Of a stretch of DNA of 64,000 nucleotides, positions 1-64,000 are shown piece after piece. Every line of letters begins with the position of its first letter. The stretch's first letter is position 1. Made by a program: the position numbers and the translations under genes. The notes under the pieces are model-generated. The model was given only the letters and a program-made list of their open reading frames with translations, did no database searches and was not told where the DNA came from. Origin of the DNA: Pedinophyceae sp. YPF-701 (taxonomy: Eukaryota > Chlorophyta > Pedinophyceae); assembly GCA_916048055.1 (NCBI GenBank), contig CAJZHL010000019.1:682001-746000 (forward strand), written 5' to 3'.

Positions 1-198
1 GCCCGTGCGGCCCGTGCCGCCCGCTACGAACACGAGCGGACCCGCGGCGCTGCGCGAACGGACGGGAACGGGCCACGGGTCGGGCAAAGGCACGCCGGCG
101 GTTGCGTCACGTCGTGCGCTGGCGCGGAAACGCGCGACCTGTGGGACGCAGGGCGTCGCGGAAGCGCGCGGACTGGAGGGGCGGCGCGGGGCAGTCAC

Positions 199-332
199 CT
201 CTGGGCGTTGCGGTCCTTCTTGCCCTGCGTGCCTGGGCCGAAACGCAGCGTCCCGGAGAGCCTCTCAAAGAAGCCTTTGGGGTCCGGGAGGTCGACTCCG
301 AAGAGCTGGGTGCCCGCGGACGCCTTGGTCAT
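199..332 (-). CDS. Possible first exon of a gene running off the left edge
   Basis: The minus strand opens at an ATG at 332 and reads 44 codons to a plausible donor (AG then GTGACT) at 198, leaving phase 2. The peptide begins MTKASAGTQLFGVDLPDPKG and has the look of real coding sequence (FFERLSGTLRFG), unlike the Arg/Ala/Pro-rich shadow translations around it. A pyrimidine-rich stretch ending in CAG lies just upstream, so this could instead be an internal exon. The rest of the gene would lie beyond position 1. I do not recognise the family. Confidence 0.35.
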
Positions 333-1287
333 GCGCGGGACATCCGGCCTGCGGAAGGGGGGGGTGTGGGCGCCGCGACGTTGGCGTGGCGGGACGTGGG
401 TGCGTTGAAGGCAGTCTCGAGGCGCGTTCGCAATGTTTGCGGCGAGGGCGCCGCGCAAGGGAGCCCTCCTCGCGCCCGAATCCGCTCGGAGATGCCCGCG
501 GAGGGGCGAGCGCGCGACGCACAGCGTCCGTCGAGCCGTGGGACCGGATGCCGCCCTCGAGGCAGCACGACCCGGCGCGGGCCGAGCGCCAGTGCTGCCA
601 CGTCAGGCGCCGCTACGCCGTGATCCAGGAAAGAGCTGCCACGTGCGAGTGCCGCGACTTGATTCGCGGCCGGCGCCACGACCGGACGCACAAGCCGCTC
701 ATCAGGAAGAGCCTCCCTTTGGTTGGCCAAGCGGTGGTTCGACCGGGCGTAGCGACGCACCTCGGGACGGGTCGCGCGGCGCGGCCCGACCTCCTGGGCA
801 AACTAGGAGTCTGCGGCGCCGCCAGGGATCGCATCATCTCGCTCTGCATGCTGGGTCGAGCAGCGATAGCCCGAACTCGATGCGTCGGAAATCTCGTCGA
901 ACGCTGGCCCGTCCCCGCGGCCGAGGGCAGATACGGTGGCCTCGCTATCGACCTCGAGCGGGGCTATGTCGCCCGCGGGCGCTCAGCGACCCTCAAAGCG
1001 CCCGCGGCGACCCCACTGCTGAGCACCCCACTCAGGTCCCCTCTGCCAGCTCACGGCCTGGGCTGATGACGGCCGCGCGCGACCGCGGCCCGCAGATCAT
1101 GCACAGACCGACCGCTCATCGGACCGCAGCTCATACTCGCATATCGTCGCTGCAGCAGCGGCTGCGGAGCGGTGCGTGGCGTCCCGGAGGGAGCAGCTGG
1201 CGTGGGGGCGTACGGGCGCGCGTGTCAGGGGGGCCGATCGGCGAGGGAGCTGCGCAGGGAGCGCTTGAGCGTGACTGGAGGGGAAGG
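333..1287. other. Stretch without a recognisable gene
   Basis: Several long open frames cross this segment on both strands, but all have the Arg/Ala/Pro-rich composition expected from GC-rich DNA with few stops. I see no conserved motif, repeat or RNA gene. It could hold upstream sequence of both flanking genes. Confidence 0.4.
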
Positions 1288-2343
1288 ATGTCGGGGGCGG
1301 GGCGCAGGGTGTACCAAATTCCCAGGGCCTTCCTCAACCTGACGCAGACGCAGAAGGACCACATCACGGCGTACAGGTACGCGGGCTCGAGGAAGATACT
1401 CGCTAGACCAGCGCGGCCGACTGCTCCGCGCCGTGCGTCCGTGCGGCACCGGGGCGCACGGCCTCGAACCCCTCTCTGGCTGCACTCGCGCGGCCTGCTC
1501 CGCCGGGTTCAGGCACGCGTTGCGCGCAAAAGTTTGCCTACGCTGCGTATATGTACCTACTTGTGCTGGAGGCAGATTATCAACATGCGTCTGGACGCGG
1601 TCCCGCCGCCACGCGCGCACTCAGCACTGCATGACACAACAGCGGCGCTGCCTTGGCGCCACGGCCCCCCGCGTCCTTCGCCAGCGCGGCTCCGTCCACG
1701 CGCCAGCCTCCGTAGCCACCTGGGCGCGGCGCGCCGTCGACAGCGACCTGCCGCTGTGTCAAAGACGCTCACTCGTAACCTTCTTGTGTTTGTCGTAGGC
1801 GACTGTGGAGGATCACGCGGAGGACGTCGGTCAAGCACTGGCAGGCGAGGGAGGCGCCCGTGTTCGACCCGTCGTGGAACCTGTACTACGAGAGCAGCAA
1901 GGAGGTGCGCACGAGACCCACGCCCCCCTCCACACTCTCACGGCACCGAAAGCGACACCGCCGCGGCCGTTCTCCTCGCACTGCTCCCGCCCGCCTCGCA
2001 GCACCTCCGCGCTCCCGCACCGCGCGCACCCGCGGCCGGACCCCCCCCCACGGCGGCGCGGGGCGTCCTGGTGGCGCTGTGTTCACAGGAGGTGCCTGCC
2101 TCCGGGCGGTGCATGCAGGCGGCGTACTTGTCGAGGCTGAGGCAGCGCGTCGCGGGGCTCGCGCGGGCGCAGCAGGCGGAGGACGTGCGGCGCGGCGACG
2201 CCCCTGGCGGATCTCTGTGGCGGGACGCGGTGGCAGCGCCCGCGGGAGACAAGGCGCCGCCGGGGGGGCGCTTCGACCAGCGGGGCATCCTCGAGGGCAG
2301 CCGCGAGATCACGGACCAGTACCACGGCGGGAGCAGCGAGTGA
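1288..2343 (+). CDS. Small unknown protein, three exons
   Basis: Model: exons 1288-1376, 1799-1904 and 2089-2343 (or 2119-2343), with phases 2 and 0 that join without stops, giving about 149 (or 139) residues. The N-terminus begins MSGAGRRVYQIPRAF and reads across the first junction as AYRRLWRITRR, followed by FDPSWNLYYESSKE. The YRRLWR string faintly recalls the LYR motif of small mitochondrial assembly factors and complex I accessory subunits, but the match is too short to assign. The C-terminus is charged and Gly-rich (EITDQYHGGSSE). Donors are GTACGC and GTGCGC. The acceptor of exon 3 is ambiguous because two in-frame CAGs lie 30 bases apart. Function unknown. Confidence 0.55.
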   Translation: MSGAGRRVYQIPRAFLNLTQTQKDHITAYRYAGSRKILARPARPTAPRRASVRHRGARPRTPLWLHSRGLLRRVQARVARKSLPTLRICTYLCWRQIINMRLDAVPPPRAHSALHDTTAALPWRHGPPRPSPARLRPRASLRSHLGAARRRQRPAAVSKTLTRNLLVFVVGDCGGSRGGRRSSTGRRGRRPCSTRRGTCTTRAARRCARDPRPPPHSHGTESDTAAAVLLALLPPASQHLRAPAPRAPAAGPPPTAARGVLVALCSQEVPASGRCMQAAYLSRLRQRVAGLARAQQAEDVRRGDAPGGSLWRDAVAAPAGDKAPPGGRFDQRGILEGSREITDQYHGGSSE

Positions 2344-2779
2344 GCGGGCTCGCGCCGTCCGCTGTGAGCACGAGAGCAAGCTCGGTGCGTGCGCCGTGCG
2401 CGCGGCGCCGTTGCGTGGCACCTGGTGCGGACAGAGGCGGGCCAGGTCTCGGTGGCGGACACGCTAGGGGGGTGTGTTGTGTTATACGAAGATCTTTCTA
2501 TCTAGAGAGGTTGCCGACGCGGAGCTGCGATGGGCGGCGCGCGGGAGTCGTCAGCGGCGGTGTGCGAGGTTGCGCGAGCGCAGGTCCGCGGCGCGGCGGA
2601 GCGCGACCGGCGCGGGGCGCGTGCAGCCGGACATACCTCCCGGGGGGAGTCTCGCGGCCTTCTCGGCGTGGCACGCGCGCGCCGAGATCGCGCGCAGCCG
2701 TGGCGGCGGTTTACCACTGTGCGCCGGGCGCACCGCGCCCTCCGAGCCGTGACGCGCACCGGGGTGACTCAACCAGCAC

Positions 2780-5700
2780 ATGCGCAGCGCGGCAGACTCA
2801 CCCCGGAATCGCGGCATGCCGGCGTCGCCACGGCGAGCGCGCGGGGCGCAGGCGGACCTCGGCGTCGTGTCGGAGTACGACCCCGCGGGCCACCTGACGC
2901 GATCGTGGCGCGGCGGGTGGCAGGACGCTGCCCGGGAACCACGTGGGGCCGCGGGAGGCGTGTCCGGGGCGCTTACGGCGGCGTTCCTCCCTGCGGGGTA
3001 CCCCACGTCGGTGACGGACGACTACCTGCCCTTCCAGGTCCGCACGACGCGCGCGGCGCCCCCCCGCGCGACAGCGCGCTGCGGGTTGTCACGGCGGCAC
3101 CGCACGCCGTGTGCGGCCGCTTCGCGGCCCCTCGGGCGGCGCTTACGCATGTCTGAGGGCCGTGCATGGCGTGCGCGTCGCAGACCTGGGACACCGCGCA
3201 GGGCCTGTGCAGCTACGTGCGAGGGTCGCTGACGAGCCACGCGCTGCTGCGCGGCGTCGGCGTGGGGGCCGCGGCGGCGACGGCGGTGGCGGCGACCTTC
3301 CAGTTCATCCTGAAGGACATGGCCGGTGCGCGTCGCGTGCGACAACGCGCGCCCCGGCCCCGCGGGGGCCCGCCCCACGCCGCAACTAACACCTGGCGCC
3401 GGAGATCGAGGAACGCCGAATGCCGGCGCGTCCGCCATTCGAGGCGCGCGTTCCGCATCGCGCCCCGCTCCTGGCGCCCGCCGGACCGCCGTGCGGCGCG
3501 CTGTGCGTCGCCGCGCAGCCTGCGCCCTGCCCAGCTGCGCTGCGTGCTAGCCCGGGGTCCGTGCAGGGATGCTGGGCGGAATTTGCTTCGCTTCCGCGGC
3601 GGGGGCGTCGCTGGACAAGCACGCGAAGCAGTGGCGGCTGTTTGCGGACCTGATGAACAACGTGGGGCTGTTCATGGAGCTCCTCTCGCCCAGCGCTGGG
3701 GCTGGGGCGGGCTTCCTCCTCCTGGCCTCGGCAGGGGCGATGGCGCGCAGCGTGACCGGGGTTGCGGCGGGGGCGACGCGCGTGGCGATGACGTCGCATT
3801 TCGCGAGACAGGTGCGCCGCCCGCGCCGTGGTTGCTGCGCGCTGCGGGCCGGGAGCCGGCCTGGGAGCCGGTCTCGCGGCTCACAACGAGCAACGCGCCG
3901 GAGGGCGCGCCGCGTAGGGCGACAGCTTGGCTGTGCGCGCGCCCCCCGATCCGGTGGCGTCGATTCGCGCGTCGTGCGGGCGCGGGCGCCGTGGCTGCGG
4001 GCCCGCGAGCGCGCCCTTGGGTCGCTTCGGCCTCACACCTCCTCCCCCCGTTCCGGCGCGCTCCGAGGGCTACGTGGGCCGCCCGCGCGCCGCACGCACG
4101 GACATTCCGCTCAACATATCGCCGGCACGTTGCGCGCCGAGCCTCGAGCGCTGTTGACGGAACGCTGCGGTTCAAGTTGGCCTCCGTCGTAGTGCGCGTA
4201 GCGCGTTCCGTCAAGCGCGTCTTGCGCCACGATGAGGTAGCGCTTCGCCGGAACAAACGGTCAGCAACCTTTCCCCCCCTATAACGGCCCCGCAATCCTT
4301 CGCGCGAGGGCGCTAGCACGGCTTCTCGAGCCAGGGGCGCTGTGGGCGAGCCGGCATGGCCCAGGCCGTCAAGACGGGCGCGTGGAGCCCTGACGAGGAC
4401 GACCTCCTCTACAAGTACCAGCAGAAGCATGGGAACAAGTGGTCGGTGGTCGCGCTGTACATCCCCGGCCGCACGGGCCAGCAGTGCGCCCAGCGCTGGA
4501 GGCACAAGGTCAACCCGAACATCAAGAAGGACAAGTGGACCCCCGAGGAGGACAGCCAACTCGTGGAGCTCGTCACGAAGTTCGGCAACCGCTGGGCGGA
4601 GATCGCCAGGCACATGGACGGCCGCACGGACCAGCAGTGCATGGGCCGCTGGACACGACATCTCGACCCGTCCATTTCCAGGCGCGTCCAGCCCCGCCCC
4701 GCGCCCCCGCCCGCCCCCCCTCGGCGCTCGCGACCCCGCGCGCGCGCCCGCGGCGCCCCCCGCGGCCGCCGCGCCCGCGCACCCACCCACTTTGAACGCC
4801 CGTGCCGCAGCCCGCCCCCTGGGCGCCGCGCGCGCGCCCACGCCCGCCCGGCCGCGCCCGCGCCCCCGCCCGCAGAGACGCCTGGGCACCCGAAGAAGAC
4901 GAGAAGCTCCTGGCCCTGCACGCCAGCTGGGGGACGGCGTGGAGCCGCATATCCAAGCAGTTGGACGGCAGGACGGCCCAGCAGTGCCGGGCGCGGTTCT
5001 TCCAGCTCAAGTCCACCGATGACGCGCGGGACCGCAAGAGGACGTCGGATCTGAGCGCCGAGGAGCGCCACCTCATCAAGGCGCGCCAGGTGCGCGCCCC
5101 GCTCGCCCGCCCTCGCCCAGCGGAGCACTCGCACGCGCGCTCCGGGTCCGCCCGCCCGCGTGGCGCGCCGCCGCCGCGCCGCAGACCCCGCAGACCGCCC
5201 CGTCTGCCCGGAACGGCGCATCGTGGCCGTCCCCGGCCGTCGCACGCGCCGCAAGTCTCTGACCCTCCCACTCTGCGCCGAGCCACCACACTCGTCGTCA
5301 GAGGCGCCCTCCCCCGCCCGCGCCCGCGCCCGCCCGACGCGCCGCGCCCCCGGCCGGCCTCGCGCAGGAGAAGAACCGCAAGTCCGGCGCCTCCACGGAC
5401 GCCCAGGCCGACGACGTGGCCGCCCAGCGGCCCCGCAAGCGGCAGCGTGCAAGCAATGCCAACGAGCGGTCGAGCCTCGACCCCGTCGTCCTCGCCGCCG
5501 ACGGCAAGGTGCGCGCCCGCGCGTCCCCGCTGCGTGCGCGCGCCCGCCCGCCGAGCGCGCGCGGCGCCCTGCCGCCGCGGACGTTGCTTTGCTGCGCCGT
5601 CGCCGCTACGGAGCCGTGTGACGGCTGGCGTGCGCGCCGTCCCGCGCGGTGCAGATGGTGTCGCCGGAGGTGGCGCAGGTCGGGAGCGGCGTCGTGCTGA

Positions 5701-8253
5701 CGCCGGGGACGCTTCAGACGAAGTTCGCGGACTCCCCCCCGGGGGACAACGTGGCGACGCTCCCCGGGTCGCGCCGCGGCAAGGGGCAGCGGCGGCGCGT
5801 GCCGTCGGGCGGCGCGGACGACACCCCGCTGCTCCCGCTCTCGCAGCGCGGCGGCGACGGCAAGCCCGCGCGGCGCCCCTCGGCGGCGCGGCGCCCCTCG
5901 GACGCAAAGACCCCCCCCGCCAACGGCGCGATGGCGCCGCCGCCGCGCGGGCACACCGCGGCGAAGACCGCCGTGCCGCGCACCGCGGCCAAGCGCGAGA
6001 CCCCCGCGCCCCCGCCCAGCGCCGGCAAGCGCCTCGGCCGCACCCCGCGCAACGGCGCACTCCCAAGCCCCGGCCTCTTCTCGCCCGGCACGCGCGCGGC
6101 GCTCGACACCGCGGCCGGCGACCCGCACCCGCTCTCGATGGGCGTCGGCGTGATGGACGTCCCGGGCCTCACGCCCATCTGCGGCAGCCTGCGCTCGCCG
6201 GGGAACCTTGACGCCACTCCCGACGTGACGGACTGGCGGCGGGACTCGCTCGGGGGCGCGGCCGGACAGGCGCGCGCGCGCGACGCCGCGCTGTTCGACC
6301 CGATCGCGGCGGAGCGGCAGCTCCTGGGCCTGCGCACGTCGACGCGGAAGGCAGCGCGGGTGTCGCGGGTGGCGCTCGGGTCGGGGCAGGTGCACCGGCA
6401 GCCGTCGTTCGCGTCGCCGGTGCGCAGCGAGGCGCCCGGGAGCGCCGCGGCGCTGATGCCGGAGGGCGCCGGGGGCCGGGGGGAGTCGTTCGAGGGGGAC
6501 ATGGTCAAGGGGCTGGGGGGGGGGTTCAACGTGGCGAGCGTGACGTCGCCGCCGCTCCCCGCGCACCTCAGCGCGCGCCTAGGCGGCGCGTTCGGGTCGC
6601 CCGGCCCGCTGCTGGGCGAGCTCGAGCACAGCATGGGCAACGGGAACTCCCCCGGGGTGGTGTTGGCGGGGCAGGGGGGCAGCCACGCCAACGGGGGCAC
6701 GCCGGGGCGCTCGGCGCGCGCGGGGCCGAGCTCCGGCGGCGCGCCGCTGCACACGCCGATCAAGCGCCGCACGCCCCGGAAGCCGCTGCTGCCGCTGCAG
6801 AGCCCGCAGGGGCGGTGAGCGCAGGCAGCGCATGCGCGTCCCCGGCGTTTTTGTGCGCGCGACGCCCGGAGCGGACCGCCGGTGGGTTTACATTGACACC
6901 GTGCGTCGCAAACGGCGAGACTCGGCGTGAGAGTTGGAAAGAGCGGCGCGCGGACGGCGCGCCCAAGTTGCATGTGCTGTGCGTGCGCCGCGGGCATCCC
7001 GCAACCCGCTCGGCGCGCCAGACACTCCTAGAGCACGTTGCACGTTGCATAGACATCGAGGAATCTCAATCCTCAAACACCTCCCCGCCCCTCAGACCCC
7101 CCCCCTCTATCCCTTTAGCAACAGGTCCTCCCCGATGTGAGACACGGGCCAAACGACCCGCGGGGCACCTCGCCCTCCCAGTTCCACCCGTCGCACGGCT
7201 CAACACTTAACTCCCACCCCCCTTCCCGGTCTGACTAGCATCAGGCTTGCTCGAGCGTCCCACCGAGCGCCGTGCCCGGCGTAGACGGATTGTGCGGCGC
7301 GAGCGAAGCCTGCTTCGTCGCGGGAGGGTTGGCGAATGGTCTTGTGCGCCCCCTGTCCGCGTGCTGTGCAGGGCAACGCAGCGGACGTGTCTGCGAAGGA
7401 GGGATCGCAGGAGACGGCGGTGACGCTCGTCGGCATGGTCCTCGGGCTCCTCGCCGTCCGCGTCACCGACCAGAGGCCCCTACTGGCCTGGGGGGTTTTC
7501 CTATCTCTGACCGCCGCGCACGTGTACTGCAACATGCGCGCCGTGCGTGCGCTGGTCCTGCGGACCCCCAACACCCCCCGCCTGCGCATCGTCGCCGCGG
7601 CCCTCGCCGCCGGGCGGCCCCTGCCGTCGCCCGCCGCCGCGAACGCAGCGGAGCCCCTCCTGCCGCCCCCCGTGGCGCGCCTCCTGCGACCCTGGGCCCC
7701 GCCACCGCCCTACGCCATCACGCTTGGCGTCAGGGTCGGCCACGTCGCCAGCGACCTCGCGGCGCTGTGGGCGGACGAGCAGTACGCAAGTGCGATGGCG
7801 GGGCGCGGCTACCTGGTGGTCCCGGCGCGTGACGGCGCGTCGTGCCGCGTGGTGCTCCGCGCCGACAACGTGGACAGCGCGACGGCCGCGCTGTCCGCGT
7901 GGATACACGCGGCGGCGGCGATGCACGTGTTCGCTGTGTTGCGCGACCCGAGCGCGGGCGGCGAGCCGCGCGCCGGGCGCGGGCGCGGCGTGCGTTTCCC
8001 GACGCTGCAGGAGGTCGCGGCGGTGCCGCGGCGAGCGGGCGGGGACGTGCGCGTCGCGGCTGTGGCGGTGGCGTCAGCTTGGATGGACAGACACGCAGGG
8101 GCGCTGTGGCGGCGCATGGCGGCGCAGGGGTGGCGCGTGGACGCGCGGGCGGCGCTGGAGGATGCAGGGTATCGCGCGACGTGGGGCGGGGGCGCGCCGG
8201 GCTCACGGGGTGCGTCACCGCGCCGCACGGCATCGCCAAAGAAGGGGCGGTGA
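2780..8253 (+). CDS. RUS / DUF647 family protein with a MYB gene in its third intron
   Basis: Exons 2780-3037, 3184-3325, 3567-3811 and 7372-8253 join in frame (phases 0, 1, 0) to 508 residues. The core is diagnostic of the ROOT UVB SENSITIVE (DUF647) family: GYPTSVTDDYLPFQ, then TWDTAQGLCSYVRG, then GGICFASAAGASLDKHAKQW with an F-x-D-x-M-N segment, then ARSVTGVAAGATRVAMTSHF, and after the long intron DVSAKEGSQETAVTLVGMVL. In plants this family takes part in vitamin B6-linked signalling and plastid or auxin-related processes; the biochemical role is not settled. The variable C-terminal third (about 200 residues) follows the usual layout. Joining SHFARQ to GNAADVSAKEG reproduces the uninterrupted family consensus, so the 3,560-bp intron is well supported. 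That intron contains a whole same-strand gene. The 3' end is rich in Arg and Gly. Confidence 0.9.
4356..6818 (+). CDS. Three-repeat MYB transcription factor nested in an intron
   Basis: Exons 4356-4681, 4876-5089, 5368-5508 and 5655-6818 close in frame (phases 2, 0, 0) to 614 residues. Three MYB repeats are visible: about residues 6-55 (starts GAWSPDEDDLL), 57-108 (DKWTPEEDSQL) and 109-158 (DAWAPEEDEKLL). Each has spaced Trp residues, acidic patches and the QQC-x-x-R-W/F recognition-helix pattern, which resembles MYB3R or c-MYB-like cell-cycle regulators that bind DNA in the nucleus. After the repeats comes a basic stretch (RPRKRQRASN) and a long Pro/Ala/Gly-rich tail ending in TPIKRRTPRKPLLPLQS, which has possible proline-directed phosphorylation sites. 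Intron 1 starts with GC, not GT: the Arg codon is split AG|A and the DNA reads AG|GCGCGT. The whole gene lies inside intron 3 of the RUS gene on the same strand. Confidence 0.88.
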
Positions 8254-8425
8254 CGCGCGGATCTCCTCGCAAGCCCGGTCCCCTCGCGAGGAGAGAAGTC
8301 ACATACGAATTCTCTATTGTTCTTCAACGCACATGAACACCGCTGCCGGGCAATGCACGACGCCGGACGTGTGACCCCTCGTACGTCGACGCACGCGCAG
8401 CTCCAGTCCGTGCTCTCTGGGCCCG

Positions 8426-9534
8426 TCAGCCCAGCATCGCGCCGTCCATGGCCTCGACAGGCGGCGGGGCCTCGGGAGGCGCCGGGCAGCGCAGCGGCAG
8501 CATAAAAGGGTCGGCGCGGCTGCGGCACGGCCACGGCCGGATCCCGGAGCCGCGCGTGGACGTCCCGACGACGGGGTCGAGGCTGAAGTCGACGCAGCCG
8601 ACACCGCAGAAGCGCGCGGGTGCAGGCACGCCCCGCGGCAGGCACCCGCTCATGCCGCTGTTCAGCTCGAACTCGAGCTCCTGCGCGCAAAGAACGGCGA
8701 CCTTGCGAGGCTCTCAACCCGCGCGATTTCCCCCGAACCGAGCGCACAATCGCATGTCTGACTGACTCATGCACTCGACGTCGAAACGTGGTCACGCGCG
8801 GCGCACCTCGAGCGCTTGCAGGCGGCCCCACTCCGGCGGGATCCTGCCCGTGATTCCCGGGTTGTTCGCGAGGTCCATCTCGCGCAGCGCGGTGAGGCAC
8901 CCAAGCTCAGGAGGCAGCGGCCCTGACAGCGCGTTGCTGTCCAGGTCGATCTCGGTCAGCGCAGTGAGCAGGGCGAGGGAGCGCGGAACGGGTCCCGTGA
9001 GACCGCGGTCCGGCAGGTGGAAGTTCGTGACGCGCCGCACGACGCCAGGACCCGTCGGCTGCCCGCGGCACGAGATGCCCTCCCACTCGCCCTCCCACGA
9101 GTCACCTGCGCCAACAAATAGAGACGCATCATCCTACGTCACGTGCACCGACGAAGCGCCGGCACGCGGACGCCTCGCACCGCAGGGCGACGGTGACGTG
9201 GCGCCCAGCAGCAACTCTCACAGAGTAGTAATTGACCACCCGCGCACGAAACGAAATGCGGGTCCGCACCACAAGGATCGTCCCCTTCCCACTCCGCCAC
9301 GGCTCCCGCCCAGTAGATGTCGCGCCCCTCCACCTCGGCACGGATCGTCCGGAGCGCGAGCACGTCGCGGGGGTCCGTAAGCGCGCCGGCGACGGACACC
9401 TGTGCCGCGACGCCCAGCACCATCGGCACAACAAACGCCCGCACCGCTGCCGCAGCGCGCCACGCCGGCGCCCGCGCTGCGCCGCGCAGGGGCGCGAGGA
9501 GCCGCGGAGCTGCGTGCTGCGTCTCGCGCAACAT
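8426..9534 (-). CDS. Secreted leucine-rich-repeat protein
   Basis: Exons 9534-9270, 9105-8807 and 8680-8426 join in frame (phases 1, 0) to 272 residues. The N-terminus has a basic region and the hydrophobic run FVVPMVLGVAAQVSVAGA, a likely signal peptide or signal anchor. Next is a plant-type LRR N-cap (WEGDDPCGDSWEGEWEGISC), split by intron 1 right after DPC. About three LRRs follow, with the plant-style L-x-G-x-[IV]-P pattern (GLTGPVPRSLALLTAL, ALSGPLPPELGCLTAL, GITGRIPPEWGRL). The C-terminal exon is Cys- and Pro-rich and probably forms a cap. No transmembrane helix or kinase follows, so it is probably a secreted or wall LRR protein. Intron 1 carries a 45-bp sequence identical to the end of the retroelement at 22.9 kb. 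The start could be a nearer in-frame ATG. Confidence 0.75.
9219..9263 (-). repeat. 45-bp copy of the Penelope-like element terminus inside an LRR intron
   Basis: This stretch matches positions 22852-22896 and 27411-27455 base for base and in the same orientation. On the coding (minus) strand of both the LRR gene and the element, it is the last 45 bases of the element's flanking repeat. It ends directly beside the 5' splice site of LRR intron 1 (donor at 9269-9264). A severely 5'-truncated insertion of the element would look like this. Confidence 0.75.
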
Positions 9535-10552
9535 TGAGATCCTGCAGCGAAGGCGTCGCTTGCTTGCACGCGGGGAGCGTTGCTGGGAACCGCGGTCGGT
9601 TGTGAGGTCGGCGCAGAGGCAGGCTGCGGGAATGCACTGCGCCGGTGGAGCGCGGCGGCGTTGTTGAGCTGCGCTGGAGGCGCGTGGCGTGGCCCTACAC
9701 ATGGCGACACGTCGCAACATGCCAGCTGGGCGGAGGCGTCGGCGGAGGAACAGCGGCGGTGCGTGCAGCGCTGCAGGAGGCGGACGTGCACGCGGAGGGG
9801 GGCGGGCGGCGGTGGCGTGCCGGTGCGCGCGCGGGGCGTCCGAGACGGGCCAGTGCACGCGCGGCCGCAGACGGGGATTCCATATCTTCCAAGCGCGCCA
9901 AGGCCTCCGGCAGGAATCGCGGCGGCGGGTATAGCGCGGGTCCGCGCGGATGTGGCGTGTCTCCACGACCCCTGGATGACTCCCTCGGCGCAATTCAGCC
10001 CCGCAGACGCCGTGCCGCGCCACGGGGATGCCCTCCCGTGGCCGCCACGCGGCAGGGAGGGATGCCGCCGCCTCGCATTTCCCTCGATTGGGCGACGATC
10101 TCCCGGCACCGGTGGCGATGTCTGTCGACTAGATGCTCCAGTCGGCTGCCCATCTCTGACCAATGTTGCGTCGACCGCCCGGCAGAGCGATTTCCTACCA
10201 CAGTTCCCTGGAGGAGCGCTGCGCGGCGCTGCTGCGACGTTTCGGCGCGCGCCGTCGGTGCGGGACGTTCGGATCGGGCCCGCGCACGCCGCGGGGCGGC
10301 CCGCGGGCGCCGCTCGCACGCCCCCCACGTGGCGGCTCGCCACAGCCACAAATGCCTAGCTGTGTCAGGACCCCTCCGACGCGCTTCCCGGCCTCCAAGG
10401 GCGCCGCGCGCCGCCGCGGGCTAGCACTACGAACACTCGTCGTCAAGTTCTCTCCGTGAAGTCGCATCTCGGCCGTCGAACTCTTCGGATAAGCCCGGAA
10501 GTCACGTCTCTGTCTTTTTGTTGCAGCGCAGCTTACCCTTAGAATTCCAGCG
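9535..10552. other. Stretch without a recognisable gene
   Basis: Long but low-complexity open frames occur on both strands, none with a recognisable motif or phase-matched exons. It holds the divergent upstream regions of the LRR gene (minus) and PGR5 (plus). Confidence 0.4.
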
Positions 10553-11311
10553 ATGAACGCCGCCATGTACTCCAGCCGCGCGTCGCCCGTGCAGGGCTCG
10601 TTCGCCCCGGTCCAGCGCGCGCGCGTGTCGGCCCAGTTCGGCATCTCGCAGGCCTCGAACGGTGAGCCTCCCACAGGAGCCCCACAATGGGGCACGTAGG
10701 CGGCACGCGCTCCGCGCGCACGCTCCGCCCTCGGCGCCGCGCGCTCGGGCCACCCTCACCGCCCTCGCGCCCGTTCTCACCCCGCGCCGCGCGTTTCCCG
10801 TCCCAATTGACGCAGGCTCGCGCCAGGTCACCCGCATGGCCAACCACGCCACCACCGGGCCGTTCGCGCCCCTGGTGCGCGTCACGCGTTCCGTGATGGG
10901 CGAGAAGGAGTTCAACAAGTTCCGCGGCAAGGCCATCTCGCTCCACTCGCAGGGTACGGCCCCGCGCGCCCCGCCCGCTGCCCTTGGATGGGCCTGCCCC
11001 TCCTGGCCGCGCCGCGGCCCGCCGCGGCCCTTGTTCGCCGCGCCGCGCCGCCTCCGCAGCCCTGACTTCCCGTACACGCCGTCCGCGCCCCTAGTACGCC
11101 GCCTCGCGGCCCCCGCGGCCCGTGCAGCGCACCCTGCCCCCCAGCAGCCAATGAGCTCCCTGCGCTGCCGGCGCTGACGCGTTCCGCGCCCCCGGCCCGC
11201 CCCGCAGTCATCAAGGCCTTCTGCAACAACGTCGGCGCCCCCGCGAAGACCCAGCAGGGCCTGGTCCGTCTCGCGAAGAAGAACGGCGAGAAGCTCGGCT
11301 TCCTGGCCTAA
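10553..11311 (+). CDS. PGR5: PGR5, proton gradient regulation 5 (cyclic electron flow)
   Basis: Exons 10553-10661, 10816-10953 and 11208-11311 close in frame (phases 1, 1) to 116 residues. The mature region matches plant PGR5 closely: GPFAPLVRVTRSVMGEKEFN, then KFRGKAISLHSQ, then VIKAFCNNVGAPAKTQQGLV and RLAKKNGEKLGFLA, with the family's invariant C-terminus. Residues 1 to about 45 (MNAAMYSSRASPVQGS, rich in Ser, Ala and Arg) fit a chloroplast transit peptide. PGR5 is a small stromal/thylakoid protein needed for antimycin-sensitive cyclic electron flow around photosystem I and for photoprotection. Its presence shows the organism is photosynthetic. The extra ATG at 10565 is in frame but would shorten the transit peptide. 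Size is close to that of land-plant PGR5. Confidence 0.95.
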
Positions 11312-11809
11312 GTGCAGTCGAGCTTGTTTCGAGGGCGCGCGGCGCGACGCGGCGACGCGACGGCCGCCAGCCCGCATGCTCGTCCCAATTTTGTCACCCC
11401 TCGCGCCGCGGGAAGGGCCTGAGCGCCCCCCGCGGGCCGTAGCCGCTCACCGCCCTCGCCCCCAACACTGGGGCGAGGGCAAGCGCGCTGTGCTCTCGCT
11501 CGCGCTGTAATCCGTACACGTCACCCCACGGTCTCACACCGCCGACATGCGTCACGCTTTGCGCGCGCCCTCGAGCCGCCGGAGGCGGGACGCGGCCCTG
11601 TGCGAGGGTCGCGCGCCAAACTGGGCAACACATATCCCGCGCGAACACGTCCTCCCGGGGGCCCTGCCGCGGGTTTTCTGGCCAAAAACGCGCCCACGTC
11701 ACCGCGAACGTTCGACTTGCGCCGCGCGCACCGCGCGAGGACCTCGTGCCGCCCCGAGTCGGGAGTGTTAACAGCGTGGATGTATCAAGGGCGGTTCCCG
11801 GGCCCCCAG
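11312..11809. other. Convergent intergenic region between PGR5 and SPP
   Basis: It holds the 3' flanks of both genes. I see no repeat, RNA gene or recognisable open frame. Confidence 0.5.
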
Positions 11810-13568
11810 CTAGTCCTCCTTCTTCTCCACGGGCTCCTTCGGCGCCTCTGCCTCCTTTCCGTCTCCCCCCGCGTCCTCCTTCGCGTCCCCCTTCGCGTCC
11901 TGCCCCCCGCCCTCGCTGAAGCTCATAAGCTCCTTCAGCTCCCCCTGCAGCAGCGCGTGCCCGACGGTCGCGCCCAGGACGCCCGGGACGATGTACAGCA
12001 GCGCGGGCTGCGCCGCGCGGAACACCATCATCACCACGATCGTCGCCACCAGCCCCGCGAAATACCCGCCCATCGCCGACCAAAAGTAGCGCGTGCGCCA
12101 CCCGCGGCTGTAGTCGTACCGGCACATCAGCGCGACGTACATGCCCGGGATCACGATGTCGCCCAGGCCCAGCAACGCCATCCGCGCCGGGTCCCCCACC
12201 GCGACCCCTGCAGGCAACCACGCGCACACACACTCGCACCACGCGTTCGACACATGTGCGCGAAGACGCGACTACGCCAACTACTCCGCACGCGCACGGC
12301 CGCGCGCGCTCTCCACGCGAGCGCAACCGGCGCCCCGCAACTCGCGCCCTGGCGACGGAGGCTCCGGCACACGCTGCGTTGCGCAGTGCAGCAGGGGGGT
12401 GTTTCGTCGGAGGCGGGGGGGACTCGCGGGTGGCGCACCTGGGCGCGGGAAGAGGAGCTTGATGGGCACGTCGAGTCCCTTCGCGACGTTGACCATGACG
12501 GGCGTGCAGAAGACCCAGAAGATGTCGTAGAAGAAGAGCCCGACCAGGAGCACGACGCCGACGGTGGGGGTCCCGAGGGAGAGCTCCTCGATGCCCATGA
12601 GGCTGAACGCGATGCCGATGGCGTTGTTCGCGACCCAGTGGCGCTCGCGGAAGTACCACACGCAAAAGAGGAGCATCGGCGCCGCCGTGACGACGGCGAG
12701 CAGGGACTCGCCGAGCTCGGCGGGCTCCGACATCACGAGCGGGATCGCGGGGATCTGCACGGCGAGCTTCCGGCGGTACAGGCCCGGCGCGAAGGGCCGC
12801 AGGAACGGCAGCGCCGCGCCTGCGCGGCGGCGGAGGGTGTTTTGGGGGCGTTGGGGTACGTGGCGGCGAGCTGGGTGCTGGGCGTGGGCGCGGAGGGTGG
12901 TGGCGCGTCTGGACGGCAGGGCGGGGCGGGGGCGGCGGCGGCGGGGCGGCGGCGCGCGTTGCGCTGACCTGTAAGCGCGATGGTGCCTAGGACGACGAAG
13001 TAGACGGACAGGACGAGGTTGATGAGCTCCTTGGGAACGTACTTGAGGCAGATGAAGAGGGACAACAGCACCACGCTGCCCACGAGGGGGAACCGCGCGG
13101 CCTCCTGCGCGGGCGGGGGGGCAAGCCGAGAGACCCTGTGGGCCGCGCGACGTGCATGCGATTCGATATAATTGGCTTCGCCGAGGACGACGCGCACGTA
13201 TGCATGGTCTCCCTTCTCGCCGCCTGTCGCGGCCGGAGACGCCGATTGCGCCGAGTTCTGGGGCGTTTGGTGGGCCCAAGGGTTTGCTCCGCGGGCTCCG
13301 CGGGCACGCGCGTTACCTTGTGCGACATCACGTCTTCCGGTCCCTGCTGTTTGACGGATCGCAGGCAGCCGACGTACACGGTCAGACACGCGACCGTGAT
13401 GATCGAGACGTACTCGGGGATGGGCAGCACCGACGGGGCGAGCGCCGCGGCGCCGAGGACCACGTGCGCGACCGGGGACGGGTACGGCATCACGTCGTCG
13501 TCGTCATGCTCTGCGCGGTGGTCATCGACCTCGGCGGGGGCCGGCGCCGCCGGCTCCGCGATGGACAT
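11810..13568 (-). CDS. SPP: Signal peptide peptidase (intramembrane aspartyl protease)
   Basis: Exons 13568-13317, 13104-12969, 12819-12439 and 12207-11810 join in frame (phases 0, 1, 1) to 388 residues, normal for SPP. Catalytic motifs are visible: YD in LLVGLFFYDIFWVF, GLGD in ALLGLGDIVIPG, and the PAL-type motif in RAAQPALLYIVPG. Several hydrophobic segments flank them, for example VVLLSLFICLKYVPKELINL. The last residues are KKED, which fits a KKXX-type ER retrieval signal like that of animal and plant SPP. SPP cleaves remnant signal peptides and some membrane proteins within the ER membrane. The N-terminus is acidic (DDHRAEHDDDD) ahead of the first membrane span. The region before the YD motif is shorter and less conserved, so exon 2 and 3 boundaries are slightly less sure than the rest. 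Confidence 0.92.
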
Positions 13569-13964
13569 CGACTCTCCAACCCGCCGTCTCAGAGGACCTG
13601 TCTAGCACGCAGATCGCCTCGGGGCCGCAGCTGCTTCCCTCTCTAGGATCCCGAACGACGCCCCCTGCCCGAGAACTACGGTTCAGCGATGCGAGCGCGC
13701 GACCTCGGCCCCTCACGCCGTGGAGGCGTGCAACAAGTACGCCGTCTGACACAGCGGTTCGCACTGACTCAGGCATGCGTCACATGGCCGAGGGGGCGCC
13801 TCGCGGCTCTGTCCGCGTGGCACCCGCACACTCTACGGCCGCAACTCGACCGCCCCGGCCGTTCCGTCGCCGCAGGCACTGATGGGGCGCAGCGTGCGCG
13901 CAGCGTCCGGAGCGCAGCGTCCGGCGCGCACGCCAGCCGTCGCGCCCGCGCGCCGAGACGACCG
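13569..13964. other. Intergenic region between SPP and the first Ser/Arg-rich family gene
   Basis: It contains the upstream region of SPP and the 3' flank of the next minus-strand gene. No feature recognised. Confidence 0.4.
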
Positions 13965-15438
13965 CTACTCGTTGATCGACGTCATCTCGCGGGGCTTGCG
14001 GAACGACATCCCCGGGCTGACAGGCGAGGGCGGGGGGGTCCCCGAGAGTCCCCCCACGACCATCTGCGCGAGCCTGCGCGCGTCCGCCTCCGACACGTCG
14101 CTCCGGACCGTCTCGAGCTTCCGCCCCTCGGCGACCCCGACCTCCACTTGCGCCGCGTCGACGCCGCCACTGGCCTCTCCGAGGCGGTGCGAATCCACCG
14201 ACATGCGCACCGTGGCCGCCTCCGGCTGCGTGCTGCTCTGCTGGCTCGCGCGCCCGCTCGGCTGCCGCCGCGGCTGCCGCTCCCGCGCCGGAGACCCCTC
14301 CATGTCCTCCGGGGGGTGTCCCGGCCAGCGGCGCCGCGACGACCCCGCCCGCGCAGGCCCCGCGCGCCGCACCCCGCCCGCGTCCATGCTCCGCATACTC
14401 CGCAAAGGCTGCCGCGCGCGCGTCCTCCCATCCACCTCCGCGTTTTCCGCCTCCTCGCGCAGCAGGCCCGGCGTGGGGTCCAGGGGAGAGCGCCGCTGCG
14501 GCTGCTTCTCCGCCGCGCCGGCCTCCTCGGGCTCCTCGACCAAGCTGCGGTCGCGGATGGACCGGTGGCGCCGCCCCAGGGTCCCAGCGTGCTCGACAGT
14601 GTGTCGCTGGGAGCGGTGCGCGGCGAGCCCGCCGCCGGACGAGTGCCGCGTCGTCGCGTTGCGCATGATGTCCTTGCCGGAGACGTGCGTGGGGCGCGGG
14701 TCCCTGCACGCGCAGCACGGGCGCGGGCGCGGCGGTTGGTGCTGCGTGGCGGGCGTAGGTGTCGGGGGGCAGTGCGAGGGCAGGGGAACTGGCGCTCACT
14801 TCGTCGGGGAGGGGAGCATGTTGCCGGACTGAGACGTGGAGCGCCGGGCGGAGCGGGCCACCCGCCCGGACGACCGCGGCGCGAGCCGGCGCTCGCCCGC
14901 GGGCAGCTCCTCAACGAAGGAAGGGTGACGTGCGGAGCCGTCGAGCTGCGCGCTGTTCACGCTGTCGGCGTGTTGGAGCTTGGAGCGAGAGCGGGACTTC
15001 CTCGAGTCCGGCCGCGGTGTCTCGAGCTGCGAGTCGCGCTCTACGGCACTAGCGCCGAGGTGCTTGCTCGAGCTGTCAGGGTGCCGCTCGTCGCCGTTGA
15101 GCCGCCGGTTGCTGCGGTTCCCGTCTTGGTCCTGCCTGTAGCGGCCTCTCAGCGAGTTGCGAGAGCGCTGCTTGGCCATGGTTTGAGCCTGCAGCCAGAG
15201 AAGGGGCCTTGACTGGTGCCGGCGGGCGGCACGGATGGGGCGCGCTGAAACCGCTTTCTCGGCCTCAGACGGCGGGGAGCCTCGATGGGAGTCAGGTGCA
15301 GGCACGGACCTCTGGATGACGCCGGCCATGCTGTCTGAATTCCGCGATGTTGGTCTGAACATCAGCCTGCGCTTCCTTCGTCTCGTGGAGGCGGCTGGAC
15401 CGGGACATGCAGATGAGGAAGTTTGTGATGCACGCCAT
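13965..15438 (-). CDS. Ser/Arg-rich disordered family protein, member A
   Basis: Exons 15438-15310, 15188-14800 and 14703-13965 join in frame with phases 0 and 2 to 418 residues. Exon 1 begins MACITNFLICMSRSS, a short hydrophobic patch with Cys residues that could be S-acylated. The rest is low-complexity, rich in Arg, Ser, Asp and Gln, with basophilic phosphosite-like strings (KQRSRNSLRGRYRQ, RQPLRSMRSM, GRRHRSIRDRSL). It ends SFRKPREMTSINE. The [MT][SA][AS]I[NS]E-like tail recurs in members D and F. Exon count, intron phases and the Cys-bearing first exon match members C, E and F, which are arranged head-to-tail on the same strand. Donor 1 (GTCCGT) is a weaker match. No known domain is seen and function is unknown; a membrane-tethered disordered phosphoprotein is one guess. 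Confidence 0.65.
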
Positions 15439-16745
15439 TTCGCGTCCCGCTCCACTTCAGACCACCCCGGGCACCTCGAGCGGCGGACGTGAGCTTCAAC
15501 AGACCTGGGCTGTGACTGCGCCGCACGTCTCGCACAGTAGCACGTTGCGCTAGCACGTTGCGTCCATGACGCGAAATGTTACGAAAGATCTCCGACCCGG
15601 ACAATGCAGGTCGTGGTCGTCCTGCACCGATAGCACTGTCCAGCAACGTGAGAGCGTCGCGCTGCCGTAGCGGGTCACTGCGCCCTCGTCGCACGCAATT
15701 GTCGCTTTCCGCCCTCTATCTCGAGCCCAAGTTGCGCCTGGCCACGCCCCACGCCGCCATTGGAGCCCCAGGTGCCCCCGTGCTCCCTCACGCCCCACAC
15801 CCGACAGCGCCACCCAGCTCAGGCGTCACGCGCGTGCCGGACCGCAGCCAGGATCGGACAGAAACCCCCCTCGCCCGCAGCGCCCCGTCCCGCATTCGCA
15901 GCGACGCGACGCACCTCGCTCAGCCCCGCAGTGCGCGACCGTGCTGGTGGCGACGACGTCGACGCGCACAGGCTGCGGTCTGCCTCCCCTATTAGGATTG
16001 ACGAATCACAGGCGGCGCCCGCTGCTCGCGCAGGTCGGACGCCGGGCACGGAGGAGCTGATGGAGGCGGGAAGTGGACAGACCTCGGCCCTGACACGACC
16101 AGGACGCAGCATGAGGATGAGGTTGGCTTGGGGTCGTGTGGCCCCTACGGATGAAAAATCTCCGCCGTGCGGTTGGAAAAACAGGGAAAGAAGACGTCGA
16201 AGCAGCACGTGGCTGTGGTTGTTCGGGGCGGGAGTGTGCACCCACCCAGAGGAAGCTGCTGGCGCTGGGGTCGGCGCGAGTGCCGGCTCGCGGAAATTGC
16301 GGTGGCTAGCGATGCAGCACCCACGCGTGCCGTTGGCGTCAACAGGGACAGCGTGGTGAGCTGGGCATCGGAGGCGCAGCGCGGGTAGGAGGGTCACCGC
16401 CTGCGCGCCCCACATGGGGCGCGCGAGGCGGCTCCTCCCGGAGCCTGAGTCCTGAGACGTGCACTTGCACGCCTGGAAACAGGAACAGGAACACAACGTG
16501 TCTGAGCGAACATATCTGGCTGCCAGTTTGATTGACTACCTCTGAACTGAGATGAGTCCTGAGGCGTCAAAGGGGGGGGCGGGCGGGGATTCGGGGAGGC
16601 GCAGCGCATCTTGCACCGAAGGCAGGAGGGGAGGGGCGGACAGCAAGAAGGAAAAAGGAAGCAGGGTGGGGGGAGGGACTCATTGCAACGCCATCGCGCG
16701 TTGCTGTTTTCGTTGCGGGTCGCGTCAGTTCTTTGCTTGGCGCCT
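15439..16745. other. Gap in the Ser/Arg-rich array with no supported gene
   Basis: A minus-strand frame from an ATG at 16413 (starts MWGAQAVTLLPALRLRCPAH) down to 15819 is open for about 198 codons, but it lacks the RSLR-type strings and the exon plan of the neighbours. It could be a decayed family copy or simply GC-rich noncoding DNA. Confidence 0.35.
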
Positions 16746-18929
16746 TCAGCCGTCGCGGGCGCCCTCCTCGTCCCGAGAAGGCCGGAAGTTTCGCGAACTG
16801 GACCTCGCAAGGCGGCTCCGCGACCCCGCCGCACGCAAGGATTGTCCGGGGTCCGACACCTTCGACCTGGCATTGCCCCGCTGCACGTCGCTGTCTGCGA
16901 CGAACGGCAGCAGCCGCGAGCTGCTGCGCGAGGACCGGCTCCCCGGGGGCCCGCGTAGCCTCTCGCCGCTGCCGCTGTGCCGCAGGGACCGCTCGCCAGC
17001 GTCGGTGTTCAGGCGGGGGAGCTCCATCAGGACCGAGTCCTGCGTCTGTTCTACCTCGAGCTCGTCGTCCTCGTGGCTGTAGTCGCTGTGCAAGAACTTC
17101 CTGTTGTCGCCGTAAGCGTCGACGTAGCTGTCCCCTGCGTTCGAGTGCCAATCGCCGTGAGCGGGCTCAGGGGCGCCGAACTGCGGGACGCGCGCGCCCT
17201 GGCGCATGCCCCCGCGGCTCCGCGGAGCGTCGTCCTCCAGCACCGCCGAGCCACGAGTCGCAATCTTGCGCGCTCTCTCGGCGCGCCTGAGAGCCCCAGG
17301 GTCGCGCGAGATGCGCAGGTCCTTCACCGAGCGGCTGCAACGCACGGCGGAGGCGCGAGCTGGCGCGGTGAGAGACCGCTGCGAGTACAATGCTGACACG
17401 CGGCGTACGCTTCGCATTCAACCAGCCCGGCGCGAGGGGTCAGGAGCAAAGAGTGCGCACCTTGACCGAACCGAGGCTCGGGCTGAGGTGCGGCCCGACG
17501 ACGCGCCGTCGCGTGCGTCCTCCGCGCGCCCCGCGGCCCTCAGAGACCGCTGCGAGACCCTGCTGGTCGCAGATTCGGGGGTCCTATTGTCCATGGTCGT
17601 CGAGTAGAACCGTGGCCGCGACACCGAGCGCTGAGGCGCACGGACGCGCTGACCGACCTCCTCGCGCGCCGACCGCCGCTCCGCGCCTGTATCGTCTTGC
17701 AGCATCTGGTTGCGCCGTGACCCCGCGATCAGGCCCGCAGCCGGCCTTTGCATGGCGTCACTTTGACTCGCGAGCCGCGCGCGCCGCGACGCACGGTGCG
17801 CCAGCGCGTCTCCGTGCTCAGGGCGGCTCGTGCGCGCGCCCCGCGCCGACGCGACGTCGTACCGCCGCACCGACGTCCTGGCGCGCAGGTGCTCCCGCGG
17901 GACAGCGCGGTGGGCATCGCTCCTGCCGTTGAACTCCGAGGCGCCGCGGGCCCTCCGCGCGCGCACCGGGGGCGGACTCCCGGGGTCGACGTCGTCGTCG
18001 TCCGGTGATGGCTGGGCGTCGAAGCCCGCGGCGTCGACAGTGAGCGCGGGCTGCAGCAGGGAGCGCCGCGACGACCCTCGGGCGCCGCGGTCGTGGGACT
18101 CGTTGCGCGAAGGCCTGCTTCGGCGCAGGGGCCGGTCCTGCGCGTCCGTGGACGCGTCGGAGAACCCGTGGGGCAGGGCGCCCTGCCCAGCCTGTGCGCC
18201 TGCTAGAGGGTTCGGCGCGGGCGGGCCTGGGCGGATGGCGGCGTGGGCGGCCCGTTCGTGGGGTCCGTCTGCGACCTCGACGCGGATGGACTCGACCTTG
18301 CTGCCCTCTGCGTGCTTCTCGGGGCGCCACGCTGGCTCCACGTGCTGAGGTGCTTGCGGGCCGGCGGGGGCGCTGTCGAGCTCCGACGTGCGATCATGGT
18401 CCTGCAAGAAGCGGGAAGGCAGTGGAGAATGACCGAGGGGGTTGCACGGGGCGTCCGAGCGCCCCCCGCCGCGGCAGCGCGAGGGGTGGAGCTGGCCACA
18501 GGGATCTCTACAGCGCGGACCACCTGGGCTCCAAAACAGCCAATCTTGCGGAGCCGTGCTGTACTCCAAACGAGCACGAAATCCGGGCAAGCGGAGGGCG
18601 CGAAAGGACACGCGACGCAGCGCGAGCCCAGATCCCGGATCTGGGGATTTGCAGCGGGGTGAATGTGGCATCGTGCGGCGCGAGGGGGCCTGCGATGGAG
18701 CCGCGCCGGGTGAATCGCTTCTTCAGTGTGGTGGCGAGCGGGCTCAGTCCGATCGCACCTGCATGGGCTCGTCCTGTTGGCTTTTCGCGGCAACGTGCTG
18801 TGTGTGGCGCTGGGCTCCCGAGGGCTTGCGGGTCATTTCTCGCGGCGCCAGACAGCACATCAGCACGCTGAGCGCGGATGGTGGCTTCGTCTGCGCCTCC
18901 TGGGCGTGCGGGACTGCCCGGAGATCCAT
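16746..18929 (-). CDS. Ser/Arg-rich disordered family protein, member C
   Basis: Exons 18929-18759, 18401-17461 and 17334-16746 join in frame (phases 0 and 2) to 566 residues. Exon 1 (57 codons, the same length as in member F) carries ALSVLMCCLAPREM, the Cys/hydrophobic patch seen near the N-terminus of the paralogues. Exon 2 has an acidic run (SPDDDDVDPGS) and repeated basic-Ser motifs (SSRRSLLQPA, VSQRSLRAAG). Exon 3 has GERSLRHSGSGERL and QSLRAAGSRSR. The string SSRRSLL recurs in member F, and RSLR recurs through the family. An acidic segment (SHEDDELEVEQTQD) lies in exon 3. The C-terminus is EEGARDG and lacks the SAINE-like tail. No structured domain is visible and function is unknown. 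Confidence in the splice model comes from independent phase agreement with members A, E and F. Confidence 0.65.
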
Positions 18930-19983
18930 TGGCGGCTCCTGGGCGACGGTGATCGATGCCAACACAAGGGAATTTGGCCCCGGCGCTCACGTTCCGGTGC
19001 AGAAACGCTCGCTCGCCACGCGGATCCCACGCTTCAAGTAAATGTCGTAGGTCCTGGGGGTGAACCGCGCACGCCTCCCCCGGAGCGGCGCAGTTATGTC
19101 CTGGGGAAGCGTGGATGCGCGCCAGGCCCCGGCAGCGACGACGCCGGCAATTTCGACAGTCAACCGGGCAACCGCAGCAGTGTGCGGCACCGTCTTAACC
19201 TGCCGCGAGCGTCCCGTGCGGCTCGCAATGATGTCGCACCACAGGGCACGTGAGGCCCCCTGCGTCAGTGAAACCCCCCCCCCGGCCGCGCCCAACCCGT
19301 GTTCGCGACTGGCGAGCGGGGCAGCAGAATTGAGGCCCGTGAGGTGAGGCCGTGGACCAGTCGCACGCGTGGGGGAGCTCACATGGAGGCACGGCAACGC
19401 GGGCCGCCCTGGGTGTTGGGGCGACACGGTGCGTCCTGTACGGGATGGCGCGGGCGGAGCGCTGCGCTCGGGGCCCAGCGACGCCTGTGTTCCCCCGCTA
19501 AATACGGCGGTCGGTACTCTGGAACGGCTTCGGGACTACCAGTGAATTGAAATCAGGGCGACGCGTCATCGGGGGTGTCCGGACCGACCGCGATGTCTAC
19601 AGATTCCGGGCTGGCACCCGTGGCAGGGTGAAGACGGAAGGAAGAAGGGGATTTGAATGGGGGAGGTGGGGGCTGGGGAAGATATGGTCCGGCAAGACCT
19701 TTGCGGGACACCAGTGGTCTCCCAAAGGCCGTGCCAGACATACCATTCAATTTCGTTTCGTTTTTCTTCGTCATGGCGTTCAAGGGACGTGGTTCGTCAA
19801 CGCAATTCGCAGAGGGAAGGCGATTCCCAACCGTGTGGGATTCCACGTCAAAGTCCCTGAATGAATTCCATCGAAAATTAATTTTATATTGTGCCGAGGA
19901 AGCGGCGCCGGGGCCTGCCGTGCGCGCCACGCGCTGATGAGCGAGGACCGTGGCGCGCACCGGACCGTGTCAGCTCGGTTGCG
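18930..19983. other. Intergenic stretch with an AT-richer island at about 19.74-19.91 kb
   Basis: Most of it is typical GC-rich DNA. Roughly 19740-19910 is clearly AT-richer than its surroundings and contains runs such as GAAAATTAATTTTATATTG. A plus-strand frame from an ATG at about 19773 encodes MAFKGRGSSTQFAEGRRF and continues about 35 residues. I do not recognise it. Confidence 0.4.
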
Positions 19984-20844
19984 TCATACCCCCGACGACG
20001 CGCGGGACAGCTGCTCTTCGTTGATTGCTGACATGGCTGGTATACCTCCTGGCACGACATGGACGCGCTTCACCAGGCGGTCGAGGCTCAGGTGAGAGCC
20101 CGTCTCGTCCTCGTCGCACTGCCTGGACTCGCCCCGCCTGGATGCGCGCCGCGACGAGTTGTGCAGGGTGCTGGCGGCGTCCTCCATGTCGGCGCCGTCG
20201 CCCAGGAACTTGGTGCTGGCGCGGCGGCGGGCCTCGTCGTCGGCGGGCTCGCTCGCCTCGTCGCGTTCCGCGATCATGCCGAGGATCGTCGACGGCACCG
20301 TCGCGGAGCGGAAGACCGTCGGGCGCGCGACGCTGCCGCTGCTTGCGCTCGCCTCGCGAGACAGCCGCGACCGCGCGGACCCAGGCGTGGCCGCGGCGAG
20401 CGGCTGCGATGTCCTCCGGGATTGCTCCTGGTCGTCGACGAGGCTGGGCGTGGACGGGGCTCGCGAGTGTCCGCGCCGGGCTGCCGTGGATCCACTTCGG
20501 TCAGACTCGCGCAGCACGGGCGAGCTCGAGCGCTCAGAGTCCCGCGTAGACCGCAGGAGGCGCGACCGCTCCTTCGCGGGGATCGCGGGGCGCTGCCGCG
20601 GGGCGCTGCGGCTGCTGGCGACGTCGGCGTCGGCCCCCTCGTCGCGGCGGGAGCGCTGGCGCCACGCGCGGCTAGACCGAGGCCGCGACGACGACCGCAC
20701 CGGAGCCCCCCGCGCGGGCGAGTCGTCGAGCCCGTGGCCAGCCGCGGCGTCGACATCGTACGCGGAGCTACGCCTGCGACTCATGGGACGAGCGAGTGAG
20801 CCTGAGACGCCCTGCTGAGCAGCACGCAGAGCATGACGTGGCAT
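19984..20844 (-). CDS. Ser/Arg-rich disordered family protein, member D (5' end uncertain)
   Basis: An uninterrupted frame of 286 codons runs from an ATG at 20844 to a stop at 19984. Composition matches the neighbouring family: Ser, Arg, Ala, Asp and Glu, with basic-Ser strings (SRSAPRQRPAIPAKERSR, RRASRRGESRQ). The tail GIPAMSAINEEQLSRASSGV resembles the C-termini of members A (MTSINE) and F (NPMSAISEGIELSPS). Unlike A, C, E and F, no Cys-bearing first exon with a phase-0 donor could be found in the 250 bp before member E begins. A CAG acceptor near 20812 may mark the start of a second exon. Either exon 1 is cryptic, or this copy lost it during duplication. Function unknown. Confidence 0.5.
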   Translation of the reverse strand: MPRHALRAAQQGVSGSLARPMSRRRSSAYDVDAAAGHGLDDSPARGAPVRSSSRPRSSRAWRQRSRRDEGADADVASSRSAPRQRPAIPAKERSRLLRSTRDSERSSSPVLRESDRSGSTAARRGHSRAPSTPSLVDDQEQSRRTSQPLAAATPGSARSRLSREASASSGSVARPTVFRSATVPSTILGMIAERDEASEPADDEARRRASTKFLGDGADMEDAASTLHNSSRRASRRGESRQCDEDETGSHLSLDRLVKRVHVVPGGIPAMSAINEEQLSRASSGV

Positions 20845-21093
20845 CGCGCGTGGCTGTCAGCATCGAGGCCGGGGCGCGGCGCGCGTGTCGCACCTCGACA
20901 TCCTGCTGGACGTCCGCCGCTCCAGGTGGCTGCGGTCGTTGCGCCTCGACCGCCCGGACCGCAGCCGGTGGCTCGTCGCTTCGTCGTATGTTTCGCGACC
21001 GCCCCTGAGGTTGTGCGAGACAGGGCTGGCGGTTCAGAGGCACCGCACGGCATCAAGAAGACGCTTGTGTGCGCACTACTCTCTTTTTCGGTC

Positions 21094-22262
21094 TCACCTG
21101 TAGTTCTCCGACCGGATCTTGCGCAGAGACCGCGCGGCCAGGCTGACCGCGGGCCGCTCCGCCTCCTCGTCGTCCGTGAACCTCTCGTACTCGATCTCCG
21201 ACGTCCTCCGCGCGATTTCATCCTCGACAGCAGTGGCGGTCAGATGGCGGAACGAGGTCGCGCCGAGGCGGTGCCGGGACGACCGCCGCTCGCGTATCTC
21301 GCGGGCGGAGGGCGCCTCTATCGTCGCGAAGCCCCTGCGGCTCCTGCACGCACCAACCACAACACAGAGGTTGCGTTGGTTGGCCGCGACGATGCGCCGG
21401 CCGACCACGCTGACGAGTTCGGCACCATGGCGTGCTCGTGGGGCGTGCTTCGCTGCGTAGCATGCGTGATGGCAGTGCGAGTGCTCTGGGAGCCGATGGC
21501 ACGCATGGCGCCGCACCTGGCTGATGCGCTCCGTCTGAAGCGACTCTCGGGAGACGGCTCGCGGCGCCTGTGCTCCGTGCGCGCTCCGCTGCCCGCCCAG
21601 GCGTCCAGCGTGCGGCCGAACCTGCCGGGCGGCTCCCGGCCGAACCGCTGCAGGAGCTCCCCCACCGCCGAACGCGGTTGCCGCGACCGGGGTCGCGACG
21701 AGCCGCGGTTCGCGTCTAGCGCGCGGCTGCTCGAGCGCATGGAGGCCGACGCGGTCAGCTCCGGTCTGCCGTTGCGGCTCCGCGCTGACGGTAGTTGGTC
21801 GAACACCCGGTGATGCGAGTGGCCCTGGTTGTGCCGCCGGGAGTCCGCGCGAGACATCGGCGTCGCGCCGAGGGTCCTGGAGCGGTAGAGGGCGCGCGGG
21901 GGGGCACCCTGCGTGCGGCGGGTGGAGCGTATCTATGTGGGCAAGTACGCGCGACGTCGCTCTAGGTGCGTATAGGTATGGCCCCGCACGCCGCATGTGT
22001 GGTGCGCGGCCGCTCTCCGAAGCGCGTGGGTGGAAGCGCGGATGAAGAATCCTCGTGTCGGACGCACCTTCTGTGACGGCATCTTCGACAGAGCGCGGTG
22101 GCGGTCGTAACGCGTCGACGAGGAAGTCCCGCCGGACTCCGTCAGCTGCGGCATGAAGCACCTGAGCAACTTCGTGAATATGCCGCCTTCTTTCGGCTTC
22201 GGCGCCCAAGGGTCATGACCCCGCGGAGCGCGCCCGCGGCTGCTCGCTCCGGCGCCTGCCAT
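21094..22262 (-). CDS. Ser/Arg-rich disordered family protein, member E
   Basis: Exons 22262-22068, 21908-21517 and 21343-21094 join in frame with phases 0 and 2 to 278 residues. Exon 1 begins MAGAGASSRGRAPRGHDPWA and carries GGIFTKLLRCFMPQLTES, the clearest form of the family's hydrophobic-Cys patch. Exon 2 is Arg/Ser-rich (ASASMRSSSRALDANRGSS). Exon 3 has a mixed-charge segment that could be helical (EDEIARRTSEIEYERFTDDE) and ends SLAARSLRKIRSENYR, another RSLR string. Donors are GTGCGT and GTGCGG. It sits head-to-tail with member D, whose ATG lies 250 bp beyond its stop. The Penelope-like element lies about 0.6 kb upstream. No known domain; function unknown. Confidence 0.68.
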
Positions 22263-22850
22263 CCTCCCTGCTAGGGTGCGCGCCGCCGGTCAATCGGTCA
22301 ATTTGACCAAATTACCCAGCGGAACGCGTCCTCCGCGGGATGATTGCGTCGTGGCGCGACCGGAACCCTTTTTTCGCCTGGTGGCACTCTCAGGTTAGGC
22401 AAGCTCTGTTCGCGTGCGCGACGAACGGCGCCATCGCCCCGCTCGCGCTTCCCGGGACCTACAGCATGCGTGTCGGCCAATGAGGCCGCAGGGCGCTGTT
22501 CCGGTCCCGGGGACTGGTCGGTCTCGGGCAGGTCTCGGGCAGACAGACGCAGGTCTGACGTCGCGGCAGCATGGGCGGGAAAGTCACCTCCGCGGCCAGA
22601 ACGTTCGTCGCGTAGCAAGCATTCCGCGCTCGGACGTTCCGAGCTCGCTGCTGCCGGGTACGACACGCGACCTGCGCCTGAACGAGAGCACCGCATGCCT
22701 CCTCAGAAAGGGAGGCTGACGTTCAAGGTGGCCCAGCGGCGGGCGTGCGATGCCCCCAACCTCCCCCCCGCTCGCGGAGGTGCGTGTCGACCTTGCCGCT
22801 GGTGCGGCTGCGACGGGCGCACGCGCGCCCCGCACATCCACCTCGACACA
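22263..22850. other. Sequence between member E and the retroelement
   Basis: No gene or repeat recognised. It should contain the upstream region of member E, cut off from its original context by the element's insertion. Confidence 0.4.
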
Positions 22851-23254
22851 ACACAGAGTAGTAATTGACCACCCGCGCACGAAACGAAATGCGGGTGTGC
22901 TATCGTCCTGATCAAGGCGGCAGCGTGCTAGGAGTACTCGCGCGAAATGCCATGTGAGCGTGCCATCATGTGCCAAGGGAAGGCTCTGACCTGCAATCAG
23001 TTAGAGTGAGTGGCGGGCGTCGTCAGCAACAACGCGGCGAGCCGCGCGAGTACTGGACGACGCCCGCCAGCCGACGCGCCGAAGTGCTGGTCCACGTCCT
23101 AGGCTGCTTGTACCAGGGGGTGTCGGCAGCCGGCTGGGTGACAGCGGTGACTGAGTCTGCGGCATTGTCCGCGTTGTGTGGCGACGCGCCGACGGCTACT
23201 CAGCTCTCCTCGTCATCGCCGTCCCCCGCGCGTGGCCTGTCATGCGAAAAGGGA
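22851..23254 (-). repeat. Pseudo-LTR, downstream copy
   Basis: 404-bp repeat identical to 27410-27813, same orientation. In the element's sense (minus) it is the 3' copy. Its last 45 bases recur in the LRR gene at 9219-9263. It contains a perfect 13-bp inverted repeat at 23012-23024 and 23056-23068. Confidence 0.9.
23012..23068. other. 13-bp perfect hairpin inside the pseudo-LTR
   Basis: The arms GGCGGGCGTCGTC and GACGACGCCCGCC are perfect complements separated by 31 bases, which hold a small inner hairpin (CGCGG-CGA-GCCGCG). The same structure is in the other repeat at about 27571-27627. It could be a structured RNA element of the transcript. I looked for a hammerhead core and did not find one. 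Confidence 0.7.
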
Positions 23255-23327
23255 TCATACCTCGGTCTAGCGGCCACGGAATACGCGCATGGCCAACATG
23301 TCAACATCGGGGGGGTAACAGAGTGCG

Positions 23328-26300
23328 TCATGTGTGCGGGCATGGCTGGATAGTTCCGAGCCAGCTTCGCAGCGCCGGGATCATGTATGAGGGTGACGAG
23401 TTGCAGGGCGCCGGGCACGCCCTGTCAGCAGGTTGGCCAGTATGGTCTGCAAACTGCACGTGGCGACGCACGAGGTCAGCCAGGCCCGCCGGCGTGGCAG
23501 GGCCAAAATGCGGGCTCGGGTGCGTCCGGCAGGCGGCGCGGTGGATCGCCAGGACCTGTCGCATGCAGTAACCTCGATGCGTACGCATGTAGCGCATCAT
23601 GGCCGACATCTTGGCTACGTAGCTGTCGCGGTCAGTCACCTCGCTGGACACGCGGATGTGTTCGGTGCGGACGATGTTGTAAAGGTGTCGTCGCAGCAGC
23701 GCACACGAAGCGTGGGGGTACTGTATGAGGTGAATGTTCTCAGGAAACAGACCGCGTTTGTCATAGTGCGAGATCAGGAGGAAGCCCTGATATTCGGGAT
23801 GCGGACGCACGCGGAGGTCTAGGAAGGAGACACCGTCGAGCGGGTTCGCTGGGGCGTCAAATTCGACCTCAAGACAGGGGGGGTACATGTTATGTATACC
23901 AGAGATGAGATCTACGATCGACGACGGGGTTTCGGGGGGCGGGGTGGGGGGGCGGGGGTGGGTGTTGAAGTAGCGGTACAGTGCGTTCGCGAGAGAGAAA
24001 TTGTCGTCGATGTAGCGCCTGGAATAACGGAAAGACCCCAAGACCTTCAGCCAAGCGACGTCGCCAGTGCTCAACCAGCGGTCGCGAAACTGGCAGAGGA
24101 ACGCGAGCTCATGCCGGAACATGTAGCAGTTCGCGAGGTGGGGGGAGGCCGAGAGCCCCATGGGCACACCGCAGGTCTGGTGATATACGACGCCCCCGAA
24201 CACCACGTAGGCGCGTTTGACGAGGATGTGCACGAGACCATGAAGTTGCTCGATGCTCGGTGCCCATTTCCCAACCATGCCGTCCGCGTCCGGCAGCTGC
24301 GCCACCCACCACCACGTCTCCTCGCGTCAAACGCGGGTTGCAAGTCGATCAGGAGGTGTTGCCCTGGATGCAGTGCAAAAACAGCGTCGATGTGTTCGAT
24401 GACGCAGTCGATGAGGCCGGTCCCGTGGTCCGCGCTCGTCTCGTGCCGGATGTGCGTGTAGAGCCGCTTGATGTCGGCGCCCAGCAGCAGAGGTGGTTGT
24501 TGAGCATGTATCGCTGAGCGTGGTGGGTTGTCATGTAGATACGCGGTCACCATGTCACGCATGCCGCGGCTGGAGTCCACCAAGAAGGGCGCGAAGCTGC
24601 TGCAGAGGTCCTCCGGGACGCCGTCGAAGATGGAGCTCCAGACCTCCACGAGGGTGGCGTGGCACATGAGCGCGCCGAGGGCCTTCGTCAGCAGCTGCGC
24701 TGCGGGGCGCGTGATGTCGCTCGAGCAGTCCGAGATGTACCGCACGTCCACCTTGGCCTTGTGAAGCTTCATCGTCCCGTAGTAGTGCGGTAGACCACCG
24801 CACTCGCGTTCGGTGCGTATTCCTGGTAGCTGCAGGTTGTCCAACATAGCCTCCGTCGTGTTAGCGACGTTCACCACGTGCCTGGCATGCGTGATGTTGG
24901 CATTTGCCGGCTCGTTGACAGCGAAAGCGTCGTTGCTGTGCAGGTCGTGCAGGAGGACCTCGATGTAGGCGCGCCGACACACGAAAACCAAATTCCCGGC
25001 GTTCTTGTCCATGGTCGTGATGGTGAGGCGTGTCGCGTCTCGCCGCAGAGCCACGCGATCGTCGGGCTGAATGTCCGCCAGCGGCGGGGGCCATGGAAGG
25101 CGGAACCCGGGTTGAAGAGCGGGTTGGAGTGCCGTTTGCGTAGCAGCAAGTATAGCATCAATGTACGGCATGCACGCTGCCGCGTCCATGTCGGCGGCCT
25201 TGCTGACGCGTTTCGTCCACCCGAGCAGCGGCTTCTGGTAGGCTTCAACGATGCTAGCTACGGTCGCGCTCGTGGCTTGGTGCAGCTCCGGGACGTGTCG
25301 GTGCTTGGCACCGCCGACGGCGAACAAACGGCGGTACGCGGTGCTCTGGATGCCCGCCGCAGCAGGGTCCAGCGTGCAGAGGTGCCGCACAGGCTCGCCG
25401 TCGATCTGCCAGTAGGGGTCCTCGAGCGTGAAGTGGCGTCGTAGGTCCGGTCCTTGGTGTTGCGCACAGTCGCACTGCGTCGCCATGATGTCGTACAGGC
25501 GACTGCGTGCAAACTTGGCAACTCCGCTGTGCGTGCACACCGAGCGCGACAGCGGTGGAAACCTGACCGAATAGCGCGGGGCCACCAGAAACAAGCCATC
25601 CATACCTTCGCGGATACGCTCAGGTAAGAGGTTGAGAAAGTCATCATTATTGACGAGGGTTTCGAGGGGGGCGAGGCTAGCCAGGGGGGTAGGGAAGTCG
25701 TGGATCATGAGGGTACGGCTCCCGAGGTCGATGTCTGCGACGGGAGGGTAGTGGTGGTTGATGGCGGCCTGCAAAACGGTGCGGGCACTGTCCAACATCT
25801 GCTGTGTGTAAAAGGGCTCGTCGAGACCCAGGTTAAGCGCATCGGGATGCATGTGCGACACGCAGTGATGGAGGGAGAAGAGGTATTTTCCGATGTTCGC
25901 TGCCGTGCAATGGTTCACCGCGCGTCTCCAATGATCGTGCTCTGTGTCGCCGGCGCGGCGGAACAAAACAACGTCAAGAAGGAGGCGAGTCTGGTAGATA
26001 TACTCGCGTGTACCGAGGCGCGGAGACATGCCTGCGATAGCGGGGGGCAGGGACAACGCTGGTGCCGTAGTTGTGAGGCAGTTGTCAGCGTCGAGGTGGA
26101 TGGTACGTTGATGCGTGGAGGAGATGGCAAACGTTGGCTGGAAGAGGGTCGCCAGCGCTGGGAGCCCACTCGGGCCGGGCGGGACGGGGAAGTCGTTGTG
26201 GGGGATCGCTACGGGGTGGGGGTCAGCGGCGATTTGGAACGCCAGGGGGGATAGAGGCCATGGGGCAGCATCAGAGTGGCCAGCTCCGTAGCCGAAATTC

Positions 26301-27130
26301 CACATGCCCTTGCAGTAATTGAGGCCGCCGGGGTATGTGGAGCCCAGACAGCGTATCATGGTCTGCTCCCAGGCCAGGGAGTAGGTGCGGAACTTGTGGA
26401 ACCAGGCCTTCAAAGCGTCCGGGCTAGTCGCCGGCGGGATGGGCACCTGGCGTGCGAAATTGATGCGAAAGAGGGGCACGATGGTGAAGTCGCGCCACGG
26501 GACATGGCCGTTCGGCGACTGCGCCCACACTCGTCGCATAAACTCGTAAAGCGGGGTGTGCACGGCGTTCGGATGGTGCGTGAATGCTGCATCAAAGTGC
26601 TCCTGCAGTCGTTCGATCGCTGTGCGGTATGTCTCCCCGACATAGTAAAAGAAGGGGTATTTCCGGCACAAGAGGACATAGACAACCCCGCGCGCCGCAA
26701 GCGGGGGGTTTGCCGTGACCGATGGTAGCGCGGCGAGGTCCGAGAGCGCCGGCGGGGGCGGTGGGAAAGGAGCGCTCGGTGGGGGGCACGGGTGCGGGTA
26801 TGCGGGCGCCCGTTCGTCGCGGGGCACGTAGTCCCAGTAGGGTCGAGGGGCTAGTGCGGAGGCGGGGTGGGAGGGTGTGTGGTGGGGGCTAGGAGGGGGC
26901 CAGGCACGGGGAGATGCCTGCGGAGCAATAGCGGCCGCGATGCGGCGTGCGTGCGTGATGCTGGGTCGAAAGTTCGGGTCGTGGTCATTTAGATTTGCGA
27001 CATGGTGGAACAGGGTGCCATTCGAAAGGTGGCCACGCAGCGTGCGCGCCTCGGCGGTGCCGGCCTGGTCGCTGAGACGCAACGCTGCTTGGAGCCGTTT
27101 CCTCCGTCGGCGACCGATTGGAGTGCGCAT
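23328..27130 (-). CDS. GIY-YIG endonuclease/reverse transcriptase, split by a frameshift near 24.3 kb
   Basis: The first frame runs from an ATG at 27130 (open from 27256) and changes near 24300 to a second frame that ends at 23328; the two overlap between 24305 and 24071. After a basic N-terminus and a Pro-rich region, a GIY-YIG domain starts about residue 148 (GVVYVLLCRKYPFFYYVGET). RT-type motifs follow: TTMDKNAGNLVFVCRR at about 25.0 kb and LLGADIKRLYTH at about 24.5 kb. In the second frame come GVPMGLSASPHLANCYMF and the catalytic SRRYIDDNFSL (about 24.0 kb), then a thumb-like region. The frame change falls in a G/T-rich stretch just before the catalytic palm. Because the flanking repeats are identical, it is either a very young mutation, a sequencing error, or a real recoding or splicing event. 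It is single-copy here. Confidence 0.85.
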
Positions 27131-27409
27131 GGTGAGAGGTTTTGGGGGTGAAAAGAGGGTGGTGTGCGGAACTAGACCGAGGATGCAGTAATCAAGCCAC
27201 GACGGGAGGGCGACGATGACGGGGAGAGCTCTACCTAAGTTGCGCGTTCCTAGCACGCCGGGCGGTGAGCCACGGACGTGAGACGGCGGAGTCAGTTAGC
27301 CGGAGGCAGGCTCGTCTACGCCGACGGTTGAAGGCCGGAGTAGGGAGGTAGCTCTCAGCTGGCACTGCGCCAAAGCCCATGTTCGAGGCCCGGCGCAGCA
27401 CAACACGAC

Positions 27410-27813
27410 ACACAGAGTAGTAATTGACCACCCGCGCACGAAACGAAATGCGGGTGTGCTATCGTCCTGATCAAGGCGGCAGCGTGCTAGGAGTACTCGC
27501 GCGAAATGCCATGTGAGCGTGCCATCATGTGCCAAGGGAAGGCTCTGACCTGCAATCAGTTAGAGTGAGTGGCGGGCGTCGTCAGCAACAACGCGGCGAG
27601 CCGCGCGAGTACTGGACGACGCCCGCCAGCCGACGCGCCGAAGTGCTGGTCCACGTCCTAGGCTGCTTGTACCAGGGGGTGTCGGCAGCCGGCTGGGTGA
27701 CAGCGGTGACTGAGTCTGCGGCATTGTCCGCGTTGTGTGGCGACGCGCCGACGGCTACTCAGCTCTCCTCGTCATCGCCGTCCCCCGCGCGTGGCCTGTC
27801 ATGCGAAAAGGGA
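27410..27813 (-). repeat. Pseudo-LTR, upstream copy
   Basis: 404-bp repeat identical to 22851-23254 (offset 4,559). In the element's sense it precedes the coding region and probably carries its promoter. Confidence 0.9.
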
Positions 27814-28324
27814 ACACCCCGAAGAACACAACACAAAAGAGAGCGGGGCGACTTGTGCCACGTGGGTCGTGGAGTCTCACACACGCTGATCGGGGTGCGT
27901 GCCGCAGCGCCGACCGCGTCGCAAGGTTCCCGGTGCGGGCGGTGCTCATCATGCGGCGATTGTGCCCGGCAGTTCACACATCGCCCTCCGAGGCGGAGTG
28001 GCAGGCGTTTCGGGCAGCGCAAGCGCTGGACCTCGGCATGGTGATCTTGGGATCGGACGTCGAAATGGCAACGCGGGAGAAGGCGTGCAACGTTGAAAGG
28101 CAGGGGGGAAGATGGAAGAAAGGGGGAGTCTTGTCGGGCAGCCCGAGCTGTCTCGGGCTGCAAGCGTGCTGCGGCGAAAGCGCGGTCGGCATCGACTGGG
28201 CGGCAACGAGGCGGCTTCGCAAACGCTCTCGATCTAAATCGATCGCGCAACAGCGCATGAAATCGGTAATTTTGTCCAACGGATGCAGGGCCCGGACCTC
28301 GCAAGCCAGGCTCTACGCCGTGGC
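27814..28324. other. Sequence between the retroelement and member F
   Basis: 3' flank of member F plus the upstream flank of the insertion. No open frame or repeat with support. Confidence 0.4.
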
Positions 28325-30300
28325 TCACTGAGCCGAAGGGGACAACTCGATGCCCTCAGAGATCGCGGACATCGGGTTGAGCAGGCTAAGCGCGAGGCCC
28401 GCGGAGGAGGCCCGCTGCACGTTGCTGTGCGCGCGCCTGGCCTTCGGGGGCAGCGCCGCCCCGGCGGGGCTGTTGGCGAGCTCCCCCGACGGGGACGCGC
28501 GCAGCACGTGCTCGAGGGACGCGGGGGTGTTGTTCCGCGTGGCAGACTCGCGCTGGTCCTCGAGGGAGTCCCGGAACTCGCCCTCCCAGTCCACCATCTG
28601 TAGCGTGAGGGCCGAGTCCGACGCCTGCGGGTGCGCGGCGCGCGACGGCTGCTCCGGCGTCACCTGCGGCTCGTCCCGCAGCTGGTAGGATGACAGCTGG
28701 CGCGCGCGCTGATTCGACGGCGTGCGCTTGGGCAACGCCGCGCGCGGAACGTCGTCCATCCCGCGGTCCACGAGCCCGTGGAAGGCCCGGAGCGAGCGCT
28801 CGCTGGCGCCGCGACGGTTCGAGCGCGCACGGGCGCTCTCGTCCGCCTCGTCAACGTACCGGCGCAGGTCGCGCGCAGGCGCCGTGTTCGCCCGACCCGG
28901 CCGCACCGCGGGCGCCCGGCGCTCGCTGTGCGCCATCGGCCCGTAGTCCGCGGCGAGGTCCTGGCGGCTCAGCAGGCTCCGGCGGGATGACGTCTCACCC
29001 TGGCGCGAAACCAGGGAGCGCCGGCTGCGCGCGGGGCTGCTCGCATTCACCGAGCCTCGCTGGCTGCGTTGCGGCGTCAGAGCGTTCCTGGTGACGCTCG
29101 CGCGAGGACGGGAGGCGGAGCGGCGCGCTGCGAGGTCGCGCAGCGAGAGCCCGCCCAGCCCCTCGAGCCGCGCGTCGAACGCCTCGGAGCGCCGCGACGA
29201 CCTCGACTGCCGCAGCGTGTACGTGCGCAGCTGCGCGTCGGACGCGAGCTCGATCGCCGATCGCCCCTTACTCGGCCTGCAAGCAAGCAGCAACAACAAC
29301 AACGGCGCGGGCGTGCTCAGCAGGCGGAGTACGACGGCGCCGACCGCGGACGCGGGGTCCGGCGGTGCGGAACGGAGGAGACAGCGCGTGCCCTGCGCCG
29401 CAACACGCGCAACTGCTGTCGCGACGCCGCTCACCTGGCGCGACTCGCGCGGGACGGAGCCCCCGACCTGCCGTACTGGGCGTCGCGGCTCGCATGAGCG
29501 GAGGGATATCGCTCCGCGGAGCTGCGCCTGCGGCGACGGTCGTGCATGCTGTGCGCCGCGTCGACGTGGGAGCGGGCGCCTGCGGGCCGGTCGGCGAACT
29601 CCGCCCTGCCGCGCGAGGTGCTCGTCAGCACGCGCTGCGAGCCCTGCGGCCTCTCGCGGCGCACGGAGGACGCGCGGACGCTCTCCGGGTAGCGCCCCGT
29701 GGACGATTCGCGGCTGCGCGGACCAGTGTGCAGCGTTGAGCCAGCTGGTTCGAACTCCGCGGTGAGGGCCCGCCGCGACCTCCCGCGGTGGCTGTCGAGC
29801 TGCAGCGGGCATGAGCGGGCGCAGGCGTGCGTTTACGCGCCGGGGACAGCCGGTGGCGGCGCGGGTGGGCCCCGTGCCTGTTGTGGTTGTGGAGCCGCGG
29901 TGCACATGCGCCGCGCGTGTGCGTTTTCAGGACGCGAGGGCGGGCTCCCTGTGATGCATCTGGGGATGATCGCCGCCGCACGAGGAGGAGGCGGCCTCGC
30001 AAGCCGCAACGGGAGCGCACGGACGGGGGTGCATCTCTTGTCGGGGACGTCCCGCATCGGCGCCGCCGCGCGCGAGACGCGGTGAAGCAACGCGTACGGA
30101 ACCGCCGTTCCAGTGTCAGCGGATCCCACCTGCTCCTGGCGGGCCTTCGACGCGGATTTCGCGCTGCTCGGGGCCTCCTTGTGCCCCGATGCCGGCTGCG
30201 CCCCGAAGCACCCACAGAAGATCCCTAGCAGGCCAGGCGGGCCCTTCGCGCCCCGCTCAGAGCTGCCCTTGCCATGCGCGGCTCGTGGCGGCGCGGACAT
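28325..30300 (-). CDS. Ser/Arg-rich disordered family protein, member F
   Basis: Exons 30300-30130, 29799-29435 and 29276-28325 join in frame with phases 0 and 2 to 495 residues. Exon 1 (57 codons) contains GPPGLLGIFCGCFGAQPASG, the hydrophobic/Cys patch of the family. Acceptors are strong (GCTTGCTTGCAG before exon 3). Exons 2 and 3 are rich in Arg, Ser, Ala and Asp, with SSRRSLLSRQDLAADYG, GASERSLRAFHGLVDRG and GGLSLRDLAARRS. The C-terminus is NPMSAISEGIELSPSAQ, similar to member D. This is the most upstream member of the array and lies 5' of the retroelement. Function unknown. The Cys patch suggests lipid-mediated attachment to a membrane, and the Ser/Arg strings suggest heavy phosphorylation; both are inference from composition. 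Confidence 0.7.
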
Positions 30301-31107
30301 CGCAGAAAACGACCGCTGTGCTGCTGCTCTTGCAGCCCAATCAGGCGCTCAACTTCCCCGCTGCGAGGACTTTCGCGCGTCGCGCAACAGGACCCCCAAG
30401 CGGCGGGCTCCAGGTATCCTGGTACGCGTGGCCGGACGGAGTGACGTCGAAGCGAAGCCCGCGGCGCCGTCGACGTCGCACAACGTCTGCACACGGTCGG
30501 CTTGACGGCTCGGGTAGCGCGGTGCCGGCGTGCAGGCTGTGCGTCCGTACAGAGGCGCGAGCGGACTAGCCTGTGGACGGCTTGGGCGGCGGCATCGACG
30601 CAGGGCCGGGCCTGAGGCGGCGCCGCCGGGCGGACACACACACTGGTGGCAGACGTGGCCACGTGCGTCAGCCCTGGCGAGAGGCCGGGGCGTGGGAAAG
30701 CTGCGCTTGCAGGCGAGGGCATGCGACTTCCAGGCGGGGCGGGCCAGCGAGAACTGCGATCGGTGGGAGCGGCGCTCTGCGCACCGCAGGAGAGCGATGG
30801 GTGCGCGGGATGTGTGACCGTCCCCTTGCAGGGAGCTGAACGCCCAGGAACGGCCCGCCGTGGACAATCTGCTCTGTGCATGCCTGGCACAACATGAGGG
30901 GCGTGGGATTCAGCGGTCCGTGCGCCGTGCAGAGGCGCGGCAGCGGCGTGAGATGGGCGCCCGCGCCGGTGCGCCGTCGGCGAGCCAGGTGTTTGTTGGG
31001 CGACGATGTGCACGAGAGCTCGCGTGCGGGGGCGGACGCGGGCGCCGAAAAGCCGGTGCTGGACGCGGTCATCGAGCGCGCGATGAGGGAGGAGGAGGTC
31101 GCCTTGC
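30301..31107. other. Divergent intergenic region between member F and the decarboxylase-like gene
   Basis: Only composition-driven open frames are present. It should contain both promoters. No repeat recognised. Confidence 0.4.
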
Positions 31108-33056
31108 ATGTTCCAGGTGGACGCGAACGCCGCCACGACGCACGCGGCCGCTCGTTCGATACACTCAAGACATGTCCAGTTCACGTATCACATCCCCGCG
31201 TGGTATTGACCCTGTTTTCGGGCTTTTCCCGGCACCGCGCAGGCCATCAGCGTGGCGCTGCAATTCACGCCAAGTTGAAGCAGTTCGCGGGGTCCGCGGT
31301 GTTCAGAATGGATCTGACGGAACTCGACGGCCTCGACAACCTCGCGGCGCCGTCTGGCGCCATCGCGACGTCGCAGGCGGCCGCGGCATCGCTGATGGGC
31401 GCCGGCCGCTCCTGGTGGCTGGTCAACGGGGCCACTGCGGGCGTCCACGCCGCGATTCTAGCCACTTGCCGGCCTGGGGGGACCATCATCATGGCCAGGA
31501 ACTGCCACCAGAGCGCGTTCGCCGCGTGCTCTCTCGCAGGCGTCGTCCCCCACTACATTCACCCAACGACCGACCCTGCCCTGGGCATCGCGCACGGCGT
31601 GGATCCCTCGGCGCTCTCCGCAGCGCTCGCGCAGCACCCGCGCGGGTCCGTGGGCGCCGTCCTGGTCGTCTCGCCGACGTACTTCGGGGCGTGCGCTGAC
31701 GTGGCAGCGCTGTCTGACTTGTGCCACGCGCACGGCGTGCCGCTCATCGTCGACGAGGCGCACGGGTCGCACCTCAGCCTCCTGGCGTCCTGCGCGGAGC
31801 ACGCGCGCGGCGAGCGGCCCCCGAAGGCCGCGCTGCAGAGCGGAGCCGATCTCGTGGTGCAGTCGACGCACAAAACGCTCGGCTCGCTGACGCAGACTGC
31901 GCTGCTGCACGCAAGGTGAGGGAACCGACAGACGCGGCACCGCGGAACGCCGCCTCCCTCCTCGAGCGCCGTGACCGCCGCGGGGGGCTCAACTGCCGCT
32001 GCGCGCGTGCGCGATGCATATTCGTGGATGTGCGGCTCGCGGGGCGTCGCGCGGTGGGTGCCGGCGTGCAGACGGACGCGCCTCGGTGTGTTGTTTGCGC
32101 AGTCAGGAGAGCCTGGGCGCGGGCCGGACCGACGCTGCTAGGATTGCAAAGTGTCTACGGACGCTGCAGACGTCCTCGCCGTCGTACCTGCTCATGGCGA
32201 GCCTCGACGCGGCCGTCGCGCGATGTCGGGACGAGCGAGACCTCTTCTGCGAGGCCGCGCAGTGCTGCAGGTCCGAACCTCACACCCGCTTTTACACTCC
32301 CCTCCTTGCACAGCCGCTGTCAGCTGTCCGTTGCTGTCAGCCGCCTCAGACGAGCTCTGACTGCGCGGACGGGACGCCGGTTGCATGCCCTACAGGTGGG
32401 CGAGGCGCGAGCTGCGGCGCATGGGCGTCCACGTTCTCGACGCGCCGTCGGAGGAGGAGAGGAACACCAATCGAGGATTCGTGTCTCAGGATCCGCTGCG
32501 GCTGACGGTGGCGGTGGACCCCGCCCTCGCGGGCGGCCGGGACGGCTTCGCAGTGGCCGCGTGGCTCGAGCGGCCTCCGCGCTCCATCGTCGCGGAAATG
32601 TCCACCCCGAAAGTGGTGGTGTTTTGCGCCGGGGCCGCCACGAGGCAGCGCGACGTGCAGCGCCTCGTAGCGGCGTACACGGAGCTCCTCGACGACGACA
32701 GGCGCGCGCAGCCGGGCGCTGGCCGCGCCAGCGACTCTCGGTCCGCTCCGGAATTACCGCCAGGCGAGATGGCAGAGGCGCCGGTCATCGCGCTGACCCC
32801 TCGAGATGCGTTTTTCGCTGCGACGGAGGCGGTGCCGTTCGCTGAGGCGGCAGGCCGGGTATCCGCGGAGCTGCTGAGCCCGTACCCGCCGGGCGTGCCG
32901 CTGGTGGCGCCAGGGGAGGTGTTGACGGAGGGAGTGTTGTTCACCCTGAGCACAGTCAAGGCAGGGGGGGGGAGTGTGGTGGGGCTGGCGGACGGCAGCA
33001 TGGAGACGCTGCTCGTCGTGGTCGAGGCCGAGCAGCAGCTACGCGGAGAGCGATGA
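31108..33056 (+). CDS. PLP-dependent Orn/Lys/Arg decarboxylase family protein
   Basis: Exons 31108-31198, 31243-31915, 32142-32270 and 32396-33056 sum to a closed frame of 517 residues. Family landmarks, in order: FTYHIPGHQRG across the first junction, DLTELDGLDNLAAPSG, WWLVNGATAGVHAAILATC, RNCHQSAF, VVSPTYFGACADVAAL, the PLP-contacting DEAHGSHL, and STHKTLGSLTQTALLHAR with the Schiff-base Lys. SSPSYLLMASLDAA follows, and the C-terminal domain has RVSAELLSPYPPGVPLVAPG. Such proteins decarboxylate basic amino acids towards polyamines, or are plastid homologues of unclear substrate. The first junction is odd. Reading through needs removal of 44 bases (31199-31242) that start with CG, not GT, although they end in CAG. 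This may be a sequence error or an unusual splice. The start ATG is the nearest in-frame one and a transit peptide is not obvious. Confidence 0.82.
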
Positions 33057-33602
33057 AACGGACCTAGACGTCCAAATACGAACTCGTATATACTTTTCAA
33101 TCAACCACACTTTCGCGCACACGTGTGAGCCACGCACGGCACGTCGCTGCCCTGTCATCCGGTCCGGCTCTCGCGCTGTGCATGCACCGCAGCGCTGTCC
33201 CATCGCGCGCCACCATGACGCCTGCCAACGCTCAACAGCGTCGCTCTGCCTGCGACGTCGCCGGCAGCCGCCTGGCGCGGCGCGGTCGCACAGGCGCACG
33301 TATGCGGCCTCCGCGCCCCGCGGGTCCATCGCCTGTCCGTGACCGCCTCGCCCGCAAACACCACCGACTTGAGTCACGGGGGGGACAGTCGAGACCAGGT
33401 CTGACCTGGCAGGGTCGCTCCGGTGTCTTGGGAGGAGAGGTCCGCGTCTCTCCGCACTACAGGTCCGCGGGCGAGCTGATCCGTGCGACTGCGGATCTAC
33501 GTCCCCTCTGCGAACCGCGTCCCTTGCCGCGCAGTGCTGCTCTGTGCACACCAGGCGGGCACCTAGAGCCTGCACGCGGTTGGCGGCACGGGGTTCGGCG
33601 GC
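33057..33602. other. Intergenic region upstream of RPN3
   Basis: No gene recognised. It holds the decarboxylase 3' flank and the RPN3 promoter. Confidence 0.4.
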
Positions 33603-35878
33603 ATGGGCGGAAAGAAGGAGGATAAGGCGAAGGAGGGGAAGGAGAAGGAGGTCGCGGGCAAGCCCGAGGACGGGAAGGCGGGCGAGGAGAGCAAAGTGGA
33701 GGAGAAAAAGGAGGTGCTGACGCCGGCGCAGGTCCTCCTGAGCAGCGTTGGGTTGATAGAGCAGGCGGTGCGGCACAAGGACACGCGGTTCTTGATCGGA
33801 CGGGTCCTGCGTCAGACAGCGGGCGTGCGCAAGGCCCTGGATGCAGCGCTGCTTACCGAGTGCGCCACCGCGGTGCTGCCCGCGGAGAGCTCCGCCCGGC
33901 AGGTCGTCGCAGATGCACTCAAGAGCATCGAGGCGGGGAGCATGGAGACGGACGACGGCGACGCGGACAAGGCCGGCGCGGCCCCCCCCTTCAAGGACGC
34001 CAAGCTCACCAGCGTCCCGGAGGTGCGCTCCAGGCCCGCATCGAGCTGGCCGGCCCCGCGAGGAAGCCGTGGAGATCCGCGACTATCTCCCGCGGCCGCG
34101 AGCTGCGCGCATCGTCGCGCCCAGGCGCAGGATCTGGGCTCGCGGTGGGCACGCGCTGCACGCAAAAAGGTTGCTCGCCCCGCACGGCCTCCCAAGGCGC
34201 CGCTTCACTCCGTTCCGCCTCCCACGATGCGGTCTGCCCGCAGGTCGAGGTGTTTTTGCTGCTGGTGACGATCATGCGGCTGCTGGACCACGACAAGCTC
34301 CCTGAGGCTCTGGCTCTCACCAGCCGAGCGGTGGACTTCATCTGCGAGTTCGACAGGTGCGCCAGCCGCACCGCAAGCACGACCCACCCGCTCCCTTCTG
34401 TCATTCGCGCTGGTCCCTCGCCGTCGCTCGCCGCCGCGCGGCCCTCACGCCCTCCAACGTCCCTCTGATTGCCCATCCCGCCGCGCACGGCCGCGGCCCC
34501 GGCCCCGCTCGCCGGCACACCCACCGCATTCTGCGTGCCCCGCGCAGGCGTACCATGGACCACCTCGCCGCGCGCGTGTACTTCTACTACGCGTATGCCC
34601 ACGAGCGCTGCGGACAGCTCCGCAGCATCCGAGCGCGCCTCCTGCGGCTCCACCAAACCGCGACCCTCCGCCACGACGAGATCGGCCAGGTGCGCGCCCC
34701 CTGCCACACTCCCCCGCGCCGCACGGGACGCACGCCGCCCGCAACGACCCACCTACGGCGCAGCTCTCGGAAGCCGTGCAACCCCCGCCAAGCCAAGCCA
34801 GCCCCCTGAGCCGCCCCATCCTAGTCGCTCGCCACTCAGCGCGCACCGCGCAGACGCCCCCTCCCACGCGCACCGCGCTCGTCCGCAACACCACCACCAC
34901 CAGCTCTGTTCCCCCGCCCCCCGCAGGAGACGCTGATGAACCTCGTGCTCCGCAGCTACATCCTGGACTCGCTGTACGACCAGGCCGAGAAGTTCCGCGC
35001 CAAGGCGCAGCGCCCCGAGACCTCCCGGTCCAACCAGCAGCTCTGCCGATACCTGTACTACCTCGGGCGGATCCGCGCGGTGCAGCTCGAGTACTCCGAC
35101 GCCAAGGACAGCCTCCTCCAGGCCACGCGGAAGGCGCCCTCCGTCGCCCTCGGCTTCCGCATCGAGGCGACGAAGTGGCTGACGATCGTGCGGCTCTTGC
35201 TCGGGGAGCTGCCGGAGCGCGCGGAGCTCTTCCACCCGACCGTGCGCGTCCCGCTGGCGCCGTACGCGGCGCTGGCGCAGGCGGTGCGCCGCGGCGACCT
35301 GCGGCACTTTGCGCAGGTGACGGAGACGCACGCCGAGGCGTTCCAGGCCGACGGGGTGCTGCGGCTCATCGTGCGGCTGCGCAACAACGTGATCCGCGCG
35401 GGGCTGCGCCGGATCTCGCTCGCTTACTCGCGGATCTCGCTCGCGGACGTCGCGGCGCGCCTCGGGCTCGACGCGGGCGACGACGGCGACGTCGAGCACA
35501 TCGTCGCCAAGGCGATCCGCGACGGCGCGGTGGACGGCACGATCGACGCGAGCGAGGGCGTGCTGCTGTCGCGCGAGGTCGTCGACGTGTACGGGACGTA
35601 CGAGCCGCAGAAGGCGTTTGACGCGCGCATTGCGTTCTGCCTCGACCTGCACAACGAGGCGGTGCGCGCGATGCGGTTCTCGGACAAAAGCGCTGCCGGG
35701 AAGCGGAGCAAGGTGCGCGGCGCCCGCGCGCGTGGAACGCTGCTTGCGATGTTGCATGCGTGGTTGCGCCGTAACGTCTCATGCAAACGAGCTGCGCGAT
35801 CGCTGGCGCGTCGTGCAGATCCCCACGGAGGAGGAGCTGGCGGAGGCGCTCGAGGACGTGGTCGACGAGGAGTTCTGA
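33603..35878 (+). CDS. RPN3: 26S proteasome non-ATPase regulatory subunit 3 (Rpn3)
   Basis: Exons 33603-34022, 34244-34356, 34548-34689, 34927-35712 and 35819-35878 join in frame (phases 0, 2, 0, 0) to 506 residues, the normal size. The N-terminus is Lys/Glu-rich (MGGKKEDKAKEGKEKE). The body has the helical-repeat/PCI signature of PSMD3/Rpn3: YFYYAYAHERCGQLRSIRAR, NLVLRSYILDSLYDQAEKFR, then YLYYLGRIRAVQLEYSDAKD. The PCI/winged-helix region has TRKAPSVALGFRIEATKWL and YSRISLADVAARLGLD, and ends AFDARIAFCLDLHNEAVRAM. The last exon supplies the usual acidic tail (EEELAEALEDVVDEEF). Rpn3 is a scaffold subunit of the 19S lid. All four introns start with GTGCGC. The acceptor of the last exon is chosen at TGCAG (35816-35818) on consensus and phase. 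Confidence 0.95.
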
Positions 35879-36578
35879 GGCCCCGCGCGGCATCGCTGCA
35901 GCGCGCGGTGCAGGGACGACGCGCGCTCGCGCCGTCTAGGTCCTCTGTGACGCACGCACGAACCCCGGCTCGTCGTCGCTGCTGCATGCTCGCTGGACCG
36001 CGCCTGCCGTTGCCATCGTGCGCCCCGCGCATTCGGAGCCGGGCTGCGCCTGACAGGGGTGCCGGGTGCGCCCCGGGGTTGTGTTGCCCGCGGGGGCACG
36101 GCGGCTGCGCCCCGGGGCGAAAAGGTGCCGTCTGAGGCTGCCCCTGCCACACATATCGCTGTCCAAGGGTCCACGAAGCACGGTGCGAGGTACGCAGGCC
36201 GCGCGGGGGGGTCGTGCATAGGGCGAGAAGTGTGCGAGTTGGCTTCCGCGTACACGCTGCAGCGCTCTTGACTTGAGCTTACACGCATGTCTGGCTAGGT
36301 CGTCAGTCTCTGAGGCATCCGTCCTGCGCATCGTCCTCGCGTTGAGTGCCGCTACCGACGCAAGAGTGACTTGTAGTCCTGAATTGGGGTTTGTTGCTGC
36401 GTAATTAGCGCTTCGAAGTGATCTTCGGATCCGACCTCCCCGTGATCGACGCCCATGGTGTCTGTGTGCTTCTTTCAGGACTGAAAGGCCCGGTGCCTGA
36501 CCAGGCTGCGACGAGGAGGCGGCATCGTGGTGCCAAACAGAGCGAGGCGGCGTGGGCGCGGCGCAGGAGCGGGGCAAG
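35879..36578. other. Intergenic region upstream of the P450 gene
   Basis: About 700 bp, somewhat less GC-rich near 36.3-36.5 kb. No open frame or repeat with support. Confidence 0.4.
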
Positions 36579-38585
36579 ATGTCCGTGGACGCACTATTGA
36601 TGAACACGCCGCTGATGATGGTGCGTCCGTTGCACTCCAGCCCGTCGCGGGCCCCGCAGCGCTGCGCTCGAGGGCACGCACCCTGGTGCTCACTGGCACG
36701 ACCCCTCACGTCCCGCGCAGAGCGTCATCATCTCGGTGCTGGTCGCGTCACTCCTCCTCCCTTCCATCCTCGCGACGTCGCGCCCCTGGGCCGAGCTATT
36801 CTCCACACAGGACGGCAATTGGTTCCTCTGGTCTGGTATCGCCACCATGGTCTCGGGAATCGCCTTCGCGGTCGGCTCCATCGCCCGCATGCATGTACGC
36901 TTCCCCGAGAACCCGCCACCTGCCCAACTCGACCTCGCGCCGCCCACATACCTCCCGCCGGGACTATCGCACCACTCCACCGCACGCACCCGTCCCCACC
37001 GTCACGCTCCTCACCCGGCGCCCAGATCTCTCCCGTCAATCACGAACGCACCCGCCCTGGCCGCTCCCGCCCTCTCATCCAACACCCCCCCCCCTGACGC
37101 TCCCCCCAGGACACAAAGCGCCCGCCGGGGCCCCGGCCGTGGCTCCGCAGCCTGTCCTCGAGAGCCGCCCTCGGCGCCCCCGGCGACCGCCTCGCCACCC
37201 TCGTCGGCTTCGTGCGCGCCTACGGCCACACCACGTCCCTCAAAGCCGGCGGGCACCCCTACACGATTGTCGCCGATCCCAAGGTCGCCTGCCAGCTCCT
37301 CCCGTACGGCACGCACGAGCTCGACCGCCCCCGGTGTCCCTTCCGCCACCTCGGCCCGCTCGGCGCCGCGCGCGACGACCCCATCGCCGCGCACACGCGC
37401 GCGGGCTTGTCGGCGGCAATGGAGCCCTCCGCGGTCGTTGCTGCCGCGCCCGCGGTCCTGGACTGCGTCCGCGACGCGGCCGAGCGGCTCGGCGCGCAGC
37501 ACGCGAGCGGGCGGGACGTCGACCTCGAGGATCACGTCCTGCGGCTCTCGTTCGACGCGATGTCGATTGCGTTGCTGGATCATGACTCGGGGGCGAGGAC
37601 GGCGCCGTCGGAGGACGTGCGGGCGCTGGACGTGGTGCTGCGTGCGGGGATGCACGCGGCGGCGCTGCCGCCGGGCGAGCGCGCGGCGGCGATGGCGGAG
37701 GCGGAGCGGGCGGAGGCGGATGTGTTTGCGCGGGCGGCGGCGGCGCGCAAGGGGCTGGCGGCGGCGGCGCTGGCGCCGCGGCAGGGCGGGACGAAGCATC
37801 CGTTCCGCGCGCAGCTCGCTGCGATGGTGCGCGGGCGCGACGGGTTCGATCCGGCGCTGTCGGAGGCGGACGCGGCGTTCGTGGTGGGCGCGCTGGTCAG
37901 CGTGGGGGCGCGGGCGTGCGCCCGGGCCAGCCTGGCGGCGCTGCGCGCGATCGTGCGGGACAAGAAGCTGCTGGAGCGCGTGAGCGCGGAGCTGGACGCC
38001 GCGGGCCGCGCGCGCGTGGTCGGCGGCGGATGGGAGGGCCTGCGGCAGCTCACGCTGCTGACGACAGTGATCGCGGAGGCCCTGCGCACGAGCCCGGTCT
38101 GGGACGAGCCGCTCGTGCGCGAGGTCGCCGGCAAGGGCGTCGAGGTCGGGCGCTGGTTCTTCCCGCAGCACTCCACGGTGTTGGTGCCCGCCGCGGCGAT
38201 CCACAACGACGGGTACTTCTGGGACGACGTGGGCGCGTTCGACCCGGCGCGGTGGGACGAGCCCGACGCGGCGCTCGTGAGGGACACTGCGCGCGCGGCG
38301 CGGCCGCTGAAGGAGGGCGCGTGGCGGACGTGGCAGGAGACGCCGGTCGACGAGCGGTCCGGCTTGAAGGTGCAGGGCACGACGCAGGAGATGCTGGCGC
38401 CCGGGCGGCCGCGGCGGTACATGCCGTACGGGCTGGGGCCGCGGCAGTGCCCCGCGGAGAACCTGGCGGTGGTGACGGTGACGGCGAGCGTCGCGGCGCT
38501 GCTGGTGGCGTGCGACTTCGCGTGGGAGCCCGAGCGGCTGGTCGTGGCGGGGCGGCGGTCGAGCCATGCGGGGAAGAAGATGTAG
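36579..38585 (+). CDS. Membrane-anchored cytochrome P450
   Basis: Exons 36579-36620, 36721-36894 and 37110-38585 join in frame (phases 0, 0) to 563 residues. Exons 1-2 encode an N-terminal anchor with hydrophobic runs (IISVLVASLLLPSILATS and GIATMVSGIAFAVGS). Exon 3 begins with a Pro-rich hinge (KRPPGPRPWLRS) typical of ER or plastid-envelope P450s. The K-helix ExxR is EALR at about residue 395. The haem-binding loop reads RYMPYGLGPRQCPAENLAV, with the axial Cys near residue 518. The usual F-x-x-G-x-R-x-C-x-G is thus YGLGPRQCPA: Phe is Tyr and the last Gly is Ala. The I-helix region is Ala-rich (AAFVVGALVSVGARACARAS) without a clear AGxDT motif, so oxygen activation may be unusual. Clan and substrate cannot be told from the sequence by eye. 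Confidence 0.88.
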
Positions 38586-38807
38586 GCGGGCGGCGGCGCG
38601 CCGTGGCGGTCGCTGTGCTGACACGGGGCATCCACCGAGGTGAGGATGCGCGGGGCGTTGTTCGGCGAGGCTGGCGGCGTGACGTAGTGCGGCGCGCTGC
38701 TGTGCGCGCACGGGCTGACTGGTCAGCCGCGGGTGAACGAGGAGACCGAGCGAGCATCTGTTCGTGACGTCACATATTGCGAAAAGTGAGATGTCAACAT
38801 CAATCAG

Positions 38808-41800
38808 TCACCTCACCGCGGTGGTGATGCGCTCTCTTATTTCTTGGCGACACTCGGGGCAGCGCGGCGCATTTGTGCTCGCGAAGAACTCCTCCGAGCA
38901 TCCTGTGCAGATGTGGTGCTGGCATGGCAGGAACATCACCCGCTCGTCCGGGCACTCCAAACAGATCGAGCATATCCTGACGCCGGAGCCCTCAGCCCGT
39001 GCCACGGAGTCGCGTAGAGGACGCTCTCCTGTCGTCCTCGCACCCGTTTCGCTCGCATTTTCACGTGGTGTCGTCCAATGCACACCGCTGAGGAGAATCT
39101 CGCTGCTCACCCTTGAAGGACTCGGCGGTGGAATGGGCGGGGCGGAGGGGAGCCAGTCTTGCTGCGATCGCTCAGACGGCGGAGCGGGTGGGGCGGAGGG
39201 AACCCACCCGTGCTGCGATCGCTCAGACGGTTCGGATGCGACATAGGCAGACACTCTGCCATTTGACGCCGTGCCAGACCCTCTCTTTTTGAGCATAATC
39301 GCCAAAACCACAGCAGCCACGCAACACACAATCCCTCCGAATGTTCCACCAACTGCCGCACCGATGTCGCCAGCAGGGGAATCGTCGTCATCATAATTTC
39401 CAGGACTCGTATAATAATACGAGTCCTCCGTCTGCGCCGGTGCGCGGTCCCCCGTCTGTGGAGACTGTGTAACCTCAGGCGCGGACACGACCGCGAGGAC
39501 GGGGATCGGCGAACTCGCTCGCAGTCTGGAGATCATCGTGCCATCGCGCACGGCACTCGCGAAGACCTGGGAGGCCGCGGCGACGAGAGCCTGGTCCTGG
39601 GACCGATGGACGACGGTCACGATGTACGTGGACCGTTGCAGGAGCTTCCTCATCGCACGAGTCGCTCTCAAAGAGAACACAATGTCGAGGTTCGGAGATG
39701 GCCACTGCAGCCCCATCATGTCCGCAATCTCGGCCTTGATGATGTCGAGATCCCTCGAGTCCACGGGCTCTTCGAACGAGATCTCGACCCGAGAAGTCGT
39801 GGAAAAAATCGTCGCGGCTCCTCCTTCCTCGCATGTCAAGATAAGATCCAGCCCAAGCAGCTCCCCCGAGTCTCCCTGCGCTTCATCCGCGATCACGACC
39901 TCCCACGTCCCCACCGCTGACGTCCCCTCGAACGCCGACAGCGACCCCGGGCTCGGCGCGAAGGGCCCCGTGTTGCTGTTGAGGTTCGACACCGACGTGG
40001 TTGCACTGTCCGTGAGCAGAATGTCGATGTTCGCGCCGGACCCGGACGGCGACACATTGCTCCCAGACACTCGATCCATCAGGAGCTGGGACGTCGACGC
40101 CCCCGGCGACCTCAACGAGATCTCCAGGTCGTTCAGGAACATATGTGTCAGCGCAAGCTGCACGCTCACGGATCGCACGGTGCAGGAGCCGCCGTAGCTC
40201 GACGGTAGCGTGCTGCGCGCCACGACGATACTGGGTACACGCACTGCGAGGGCAAGAAGCGTCGGGTGTGGCTGAGAGGGAAAATTAAATGACACTGCGA
40301 GAAACTGCAAGCGGTCGCGACGTGCGCGCGGATGCGACGGAGCCGAGGAGCGCGGAAAGTCACCGGCGGTTTGTCACCTGCTCTGTCTGGCAGCAACCGG
40401 GGAAGACCGCTCGCCGAATATGAAAGAGGCTGGTTTGTGCTCGAGCTCGGTGTCGTTACGGGCGGCGTGACGGCGAAGGTCGACCTGACCGGCTCGACCG
40501 ACGCTGCTGTCGCGGAAGACGTCGGCGCCGGCGGGGTCGTCGTGGACGCGCTCGTGGGCGTTGGCGAGGGGGTCGACGTTGCGGATAGCGTAGCAGGGGG
40601 GGCCGGCGTCTCTGTGGGCACCGAAGGCGTCGCAGTCGGCGCAACCGGCGTCGTTGCGGATGCCGCTCGCGTCATCTCAGCAGCCGTCGTTGCCGTGCTA
40701 GCTGCCCCGTGCTCCTGCAAGCACCAGCACACAAAGCGCCGCATGAGATGCGCCCAGCAAGCGATCGTGGTCTGCGCCAGCGCAAGACGCCTCTCGTGTG
40801 CGCAGCGACAGAGCACAACTGCCCATGCAAGCTGACCTACTGCAAGTAGAGCACCGCACTCCGCACTTGGACACGCGCACTCCTCCGTGTCACGGAGGAG
40901 AGTGCTTAGCACAATGTGCGCCCGCGGCAGGCCTGGCACGCGTGATTGGCACACCTTCAGTACTATGTACGCCTTCACCGTCCCGCTCGTACTCGTCCTG
41001 CCCTCGTATAGATCGTCCGCGCTGCTGTCGCCGTCGTTGAAATTACCAAAGCCGTAGCACCGGTTCGACGACGTGCAGAAGTCCGACACGCTCGTGTCGC
41101 CGTGCAGCAGCCCCGCCGCATCGCTCGCCATCCACGCCCCGTCGTCCCCCGACAGCGCCGCCGGACACCCCCCCGCGTACCCCATGTTGTCAGACAGCGA
41201 CATACGCCCCCCCGACCCTGACGTCACCACCGACCCCGCCGCGGCATCGTACACCCTGTACGAGTACGCGGCGCCCGTGCGGTACGCGCTGAAGAAGCTC
41301 GTCATGTTCCGGTGCCCGCTCAGCGTCCACTCCACCACGAACTGCAGCTGGTTGTTCAAAAAGAACACACCGTAGTACACCCCGCAGTGGTTGGCCGACA
41401 GCGCATCGCAGCTGTACTCGCCCTCGCCCACGCTCGACGCCGACGACGCCCGCGACAGCCCCTCCGCCACCGCGCCCGTCACCGGCACCGCCAGCACCGT
41501 CAGGCACGCGGAGCGGATGCGCGCGAGGTCGGTGCTGGTGGTGCCGGTCAAGCCGGAGAGGACGTCGAAGACGGCGGCGGAGTCGGCGGGGCTGGCGCAG
41601 GAGGCGGCGGCGCACGTCGACGGGGGCGTCGTCGCGGCGGGCGGCGTCGTCGTCGTCGGGGGCGCGCTTGTAAACACAGGGGGGAGTGTGGGCCTCTGCG
41701 TTGGCGGCACCGTGGGGGACGGCGTCGGCGTGGGGGGTGCCGTCGTGACCAGCGCCGTCGGTGTCGTCGCACGAGCCGATTGCGTCGTCTGAGCTGCGGC

Positions 41801-44800
41801 CGTCGTCGCCACGGTAGCCTCCCCGTGTTCCTGCAAGCAGCAGCGCACCACACGGCGATTCAGACGTTGGCCAGCACCGCGTCGCAGCGAGCTGCCCGTC
41901 CTATGTGCGCGCTGACGCGCACCTCATGCCCGCATCAGCCGGCCGGCCGCAAGCAGAGCATGCTCATACACATCACCCGGCGCTCGCGCACTCCTTCGTG
42001 TGCGCGCGCCGCGTGCCCGGCTCACCTTCAGCACTATGTACGCCTTCACCGTCCCGCTCGTACTCGTCCTGCCCTCGTACAGATCGTCCGCGCTGCTATC
42101 AAGGCTGTCGAAGTTGCCAAAGCCGTAGCACCGGTTCGACGACGTGCAGAAGTCCGACACGCTCGTGTCGCCGTGCAGCAGCCCCGCCGCATCGCTCGCC
42201 ATCCACGCCCCGTCGTCGCCCGACAGCGCCGCCGGACACCCCCCCGCGTACCCCATGTTGTCAGACAGCGACATACGCCCCCCCGACCCTGACGTCACCA
42301 CCGACCCCGCCGCGGGGTCGTACACCCGGTACGAGTACGCGGCGCCCGTGCGGTACGCGCTGAAGAAGCTCGTCATGTTCCGGTGCCCGCTCAGCGTCCA
42401 CTCCACCACGAACTGCAGCTGGTTGTTCAAAAAGAACACACCGTAGTACACCCCGCAGTGGTTGGCCGACAGCGCATCGCAGCTGTACTCGCCCTCGCCC
42501 ACGCTCGACGCCGACGACGCCCGCGACAGCCCCTCAGCCACCGCGCCCGTCACCGGCACCGCCAGCACCGTCAGGCACGCGGAGCGGATGCGCGCGAGGT
42601 CGGTGCTGGTGGTGCCGGTCAAGCCGGAGAGGACGTCGAAGACGGCGGCGGAGTCGGCGGGGCTGGTGCAGGAGGCGGCGGCGCACGTCGACGGGGGCGT
42701 CGTCGCGGCGGGCGGCGTCGTCGTCGTGGCAGATGCGTTCGTCAGCGCAGGAGTGGTAGTTTGCATCGGCAGCGTCGTGGGGGCCGGCGATGCCGTCGCG
42801 ATTGGTGCCGTCGTAGACCGTGCAGTCTGATTGAGTGATGAATTTGTTGCACTTGAGTTGGTACCCGACGGAGGCGCTGTCGCAAAGGTCGTTGTAGTTG
42901 TCGTGGGTGGCAGAACAGTCGTATTCGAGCCTGCCAGCCCAAGCGGCCTTGACGTGTGGTGTGGCGTTGAGGTGACTGGGAACGATGTCGCAGGTGCCGC
43001 TCGCGTCGTCTGGGCTGCAGCCGTCGTCGGCGCGCTATCAGCCAAGTGTTCCTGCAAGCACCGGCACATCAGATGCTGCTCGGAAGCGCTGAGCACCTCG
43101 TCGCTGCGAGATGCCTCCCAGGCGTCTCCGGTGCGCCGCACACGGTCTTTCGCCGGCCCGCCGAATGCAAGCAGAGCGTGCTCAAATTGAGCACGCGCCC
43201 TGAATCAGTCACCGTCCGCGCTGCCATGAGCGAAGCGTAGCGAAGCGGACGGTGACAGCGGGACGATTCTTGCACGCGCGTGGCGGAGGAGCCAGTCACT
43301 GCACCCAGCGCCCGCGCACTCCTCCGCCATGTGCGCCCGCGGCAGGCCTGGCACGCGTGCCCGACTCACCTTCAGCACTATGTACGCCTTCACCGTCCCG
43401 CTCGAGCTCGTCCTGCCCTCGTACAGATCGTCCGCGCTGCTATCAAGGCTGTCGAAGTTGCCAAAGCCGTAGCACCGATTTGACGACGTGCAGAAGTCCG
43501 ACACGCTCGTGTCGCCGTGCAGCAGCCCCGCCGCGTCGCTCGCCATCCACACCCCGTCGTCGCCCGACAGCGCCGCCGGACAGCCCCCCGTGTACCCCAT
43601 GTTGTCCGACAGCGACATACGCCCCCCCGACCCTGACGTCACCACCGACCCCGCCGCGGGGTCGTACACCCGGTACGAGTACGCGGCGCCCGTGCGGTAC
43701 GCGCTGAAGAAGCTCGTCATGTTCCGGTGCCCGCTCAGCGTCCACTCCACCACGAACTGCAGCTGGTTGTTCAAAAAGAACACACCGTAGTACACCCCGC
43801 AGTGGTTGGCCGACAGCGCATCGCAGCTGTACTCGCCCTCGCCCACGCTCGACGCCGACGACGCCCGCGACAGCCCCTCAGCCACCGCGCCCGTCACCGG
43901 CACCGCCAGCACCGTCAGGCACGCGGAGCGGATGCGGGCGAGGTCGGTGCTGGTGGTGCCGGTCAAGCCTGAGAGGACGTCGAAGACGGCGGCGGAGTCG
44001 GCGGGGCTGGCGCAGGAGGCGGCGGCGCACGTCGACGGGGGCGTCGTCGCAGCGGGCGTCCCGTCTTCCTCCTCGCATGTCAAGATCAGATCCAGCCCAA
44101 GCAGCTCCCCCGAGTCCCCCCCTAGCACATCTGAGATGACGACCTCCCACGTCCCCACCGCCGACACACCCGCAAACGCCGACAGCGACCCCGGGCTCGG
44201 CGCGAAGGACCCCGTGTTGCTGTTCAGGCTCGACACCGACGTGGTTGCGCTGTCCGTGAGCAGAATGTCGATGTTCGCGCCGGACCCGGACGGCGACACA
44301 GAGCTCCCAGACACTTGATCCATCAGGAGCTGGGACGTCGGACCCCCCGGCGACCTCAACGAGATCTCCAGGTCGGCCAAGTACGTGTGCGTCAGCGCAA
44401 GCTGCACGCCCACGGATCGCACGGTGCAGGAGCCGCCGTAGCGCGACGGGAGCGTGCTGCGCGCCACGTCGACGTCGACATCAAGCACTGCAGGGGGCAC
44501 GGAGCGGCGTCGGGTGTCGCTGAGCAGGAGGGGGCAATTCAGCGAGCGCGACGCGTGTGGGCGTGTTCGACGTGTTACGCCCGGATATACCATTGCTGCA
44601 GCCATGGGGAAGCGTGCGGTGCGACAGCGACTGGAGAACCTCTCCATCTTCCCACGACGGAGTCTCACCTATCCTGTCTGGGAGCGACCGAGGGAGACTG
44701 CTCGCCGAATACACCAGTTCTTGTCCTGAATCATGATCCCTCAAACGTCTCCCCAGACCCAAATCCTGAAGCGACTGGTTTGAATGTTCAGTGGCGCCCC

Positions 44801-45368
44801 TTCGCGAGGAGAGTGCTTGCTCGGGCAGCCCCGCCCTGCCAGGCTCGACGGCCGGCTCGGAGTCGATGCCTCGCTGGCGACAGTCCCAGCATAACTGCGT
44901 ACAGCACGTGCGAAATCGGAACGAGACACTGATCCGCTGATGGACGGCGCCGCGCGCGCAAACCTAGAGTGGCCAGCTCGCTCGCGACGCCAGCGGCGAC
45001 CGCACAAACCAGTCCGTTATCTCGCAGAATCGTGACCACTATATCAGCGGAACCAGCTCGGAGCGGCAAACTTCCGTGAATCGACCAAATCAACCTGGGC
45101 CGCGGCCCACAGAAGAAGAGCGGACAGGTGGGTCACGCACCTGGAAGCGACGCAGGACGCACAGCGCGAGAACTATCGCTGCGGCAGAGGCCCACAGAAC
45201 TGATCGTCCCGGGCGCGTGTTGCCTCTCTCAAGCCTCATCTGGCCTCCGCGCTCCCCATCAGTGTGGTAGACCCATCCGCCGGGCCTCACCCGGCTGCGG
45301 AGCAACCAATCGCGGGAAACTGTGCTCTCTGAGGTGCCAGCGATTTGTTTGTCACACGCAATGTCCAT
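38808..45368 (-). CDS. Giant modular membrane protein: two P/Homo-B domains, three repeat modules, TM helix, RING finger
   Basis: Seven exons (45368-45141, 44873-44669, 44487-43370, 43051-42026, 41830-40955, 40714-40378, 40243-38808) join in frame (phases 0, 1, 0, 0, 0, 1) to 1,741 residues. An N-terminal hydrophobic stretch (SVLWASAAAIVLALCVLRR) is a signal peptide or anchor. Residues from about 160 form a P/Homo-B domain as in proprotein convertases (LALTHTYLADLEISLRSPGG, AVGTWEVVISDVLGGDSGEL). Next are three near-identical unknown modules of about 225 residues with conserved Cys (CAAASC, NHCGVYYGVFFLNNQLQFVV, NRCYGFGNF). Each later module is preceded by a Thr/Pro-rich mucin-like linker. 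A second P domain (about residues 1280-1390) leads to an alpha/beta-like region, a TM helix (GGIVCCVAAVVLAIMLKK) and a C3HC4 RING (CSICLECPDERVMFLPCQHH, then CPEC). I infer a surface receptor with a cytosolic ubiquitin ligase. No subtilase domain is present. Confidence 0.72.
40955..41655 (-). repeat. Repeat module copy 3 of the giant RING gene
   Basis: Nearly identical at the nucleotide level to 42026-42727 and 43370-44055. It differs by scattered substitutions, for example YDAAAGS for YDPAAGS and NFNDGDSS for NFDSLDSS. It shares one exon with the Thr/Pro-rich linker before it. Confidence 0.88.
42026..42727 (-). repeat. Repeat module copy 2 of the giant RING gene
   Basis: Offset 1,071 bp from copy 3 and 1,344 bp from copy 1. 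Its exon begins with EHLADSAPTTAAAQTTRAAP, which resembles the starts of the copy-3 exon (EHGEATVATTAAAQTTQSAR) and of the following linker exon (EHGAASTATTAAEMTRAASA). The duplicated unit therefore included the intron and acceptor. Confidence 0.88.
43370..44055 (-). repeat. Repeat module copy 1 of the giant RING gene
   Basis: Fused in one exon to the first P/Homo-B domain without a long linker. It carries NMGYTGGCPAALSGDDGVW where the other copies have NMGYAGGCPAALSGDDGAW. Confidence 0.88.
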
Positions 45369-46315
45369 CGCGACCCCTCGTCTCCTCGGCGTTGTCCACA
45401 GGAGCCGCTCCGAGCGTGAGACTGAGCTGGGTGCGCCGGCACGTGCACAGTCCCCTCACCACCGTCGCGGGACGACCCCGCGCCACGAAACATCGCTCGA
45501 CGCGTCGCATCATACTCGAGATCGGCACAGTGCAAGAAGCGCGTGCCTCGCTGCGCGGAGGTCGCGACCTCCGCGAGATTCCAAGGGCCTGCTTTATCTA
45601 GGCGCCTCTGACGGCCACAGTGATAGCCGCGTGGCGGCTTCAGGCCCCGGTCGCGGCCACACCATGCGCACGCTGTGCAGTGCGATTCGTGTCCTCCGCC
45701 GCCCTCGCGCCGTCTCTGCCGCAAGAAACATAACGCAACGTTGCGTGCGCTCACCCGACTCCATACCCGCTACCCATGTAATTTGTGCCCCTGAACCACA
45801 CCTGGTTGAGTTTTCTCGCGACCTGCAGCCGCCATACCCCGTCTCTTCCCCGGAGGCCGGCCGCACGGGAGCGTGAAGCTGCTGACCGCGCCCGTCCCAG
45901 ACAGCCTGACTAGTTATCGTCCTGTCCCCAGGCGCCCAGCGCAGGAGATATTGTGAAGCGCGCTTCCCTTTACATGTCTGAACTGGGTCGTTCGAGGACA
46001 GCGTCACTCACCACGTATCACGCGACCTCGGCGAGATCCTCCTGAGGCTGCTTGTTGCAACTGTTGCCTCGGGCACTTGCAGGTACGTCTAGTCGCCACG
46101 CCTGCAAGACTCGCGCACTGACGTACCGCATGCCGGCCTCGTCGCGCTTGGTGGCCGTCGTGCGGTCGCGGAGAGCGACACCTTGACTCGCCGGCTCGAG
46201 ATGCCCCGGTCCTCGCGTTGCGAGGGATGCAGGCCTTACTTCGCGCGCCCACGCGATCTTCGCGGTGTTCCTGACGGAGACCTCAGCCAGGCGTACCGGA
46301 ACCTGTCAGTTCGAG
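45369..46315. other. Divergent region between the RING gene and the helical-bundle gene, with a 67-bp repeat
   Basis: It contains both upstream regions. At 45682-45748 lies one copy of a 67-bp repeat also found at 47909-47975. No other gene recognised. Confidence 0.45.
45682..45748 (+). repeat. 67-bp dispersed repeat, copy 1
   Basis: Matches 47909-47975 with four differences that I count. It contains ACGCAACGTTGCGT, a perfect 14-base palindrome. The two copies lie on the same strand and bracket the helical-bundle gene. Confidence 0.75.
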
Positions 46316-47679
46316 ATGGTTGACCCGTTTGGAGCAGTGGGTCTGGTCGTGGGGGTCGTCAGAGCCTGTGGTCTGATCGCGCGTCGCGTCAAAGAGTGCC
46401 GGGGGCTGGAGAAGGAGCTCGAGGAGGTCGCTGCTGATGTCAACTTGATCAAGGTGCGCGTACCCGGCCACGCTGTCATGAGATGGGTCAGCTGCTTTGA
46501 CTCCTGCGGCCCCGAGCGGAGTCGGCCTCGCCTGTCGCGGGGCTTCGCAAGGAAGCGCGTACGTGTATCAATCGTTGCAGACCTGCGGGGAGGAACTCAC
46601 GAGCGGCGTGAAAGACATGGCGAACCGACGTGCTGAAGCACTCCTCAAGAAGAACCAGCCGGTCCTCGAGGTGATGGAAAGAAACGTCCGCGAAATTTAC
46701 GACCAGCTGGAAGTCTGGCGGAAGAAGCCTCTCGGGGTGCGATGCTTGGGATCGATGCGCTCTGTTGACCGCGCACGTGTCCAGTGTGCAACATGCGTCG
46801 ACTGGATTACAGCCCGGAGACCGGGACGACCCTGCGTCACGGCCTCGCACACTCGACCAGGCACGATCAAGGCTCACGAAACCAGATGGTTCCCTTGAAC
46901 GCAGAAGCTGCGAATTCAGAAGAGAAAAAAGCGCTGCGACAAGATCAAGAAGTGGGACGAACGGCTGCGAGGGCACCTCAGCAGGCTCACCACGATTCAG
47001 GCCTCGGTGATCATGCAATCTCACGTTGAACAGCGCAGTCCGCGCACCCCCTCGCGCAGGAACGCCAGCGGTGCGCGAGGACAGCCGGGTGCTTCGCCGG
47101 GAATCAACACCCCGGAGCCCGCGCTGCCACGCGAGACAAGATCTCGGCGCTCGTCGCGGTCGACCCAGCGTTATGACGGGGCCTGCCTCGAGACCGGCAG
47201 GTCTTCTGGAGACGGAGAGCCTTCCACTGTGCGTTCGCGCAAGGCGCGAGCGTCAGATACCGCGCTGCAGGTTCGCGAAGGACATGACCGCGCGGTCCGG
47301 AGTCACCCAAGCACACCGCGCTACTCGCTACGATTCACGCGTCAGCCTCCGCGCGAACGCGAGGGCAGATCTCAGGTGATTGACTCTGTGCGGGCTGGTC
47401 GAGCCGGCGCATCCCTCCCTGTCTGAACTGCACGAGTCAAGGTATGCGTTGCCGTATACGTATGCCAACATGCGCAAAGCGACACCACGCCCGTGGGTGC
47501 ACTCGCAGGTGCCCCTGGCGAACCGTACGGATGCTTGGTCGGGTTCGACCGACAGGCTCGGCGAGAGCATGGCGATGTACATGTCCCCAAAGTTGCAGGA
47601 CCCACTGCTGGGAGAGGCATTCACCTTCTCGGACGCGGCTGATGCCATCATGAAGAAGAAGAAAGCGCGCCGGAACTGA
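46316..47679 (+). CDS. Helical-bundle protein resembling HeLo/RPW8-type N-domains, with a Ser/Arg-rich tail
   Basis: Exons 46316-46453, 46581-46736, 46905-47375 and 47509-47679 join in frame (all phase 0) to 311 residues. Residues 1-46 start MVDPFGAVGLVVGVVRACGL, a hydrophobic/amphipathic first helix. Three further helix-like segments follow: NRRAEALLKKNQPVLEVMER, VREIYDQLEVWRKK and KIKKWDERLRGHLSRLTTIQ. This layout (hydrophobic N-terminal helix, then long amphipathic helices within about 150 residues) recalls HeLo, RPW8 and MLKL four-helix domains that permeabilise membranes in cell-death pathways. The likeness is in pattern only; I see no sequence-level match. The tail is disordered and Arg/Ser-rich (RETRSRRSSRSTQR) and ends IMKKKKARRN. 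The last intron is chosen on phase alone. Function unknown. Confidence 0.6.
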
Positions 47680-48093
47680 TGTGTGATAGAAGTCCTGCCG
47701 CCCGCGGCGTTCCCCGCCTAGGATCGTGGCCTGCCGAGCCAACGGCAACTTCGGTCGAAGTGTGATGCACGACGACCGCGACCGCGCGCCACTGAAAGCG
47801 GCCGCAGTGCCGCACGCGCCCGTTTCAACACCACACCGCGTCGAAATCGTCCTCGGGCTCGCGGGCGCCGCCAATCAGCTGCGAGGAATCGCGCGCACGC
47901 GCCGCAGCGCGACTCGTGTCCTCCGCCGCCCTCGCGCCGCCTCTGCCGGTAGAAACATAACGCAACGTTGCGTGCAGTCTTACACCCCCGTTCCACCCTT
48001 CTGACTTCCCCCCCCCTGCCCCCGCCTGGCAGCTGGGCCGCACAGTCACGACCTGCCTCCCGCGCGCGTCCTCGCCACCGCGCCGCCCGCGCC
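47680..48093. other. Convergent region between the helical-bundle gene and MND1
   Basis: 3' flanks of both genes plus the second copy of the 67-bp repeat. Confidence 0.5.
47909..47975 (+). repeat. 67-bp dispersed repeat, copy 2
   Basis: Second copy of the repeat at 45682-45748, with the same central palindrome and orientation. Confidence 0.75.
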
Positions 48094-49223
48094 CTACAGC
48101 GGCTCGAGGTCCGTCGCGCCCTCCGCTTTGAAGAACGCCTCCACGTCCTCCTTCCGCCCCTCGAACTTCCCGTTCATCCAGTCCTTGAGACACTCCAGGT
48201 TGTCCCCCCACCGGTTCGCGCCCTCCACGCTCGCCTTCGCCGCCGCCTTCAGCGCCGCAAACACCTCCGGGTCGTTGTCCGCGTGCTCGCGCAGCTCCGC
48301 CGCGTGCTGCGCGTTCGCCGCCTGCAGCGCGGCCAGCTCGGCCTCGAGCTCCGCGCGCTCCGCCGCGTCCGCGTCCCCCTGCACCGCGGGCCGAGCGCGC
48401 GGGCGATGTCGCACGTCGACACGCAGCGCAGCTGGGATCGTTGCGCAGGAACGCCCGGCGCGGGCGCAGCTAGGGCGGTTCCGGACCCTGCGCGGAGTTT
48501 CTGGGCGGGGGGGCGCGGAGCTGCGCACCTCCTGGAGCGCGTTGGCCTGCGCGGCGGCGTCCTGCGCTTGTCGCCGCAGCGCTTTGATTTGCTTGGTCAG
48601 GCGGTCGCGCTCGGTGACGACCTTGAGCGTGGCCTCGGAGGGGAAGCTCCAGAGGTAGTTCGAGGCGCCGATCTTCTCCTGGTGCACCAGGTCGTCGTCC
48701 ACGAGACTCTGCAAAGCGCACAGCCCAGCACGACAGCGCTCGCGTCGCGAGTCGATCCCCGCCTGCCCGCGGGACAGCCTGTGCGGAGCGGTGCGTCGAC
48801 GTGGGGGCAAGCGCGTGGCGCGTGGACCGCGGATGCGGCTCCGGGACGGTGCGGGGAGCCGGTGCGGCGCGCACGGGCCGCGTGAAGCGAATTGCGCACC
48901 TTGACGACGTCCTTGACCGACTGAGCGACGACTCCTCTGGATGACGCTAGCTTTTCGATGTCCTGCGGAGCGAAGCACGCGGCGGGTCCTCGCGGCGCGG
49001 GGTTGGCGGGAGGCGCAGGATGAACGCGCGCGGTGCAGCTGAGGGGCCCCGCGTGGCGGAACGGAGCGAACACGAGGCACGCGGGAGCGATGCTGGAGGA
49101 GCGAGCGCCCGTGGCGGCTTCAGCGCTGCTTGCCTTGAGGACGTACACGTCCTTGGTGTCATGAAAGATCCTCAGCACGGTCTGCCGCTTGTCCTCGAGG
49201 CTCATGCCCTTCTTGGGCGCCAT
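48094..49223 (-). CDS. MND1: MND1, meiotic nuclear division protein 1
   Basis: Exons 49223-49134, 48962-48900, 48708-48529 and 48378-48094 join in frame (all phase 0) to 205 residues, the usual MND1 length. Signature regions: MAPKKGMSLEDKRQTVLRIF, SSRGVVAQSVKDVVKSLVDD, KIGASNYLWSFPSEA. A coiled coil of about 90 residues follows (LTKQIKALRRQAQDAAAQAN, ELEAELAALQAAN). The C-terminal segment is NRWGDNLECLKDWMNGKFEG. MND1 pairs with HOP2 through the coiled coil and stimulates DMC1/RAD51 strand exchange in meiosis. This implies a sexual cycle, at least ancestrally. Intron 1 has a GC donor (CTCAAG|GCAAGC), matching the known GC-AG consensus. The gene is divergent from TPPP, with 360 bp between start codons. 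Confidence 0.96.
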
Positions 49224-49583
49224 CCTGCTCCCTGTGTGGGCTTCTAGACCCTGCTTCGCCGGTTTCCGGCCAGGACACACTGCGGTGCGCAAGCTACGTG
49301 CCAGTTCTGTTGCAGTCTGCTGTCCCGGCGCGCACGTCCGCTGCGAGGATGGAACGCGGATGAACACGTGATCCGTCTGGCCCGGGCGCCCGTCTGGACG
49401 CGGCAATCGCACCCTCGTCTCCCACGACGCCGCCTCCGACGCAGCACGGGCCCCCGTTGTCAACGGGGGGGGGGGCACGCAGGGTTGATCGACAGGCGGT
49501 TTCTTGGCCCCGCAGCGGTCGCGCTCGGTGGCACACGGTACAGGGAAGGTGTTTTGCGCTCGAGAGTGACTCACAGCGACACT
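49224..49583. promoter_or_regulatory. Shared divergent promoter region, MND1 and TPPP
   Basis: Only 360 bp separate the two opposed ATGs, so both promoters must lie here or in the 5' exons. No clear TATA box. A poly-G run is at about 49465. Confidence 0.45.
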
Positions 49584-50830
49584 ATGGCCGCCCCGCTCCC
49601 TACCAAGCAGAGCACCCGCTCGAAGCTGTCGCCAGAGAACCAGCCCTTGTTTGACGTGTTCACGACCTACACCAACGGGTCTGGGAGGTCCAAGGACCCC
49701 ACGCAGATGGATGGCAGGCAAGTGCAGGGCCAGCAGAGGCCATGTGGGCCACCTGTGCCCCTGCTCCTCAACACCCTCGCGCACGCGGGGCACGGCCGCG
49801 AGCCTGGCGCCACGGCGCGCTGATGCTTGGCATAAAGGTATCGGGGCGCCAGCGACCGCGGTTGAGCCGCGTCGGCCGCTCTCGCACGACCTAGCGCGGC
49901 CGGCTTGTCGTCTCGTGGCCCTCCATTTCGGTCGCTTCCTCGGCGCACACCACCGCCACGGACCGCGAGCCCCGGCGCGATCTCCCTCCTACCCCTCTCC
50001 ACGCCGCGTCTTCGCTCGCAAGGTCGCCGCGCGGGGCCGGCCGCCCCTGCGCGCCCCTCGCATGCAACCGCTTCCAGCTCAACACCCCGCGCAAGCGCCG
50101 CCCCCGACCAAACGCGCGCCCGCCCCCCTTCTCCACCCATGCAGGACCTGGGTGAAGGTCTGCAAGGACGCTGGCGCCGTCGGCAAGTCCATCACCACCA
50201 CTGACCTGGACCTCATCTTTGCCAAGGTCCGCGCGCCCCGCAACGCACCCGCCCGCGGCCCCGCGCCCGCCACTTTCAAACTTGCTGCACCGGCCGACGC
50301 AGAGCGACCGCTCGCGCCGCCGCCAACGCACACGCGCGCCGGCGCAGCGCGCCACTGCCTGCAACGTAACCCCCGCCCGCTCCGCGCCGCAGGTCAAGTC
50401 CGGCCCCTCCGCGAAGACAATCTCCTTCAACGAGTTCATGGAGGGCCTCCGGCAGCTCATTGACCGCTCGAAGGGCGCCCTCGGCACGGTAGACGACCTC
50501 AGGTAACACCCGCCACTACTGCACCATGCAGCGCTCCACCCCCGGCCCACCGGGGCCCGCAGCCCGCCCCGGCGCCGCCTGTGCGCACCCTCCCGCGAGC
50601 CCCGTCCTTCTGCGCGCTCCTATGTCCGCAGGAAGGCCATCCTGAAGGCGAGCATGAAGGGTCCGTCGTATGTGGGGACGGTGCCGGAGGCGGTGCGGTT
50701 CCACGACGACAAGTCGCTGTACACGGGCGTGCACAAGAACGGCGGCCCGACGAACGTCGACATCGGCACGTCCGACCTGAAGCACATCACGAACCGCGCG
50801 GCTGCCGACGTGCGCGGCGTGCAGCTGTAG
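49584..50830 (+). CDS. p25-alpha / TPPP family protein
   Basis: Exons 49584-49717, 50145-50226, 50393-50502 and 50632-50830 join in frame (phases 2, 0, 2) to 174 residues. The core follows the p25-alpha domain: LFDVFTTYTNGSG, then MDGRTWVKVCKDAGAVGKSI, TTTDLDLIFAKVKS, and TISFNEFMEGLRQLIDR. The C-terminal motif is FHDDKSLYTGVHKNGGPTNV, close to the TGxxKxGG-type tail of TPPP proteins. These bind and bundle microtubules, and algal homologues are found in flagella. A flagellated stage is therefore likely. Intron 1 has a GC donor (GGCAG|GCAAGT), as does the first intron of its divergent neighbour MND1. The short tail after VDIGTSDLKHITNR is typical. Confidence 0.93.
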
Positions 50831-51330
50831 GCGGCGCAGTGGCCGGCGAGGGCGGTCCCGGCGCGCAGACCTCTACGCCCGCGTTGTCGTTGTGATCCCG
50901 AGCATGTGGACGTGCGTCGCTGCCGGGGCTGGGGTGTTCCGGGCGCTGGACAGCAGTGGTGGCGCGTGGGGAGTCCGCTGCCGCGGAACGGCTCGAGACG
51001 CGCTGTCGTGAAGGGCGAGCGAGGCCGTGCGTCGAGCGCGCGCGTTCGGGCGTCGCTCGCAGCACGCAAAAGTACTGGACGCGTCAATTACTACGTCACG
51101 CGTCGGCGACACCCCCAGCACAGGAGGGGGGCGCGAGACTCCGCGGCGCGCGTCCTCGCAGCTGCTGTCCGCGTCCGTCGGCTCCGCACGTGTTCACACA
51201 CGCTCCCGGATCTCTCAAATCCCAAAACCGTCGAATTCGTACCACGCATGCATCCCTGTCGGCCGTCCCCCGCCACGCACCGCACCGCCGCCCGACGCCA
51301 GCCGCACCGATCACGCGCCGCCCGCGCCCC
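50831..51330. other. Convergent region between TPPP and the EF-hand gene
   Basis: 3' flanks only. No repeat or RNA gene recognised. Confidence 0.45.
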
Positions 51331-53581
51331 CTACACCGCCGCGAAGCTCGCGTCGGCCTCCAGGCGCATGCAGTACACCAAGAACTCCTCCAGGTCGATC
51401 TGGTGGTCCTTTCGAATGTCCATCTTCTCCACGAGCCCCGCCGCGGCCTTCTGCGACGCCTCGCCGTCGCTGAACTCGCGGCACAGCACGTCGTGGAGCT
51501 CCTCCGTGCTGATGAACCCGTTGTGGTTCTGGTCAAAGGTCGCAAACGCCCGGCGCGCCTCCTTGATCGCGCGGTCCTCCTCGCCCTTCGCGTGCTGCGT
51601 CAGCGCGATCACGGCCAGGTGCGCCCACTCGCCGACGTCCACCTTGCCCGGCGTCTTCGCCGCCACACGCTCCAGCATTGCCTGCGCCTTGTCGGCGTCA
51701 ATGTCCACGTCGCGCTGCTCGAGGATCGTCACGATCTGCTCCACGCCGAGGACCTGCTTCTTCTCGCCGTCCACCTCGACGCGCTCGCAGAACATCTCGA
51801 ACGACTCCGCCAGCTCCCGGTACAGGTCCCGCAACGCCGCACCCTGCGCGGGCGTGAGCAGCGCGCCCTCGATGACGGCCGTCGTGGCGCCGCCGAGCCG
51901 CGTCGTCGCCAGGAGCTGCGTGAACTCGCCCTTGCTGACCTTGCCGTCGCTGCACGAGAGCCACAACACCACCAACGTGAGACCTTCCTTCGGCGCCCCA
52001 GAGCGAGCAAGGCGCACTAGCCCGCGCTGCCACCCGCGCCGTCGCGGGCCGCGGACACGCGGGCCGGCACGTGCGAGCGCGGCGCACGCACGAACGAGCC
52101 AAAACCTCGGAGCATGCACGCAAGTCGTTCAGGAGCGTACTTGTCGAGATCGAAGACCTTGATGAGCTGCCTGGTCTGCTCGTCGTTGAGCGCCATCCCC
52201 GTGTGCCGCTTCACGGCGTCCTTGAGCTCCTGCGGCGACACGTACCCGTCCATGTCCGTGTCCAGCTTCTCAAACTCCCGGTTGACGCGCTCGACGAAGT
52301 TCTCGTCCATGTCGCGCATGAACCGCGCGACGAGGTCCTCGAACGTGATGCCGTCCTCCTCGGCGTGCGTGACCTCGAGCTTGCGCATGCTCTCCTGGGC
52401 GCGGAGCTGGAAGGCCTTGCCGGCGTGCTTGTAGGTCTCGCCGAACAGGAGGCTGAGGAAGTCCGGGACGTGCGAGGGCTGGAGCAGGCCGTCGACGGCG
52501 ACGCGCTGGAACGCGGCGCGCACGCGGAGGCGCGCGTAGCGGTCCACGACGACCGCGGCAAGGTCGTTGACGAACTTGGCCACGATGGCGTCGATCTTCG
52601 GGTCGCCCGAGGGGTCCAGGCCTGCGGGCCGCGAGGGCGTGGGCGTCCCGTGAGCGGCGGGGGCGTGGCAGGCGGGGGTCCGCGGGATGGGACGGAACGT
52701 GACGCCTGGGCGCGGAATGTGGGCCGTAGGGCAGCGCAGGTCGTGCGCGCGCGGCGGAGGGGGCGAGAGATGACGCGAATCGGTTCCGTAGCGGAGGCGG
52801 CGGACGAGGGGCGCGTGGCGGTGGGCGGGGGCAGGTCGTCCAGGGCACCTGCAGGGTGCCGTGGCGGGTCTCTGCGCGTATAAAAGCAAAGGCGCGGGCA
52901 CGTACTGGCAGAGATCCGCGTGACGGGCTCGTCCTCCGGGGCCGCGTCGCCGGCCTCGCCCAGCACGGGCTCGGCGCCCGTTGTCTCCGCGACAGACGCC
53001 TGGACGTCCGCGCCGGCCGCCTCGGGCTCCGCGGCGGGCTCCGCGTCCTCCGCGGCGCCGTCCTGCGCAGCGTCAGCCGTCTCGGGCTCGCCCGCGGCGG
53101 CCTCAGGCGCGGGGTCCGCGGCGGCAGGCTCCTCGCCCTGCGGCTCCTGCGCGCCCTCGACAGGCTTCTCCGGCTCCTCCGCAGCCTGCGCAGCCTCCGC
53201 CGGCTCCTCCTGCGCAGGCTCGGCCTCGGGCTCGGCCGCACCGGCCTCGGGCGCGGGAGCGGGCTCCGCGGCCGCAGCAGGAGCTTGCTGGACCTCCTGC
53301 GCCTGAGCGTAGGGGGCAGGCTGCTCAGACGTCGGCTTGTCGTTCTCCTGGGACTGCTCCTGGTCGCTGTGCGCCGATGCGGGCTTGCCCGGATTCACCT
53401 TGGGGGTGTCCGCGCTCGCATCCGCATGAGATGCGTCCTTTGCCACCTGGGGACCGGACGGCACCTCGACCGGCGCCGCAGGCTTCTCGGCCTTGGCGGC
53501 ATTCTCCTTGACCGGGGCGTCAGGCATGGCGCCCGGCGTGCCGGCCACCACCACGACGTCCTTGGACCCGCACGCTCCCAT
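51331..53581 (-). CDS. Acylated EF-hand calcium-binding protein with an acidic Ala/Pro/Glu-rich region
   Basis: Exons 53581-52906, 52621-52141 and 51949-51331 join in frame (phases 1, 2) to 591 residues. The N-terminus MGACGSKDVVVV fits N-myristoylation at Gly2 plus palmitoylation at Cys4, so it is probably held on a membrane (plasma or flagellar). Residues about 20-225 are Ala/Glu/Pro-rich and acidic, probably disordered. The helical C-terminal half has EF-hand loops DTDMDGYVSPQE, DLDNDGKVSKGE (split by intron 2 and intact after joining) and DQNHNGFISTEE, plus a degenerate DIRKDHQIDLEE. A long helical segment lies between loops 2 and 3. Some green-algal flagellar and plasma-membrane calcium sensors share this lipid-anchor plus EF-hand layout. 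The target is unknown. A TATAAAAG string at about 52880 lies in intron 1 and is probably incidental. Confidence 0.85.
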
Positions 53582-54437
53582 CGTGACCTGCGGCACAAGC
53601 ACGGGTGCTCCTGTCTGAGATACCTGGGCCGCCTTGCGCAGAATCCCCGGCGCGCGCGGGCGCGGGGCGCGGTGGACGTGGGCGGCGCGGTGCGCGCCCG
53701 GGCGCGAACGCGCCATCGCGGCGCAGTGGCGGCGAGGTGTGGTGTGTCTTCCATGGGGCGCGAGGGCCTGGAACGGCGGAAGATTGTGGCCGCGCGGGTC
53801 GGAGCGGTATGGCGGTGAGGCTGAGGTGCGAGCGGCGGGGGGCCGATGCGGGTGCGGGCCCGGTGCGGGCCGCTGTGGGCGAGTCGTGAGGCGTCACGTT
53901 TGGGTGCGTCGCGGAGGGTCGACGGCGCTGATGGCGCGGAGCGGGCGCGCTCGGGCGGCGGGTGGATGGGTTGTGTGCGTAGCAGCGGCGAGCAAGCGAT
54001 CGGCGGTGGGCGTGACGGAGCTCTGGAGCGTGCACGAGCTCGCTCTGTCACGATGGCGGCGCAACGCACCTGCTGAGGGCGACTTTCCGCGAAGAGGTGG
54101 CTGTGCCTCTGGACGATTCCAGGAAACGTCACGGCGGCGCGCGCGGCGGGGCCGATGTCGCTGGCGGCGCCACGGGCCGGTCGAACGTGACGACCACCTC
54201 AGGAAAGACCCGTCTCCCACGCGGTGCGTTGCCCGGGGTCATGGCGCCAGCCGCGCCGCCCCGCCGGCGTCTCTGAATTCCGCCTCGCGCTCGCGCCGCA
54301 GCCTGGTCGATAACGCGGTATAACGCGGCCGTTCGGACGGTGTACACCCCTGTGGCTTTCTTCGAGCCCGCGCGGCGTTTGACCGCCGACTAGGCCCGGT
54401 CTACGCATCGCCTCGAGCGGAGCAGGCAGCGAGGATC
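53582..54437. promoter_or_regulatory. Divergent region between the EF-hand and aminotransferase genes
   Basis: 856 bp holding both promoters. A tandem TAACGCGG pair at 54311-54328 is about 110 bp before the aminotransferase ATG. No gene recognised. Confidence 0.4.
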
Positions 54438-56452
54438 ATGAACGTCGCACTCTCGGCCCGGCCCAGCGCCGTGCCCGCCGCGAGGGGCCGTGGCCGTTGC
54501 ACCCGGGCCCAGGCTGCCCGCGGGCCCGGCAACGTGAACGCCGCCACGCTGAGCGCGTCCGAGCAGAAGCAGAGGATTATTGCTGACGAAAACAAGTACA
54601 TTCTCCAGGTACGCCCGCACGCAGCCCACGACGCGAGGCCGCGCCGAACCGCTCCTTGCCCTACTCCACCGGCCCGCGCTCGCGCTCCCGGGGCTGCACG
54701 CGGGGCCCAGCGCGCGCCCCGCGCCCCTCCACCACCCACCGAGCGCGGCCGCCGCCGAGCCGCCGCCCACACCCCCGCCCAGCCGTCAGACACCCGTCAA
54801 CATATGGTCTGCCAGGTTCCGTTGCGGCCGAGTTTCCGCGGCCGCACACACCCTGCCGCGCCACCCGCCGAGCGCCCAGCTCCCCCCCTGCGCCCTCGCC
54901 GCGCTTCCGGGCCCGGATCTCCCCGCCAACGCCGCCGCGCGCGCCGCCCCCGCCCTCGCAGACCTACGGCCGGCCAACGGACATCGTGGTGTCTCACGGC
55001 AAGGGCTGCACGCTGTGGGACGTCGACGGCAAGGAATACCTCGACTTCTACTCGGGAATCGCGGTGAACGCCCTCGGGCACTCGCACCCGCGCTGGGTGA
55101 AGGCCGTGAAGGAGCAGGCGGACCTCTGCTGCCACGTCTCCAACCTCTTCCACACGGAGCCGCAGACGGTGCTCGCGAAGGCCATGGTCGAGAAGTCCTT
55201 CGCGGACCGCGTGTTCTTCTGCAACTCGGGCACCGAGGCGAACGAGGCCGCGATCAAGTTTGCGCGCAAGTACGCCCGCGTCACGCGCGGGATCGACGCC
55301 TACGACGCCGAGGCCTCCCGGAACGGCCCGAGCCACATGGTCGCCTTCACGAACTCCTTCCACGGCCGCACGCTCGGCGCCCTCAGCCTCACCTCCAAGG
55401 TCCAGTACAGGTAACGTCGCGAAGCACGCACACACGCCGCACGACGCCGCTGTCACTCCGCCTGGCAGCCCGCGCACAGGTCCTGGCTCTGAGCCGCCGA
55501 GGCCGCGGCCGCAGCGAGCGCGAACCAAGCGCGGGAGCTTCCGTGGCCGTTTGCGCGCGCAGGACCCCGTTTGAGCCCGTGGTGGGGCCGGTGTCTTTCG
55601 CCAAGTATCTCGACCTCGAGTCGGCCCGGCAGGCGGTGCGGCCGGGCGAGACGTGCGCGATCTTCGTCGAGCCGGTCCAGGGCGAGGGCGGCGTGCACCC
55701 GGCGACCGCGGAGTTCCTCCAGGGCCTCCGCGACCTTGCGGACGAGATTGGCGCGTGCCTTGTGTTTGATGAGGTGCAGTGCGGCGTGGGGCGCACGGGC
55801 AAGCTGTGGGGCCACGAGGTGCGCGCCACGGTCCCGCGGCGACGCGGTGCGATTGCGTGGGCCGTGCGGGAGCTCGGAACGGAGCGTTGGCCGGTCTGAC
55901 GATGTTGTGCGGACTAACCTCCAGTGCGCGGCTGACCCGCGTGCGATTCGTGTGCCGCGCCGTGCGCAGAACTTCGGCGTGACGCCGCACATCATGTCGG
56001 TGGCGAAGCCGCTCGCCGGCGGGCTCCCGGTGGGGGCTGTGTTGATGACGCAGGCCGTGGCGGACTGCATGTCCCCGGGGGACCACGGCACGACGTTCGC
56101 GGGGTCGCCCTTCGTGTCGCACGTCGCGGCGGAGGTGTTCGACGAGGTGTCGCAGCCGGCGTTCCTCGCCACCGTCGGCGAGCGCGGCCAGCAGCTCATG
56201 GGCGAGCTGCGCAACCTCACGGCCGGCAACGCGCACGTCAAGGAGGTCCGCGGGTCCGGGTTGCTCATCGGCGTGCAGCTCGACCAGGCCGCCGGGCCCG
56301 TCGTGCTCCGGGCGCGCGAGAAGGGCCTGCTGGCGATCACCGCCGGCGCGGGTGACGTCGTGCGGCTGGTGCCGCCGCTCATCTTGAGCGAGGCCGAGGC
56401 GTCGCGCGGCGCGGCGATCCTGGCTGAGGCGATCGAGGAGGTGTGCAAGTGA
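54438..56452 (+). CDS. ARG9: Acetylornithine aminotransferase, plastid-targeted (arginine synthesis)
   Basis: Exons 54438-54608, 54962-55410, 55563-55818 and 55970-56452 join in frame (phases 0, 2, 0) to 452 residues. Class-III aminotransferase landmarks: [93 protein letters not shown], the PLP-Lys in [18 protein letters not shown], and [27 protein letters not shown] and the GEGG/DEVQ motifs fit acetylornithine rather than GABA or ornithine enzymes. It moves an amino group from glutamate to N-acetylglutamate semialdehyde. The first 40 residues ([20 protein letters not shown]) are Ser/Arg/Ala-rich without acids, a good chloroplast transit peptide. The Chlamydomonas gene is ARG9; the symbol is transferred by family and pathway. 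Confidence 0.93.
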
Positions 56453-56582
56453 TGGAGACGGACGCTGCTGCGCGGGTCGAAGCACCGACCGAGCAGAGCA
56501 TGTGACCGCATGAGCAGCCGCATCACAAGAGGCCGGGGGGTGCCGCACCGCGACGCCGCGAGCGCCCCTGGCCGCTGCGCGC

Positions 56583-59500
56583 TCAGTGCGCCTTGCTGAG
56601 CGCTGCCGCCAGGTCCCGAACACGCCCCCCCTTGTACTTGGGTAGAAGGAACGTTTCTGCGTTGGGGGGGGGTTTGTCCTCCAAAGTCCCCCGGTGCGTG
56701 TAGTACACCAGGTGCACGATGATCGCGCACAGCCGGTTAGGCGGCGCCGCCTTCCCACGCACCCAGCGCAGCTCCTTGGGCGCGTCCGAGTTAAGCTCCG
56801 GCATGGTACAAAGGTCGTACAACATCAAACCGGCGCGCTCCAACGCCTCTGTCGCGTTGGCCATGGTCCCCCTAGAGGACATCAGCTGGAACCTGCACGA
56901 GTACTTGACGAGGTCCCCGCCGAAGCACTCGCGCAGGTTCGCGGCCGTGGCCTGCGCAAACCTGCGGCCGTGGAAACACACGTTCTCGGCGGAGAGCTCG
57001 AGGTCGCGCAGCGGCGACGCCGCCCACGCCAAGTTCGCCATCAGCAGCAGCATGGCCTCCGCTGCCGTTTCGAGGATCTCGTCTTCCGAGTAGCACACGT
57101 CGAGCAAGGAGACCAACACGGGAACAAACCCCAGTTCGATGAGCTTCGCGGGGACGTCGCGGCGCTCCGCGGCGGGGACGCGCGCAGAGAGCGGCGCGGT
57201 CACCATGGACGAGGCGAGCAGCGCCGCGCGCTGCACGCTGCCGTCGTTGTAGACCTTGCGGTCGCGGCCAGCATAATTGGCGCTGACGGCCAGCAGGGCC
57301 AGTTCGTGGACGAAGGCGACGATCCCGGCGTCGACGAGGTCCTCGAGGACCAGCGGCTTGACGTAGTCGTCCGCGGAGTCGATCATCGTGGCCACGGTGG
57401 GCAGGGGGAGCATGCCGTGCAACTCGCTCTCGGGGGAACGCGCGAGGCTGAGCACCTCGCCGAGGAGACGCACCGCGCCGCTCTGCGCGAGGTGCCGCGT
57501 CACCCTGCAAGTCGTCCGCACAAGGCCTCTTGTTCAGTACACAACATCTGGCATGGGAAAAAAAAAAAAGCCACATCAGCAATTAATAAATACAGAGCAA
57601 GTACCCGCAGCGGCATCGCTCTGCCCCGCGCGGCCAACGCAGCTGCCGGCGCCCGCGCACAAGACGCGCACGCCAAGCGGTCGCCGTCGCCAGCGCTCGC
57701 ACAGGTTGCGCGCTGCAACAGCGACGGCGCCTCACCTGGGTCGCAGCGTCGCCAGCTTCGGCAGCACTTCGAGCGTGTCCTTGAACTTGTCGAGCTCGAC
57801 CTCGAGCGCGACGTTGCTCCGGCACGCGCCCGTGCCCTCGAACCCGCGAACCATCCGCCGCAGCGCGTTTACCAGCCCGAGCGGGAGCTTGGCGCCCAAC
57901 AGCGCCTCGCACGCCACGTCGCGGTCCAAGCTGCGGATCTTCGCGATCTCCGCGATCTTCTTCGTCGCGTTCCCGGCGCGCACGTGCACCTTCCGGACGT
58001 ACTCCGGCTCGTCGGGCGCGCCCGCCGCGGACGACAGAAAGCCATCATACAAAATCCACAAGCTCTGGCAATACCAGAACGCGGCGTCCACGGCCTGCGG
58101 CACGCCGTGCCAGCACATCATGTCCACGATCCCGACGGCCTCGCTGAGCACGATGCGCTGCGCGGGCGTCTTCTCGTCGCCCTTGTAAGCGGCGCGCAGC
58201 CGCTCGAGCTGCTGGCTCATGAACTGAGTCATCACCAGCTCGCGGTACTGCGTCTCGCGCCCCAGGCCCGCGATCGCGCGCACGATGACGTACGCCGCAG
58301 CGGCGTCGCCCTCGGCCGTGCTCTTGAACAGCGCGGGCGCGAGCACCGCGTTCGCGATCTCGAGGCGCCGCGCTTTCTCGGCGGCGGTGGTGCTGCTGGG
58401 GACGCCGTGCCCGACGGCGCCGGCGAGGCAGAAGAGCGCGGTGCGGGTGACGCGCGCGTCGTCCGTGAGCTTCTCGTGCGCCACGCGGGCCACGCGGCGA
58501 GCGTCCGCGAGGTCCAGGAGGGCGTCGAGCGCACCATCGAGGCGCCACAGCTCCACGACGGCCGCGACGGAGTACTCGTTGCGCTGCTTCGCCAGGGTGC
58601 ACCACAGGGCCTGTGTGGCGACGAGCGCCTCCTCTGGGCAAGGGAGCGGCCTCCCGGCCTGCAGGGCGGGGGGGGGGGGTGAGTGGGTTGTCGTTCTGGC
58701 GGCCGAGTCAGGCCCGGCGGAACGGCGCACGGTCGTAGAGCGGGGTCTTGCAACGCACGTATACACGCGCGGACAGCCGGACGTGCGCTCGATCAGGACG
58801 GGACCCGGCCGGGCGCACCTGCACTGCGCCGCTGTCGAGCTGCCTCCGAATCGTCCGCACGAGGAACGCGATGGGCCCGTCGGTGCCCGACATCAGCGTC
58901 ATGGGCTCCAGCTTCCCGGACGCTGGCGGCGTCGTGCGGACCGGAGCGGGTTGTTCGGCGGAGCCCCCGTTGCACGTGTTCCAGTCCATGTGCGCTAGCA
59001 GCCACGTGGTGTCGAGCTGCGAGACAACAACGTGCACGAAACGCGGGCGCTCTCCACTGGTGCGCTGTGTCAGGTCGCTTGCAAGCCCGCGCGCGTCGCC
59101 TCGCGGGTCATTCATCAATTGCCAGGCCCTACCTGGAACGCCCGGCGAGCTGCGTCCGCGGGCTCCGGCTGCGCAACGACCTGCATGATGTGCTCCTGGA
59201 ACGCCCGCACGACCATGGACGTGGCCACCATTGGGAAGCGGTCCTCGTCGTCCATGTAGGACGCGGACCGCCGGAATGCGGCGAGCGCGGACGCCAGGCC
59301 GAACTGTTCGCCGGAGAGGTCGACGGTCGGCGGGACGCCGTATCCGTTGTCGGCCTTGAGCAGCGCGCGGCAGAGCATGCCCAGGTGCTCCTTGACGTCA
59401 GGGGGGATCAATTTGTTGTGGTCCGTCTCGTCAGGGGGGGACTCCGGGCTCTGTTTCGCGTCCGAGGACCCACGCGGCCGCTTGCGGCTGCCGTCGATGG

Positions 59501-61383
59501 CGTCCAGCTCGGAGTCGTCGGGCGTGTGCGCGTCGGGGGACCGGGCGCGGGGGTGTGTTGTGTCCCGCGCCTCCGGGGGAGTTGCCAGCGCGTGGTCGGC
59601 GGCTGCGGCGCCGCGCGAGGCCGTGCTCGCTGCCTGCGTCGCGTCGGAAGGCCCCACGGAAGCCTTGCCCGCGGAACCCGGCGTGCGTGGCTCTGCACGC
59701 TGCGCCATAGGAGTGGCCTGCTGGCTGGCTGGGGTGGCGCTGCTCGCACCCGGGAGCTGCTCCTGCGACAGCAGCGCAACGCGAAGGAGCCTTTCATGCA
59801 CACCTGGCGGTCGCAGGAGGCAAACGAGGTTCGCCTCGCGCGCGGAAAGGCTTTGGAACGTCTATTTGCTTTTTCGTTCCTCAGCGCCTGAGTAGCCACA
59901 TGGCTTCGATGATCGTGCGTGACCGCGCGGGAACGGGGCTCTGAGCGCGATCGTACGGGCGCGCAGGCGCACCTGCGTCAGTCTGTCGTCGGCCACGGTG
60001 AGGTGGTGCGGTCGGAAGATTGGCGCACACGCCGGGCTGCCCCCGCCGTCGGACGCGCTGCTCGAGCTCGAGGGCGACGCGATGGACGGCAGACGGAGCG
60101 CCGGGAGCCCCGCGTCGCCCGAGAGCGACCCCACGGCGAGCTCAATGTCCTCCGCTGAGTCGGCCGACAACCCCTGCGCGTGCAGCATCGCGCGGTACGT
60201 CTCCAGCGCGCCGAGGGACTTCCCCGCCTTCGAGGACCTCTTCGGACGCGGCCCTGCGCGGGGAAAGACACGCGGGTGACACACAGGGCTGGTGTCAGCT
60301 CATGAACAACATGCGCTGCACTCTGGGGCCCGCGAGCACGTGTGGGTGCAGCGCCGAGGTGCAGGTGGCGCGCGGCGCACCTGGGGGCATCGGTGGGCGC
60401 CCGAGCGCGCCGTTGGAGCCGCTGTCTGCGACGGCTGCTGCTTCTGCAGGTCCACCGGGAAGCCACGTCGACACCTCTAGGCTGTTCAGGTCGCCAAAAC
60501 ACTCCGGGATCGGCCCGCCGCCGGGAGCGCTGGGCCCGGGGTGGTTGGCTGCGGGGTTGAGGACGCTGTCGAGGAAGGCCTCGAATTCCGTCTTGCTGGG
60601 CGTGGATGGTGAGGCAACGCCGGGTGTGGACTCAGTGGGCGCCCCCGCGACGTCCCTGCGGTGTCCGGGTTCGGCGGAAGTGGGAGCCTCGATTCGGAGA
60701 CCATCCAGGCACATGGCGATCGCCTCGGTCGGGTCGCGCGGGGCCCCGCGCGCCGGGGAGGCGACGTTGCTAGAGACGCCGAGCTCAGCCCCCAACGGCT
60801 TCGGGGCGCCGCCCACAGACGCCGCAACGCCTGGTGTGCCCGGGGACGTGACCGCTGTGCTCAGTGCAGCCATCCGCACTGCGGGCTCCGGCGACAGGAC
60901 GGCCAGCGCCGGCCCGCCGGCGGTCATGGAGGGTGCAGTGTCATGATCGCCTCCGTTCGCGGCTCCAGTGGTCCGAGCAGCGGCTTTCGGTCCCGGACGG
61001 GGCACCACCGTCGACGGTGCGTCCGTCGCGAGCACGTCGGCGCCGGTAACAGGCCCGAGGCCCGCTGCTTCGAGGCCGGTCTTGGCTGCAGCAGCAGCCT
61101 CGAGCAGCGAGGCCGTGAGCACCGTGGCGAAACTCGAGCGCTCGTCTGCTGGGATAGACGGCAAGTGGTCCTCGAAGAGGTGCCGCACGATCTCCTCGAG
61201 CGACCCGTGGTGCGCGCATTTGGGCAGCAGGCATCGGAGCTGGCCCGGGCACCGCCCCTCGTGCTTTCGGAGGCGCGCCCGCGACGCCTCCCAGCCGCAG
61301 TGCGCGCACTTCGGCCCTGCGCTGGCCCCCGATGATGCCTCCCCGTGGCCGCGCGCGCCCGCCCCGGAGACGCGCTCCCGCAT
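56583..61383 (-). CDS. Unknown 1,334-residue protein: zinc-finger N-terminus, helical-repeat C-terminus
   Basis: Six exons (61383-60381, 60253-59973, 59762-59133, 59064-58819, 58658-57736, 57504-56583) join with phases 1, 0, 0, 0, 2 and no stops. Near residue 24 lies a Cys/His-rich segment (KCAHCGWEASRARLRKHEGR, CLLPKCAHHGSLEEIVRHLF) that could bind zinc as paired C2HC/TRAF-like fingers. Residues about 90-400 are Ala/Gly/Pro/Thr-rich. The middle has PPDVKEHLGMLCRALLKADN and VSQLDTTWLLAHMDWNTCN. The last 600 residues are helical and hydrophobic, with armadillo/HEAT-like character (VATQALWCTLAKQRNEYSVA, LIELGFVPVLVSLLDVCYSE, MLLLMANLAWAASP). I do not recognise the family. Each junction was chosen on acceptor strength and phase; the 59064 acceptor is the weakest. 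It could be two genes, split at about 59.1 kb. Confidence 0.55.
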
Positions 61384-61813
61384 CCTCCGCGGGCGGCACC
61401 TACCACTGGACGCGAGTGGGCGTGTGGATGCGGTGGGCCGACGGTGGCGGACGGAGAGGAGAAGCGGCGCCAGACGGCCGCCGGTGCAGCGGAGCGTGCG
61501 CGCTGCAGTCAGTGCCGCCGCGCCGCGCGCCGCCGCCCGAAAGCCGCGCGAGAGGAGGAGTGTCGGACACCCCCTAAAGGGAGACAGACGGACAGACAGG
61601 CGTGCTGACTTGACGTCAGGTGGTGTGGCGGACATAGCTCCGGCTCGGCCGCCTGCTGGTCGTTCGCAGCCTTCGAGGAGCGCGCCCGCAGTTGCGATGC
61701 CCTCGGCCACCAAAAGATGATGCTTTTCATAATTCCGAGCAAACAACAGCCAGGCAAGACTCCACGACGCGCGAGAGTGTCCTTCCACGCGCGACGCACA
61801 CGCGCAGCCACCT
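61384..61813. other. Short intergenic region
   Basis: About 430 bp between two minus-strand genes. It probably holds the promoter of the zinc-finger/helical-repeat gene. A GACAGACGGACAGACAGG run is at about 61581. Confidence 0.4.
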
Positions 61814-63412
61814 TCACACCCGCCTCGCCCCCTCGTGTCGCTCGCACGTCTCTCCAGGATAGTCATACGCGACATCGGCCAGGTATGCTGCAGTGCGGTC
61901 CTCCGCCGCGATGGACTTGTCGTCCGGGGCCCACTCCATCGGGAAGTACGGCTCCTTCGCGCCCCTCCTGCCCCACAGCGAGGCCCAGATGCCGTGTTCG
62001 GGGCTCCCAGGAGTCTGACAGACCACAGGCTGTGGGTAGAACCAACCGCGATTTGCGGCAGCCGCCTCGTGCGCCCCCGTGAACAGCCACTGCACGAAGA
62101 CGGACACGCCCGCGTTCGGCGGCTCGACGGGCGCGGCGTGTCGCAGTCGCGAGGCATCGGGCGCGCACATCAAGTCTACAAAGGAGCAATGCATGCAGCG
62201 GCCGCGAGCGACGACGAGCTCGGCCGAGGGCTCCGCTTCTCGCGCGGGCTGATGCCGCGGGACTGGACGCTTGCGGTGCGCACCTCGCCCTCGGCCCAGA
62301 CTTCGACCCAGTCGTGGTTGGCGGGGTTCCCAGGCTGACCTGGTATCTGTCCGTTGTCCCACGCCTGCGTGCCGACGACGCGCGCGGGGATGCCCACGGA
62401 CCGCAGGGCCTCGACGAGGAAGATCGACAGTCCTGCAAGGACCATGCACTTGCCCGTGACAACGAATCGAGAAAACACCTTCTAGGACTCGTGCTACACT
62501 CAGGAGCGTCGCCGGCGAGCGCAGGGCGGCACGCACCTGTGCACGACGCATACCGGGCCGCGAGCACCTGGCTCGGGCACATGATCGCGGGCGTCTGGTC
62601 GGGAACGAAGACGATGTCGTCGCCGCTGTCGCTGAACGCGCCCCAGAGCTCCTCGTTGATCAGCCGCGCCGCCGACCACGGGCCGCGGGACCGAGCAACC
62701 AGCGGCGCCATGCGGGCGCGGAACTCCGCGCGCATCATGTCCCTACGGGTGCAGACAGACGACAACACAACTTAGCTACTTTGCGGCGCGAGTGCTTCGC
62801 GCTGGTCGCGTGCGCCGCGCCGAGGGAGCCGTCTGGTGCGGCTTCCGATCCGCGACACAGCGGTGTGGGTCGCGACCGCGGGCGGAGCGCGCGGCGGCGC
62901 GTTGCGGCTCTGCGCACCTGCACTCGTCCAGGGAGGCATAGGGGAGGACGAACTCGAGGAACTTGTCCCACGGAACTTCGCTGGCCCAGCGCGTGGCGTG
63001 GCGTGCGTCGAGACTGAGGCGGACGTGCTGCTCGAGGCCTGCCAGCACCTTGTCGTTGCTGCGGTCCGCCACCGGCATCGACCCCTGCGCGAACGAGGCA
63101 CTTGGAGTTGACGTGCGGTACTTCGTAGCTAGTGAGCGTGCAATGCGACCCAGGGCTTCCGAGATGCGGTCAGCCTCGCGGCGAAATTCGCGTCAACGTT
63201 GCTGCGTGTTGCGTCCTGGCGCACAGGCCAGGGGCGGCGCCACTCACCCTCAAGAACGCCATCGCCTCGTCGAACCTACTCGGAAACGTGCTGTCGTCGC
63301 CCCACACTCCATACTCGCCCTGCGCCCCGGGCTCCAGCCTCGCCCCGCCACCTAGCGCAACCAACGCTGCGAGAACCGCCGCGAACGCCGCCCATGCGCT
63401 CCGCATCGCCAT
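61814..63412 (-). CDS. Secreted transglutaminase-like superfamily protein
   Basis: Exons 63412-63248, 63174-62918, 62742-62537, 62432-62284 and a last exon ending at 61814. The start MAMRSAWAAFAAVLAALVAL is a clear signal peptide. Then come KVLAGLEQHVRLSLDAR and VPWDKFLEFVLPYASLDE, followed by DQTPAIMCPSQVLAARYASC with the probable catalytic Cys. Across the intron it reads TGLSIFLVEALRSVGIPARV, then NPANHDWVEVWAEGE with the His. The end has FYPQPVVCQTPGSPEHGIWA and FPMEWAPDDKSIAAED. This order matches the bacterial/eukaryotic transglutaminase-like proteins that contain a YGSCTGLSI-type core. They may act as peptidases, transglutaminases or peptide N-glycanase relatives; the activity is unknown. 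The first four exons phase-match. The 5' border of the last exon (about 62251) leaves a very short intron and is uncertain. Confidence 0.78.
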
Positions 63413-63852
63413 TCCAGCCCCTCCTGAGCCGCAACTTGAACTCAGCGTTTCCTCCGCGACACCGCCCACTCCCCTGCAGCGGCAACGGACCGTCCTGGAC
63501 GCGATGCAAACCGGGCTGGTCCTTGACGTGGCTCCCGAGCACCCAAGACACGGGTCCCGGCCCACATGCAGCGGCCACGGCAGCCGGTGTGTTGCTCGCG
63601 GCGGCCCCGCCAAAAGAAGCGCCCGCGGAACCGGTCACGGGCTCTGAGTCAGCCGTACACAACCCTGAGACCGACTCGACTCCGTGCCGACAGATAGCGG
63701 TTCGATTTCGTCAGCAGCTTCTCACAAACCATTCTAGGTGCGGGCACGCGGACCGGGCGGGCCGCTGGGGCGCAGCCACGCACAAAAGCGTCCTTCAACA
63801 AACAACAACTGAACAACACACATGCAGGTAGAAGACGTTGACCGAGCGCACG
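63413..63852. other. Intergenic region near the right edge
   Basis: About 440 bp with the transglutaminase-like gene's promoter and the 3' flank of the last gene. No other feature seen. Confidence 0.4.
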
Positions 63853-64000
63853 CTACGCCCGCTGGAGCGCCTCCCGAAGCTTCCGGATGGTCTCTCCGTC
63901 GACGTCCTTCAGAACGGACGTCAGGTCGTCCGAAACACCCCCCCCCTTCAACTGAGAGAGCTCCCGTAGCAGCCAACCCCCACGACGAGCCGCCGCGAGC
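63853..64000 (-). CDS. C-terminal end of a gene cut by the window edge
   Basis: The minus strand reads from the window end to a TAG at 63855-63853: RRGGWLLRELSQLKGGG, then VSDDLTSVLKDVDGETIRKL and REALQRA. The amphipathic helical ending is unlike the shadow frames around it, so it is probably a real last exon. The family is not recognised from 48 residues. Confidence 0.55.
   Translation of the reverse strand, partial: LAAARRGGWLLRELSQLKGGGVSDDLTSVLKDVDGETIRKLREALQRA

Follow-up and report, generated by a model that had tools for sequence, protein, structure and literature searches.

Does a single gene of Pedinophyceae sp. YPF-701, an alga that now bears the name Akinorimonas japonica (PMC12574857), join P/Homo-B domains to a RING finger across a membrane, and what would the product do? 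The question is raised by positions 45368-38808 (minus strand) of the window, the 64,000-nucleotide stretch of contig CAJZHL010000019.1 (C19) that was analyzed here. Our preferred answer, to which we assign a rough probability of 0.58, is a single gene for a receptor-like transmembrane E3 ubiquitin ligase of a new build.

Based on GT-AG ends and agreeing phases, the seven phase-consistent exons of the original prediction were re-derived (start phases 0, 0, 1, 0, 0, 0 and 1), and the product has 1,748 residues and a stop, in place of the 1,741 residues given before. The predicted order is a hydrophobic N-terminus, a P domain, three modules, a second P domain, a juxtamembrane (JM) domain, a transmembrane (TM) helix and a C3HC4 RING. 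The order described previously, from the hydrophobic start to the RING, is found in the re-derived protein, and the JM domain, which precedes the TM helix and follows the second P domain, is new here, having been missed before. Two database proteins found from the locus, denoted as P0001 and P0002, split it in two. The features of our model are as follows.

45141..45368, minus strand: exon 1 (tentative), with an open reading frame, GT donor and phase; hydrophobic residues 54-72 are a putative signal peptide or signal anchor
44669..44894, minus strand: exon 2 (tentative), splice sites agreeing in phase; homologous in its last part to the exon 6 end
43370..44487, minus strand: exon 3, with the first P domain and module 1; coding-like, donor in agreement with P0001
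about 44099-44419 (C19:726099-726419), minus strand: first P domain, PF01483 at 36.7 bits in the exon 3 frame (cut-off 21)
43370-44029, minus strand: module 1, at the end of exon 3
42026..43051, minus strand: exon 4, with a Thr/Pro linker and module 2; coding-like, missing from P0001
42026-42685, minus strand: module 2, at the end of exon 4
40955..41830, minus strand: exon 5, with a Thr/Pro linker and module 3; coding-like, acceptor in agreement with P0001
40955-41614, minus strand: module 3, at the end of exon 5
40378..40714, minus strand: exon 6, a Thr/Pro linker whose end repeats that of exon 2; codon score neutral
38808..40243, minus strand: exon 7, with the second P domain, JM domain, TM helix, cytosolic tail, RING and stop; coding-like
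39852..40175 (C19:721852-722175), minus strand: second P/Homo-B domain, PF01483 at 33.8 bits in the exon 7 frame (cut-off 21)
39471..39830, minus strand: predicted ferredoxin/SEA-like JM domain, residues 1409-1528 (120 residues), AlphaFold2 pLDDT 81.2
39639..39650, minus strand: RKLL motif, in the JM loop between strands two and three of the model
39291..39347, minus strand: TM helix, residues 1570-1588, followed by KKR; mean Kyte-Doolittle value 2.45, the top 19-mer
39126..39227, minus strand: two tandem 17-residue repeats, each with PSAPP; a 51-nt direct repeat, 42/51 identical
38832..38975 (C19:720832-720975), minus strand: C3HC4 RING, zf-C3HC4_3 at 31.9 bits in frame, near the C-terminus

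Using a codon-use model trained on other long frames of the genome, which were chosen by length and strand and not curated, exons 3, 4, 5 and 7 were scored as coding in the frame used, and exon 6 as neutral. Exons 1 and 2 scored like introns, so the N-terminus is tentative and the signal sequence, and hence the topology, is putative. Among the hydrophobic 19-mers of the whole predicted protein, that starting at residue 1570 ranked first on the Kyte-Doolittle scale and that at residue 54 was the runner-up. The TM helix is thereby placed between the predicted ectodomain and the RING, as originally described, while for the signal or anchor helix the hydrophobic stretch does exist, but its exon resembles an intron in codon use. 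When the whole predicted protein was searched against Pfam at E up to 1, P_proprotein appeared in two stretches (63.3 bits in total, cut-off 21) and zf-C3HC4_3 once (29.1 bits, cut-off 27), so that both P/Homo-B domains and the RING lie above their cut-offs; no PA, S8 or SEA family was found. A frame-by-frame Pfam scan of the locus took in frames other than that of exon 2. Bacterial-type promoter and terminator patterns showed no excess over shuffles, and no RNA family reached threshold within 38000-47000. A convergent cytochrome P450 gene adjoins at 37098-38582.

It is quite likely, judging from the DNA, that the P domains, modules, JM domain, TM helix and RING belong to one gene, which would be read as a single transcript. 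The locus could instead hold two neighboring genes, the first for a P-plus-modules protein ending at about 40.2 kb and the second for a shorter, separate P-JM-TM-RING protein downstream, and P0001 and P0002 divide it in this way, so that separate gene models, of the kind that would count against the original prediction, do occur in the protein database. P0001 is an 896-aa unnamed protein product of Pedinophyceae sp. YPF-701, found with the predicted first 524 residues, and P0002 has 444 aa and reaches the RING. However, when P0001 was compared with the DNA by eye, it begins at MERFSM inside intron 2, needs a GC-AG intron that removes part of exon 3, joins the end of exon 3 directly to exon 5 so that module 2 is dropped, and retains introns 5 and 6, with its stop in a different frame some 75 nt past the start of exon 7. 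P0002 starts at a Met inside the second P domain and has no signal sequence. Both features speak against a division into two genes, and P0001 implies the same donor for exon 3 and the same acceptor for exon 5 as the present model.

The homology of the two P-domain junctions likewise argues against two genes. Exon 2 ends with a 38-nt block (44674-44711) that is found again at the end of exon 6 (40383-40420); a pattern built from the two copies had 0 matches when 100 shuffles were searched. Each block leads into a GTGA donor, the junction being phase 1 in both cases, and is followed by an intron with a diverged middle, a conserved acceptor and a P domain. Considering that the succession of exon 2 end, intron and first P domain is repeated as exon 6 end, intron and second P domain, intron 6 is probably removed in the same way as intron 2, so that the modules are joined to the second P domain and the RING. 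The start of exon 6 resembles the linkers of exons 4 and 5, and the distance from module 3 to exon 7, about 710 bp, nearly half of it linker exon 6, also weighs against a gene boundary. The frame of the second P domain has no Met upstream of mid-domain. Within 40244-41000 there are three ATG frames, two of which are in the exon 6 frame and lack a hydrophobic start; the third (42 codons, 40826) does carry a hydrophobic stretch and counts against a single gene. In-frame stops are present in introns 1, 3 and 4 and absent from introns 2, 5 and 6, so the single-gene case rests on homology, and since the length of intron 5 is also a multiple of three, intron retention may occur. With both sides weighed, two genes are unlikely, and we continue with one.

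The protein has no S8 match and none of the 15 S8 rows of the genome is on contig C19, hence none near the locus, which upholds the earlier statement that a subtilase or other protease catalytic domain is absent. Genome profile searches, which covered the 27.9-Mb assembly (32 contigs), gave 54 places for PF01483, of which 4, all at C2, have an S8 domain on their strand no more than 5 kb away; giant multi-P frames are among the others. P domains without a nearby S8 are the rule in this genome, so the absence of a protease from this gene is not odd. The P-domain subtilases (three S8 places at C2) share P_proprotein with our gene, which differs in having no Peptidase_S8 nearby. The first and second P domains are 84% identical, with 23 replacement versus 13 silent codon differences, so that the constraint on them is not strong.

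A second pair of P domain and RING was not found within 15 kb among the 54 P places and the 71 RING places of two RING families (32 and 61 rows merged by hand, 22 shared); the next-nearest RING to a P domain is 18 kb off on the opposite strand. Exon 7 as a protein query returned the locus itself only, where shared 5-residue words were needed and the best 7,995 candidates were scored. The original prediction had known of no other protein pairing P/Homo-B with RING, and this holds for the genome (within 15 kb) and the exon 7 search. Beyond the locus itself, the protein searches gave the P-domain proteins P0003 and P0004 only, among the best candidates scored, S8 being listed for P0004; as the searches relied on shared short words and similar length, distant P-plus-RING proteins elsewhere may escape them. 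Literature queries for pairings of P domain, RING, SEA and kinase-U-box were mostly empty among openly licensed papers.

The RING core comprises residues 1695-1736, and its eight zinc ligands read C3HC4, the class first assigned to it. At 23.4 and 22 bits, the RING-H2 family zf-RING_2 stayed below its cut-off (27.3). The finger retains the Ile of C-x-I-C, the Pro of CPEC and the Arg that follows the last Cys, which we take to be residues with roles in RINGs, and the domain would function as a ubiquitin ligase. In the tail that precedes it, both PSAPP copies derive from one tandem duplication; when the tail was shuffled, at least one P[ST]AP occurred in 4.3% and PSAPP in 0.4% of the shuffles. 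PSAP-type motifs bind the UEV domain of ESCRT-I, and the genome has one UEV domain, at C14:765425. RKLL and PSAPP are short motifs, which we weighed against our reading.

The JM domain, modeled by itself with AlphaFold2, shows the order strand-helix-strand-strand-helix-helix-strand, a predicted ferredoxin/SEA-like fold, and the SEA family of Pfam did not match it at E up to 1. Membrane-adjacent ectodomains of ferredoxin/SEA-like fold, namely the IA-2 mature ectodomain and the membrane-near part of PCDH15, are among the closest known systems. JM-TM segments occur at 15 places of the genome, this locus included. Against a profile of five relatives our JM domain scored 16.3 bits, which 0 of 10,000 shuffles reached with the composition correction off; when the correction was on and the profile had ten members, 1 of 5,000 shuffles exceeded it. 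The ten-member profile gave no match in the frames of the window at default filters, and our JM domain is 14-24% identical to the other JM segments. Judged by the profile scores, our JM-TM segment is related to that of a set of kinase-U-box genes.

For 12 of the 15 places, the frame with the JM-TM match was searched against Pfam, the other three being two on C29 and C28:1289664. A kinase was found in five frames, a RING in one (ours) and neither in six, for which later exons lay outside the scan. The kinase-bearing places are on C5, C12, C14 (twice, C14a and C14b) and C30, and the same five have a same-strand U-box within 4 kb downstream (5/15), while a same-strand RING at this distance belongs to our place only (1/15); the chance expectation per place is 0.0017 for U-box and 0.0051 for RING. 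Based on order, strand and spacing, kinase and U-box would lie in one protein at each of the five places. At C14b a single frame holds the kinase end and the U-box start, the U-box there being under the cut-off. These genes share with ours a related JM domain, a TM helix and a downstream E3-type domain, whereas they carry kinase and U-box where ours has a RING, which Pfam found in our tail only. FG-GAP and TSP3 repeats stand upstream at C5 and C14a and within the JM-TM frame itself at C6; none was found at C30 in the part of the frame scanned, and the scan of upstream parts left out C12 and C14b. Downstream of the giant multi-P frames of C13 and C31 there is likewise a JM-TM place on their strand. 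They thus share P domains and JM-TM with our gene, but they differ in their many P repeats and in a short tail, in whose scanned frame neither RING nor kinase was found.

Among the 10 of 15 JM-TM places that were aligned, R-x-[LIVM]-[LM] stands at or next to the same columns in nine, ours included, and is absent from C30. Since this loose pattern occurs in 10-33% of shuffled single JM domains, its aligned place weighs more than its occurrence. SEA domains and Notch are cut in the corresponding loop. The processed PMEs of Nicotiana benthamiana are described with RRLL and RKLL in a putative cleavage region, a dibasic motif is needed for PME cleavage (PMC11494411), and plant PME processing at RRLL/RKLL has been linked to subtilases (PMC11494411, PMC4008260). 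As such, RKLL in the JM loop may be a subtilase processing site. The profile of the site-1-protease N-domain (PF23001) matched nowhere at all and is uninformative on site-1 protease as the cleaving enzyme; for a long S8 frame at C17, Pfam gave Peptidase_S8 only.

Taken as one protein, the anatomy suggests the following mechanism. The part outside or in a lumen would comprise the first P domain, the three modules with their cysteines and Thr/Pro linkers, and the second P domain followed by the JM domain; one TM helix would connect it to a short tail with the two PSAPP motifs and to the C-terminal RING. The ectodomain would bind a ligand or a neighboring glycoprotein. A subtilase would cut the JM domain at RKLL during secretion, with the halves staying together until ligand or strain acts, and the JM domain would relay its state across the TM helix. 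The RING, clustered or released, would then ubiquitylate its own protein or a bound receptor, and PSAPP would pass the product to ESCRT-I for vacuolar sorting.

The single protein might also be an endomembrane quality-control or trafficking E3, with the P domains as luminal binding parts, and not a surface receptor. In convertases, P domains stabilize neighboring parts, which is in favor of such a role. PA-TM-RING proteins have extracellular or luminal domains, and the ectodomain of GRAIL binds substrates (PMC4021871). On the other hand, nine of the ten N-x-S/T sequons of our protein lie before the TM helix, and the Thr/Pro linkers with such sequons would point to the surface, as would the JM-TM relatives that follow FG-GAP/TSP3 repeats. 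On this balance an endomembrane E3 appears distinctly improbable, and a receptor-like ligase is the reading that we retain. The original proposal of a surface or endomembrane sensor coupled to ubiquitylation is partly supported, in that the anatomy fits and five JM-TM paralogs precede kinase and U-box; it is plausible and now better founded.

To our knowledge, few transmembrane E3s have real ectodomains, and the ligands of most are not known. The PA-TM-RING proteins (GRAIL/RNF128, RNF13 and RNF167, among others) share with ours an ectodomain named after proteases but without one, one TM helix and a RING. As defined in PMC4021871, they have a PA domain and a RING-H2, whereas ours has P/Homo-B domains, cloned modules and a JM domain of predicted ferredoxin/SEA-like fold, and its RING, near the C-terminus, is of the C3HC4 class. 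Of the three features that define PA-TM-RING proteins ours lacks two, the PA domain and the RING-H2, and on these grounds it is not one of them; it agrees with them in the position of the TM helix. In land plants, receptor kinases are described as acting with separate U-box E3s, as in Pid2-OsPUB15 and LYK3-MtPUB1 (PMC8875423). It is conceivable, though we hold it only tentatively, that the receptors of the alga form a modular system, built on a single SEA-like JM-TM core that is primed by proteolysis and combined with interchangeable ectodomains (P domains, FG-GAP/TSP3 repeats, cloned modules) and with E3 outputs in the same chain (kinase and U-box in five genes, RING in ours); one protein would then both sense and ubiquitylate, where land plants split receptor kinases and PUB ligases. 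If true, the green lineage would have a second design for coupling receptors to ubiquitylation, P domains would gain a role away from proteases, and the question would be raised of whether the JM-TM core, which may signal to a kinase, can also signal to a RING.

Over their 660 nt the three modules differ pairwise at 12, 27 and 17 positions, and their protein identity is 97-98%, in keeping with the three near-identical Cys-containing modules of the original prediction, and the introns after them have diverged, unlike the modules themselves. Gene conversion or repeated exon copying would explain this pattern. A decaying or mis-assembled locus, with repeat-driven exon shuffling and no functional full-length protein, is very improbable, for while the module exons are 96-98% identical in DNA between diverged introns and exons 1-2 look non-coding, the module, P, JM and RING frames are all open, the module copies differ in linkers and introns and are therefore not one collapsed repeat, and changed module codons are mostly silent (8/12, 17/24 and 9/14). 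Structure prediction of the three window modules with AlphaFold2 gave a low-confidence model (pLDDT 48), Foldseek returned no match to the models at E 0.001 or better, and PDB sequences, when searched with a profile of eight modules, gave nothing at E up to 10. Five further module places were found in the genome, one on C28 (62% identity) and four on C14 (52-54%), one of the latter belonging to an open frame of 5,420 residues and the other three to frames 285-292 residues long. Cysteines C69, C150, C180 and C186 of the module are invariant in all eight copies. The frames of the five further places also read AYIV-K-V, and the module is followed by a GTN codon, which fits a GT donor.

At positions 40955-44029 of the window, the module exons of the studied gene are nearly identical whereas the intervening introns have diverged, and this pattern in the sequence suggests gene conversion limited to the exons. 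Intron 5 (40715-40954; 240 nt) has no in-frame stop and is retained in the public protein model P0001, where retention would produce an 80-residue insertion containing Cys. The divergent neighbour gave no Pfam match when two frames were scanned:

about 46316-46898, plus strand, neighbour frame, start MVDPFGAVGLVVGVV

Elsewhere in the assembly, four copies of the module were observed at C14:368001-388000, one of which ends a very long frame, and another long frame with two TSP1 stretches lies downstream.

P/Homo-B domains also occur in giant frames, each with many such domains and with no Peptidase_S8 domain within 5 kb:

C31:151061-172968, plus strand
C13:590468-600885, minus strand
C13:610487-620824, minus strand
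C9:463489-470311, minus strand
C12:1137130-1143456, plus strand

The classical pairing of S8 and P domains is found at C2:196001-212000, a tandem array of three subtilase places; in the single frame scanned, an extensin-like stretch separates the two domains. At C28:968-982 kb, near-identical P-domain units are arranged in tandem, about 9 kb from a single-module gene at C28:960182; TSP1 domains and a hydrophobic helix come after one of these units.

A juxtamembrane (JM) domain related to that of the studied gene is present in five JM-TM-kinase-U-box genes, which are apparently receptor kinases with a fused U-box:

C5:1043493, plus strand
C14:638376, minus strand
C14:651439, minus strand
C12:377562, minus strand
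C30:109428, minus strand

FG-GAP/TSP3 parts lie upstream of the C5 gene and of one C14 gene (C14a).
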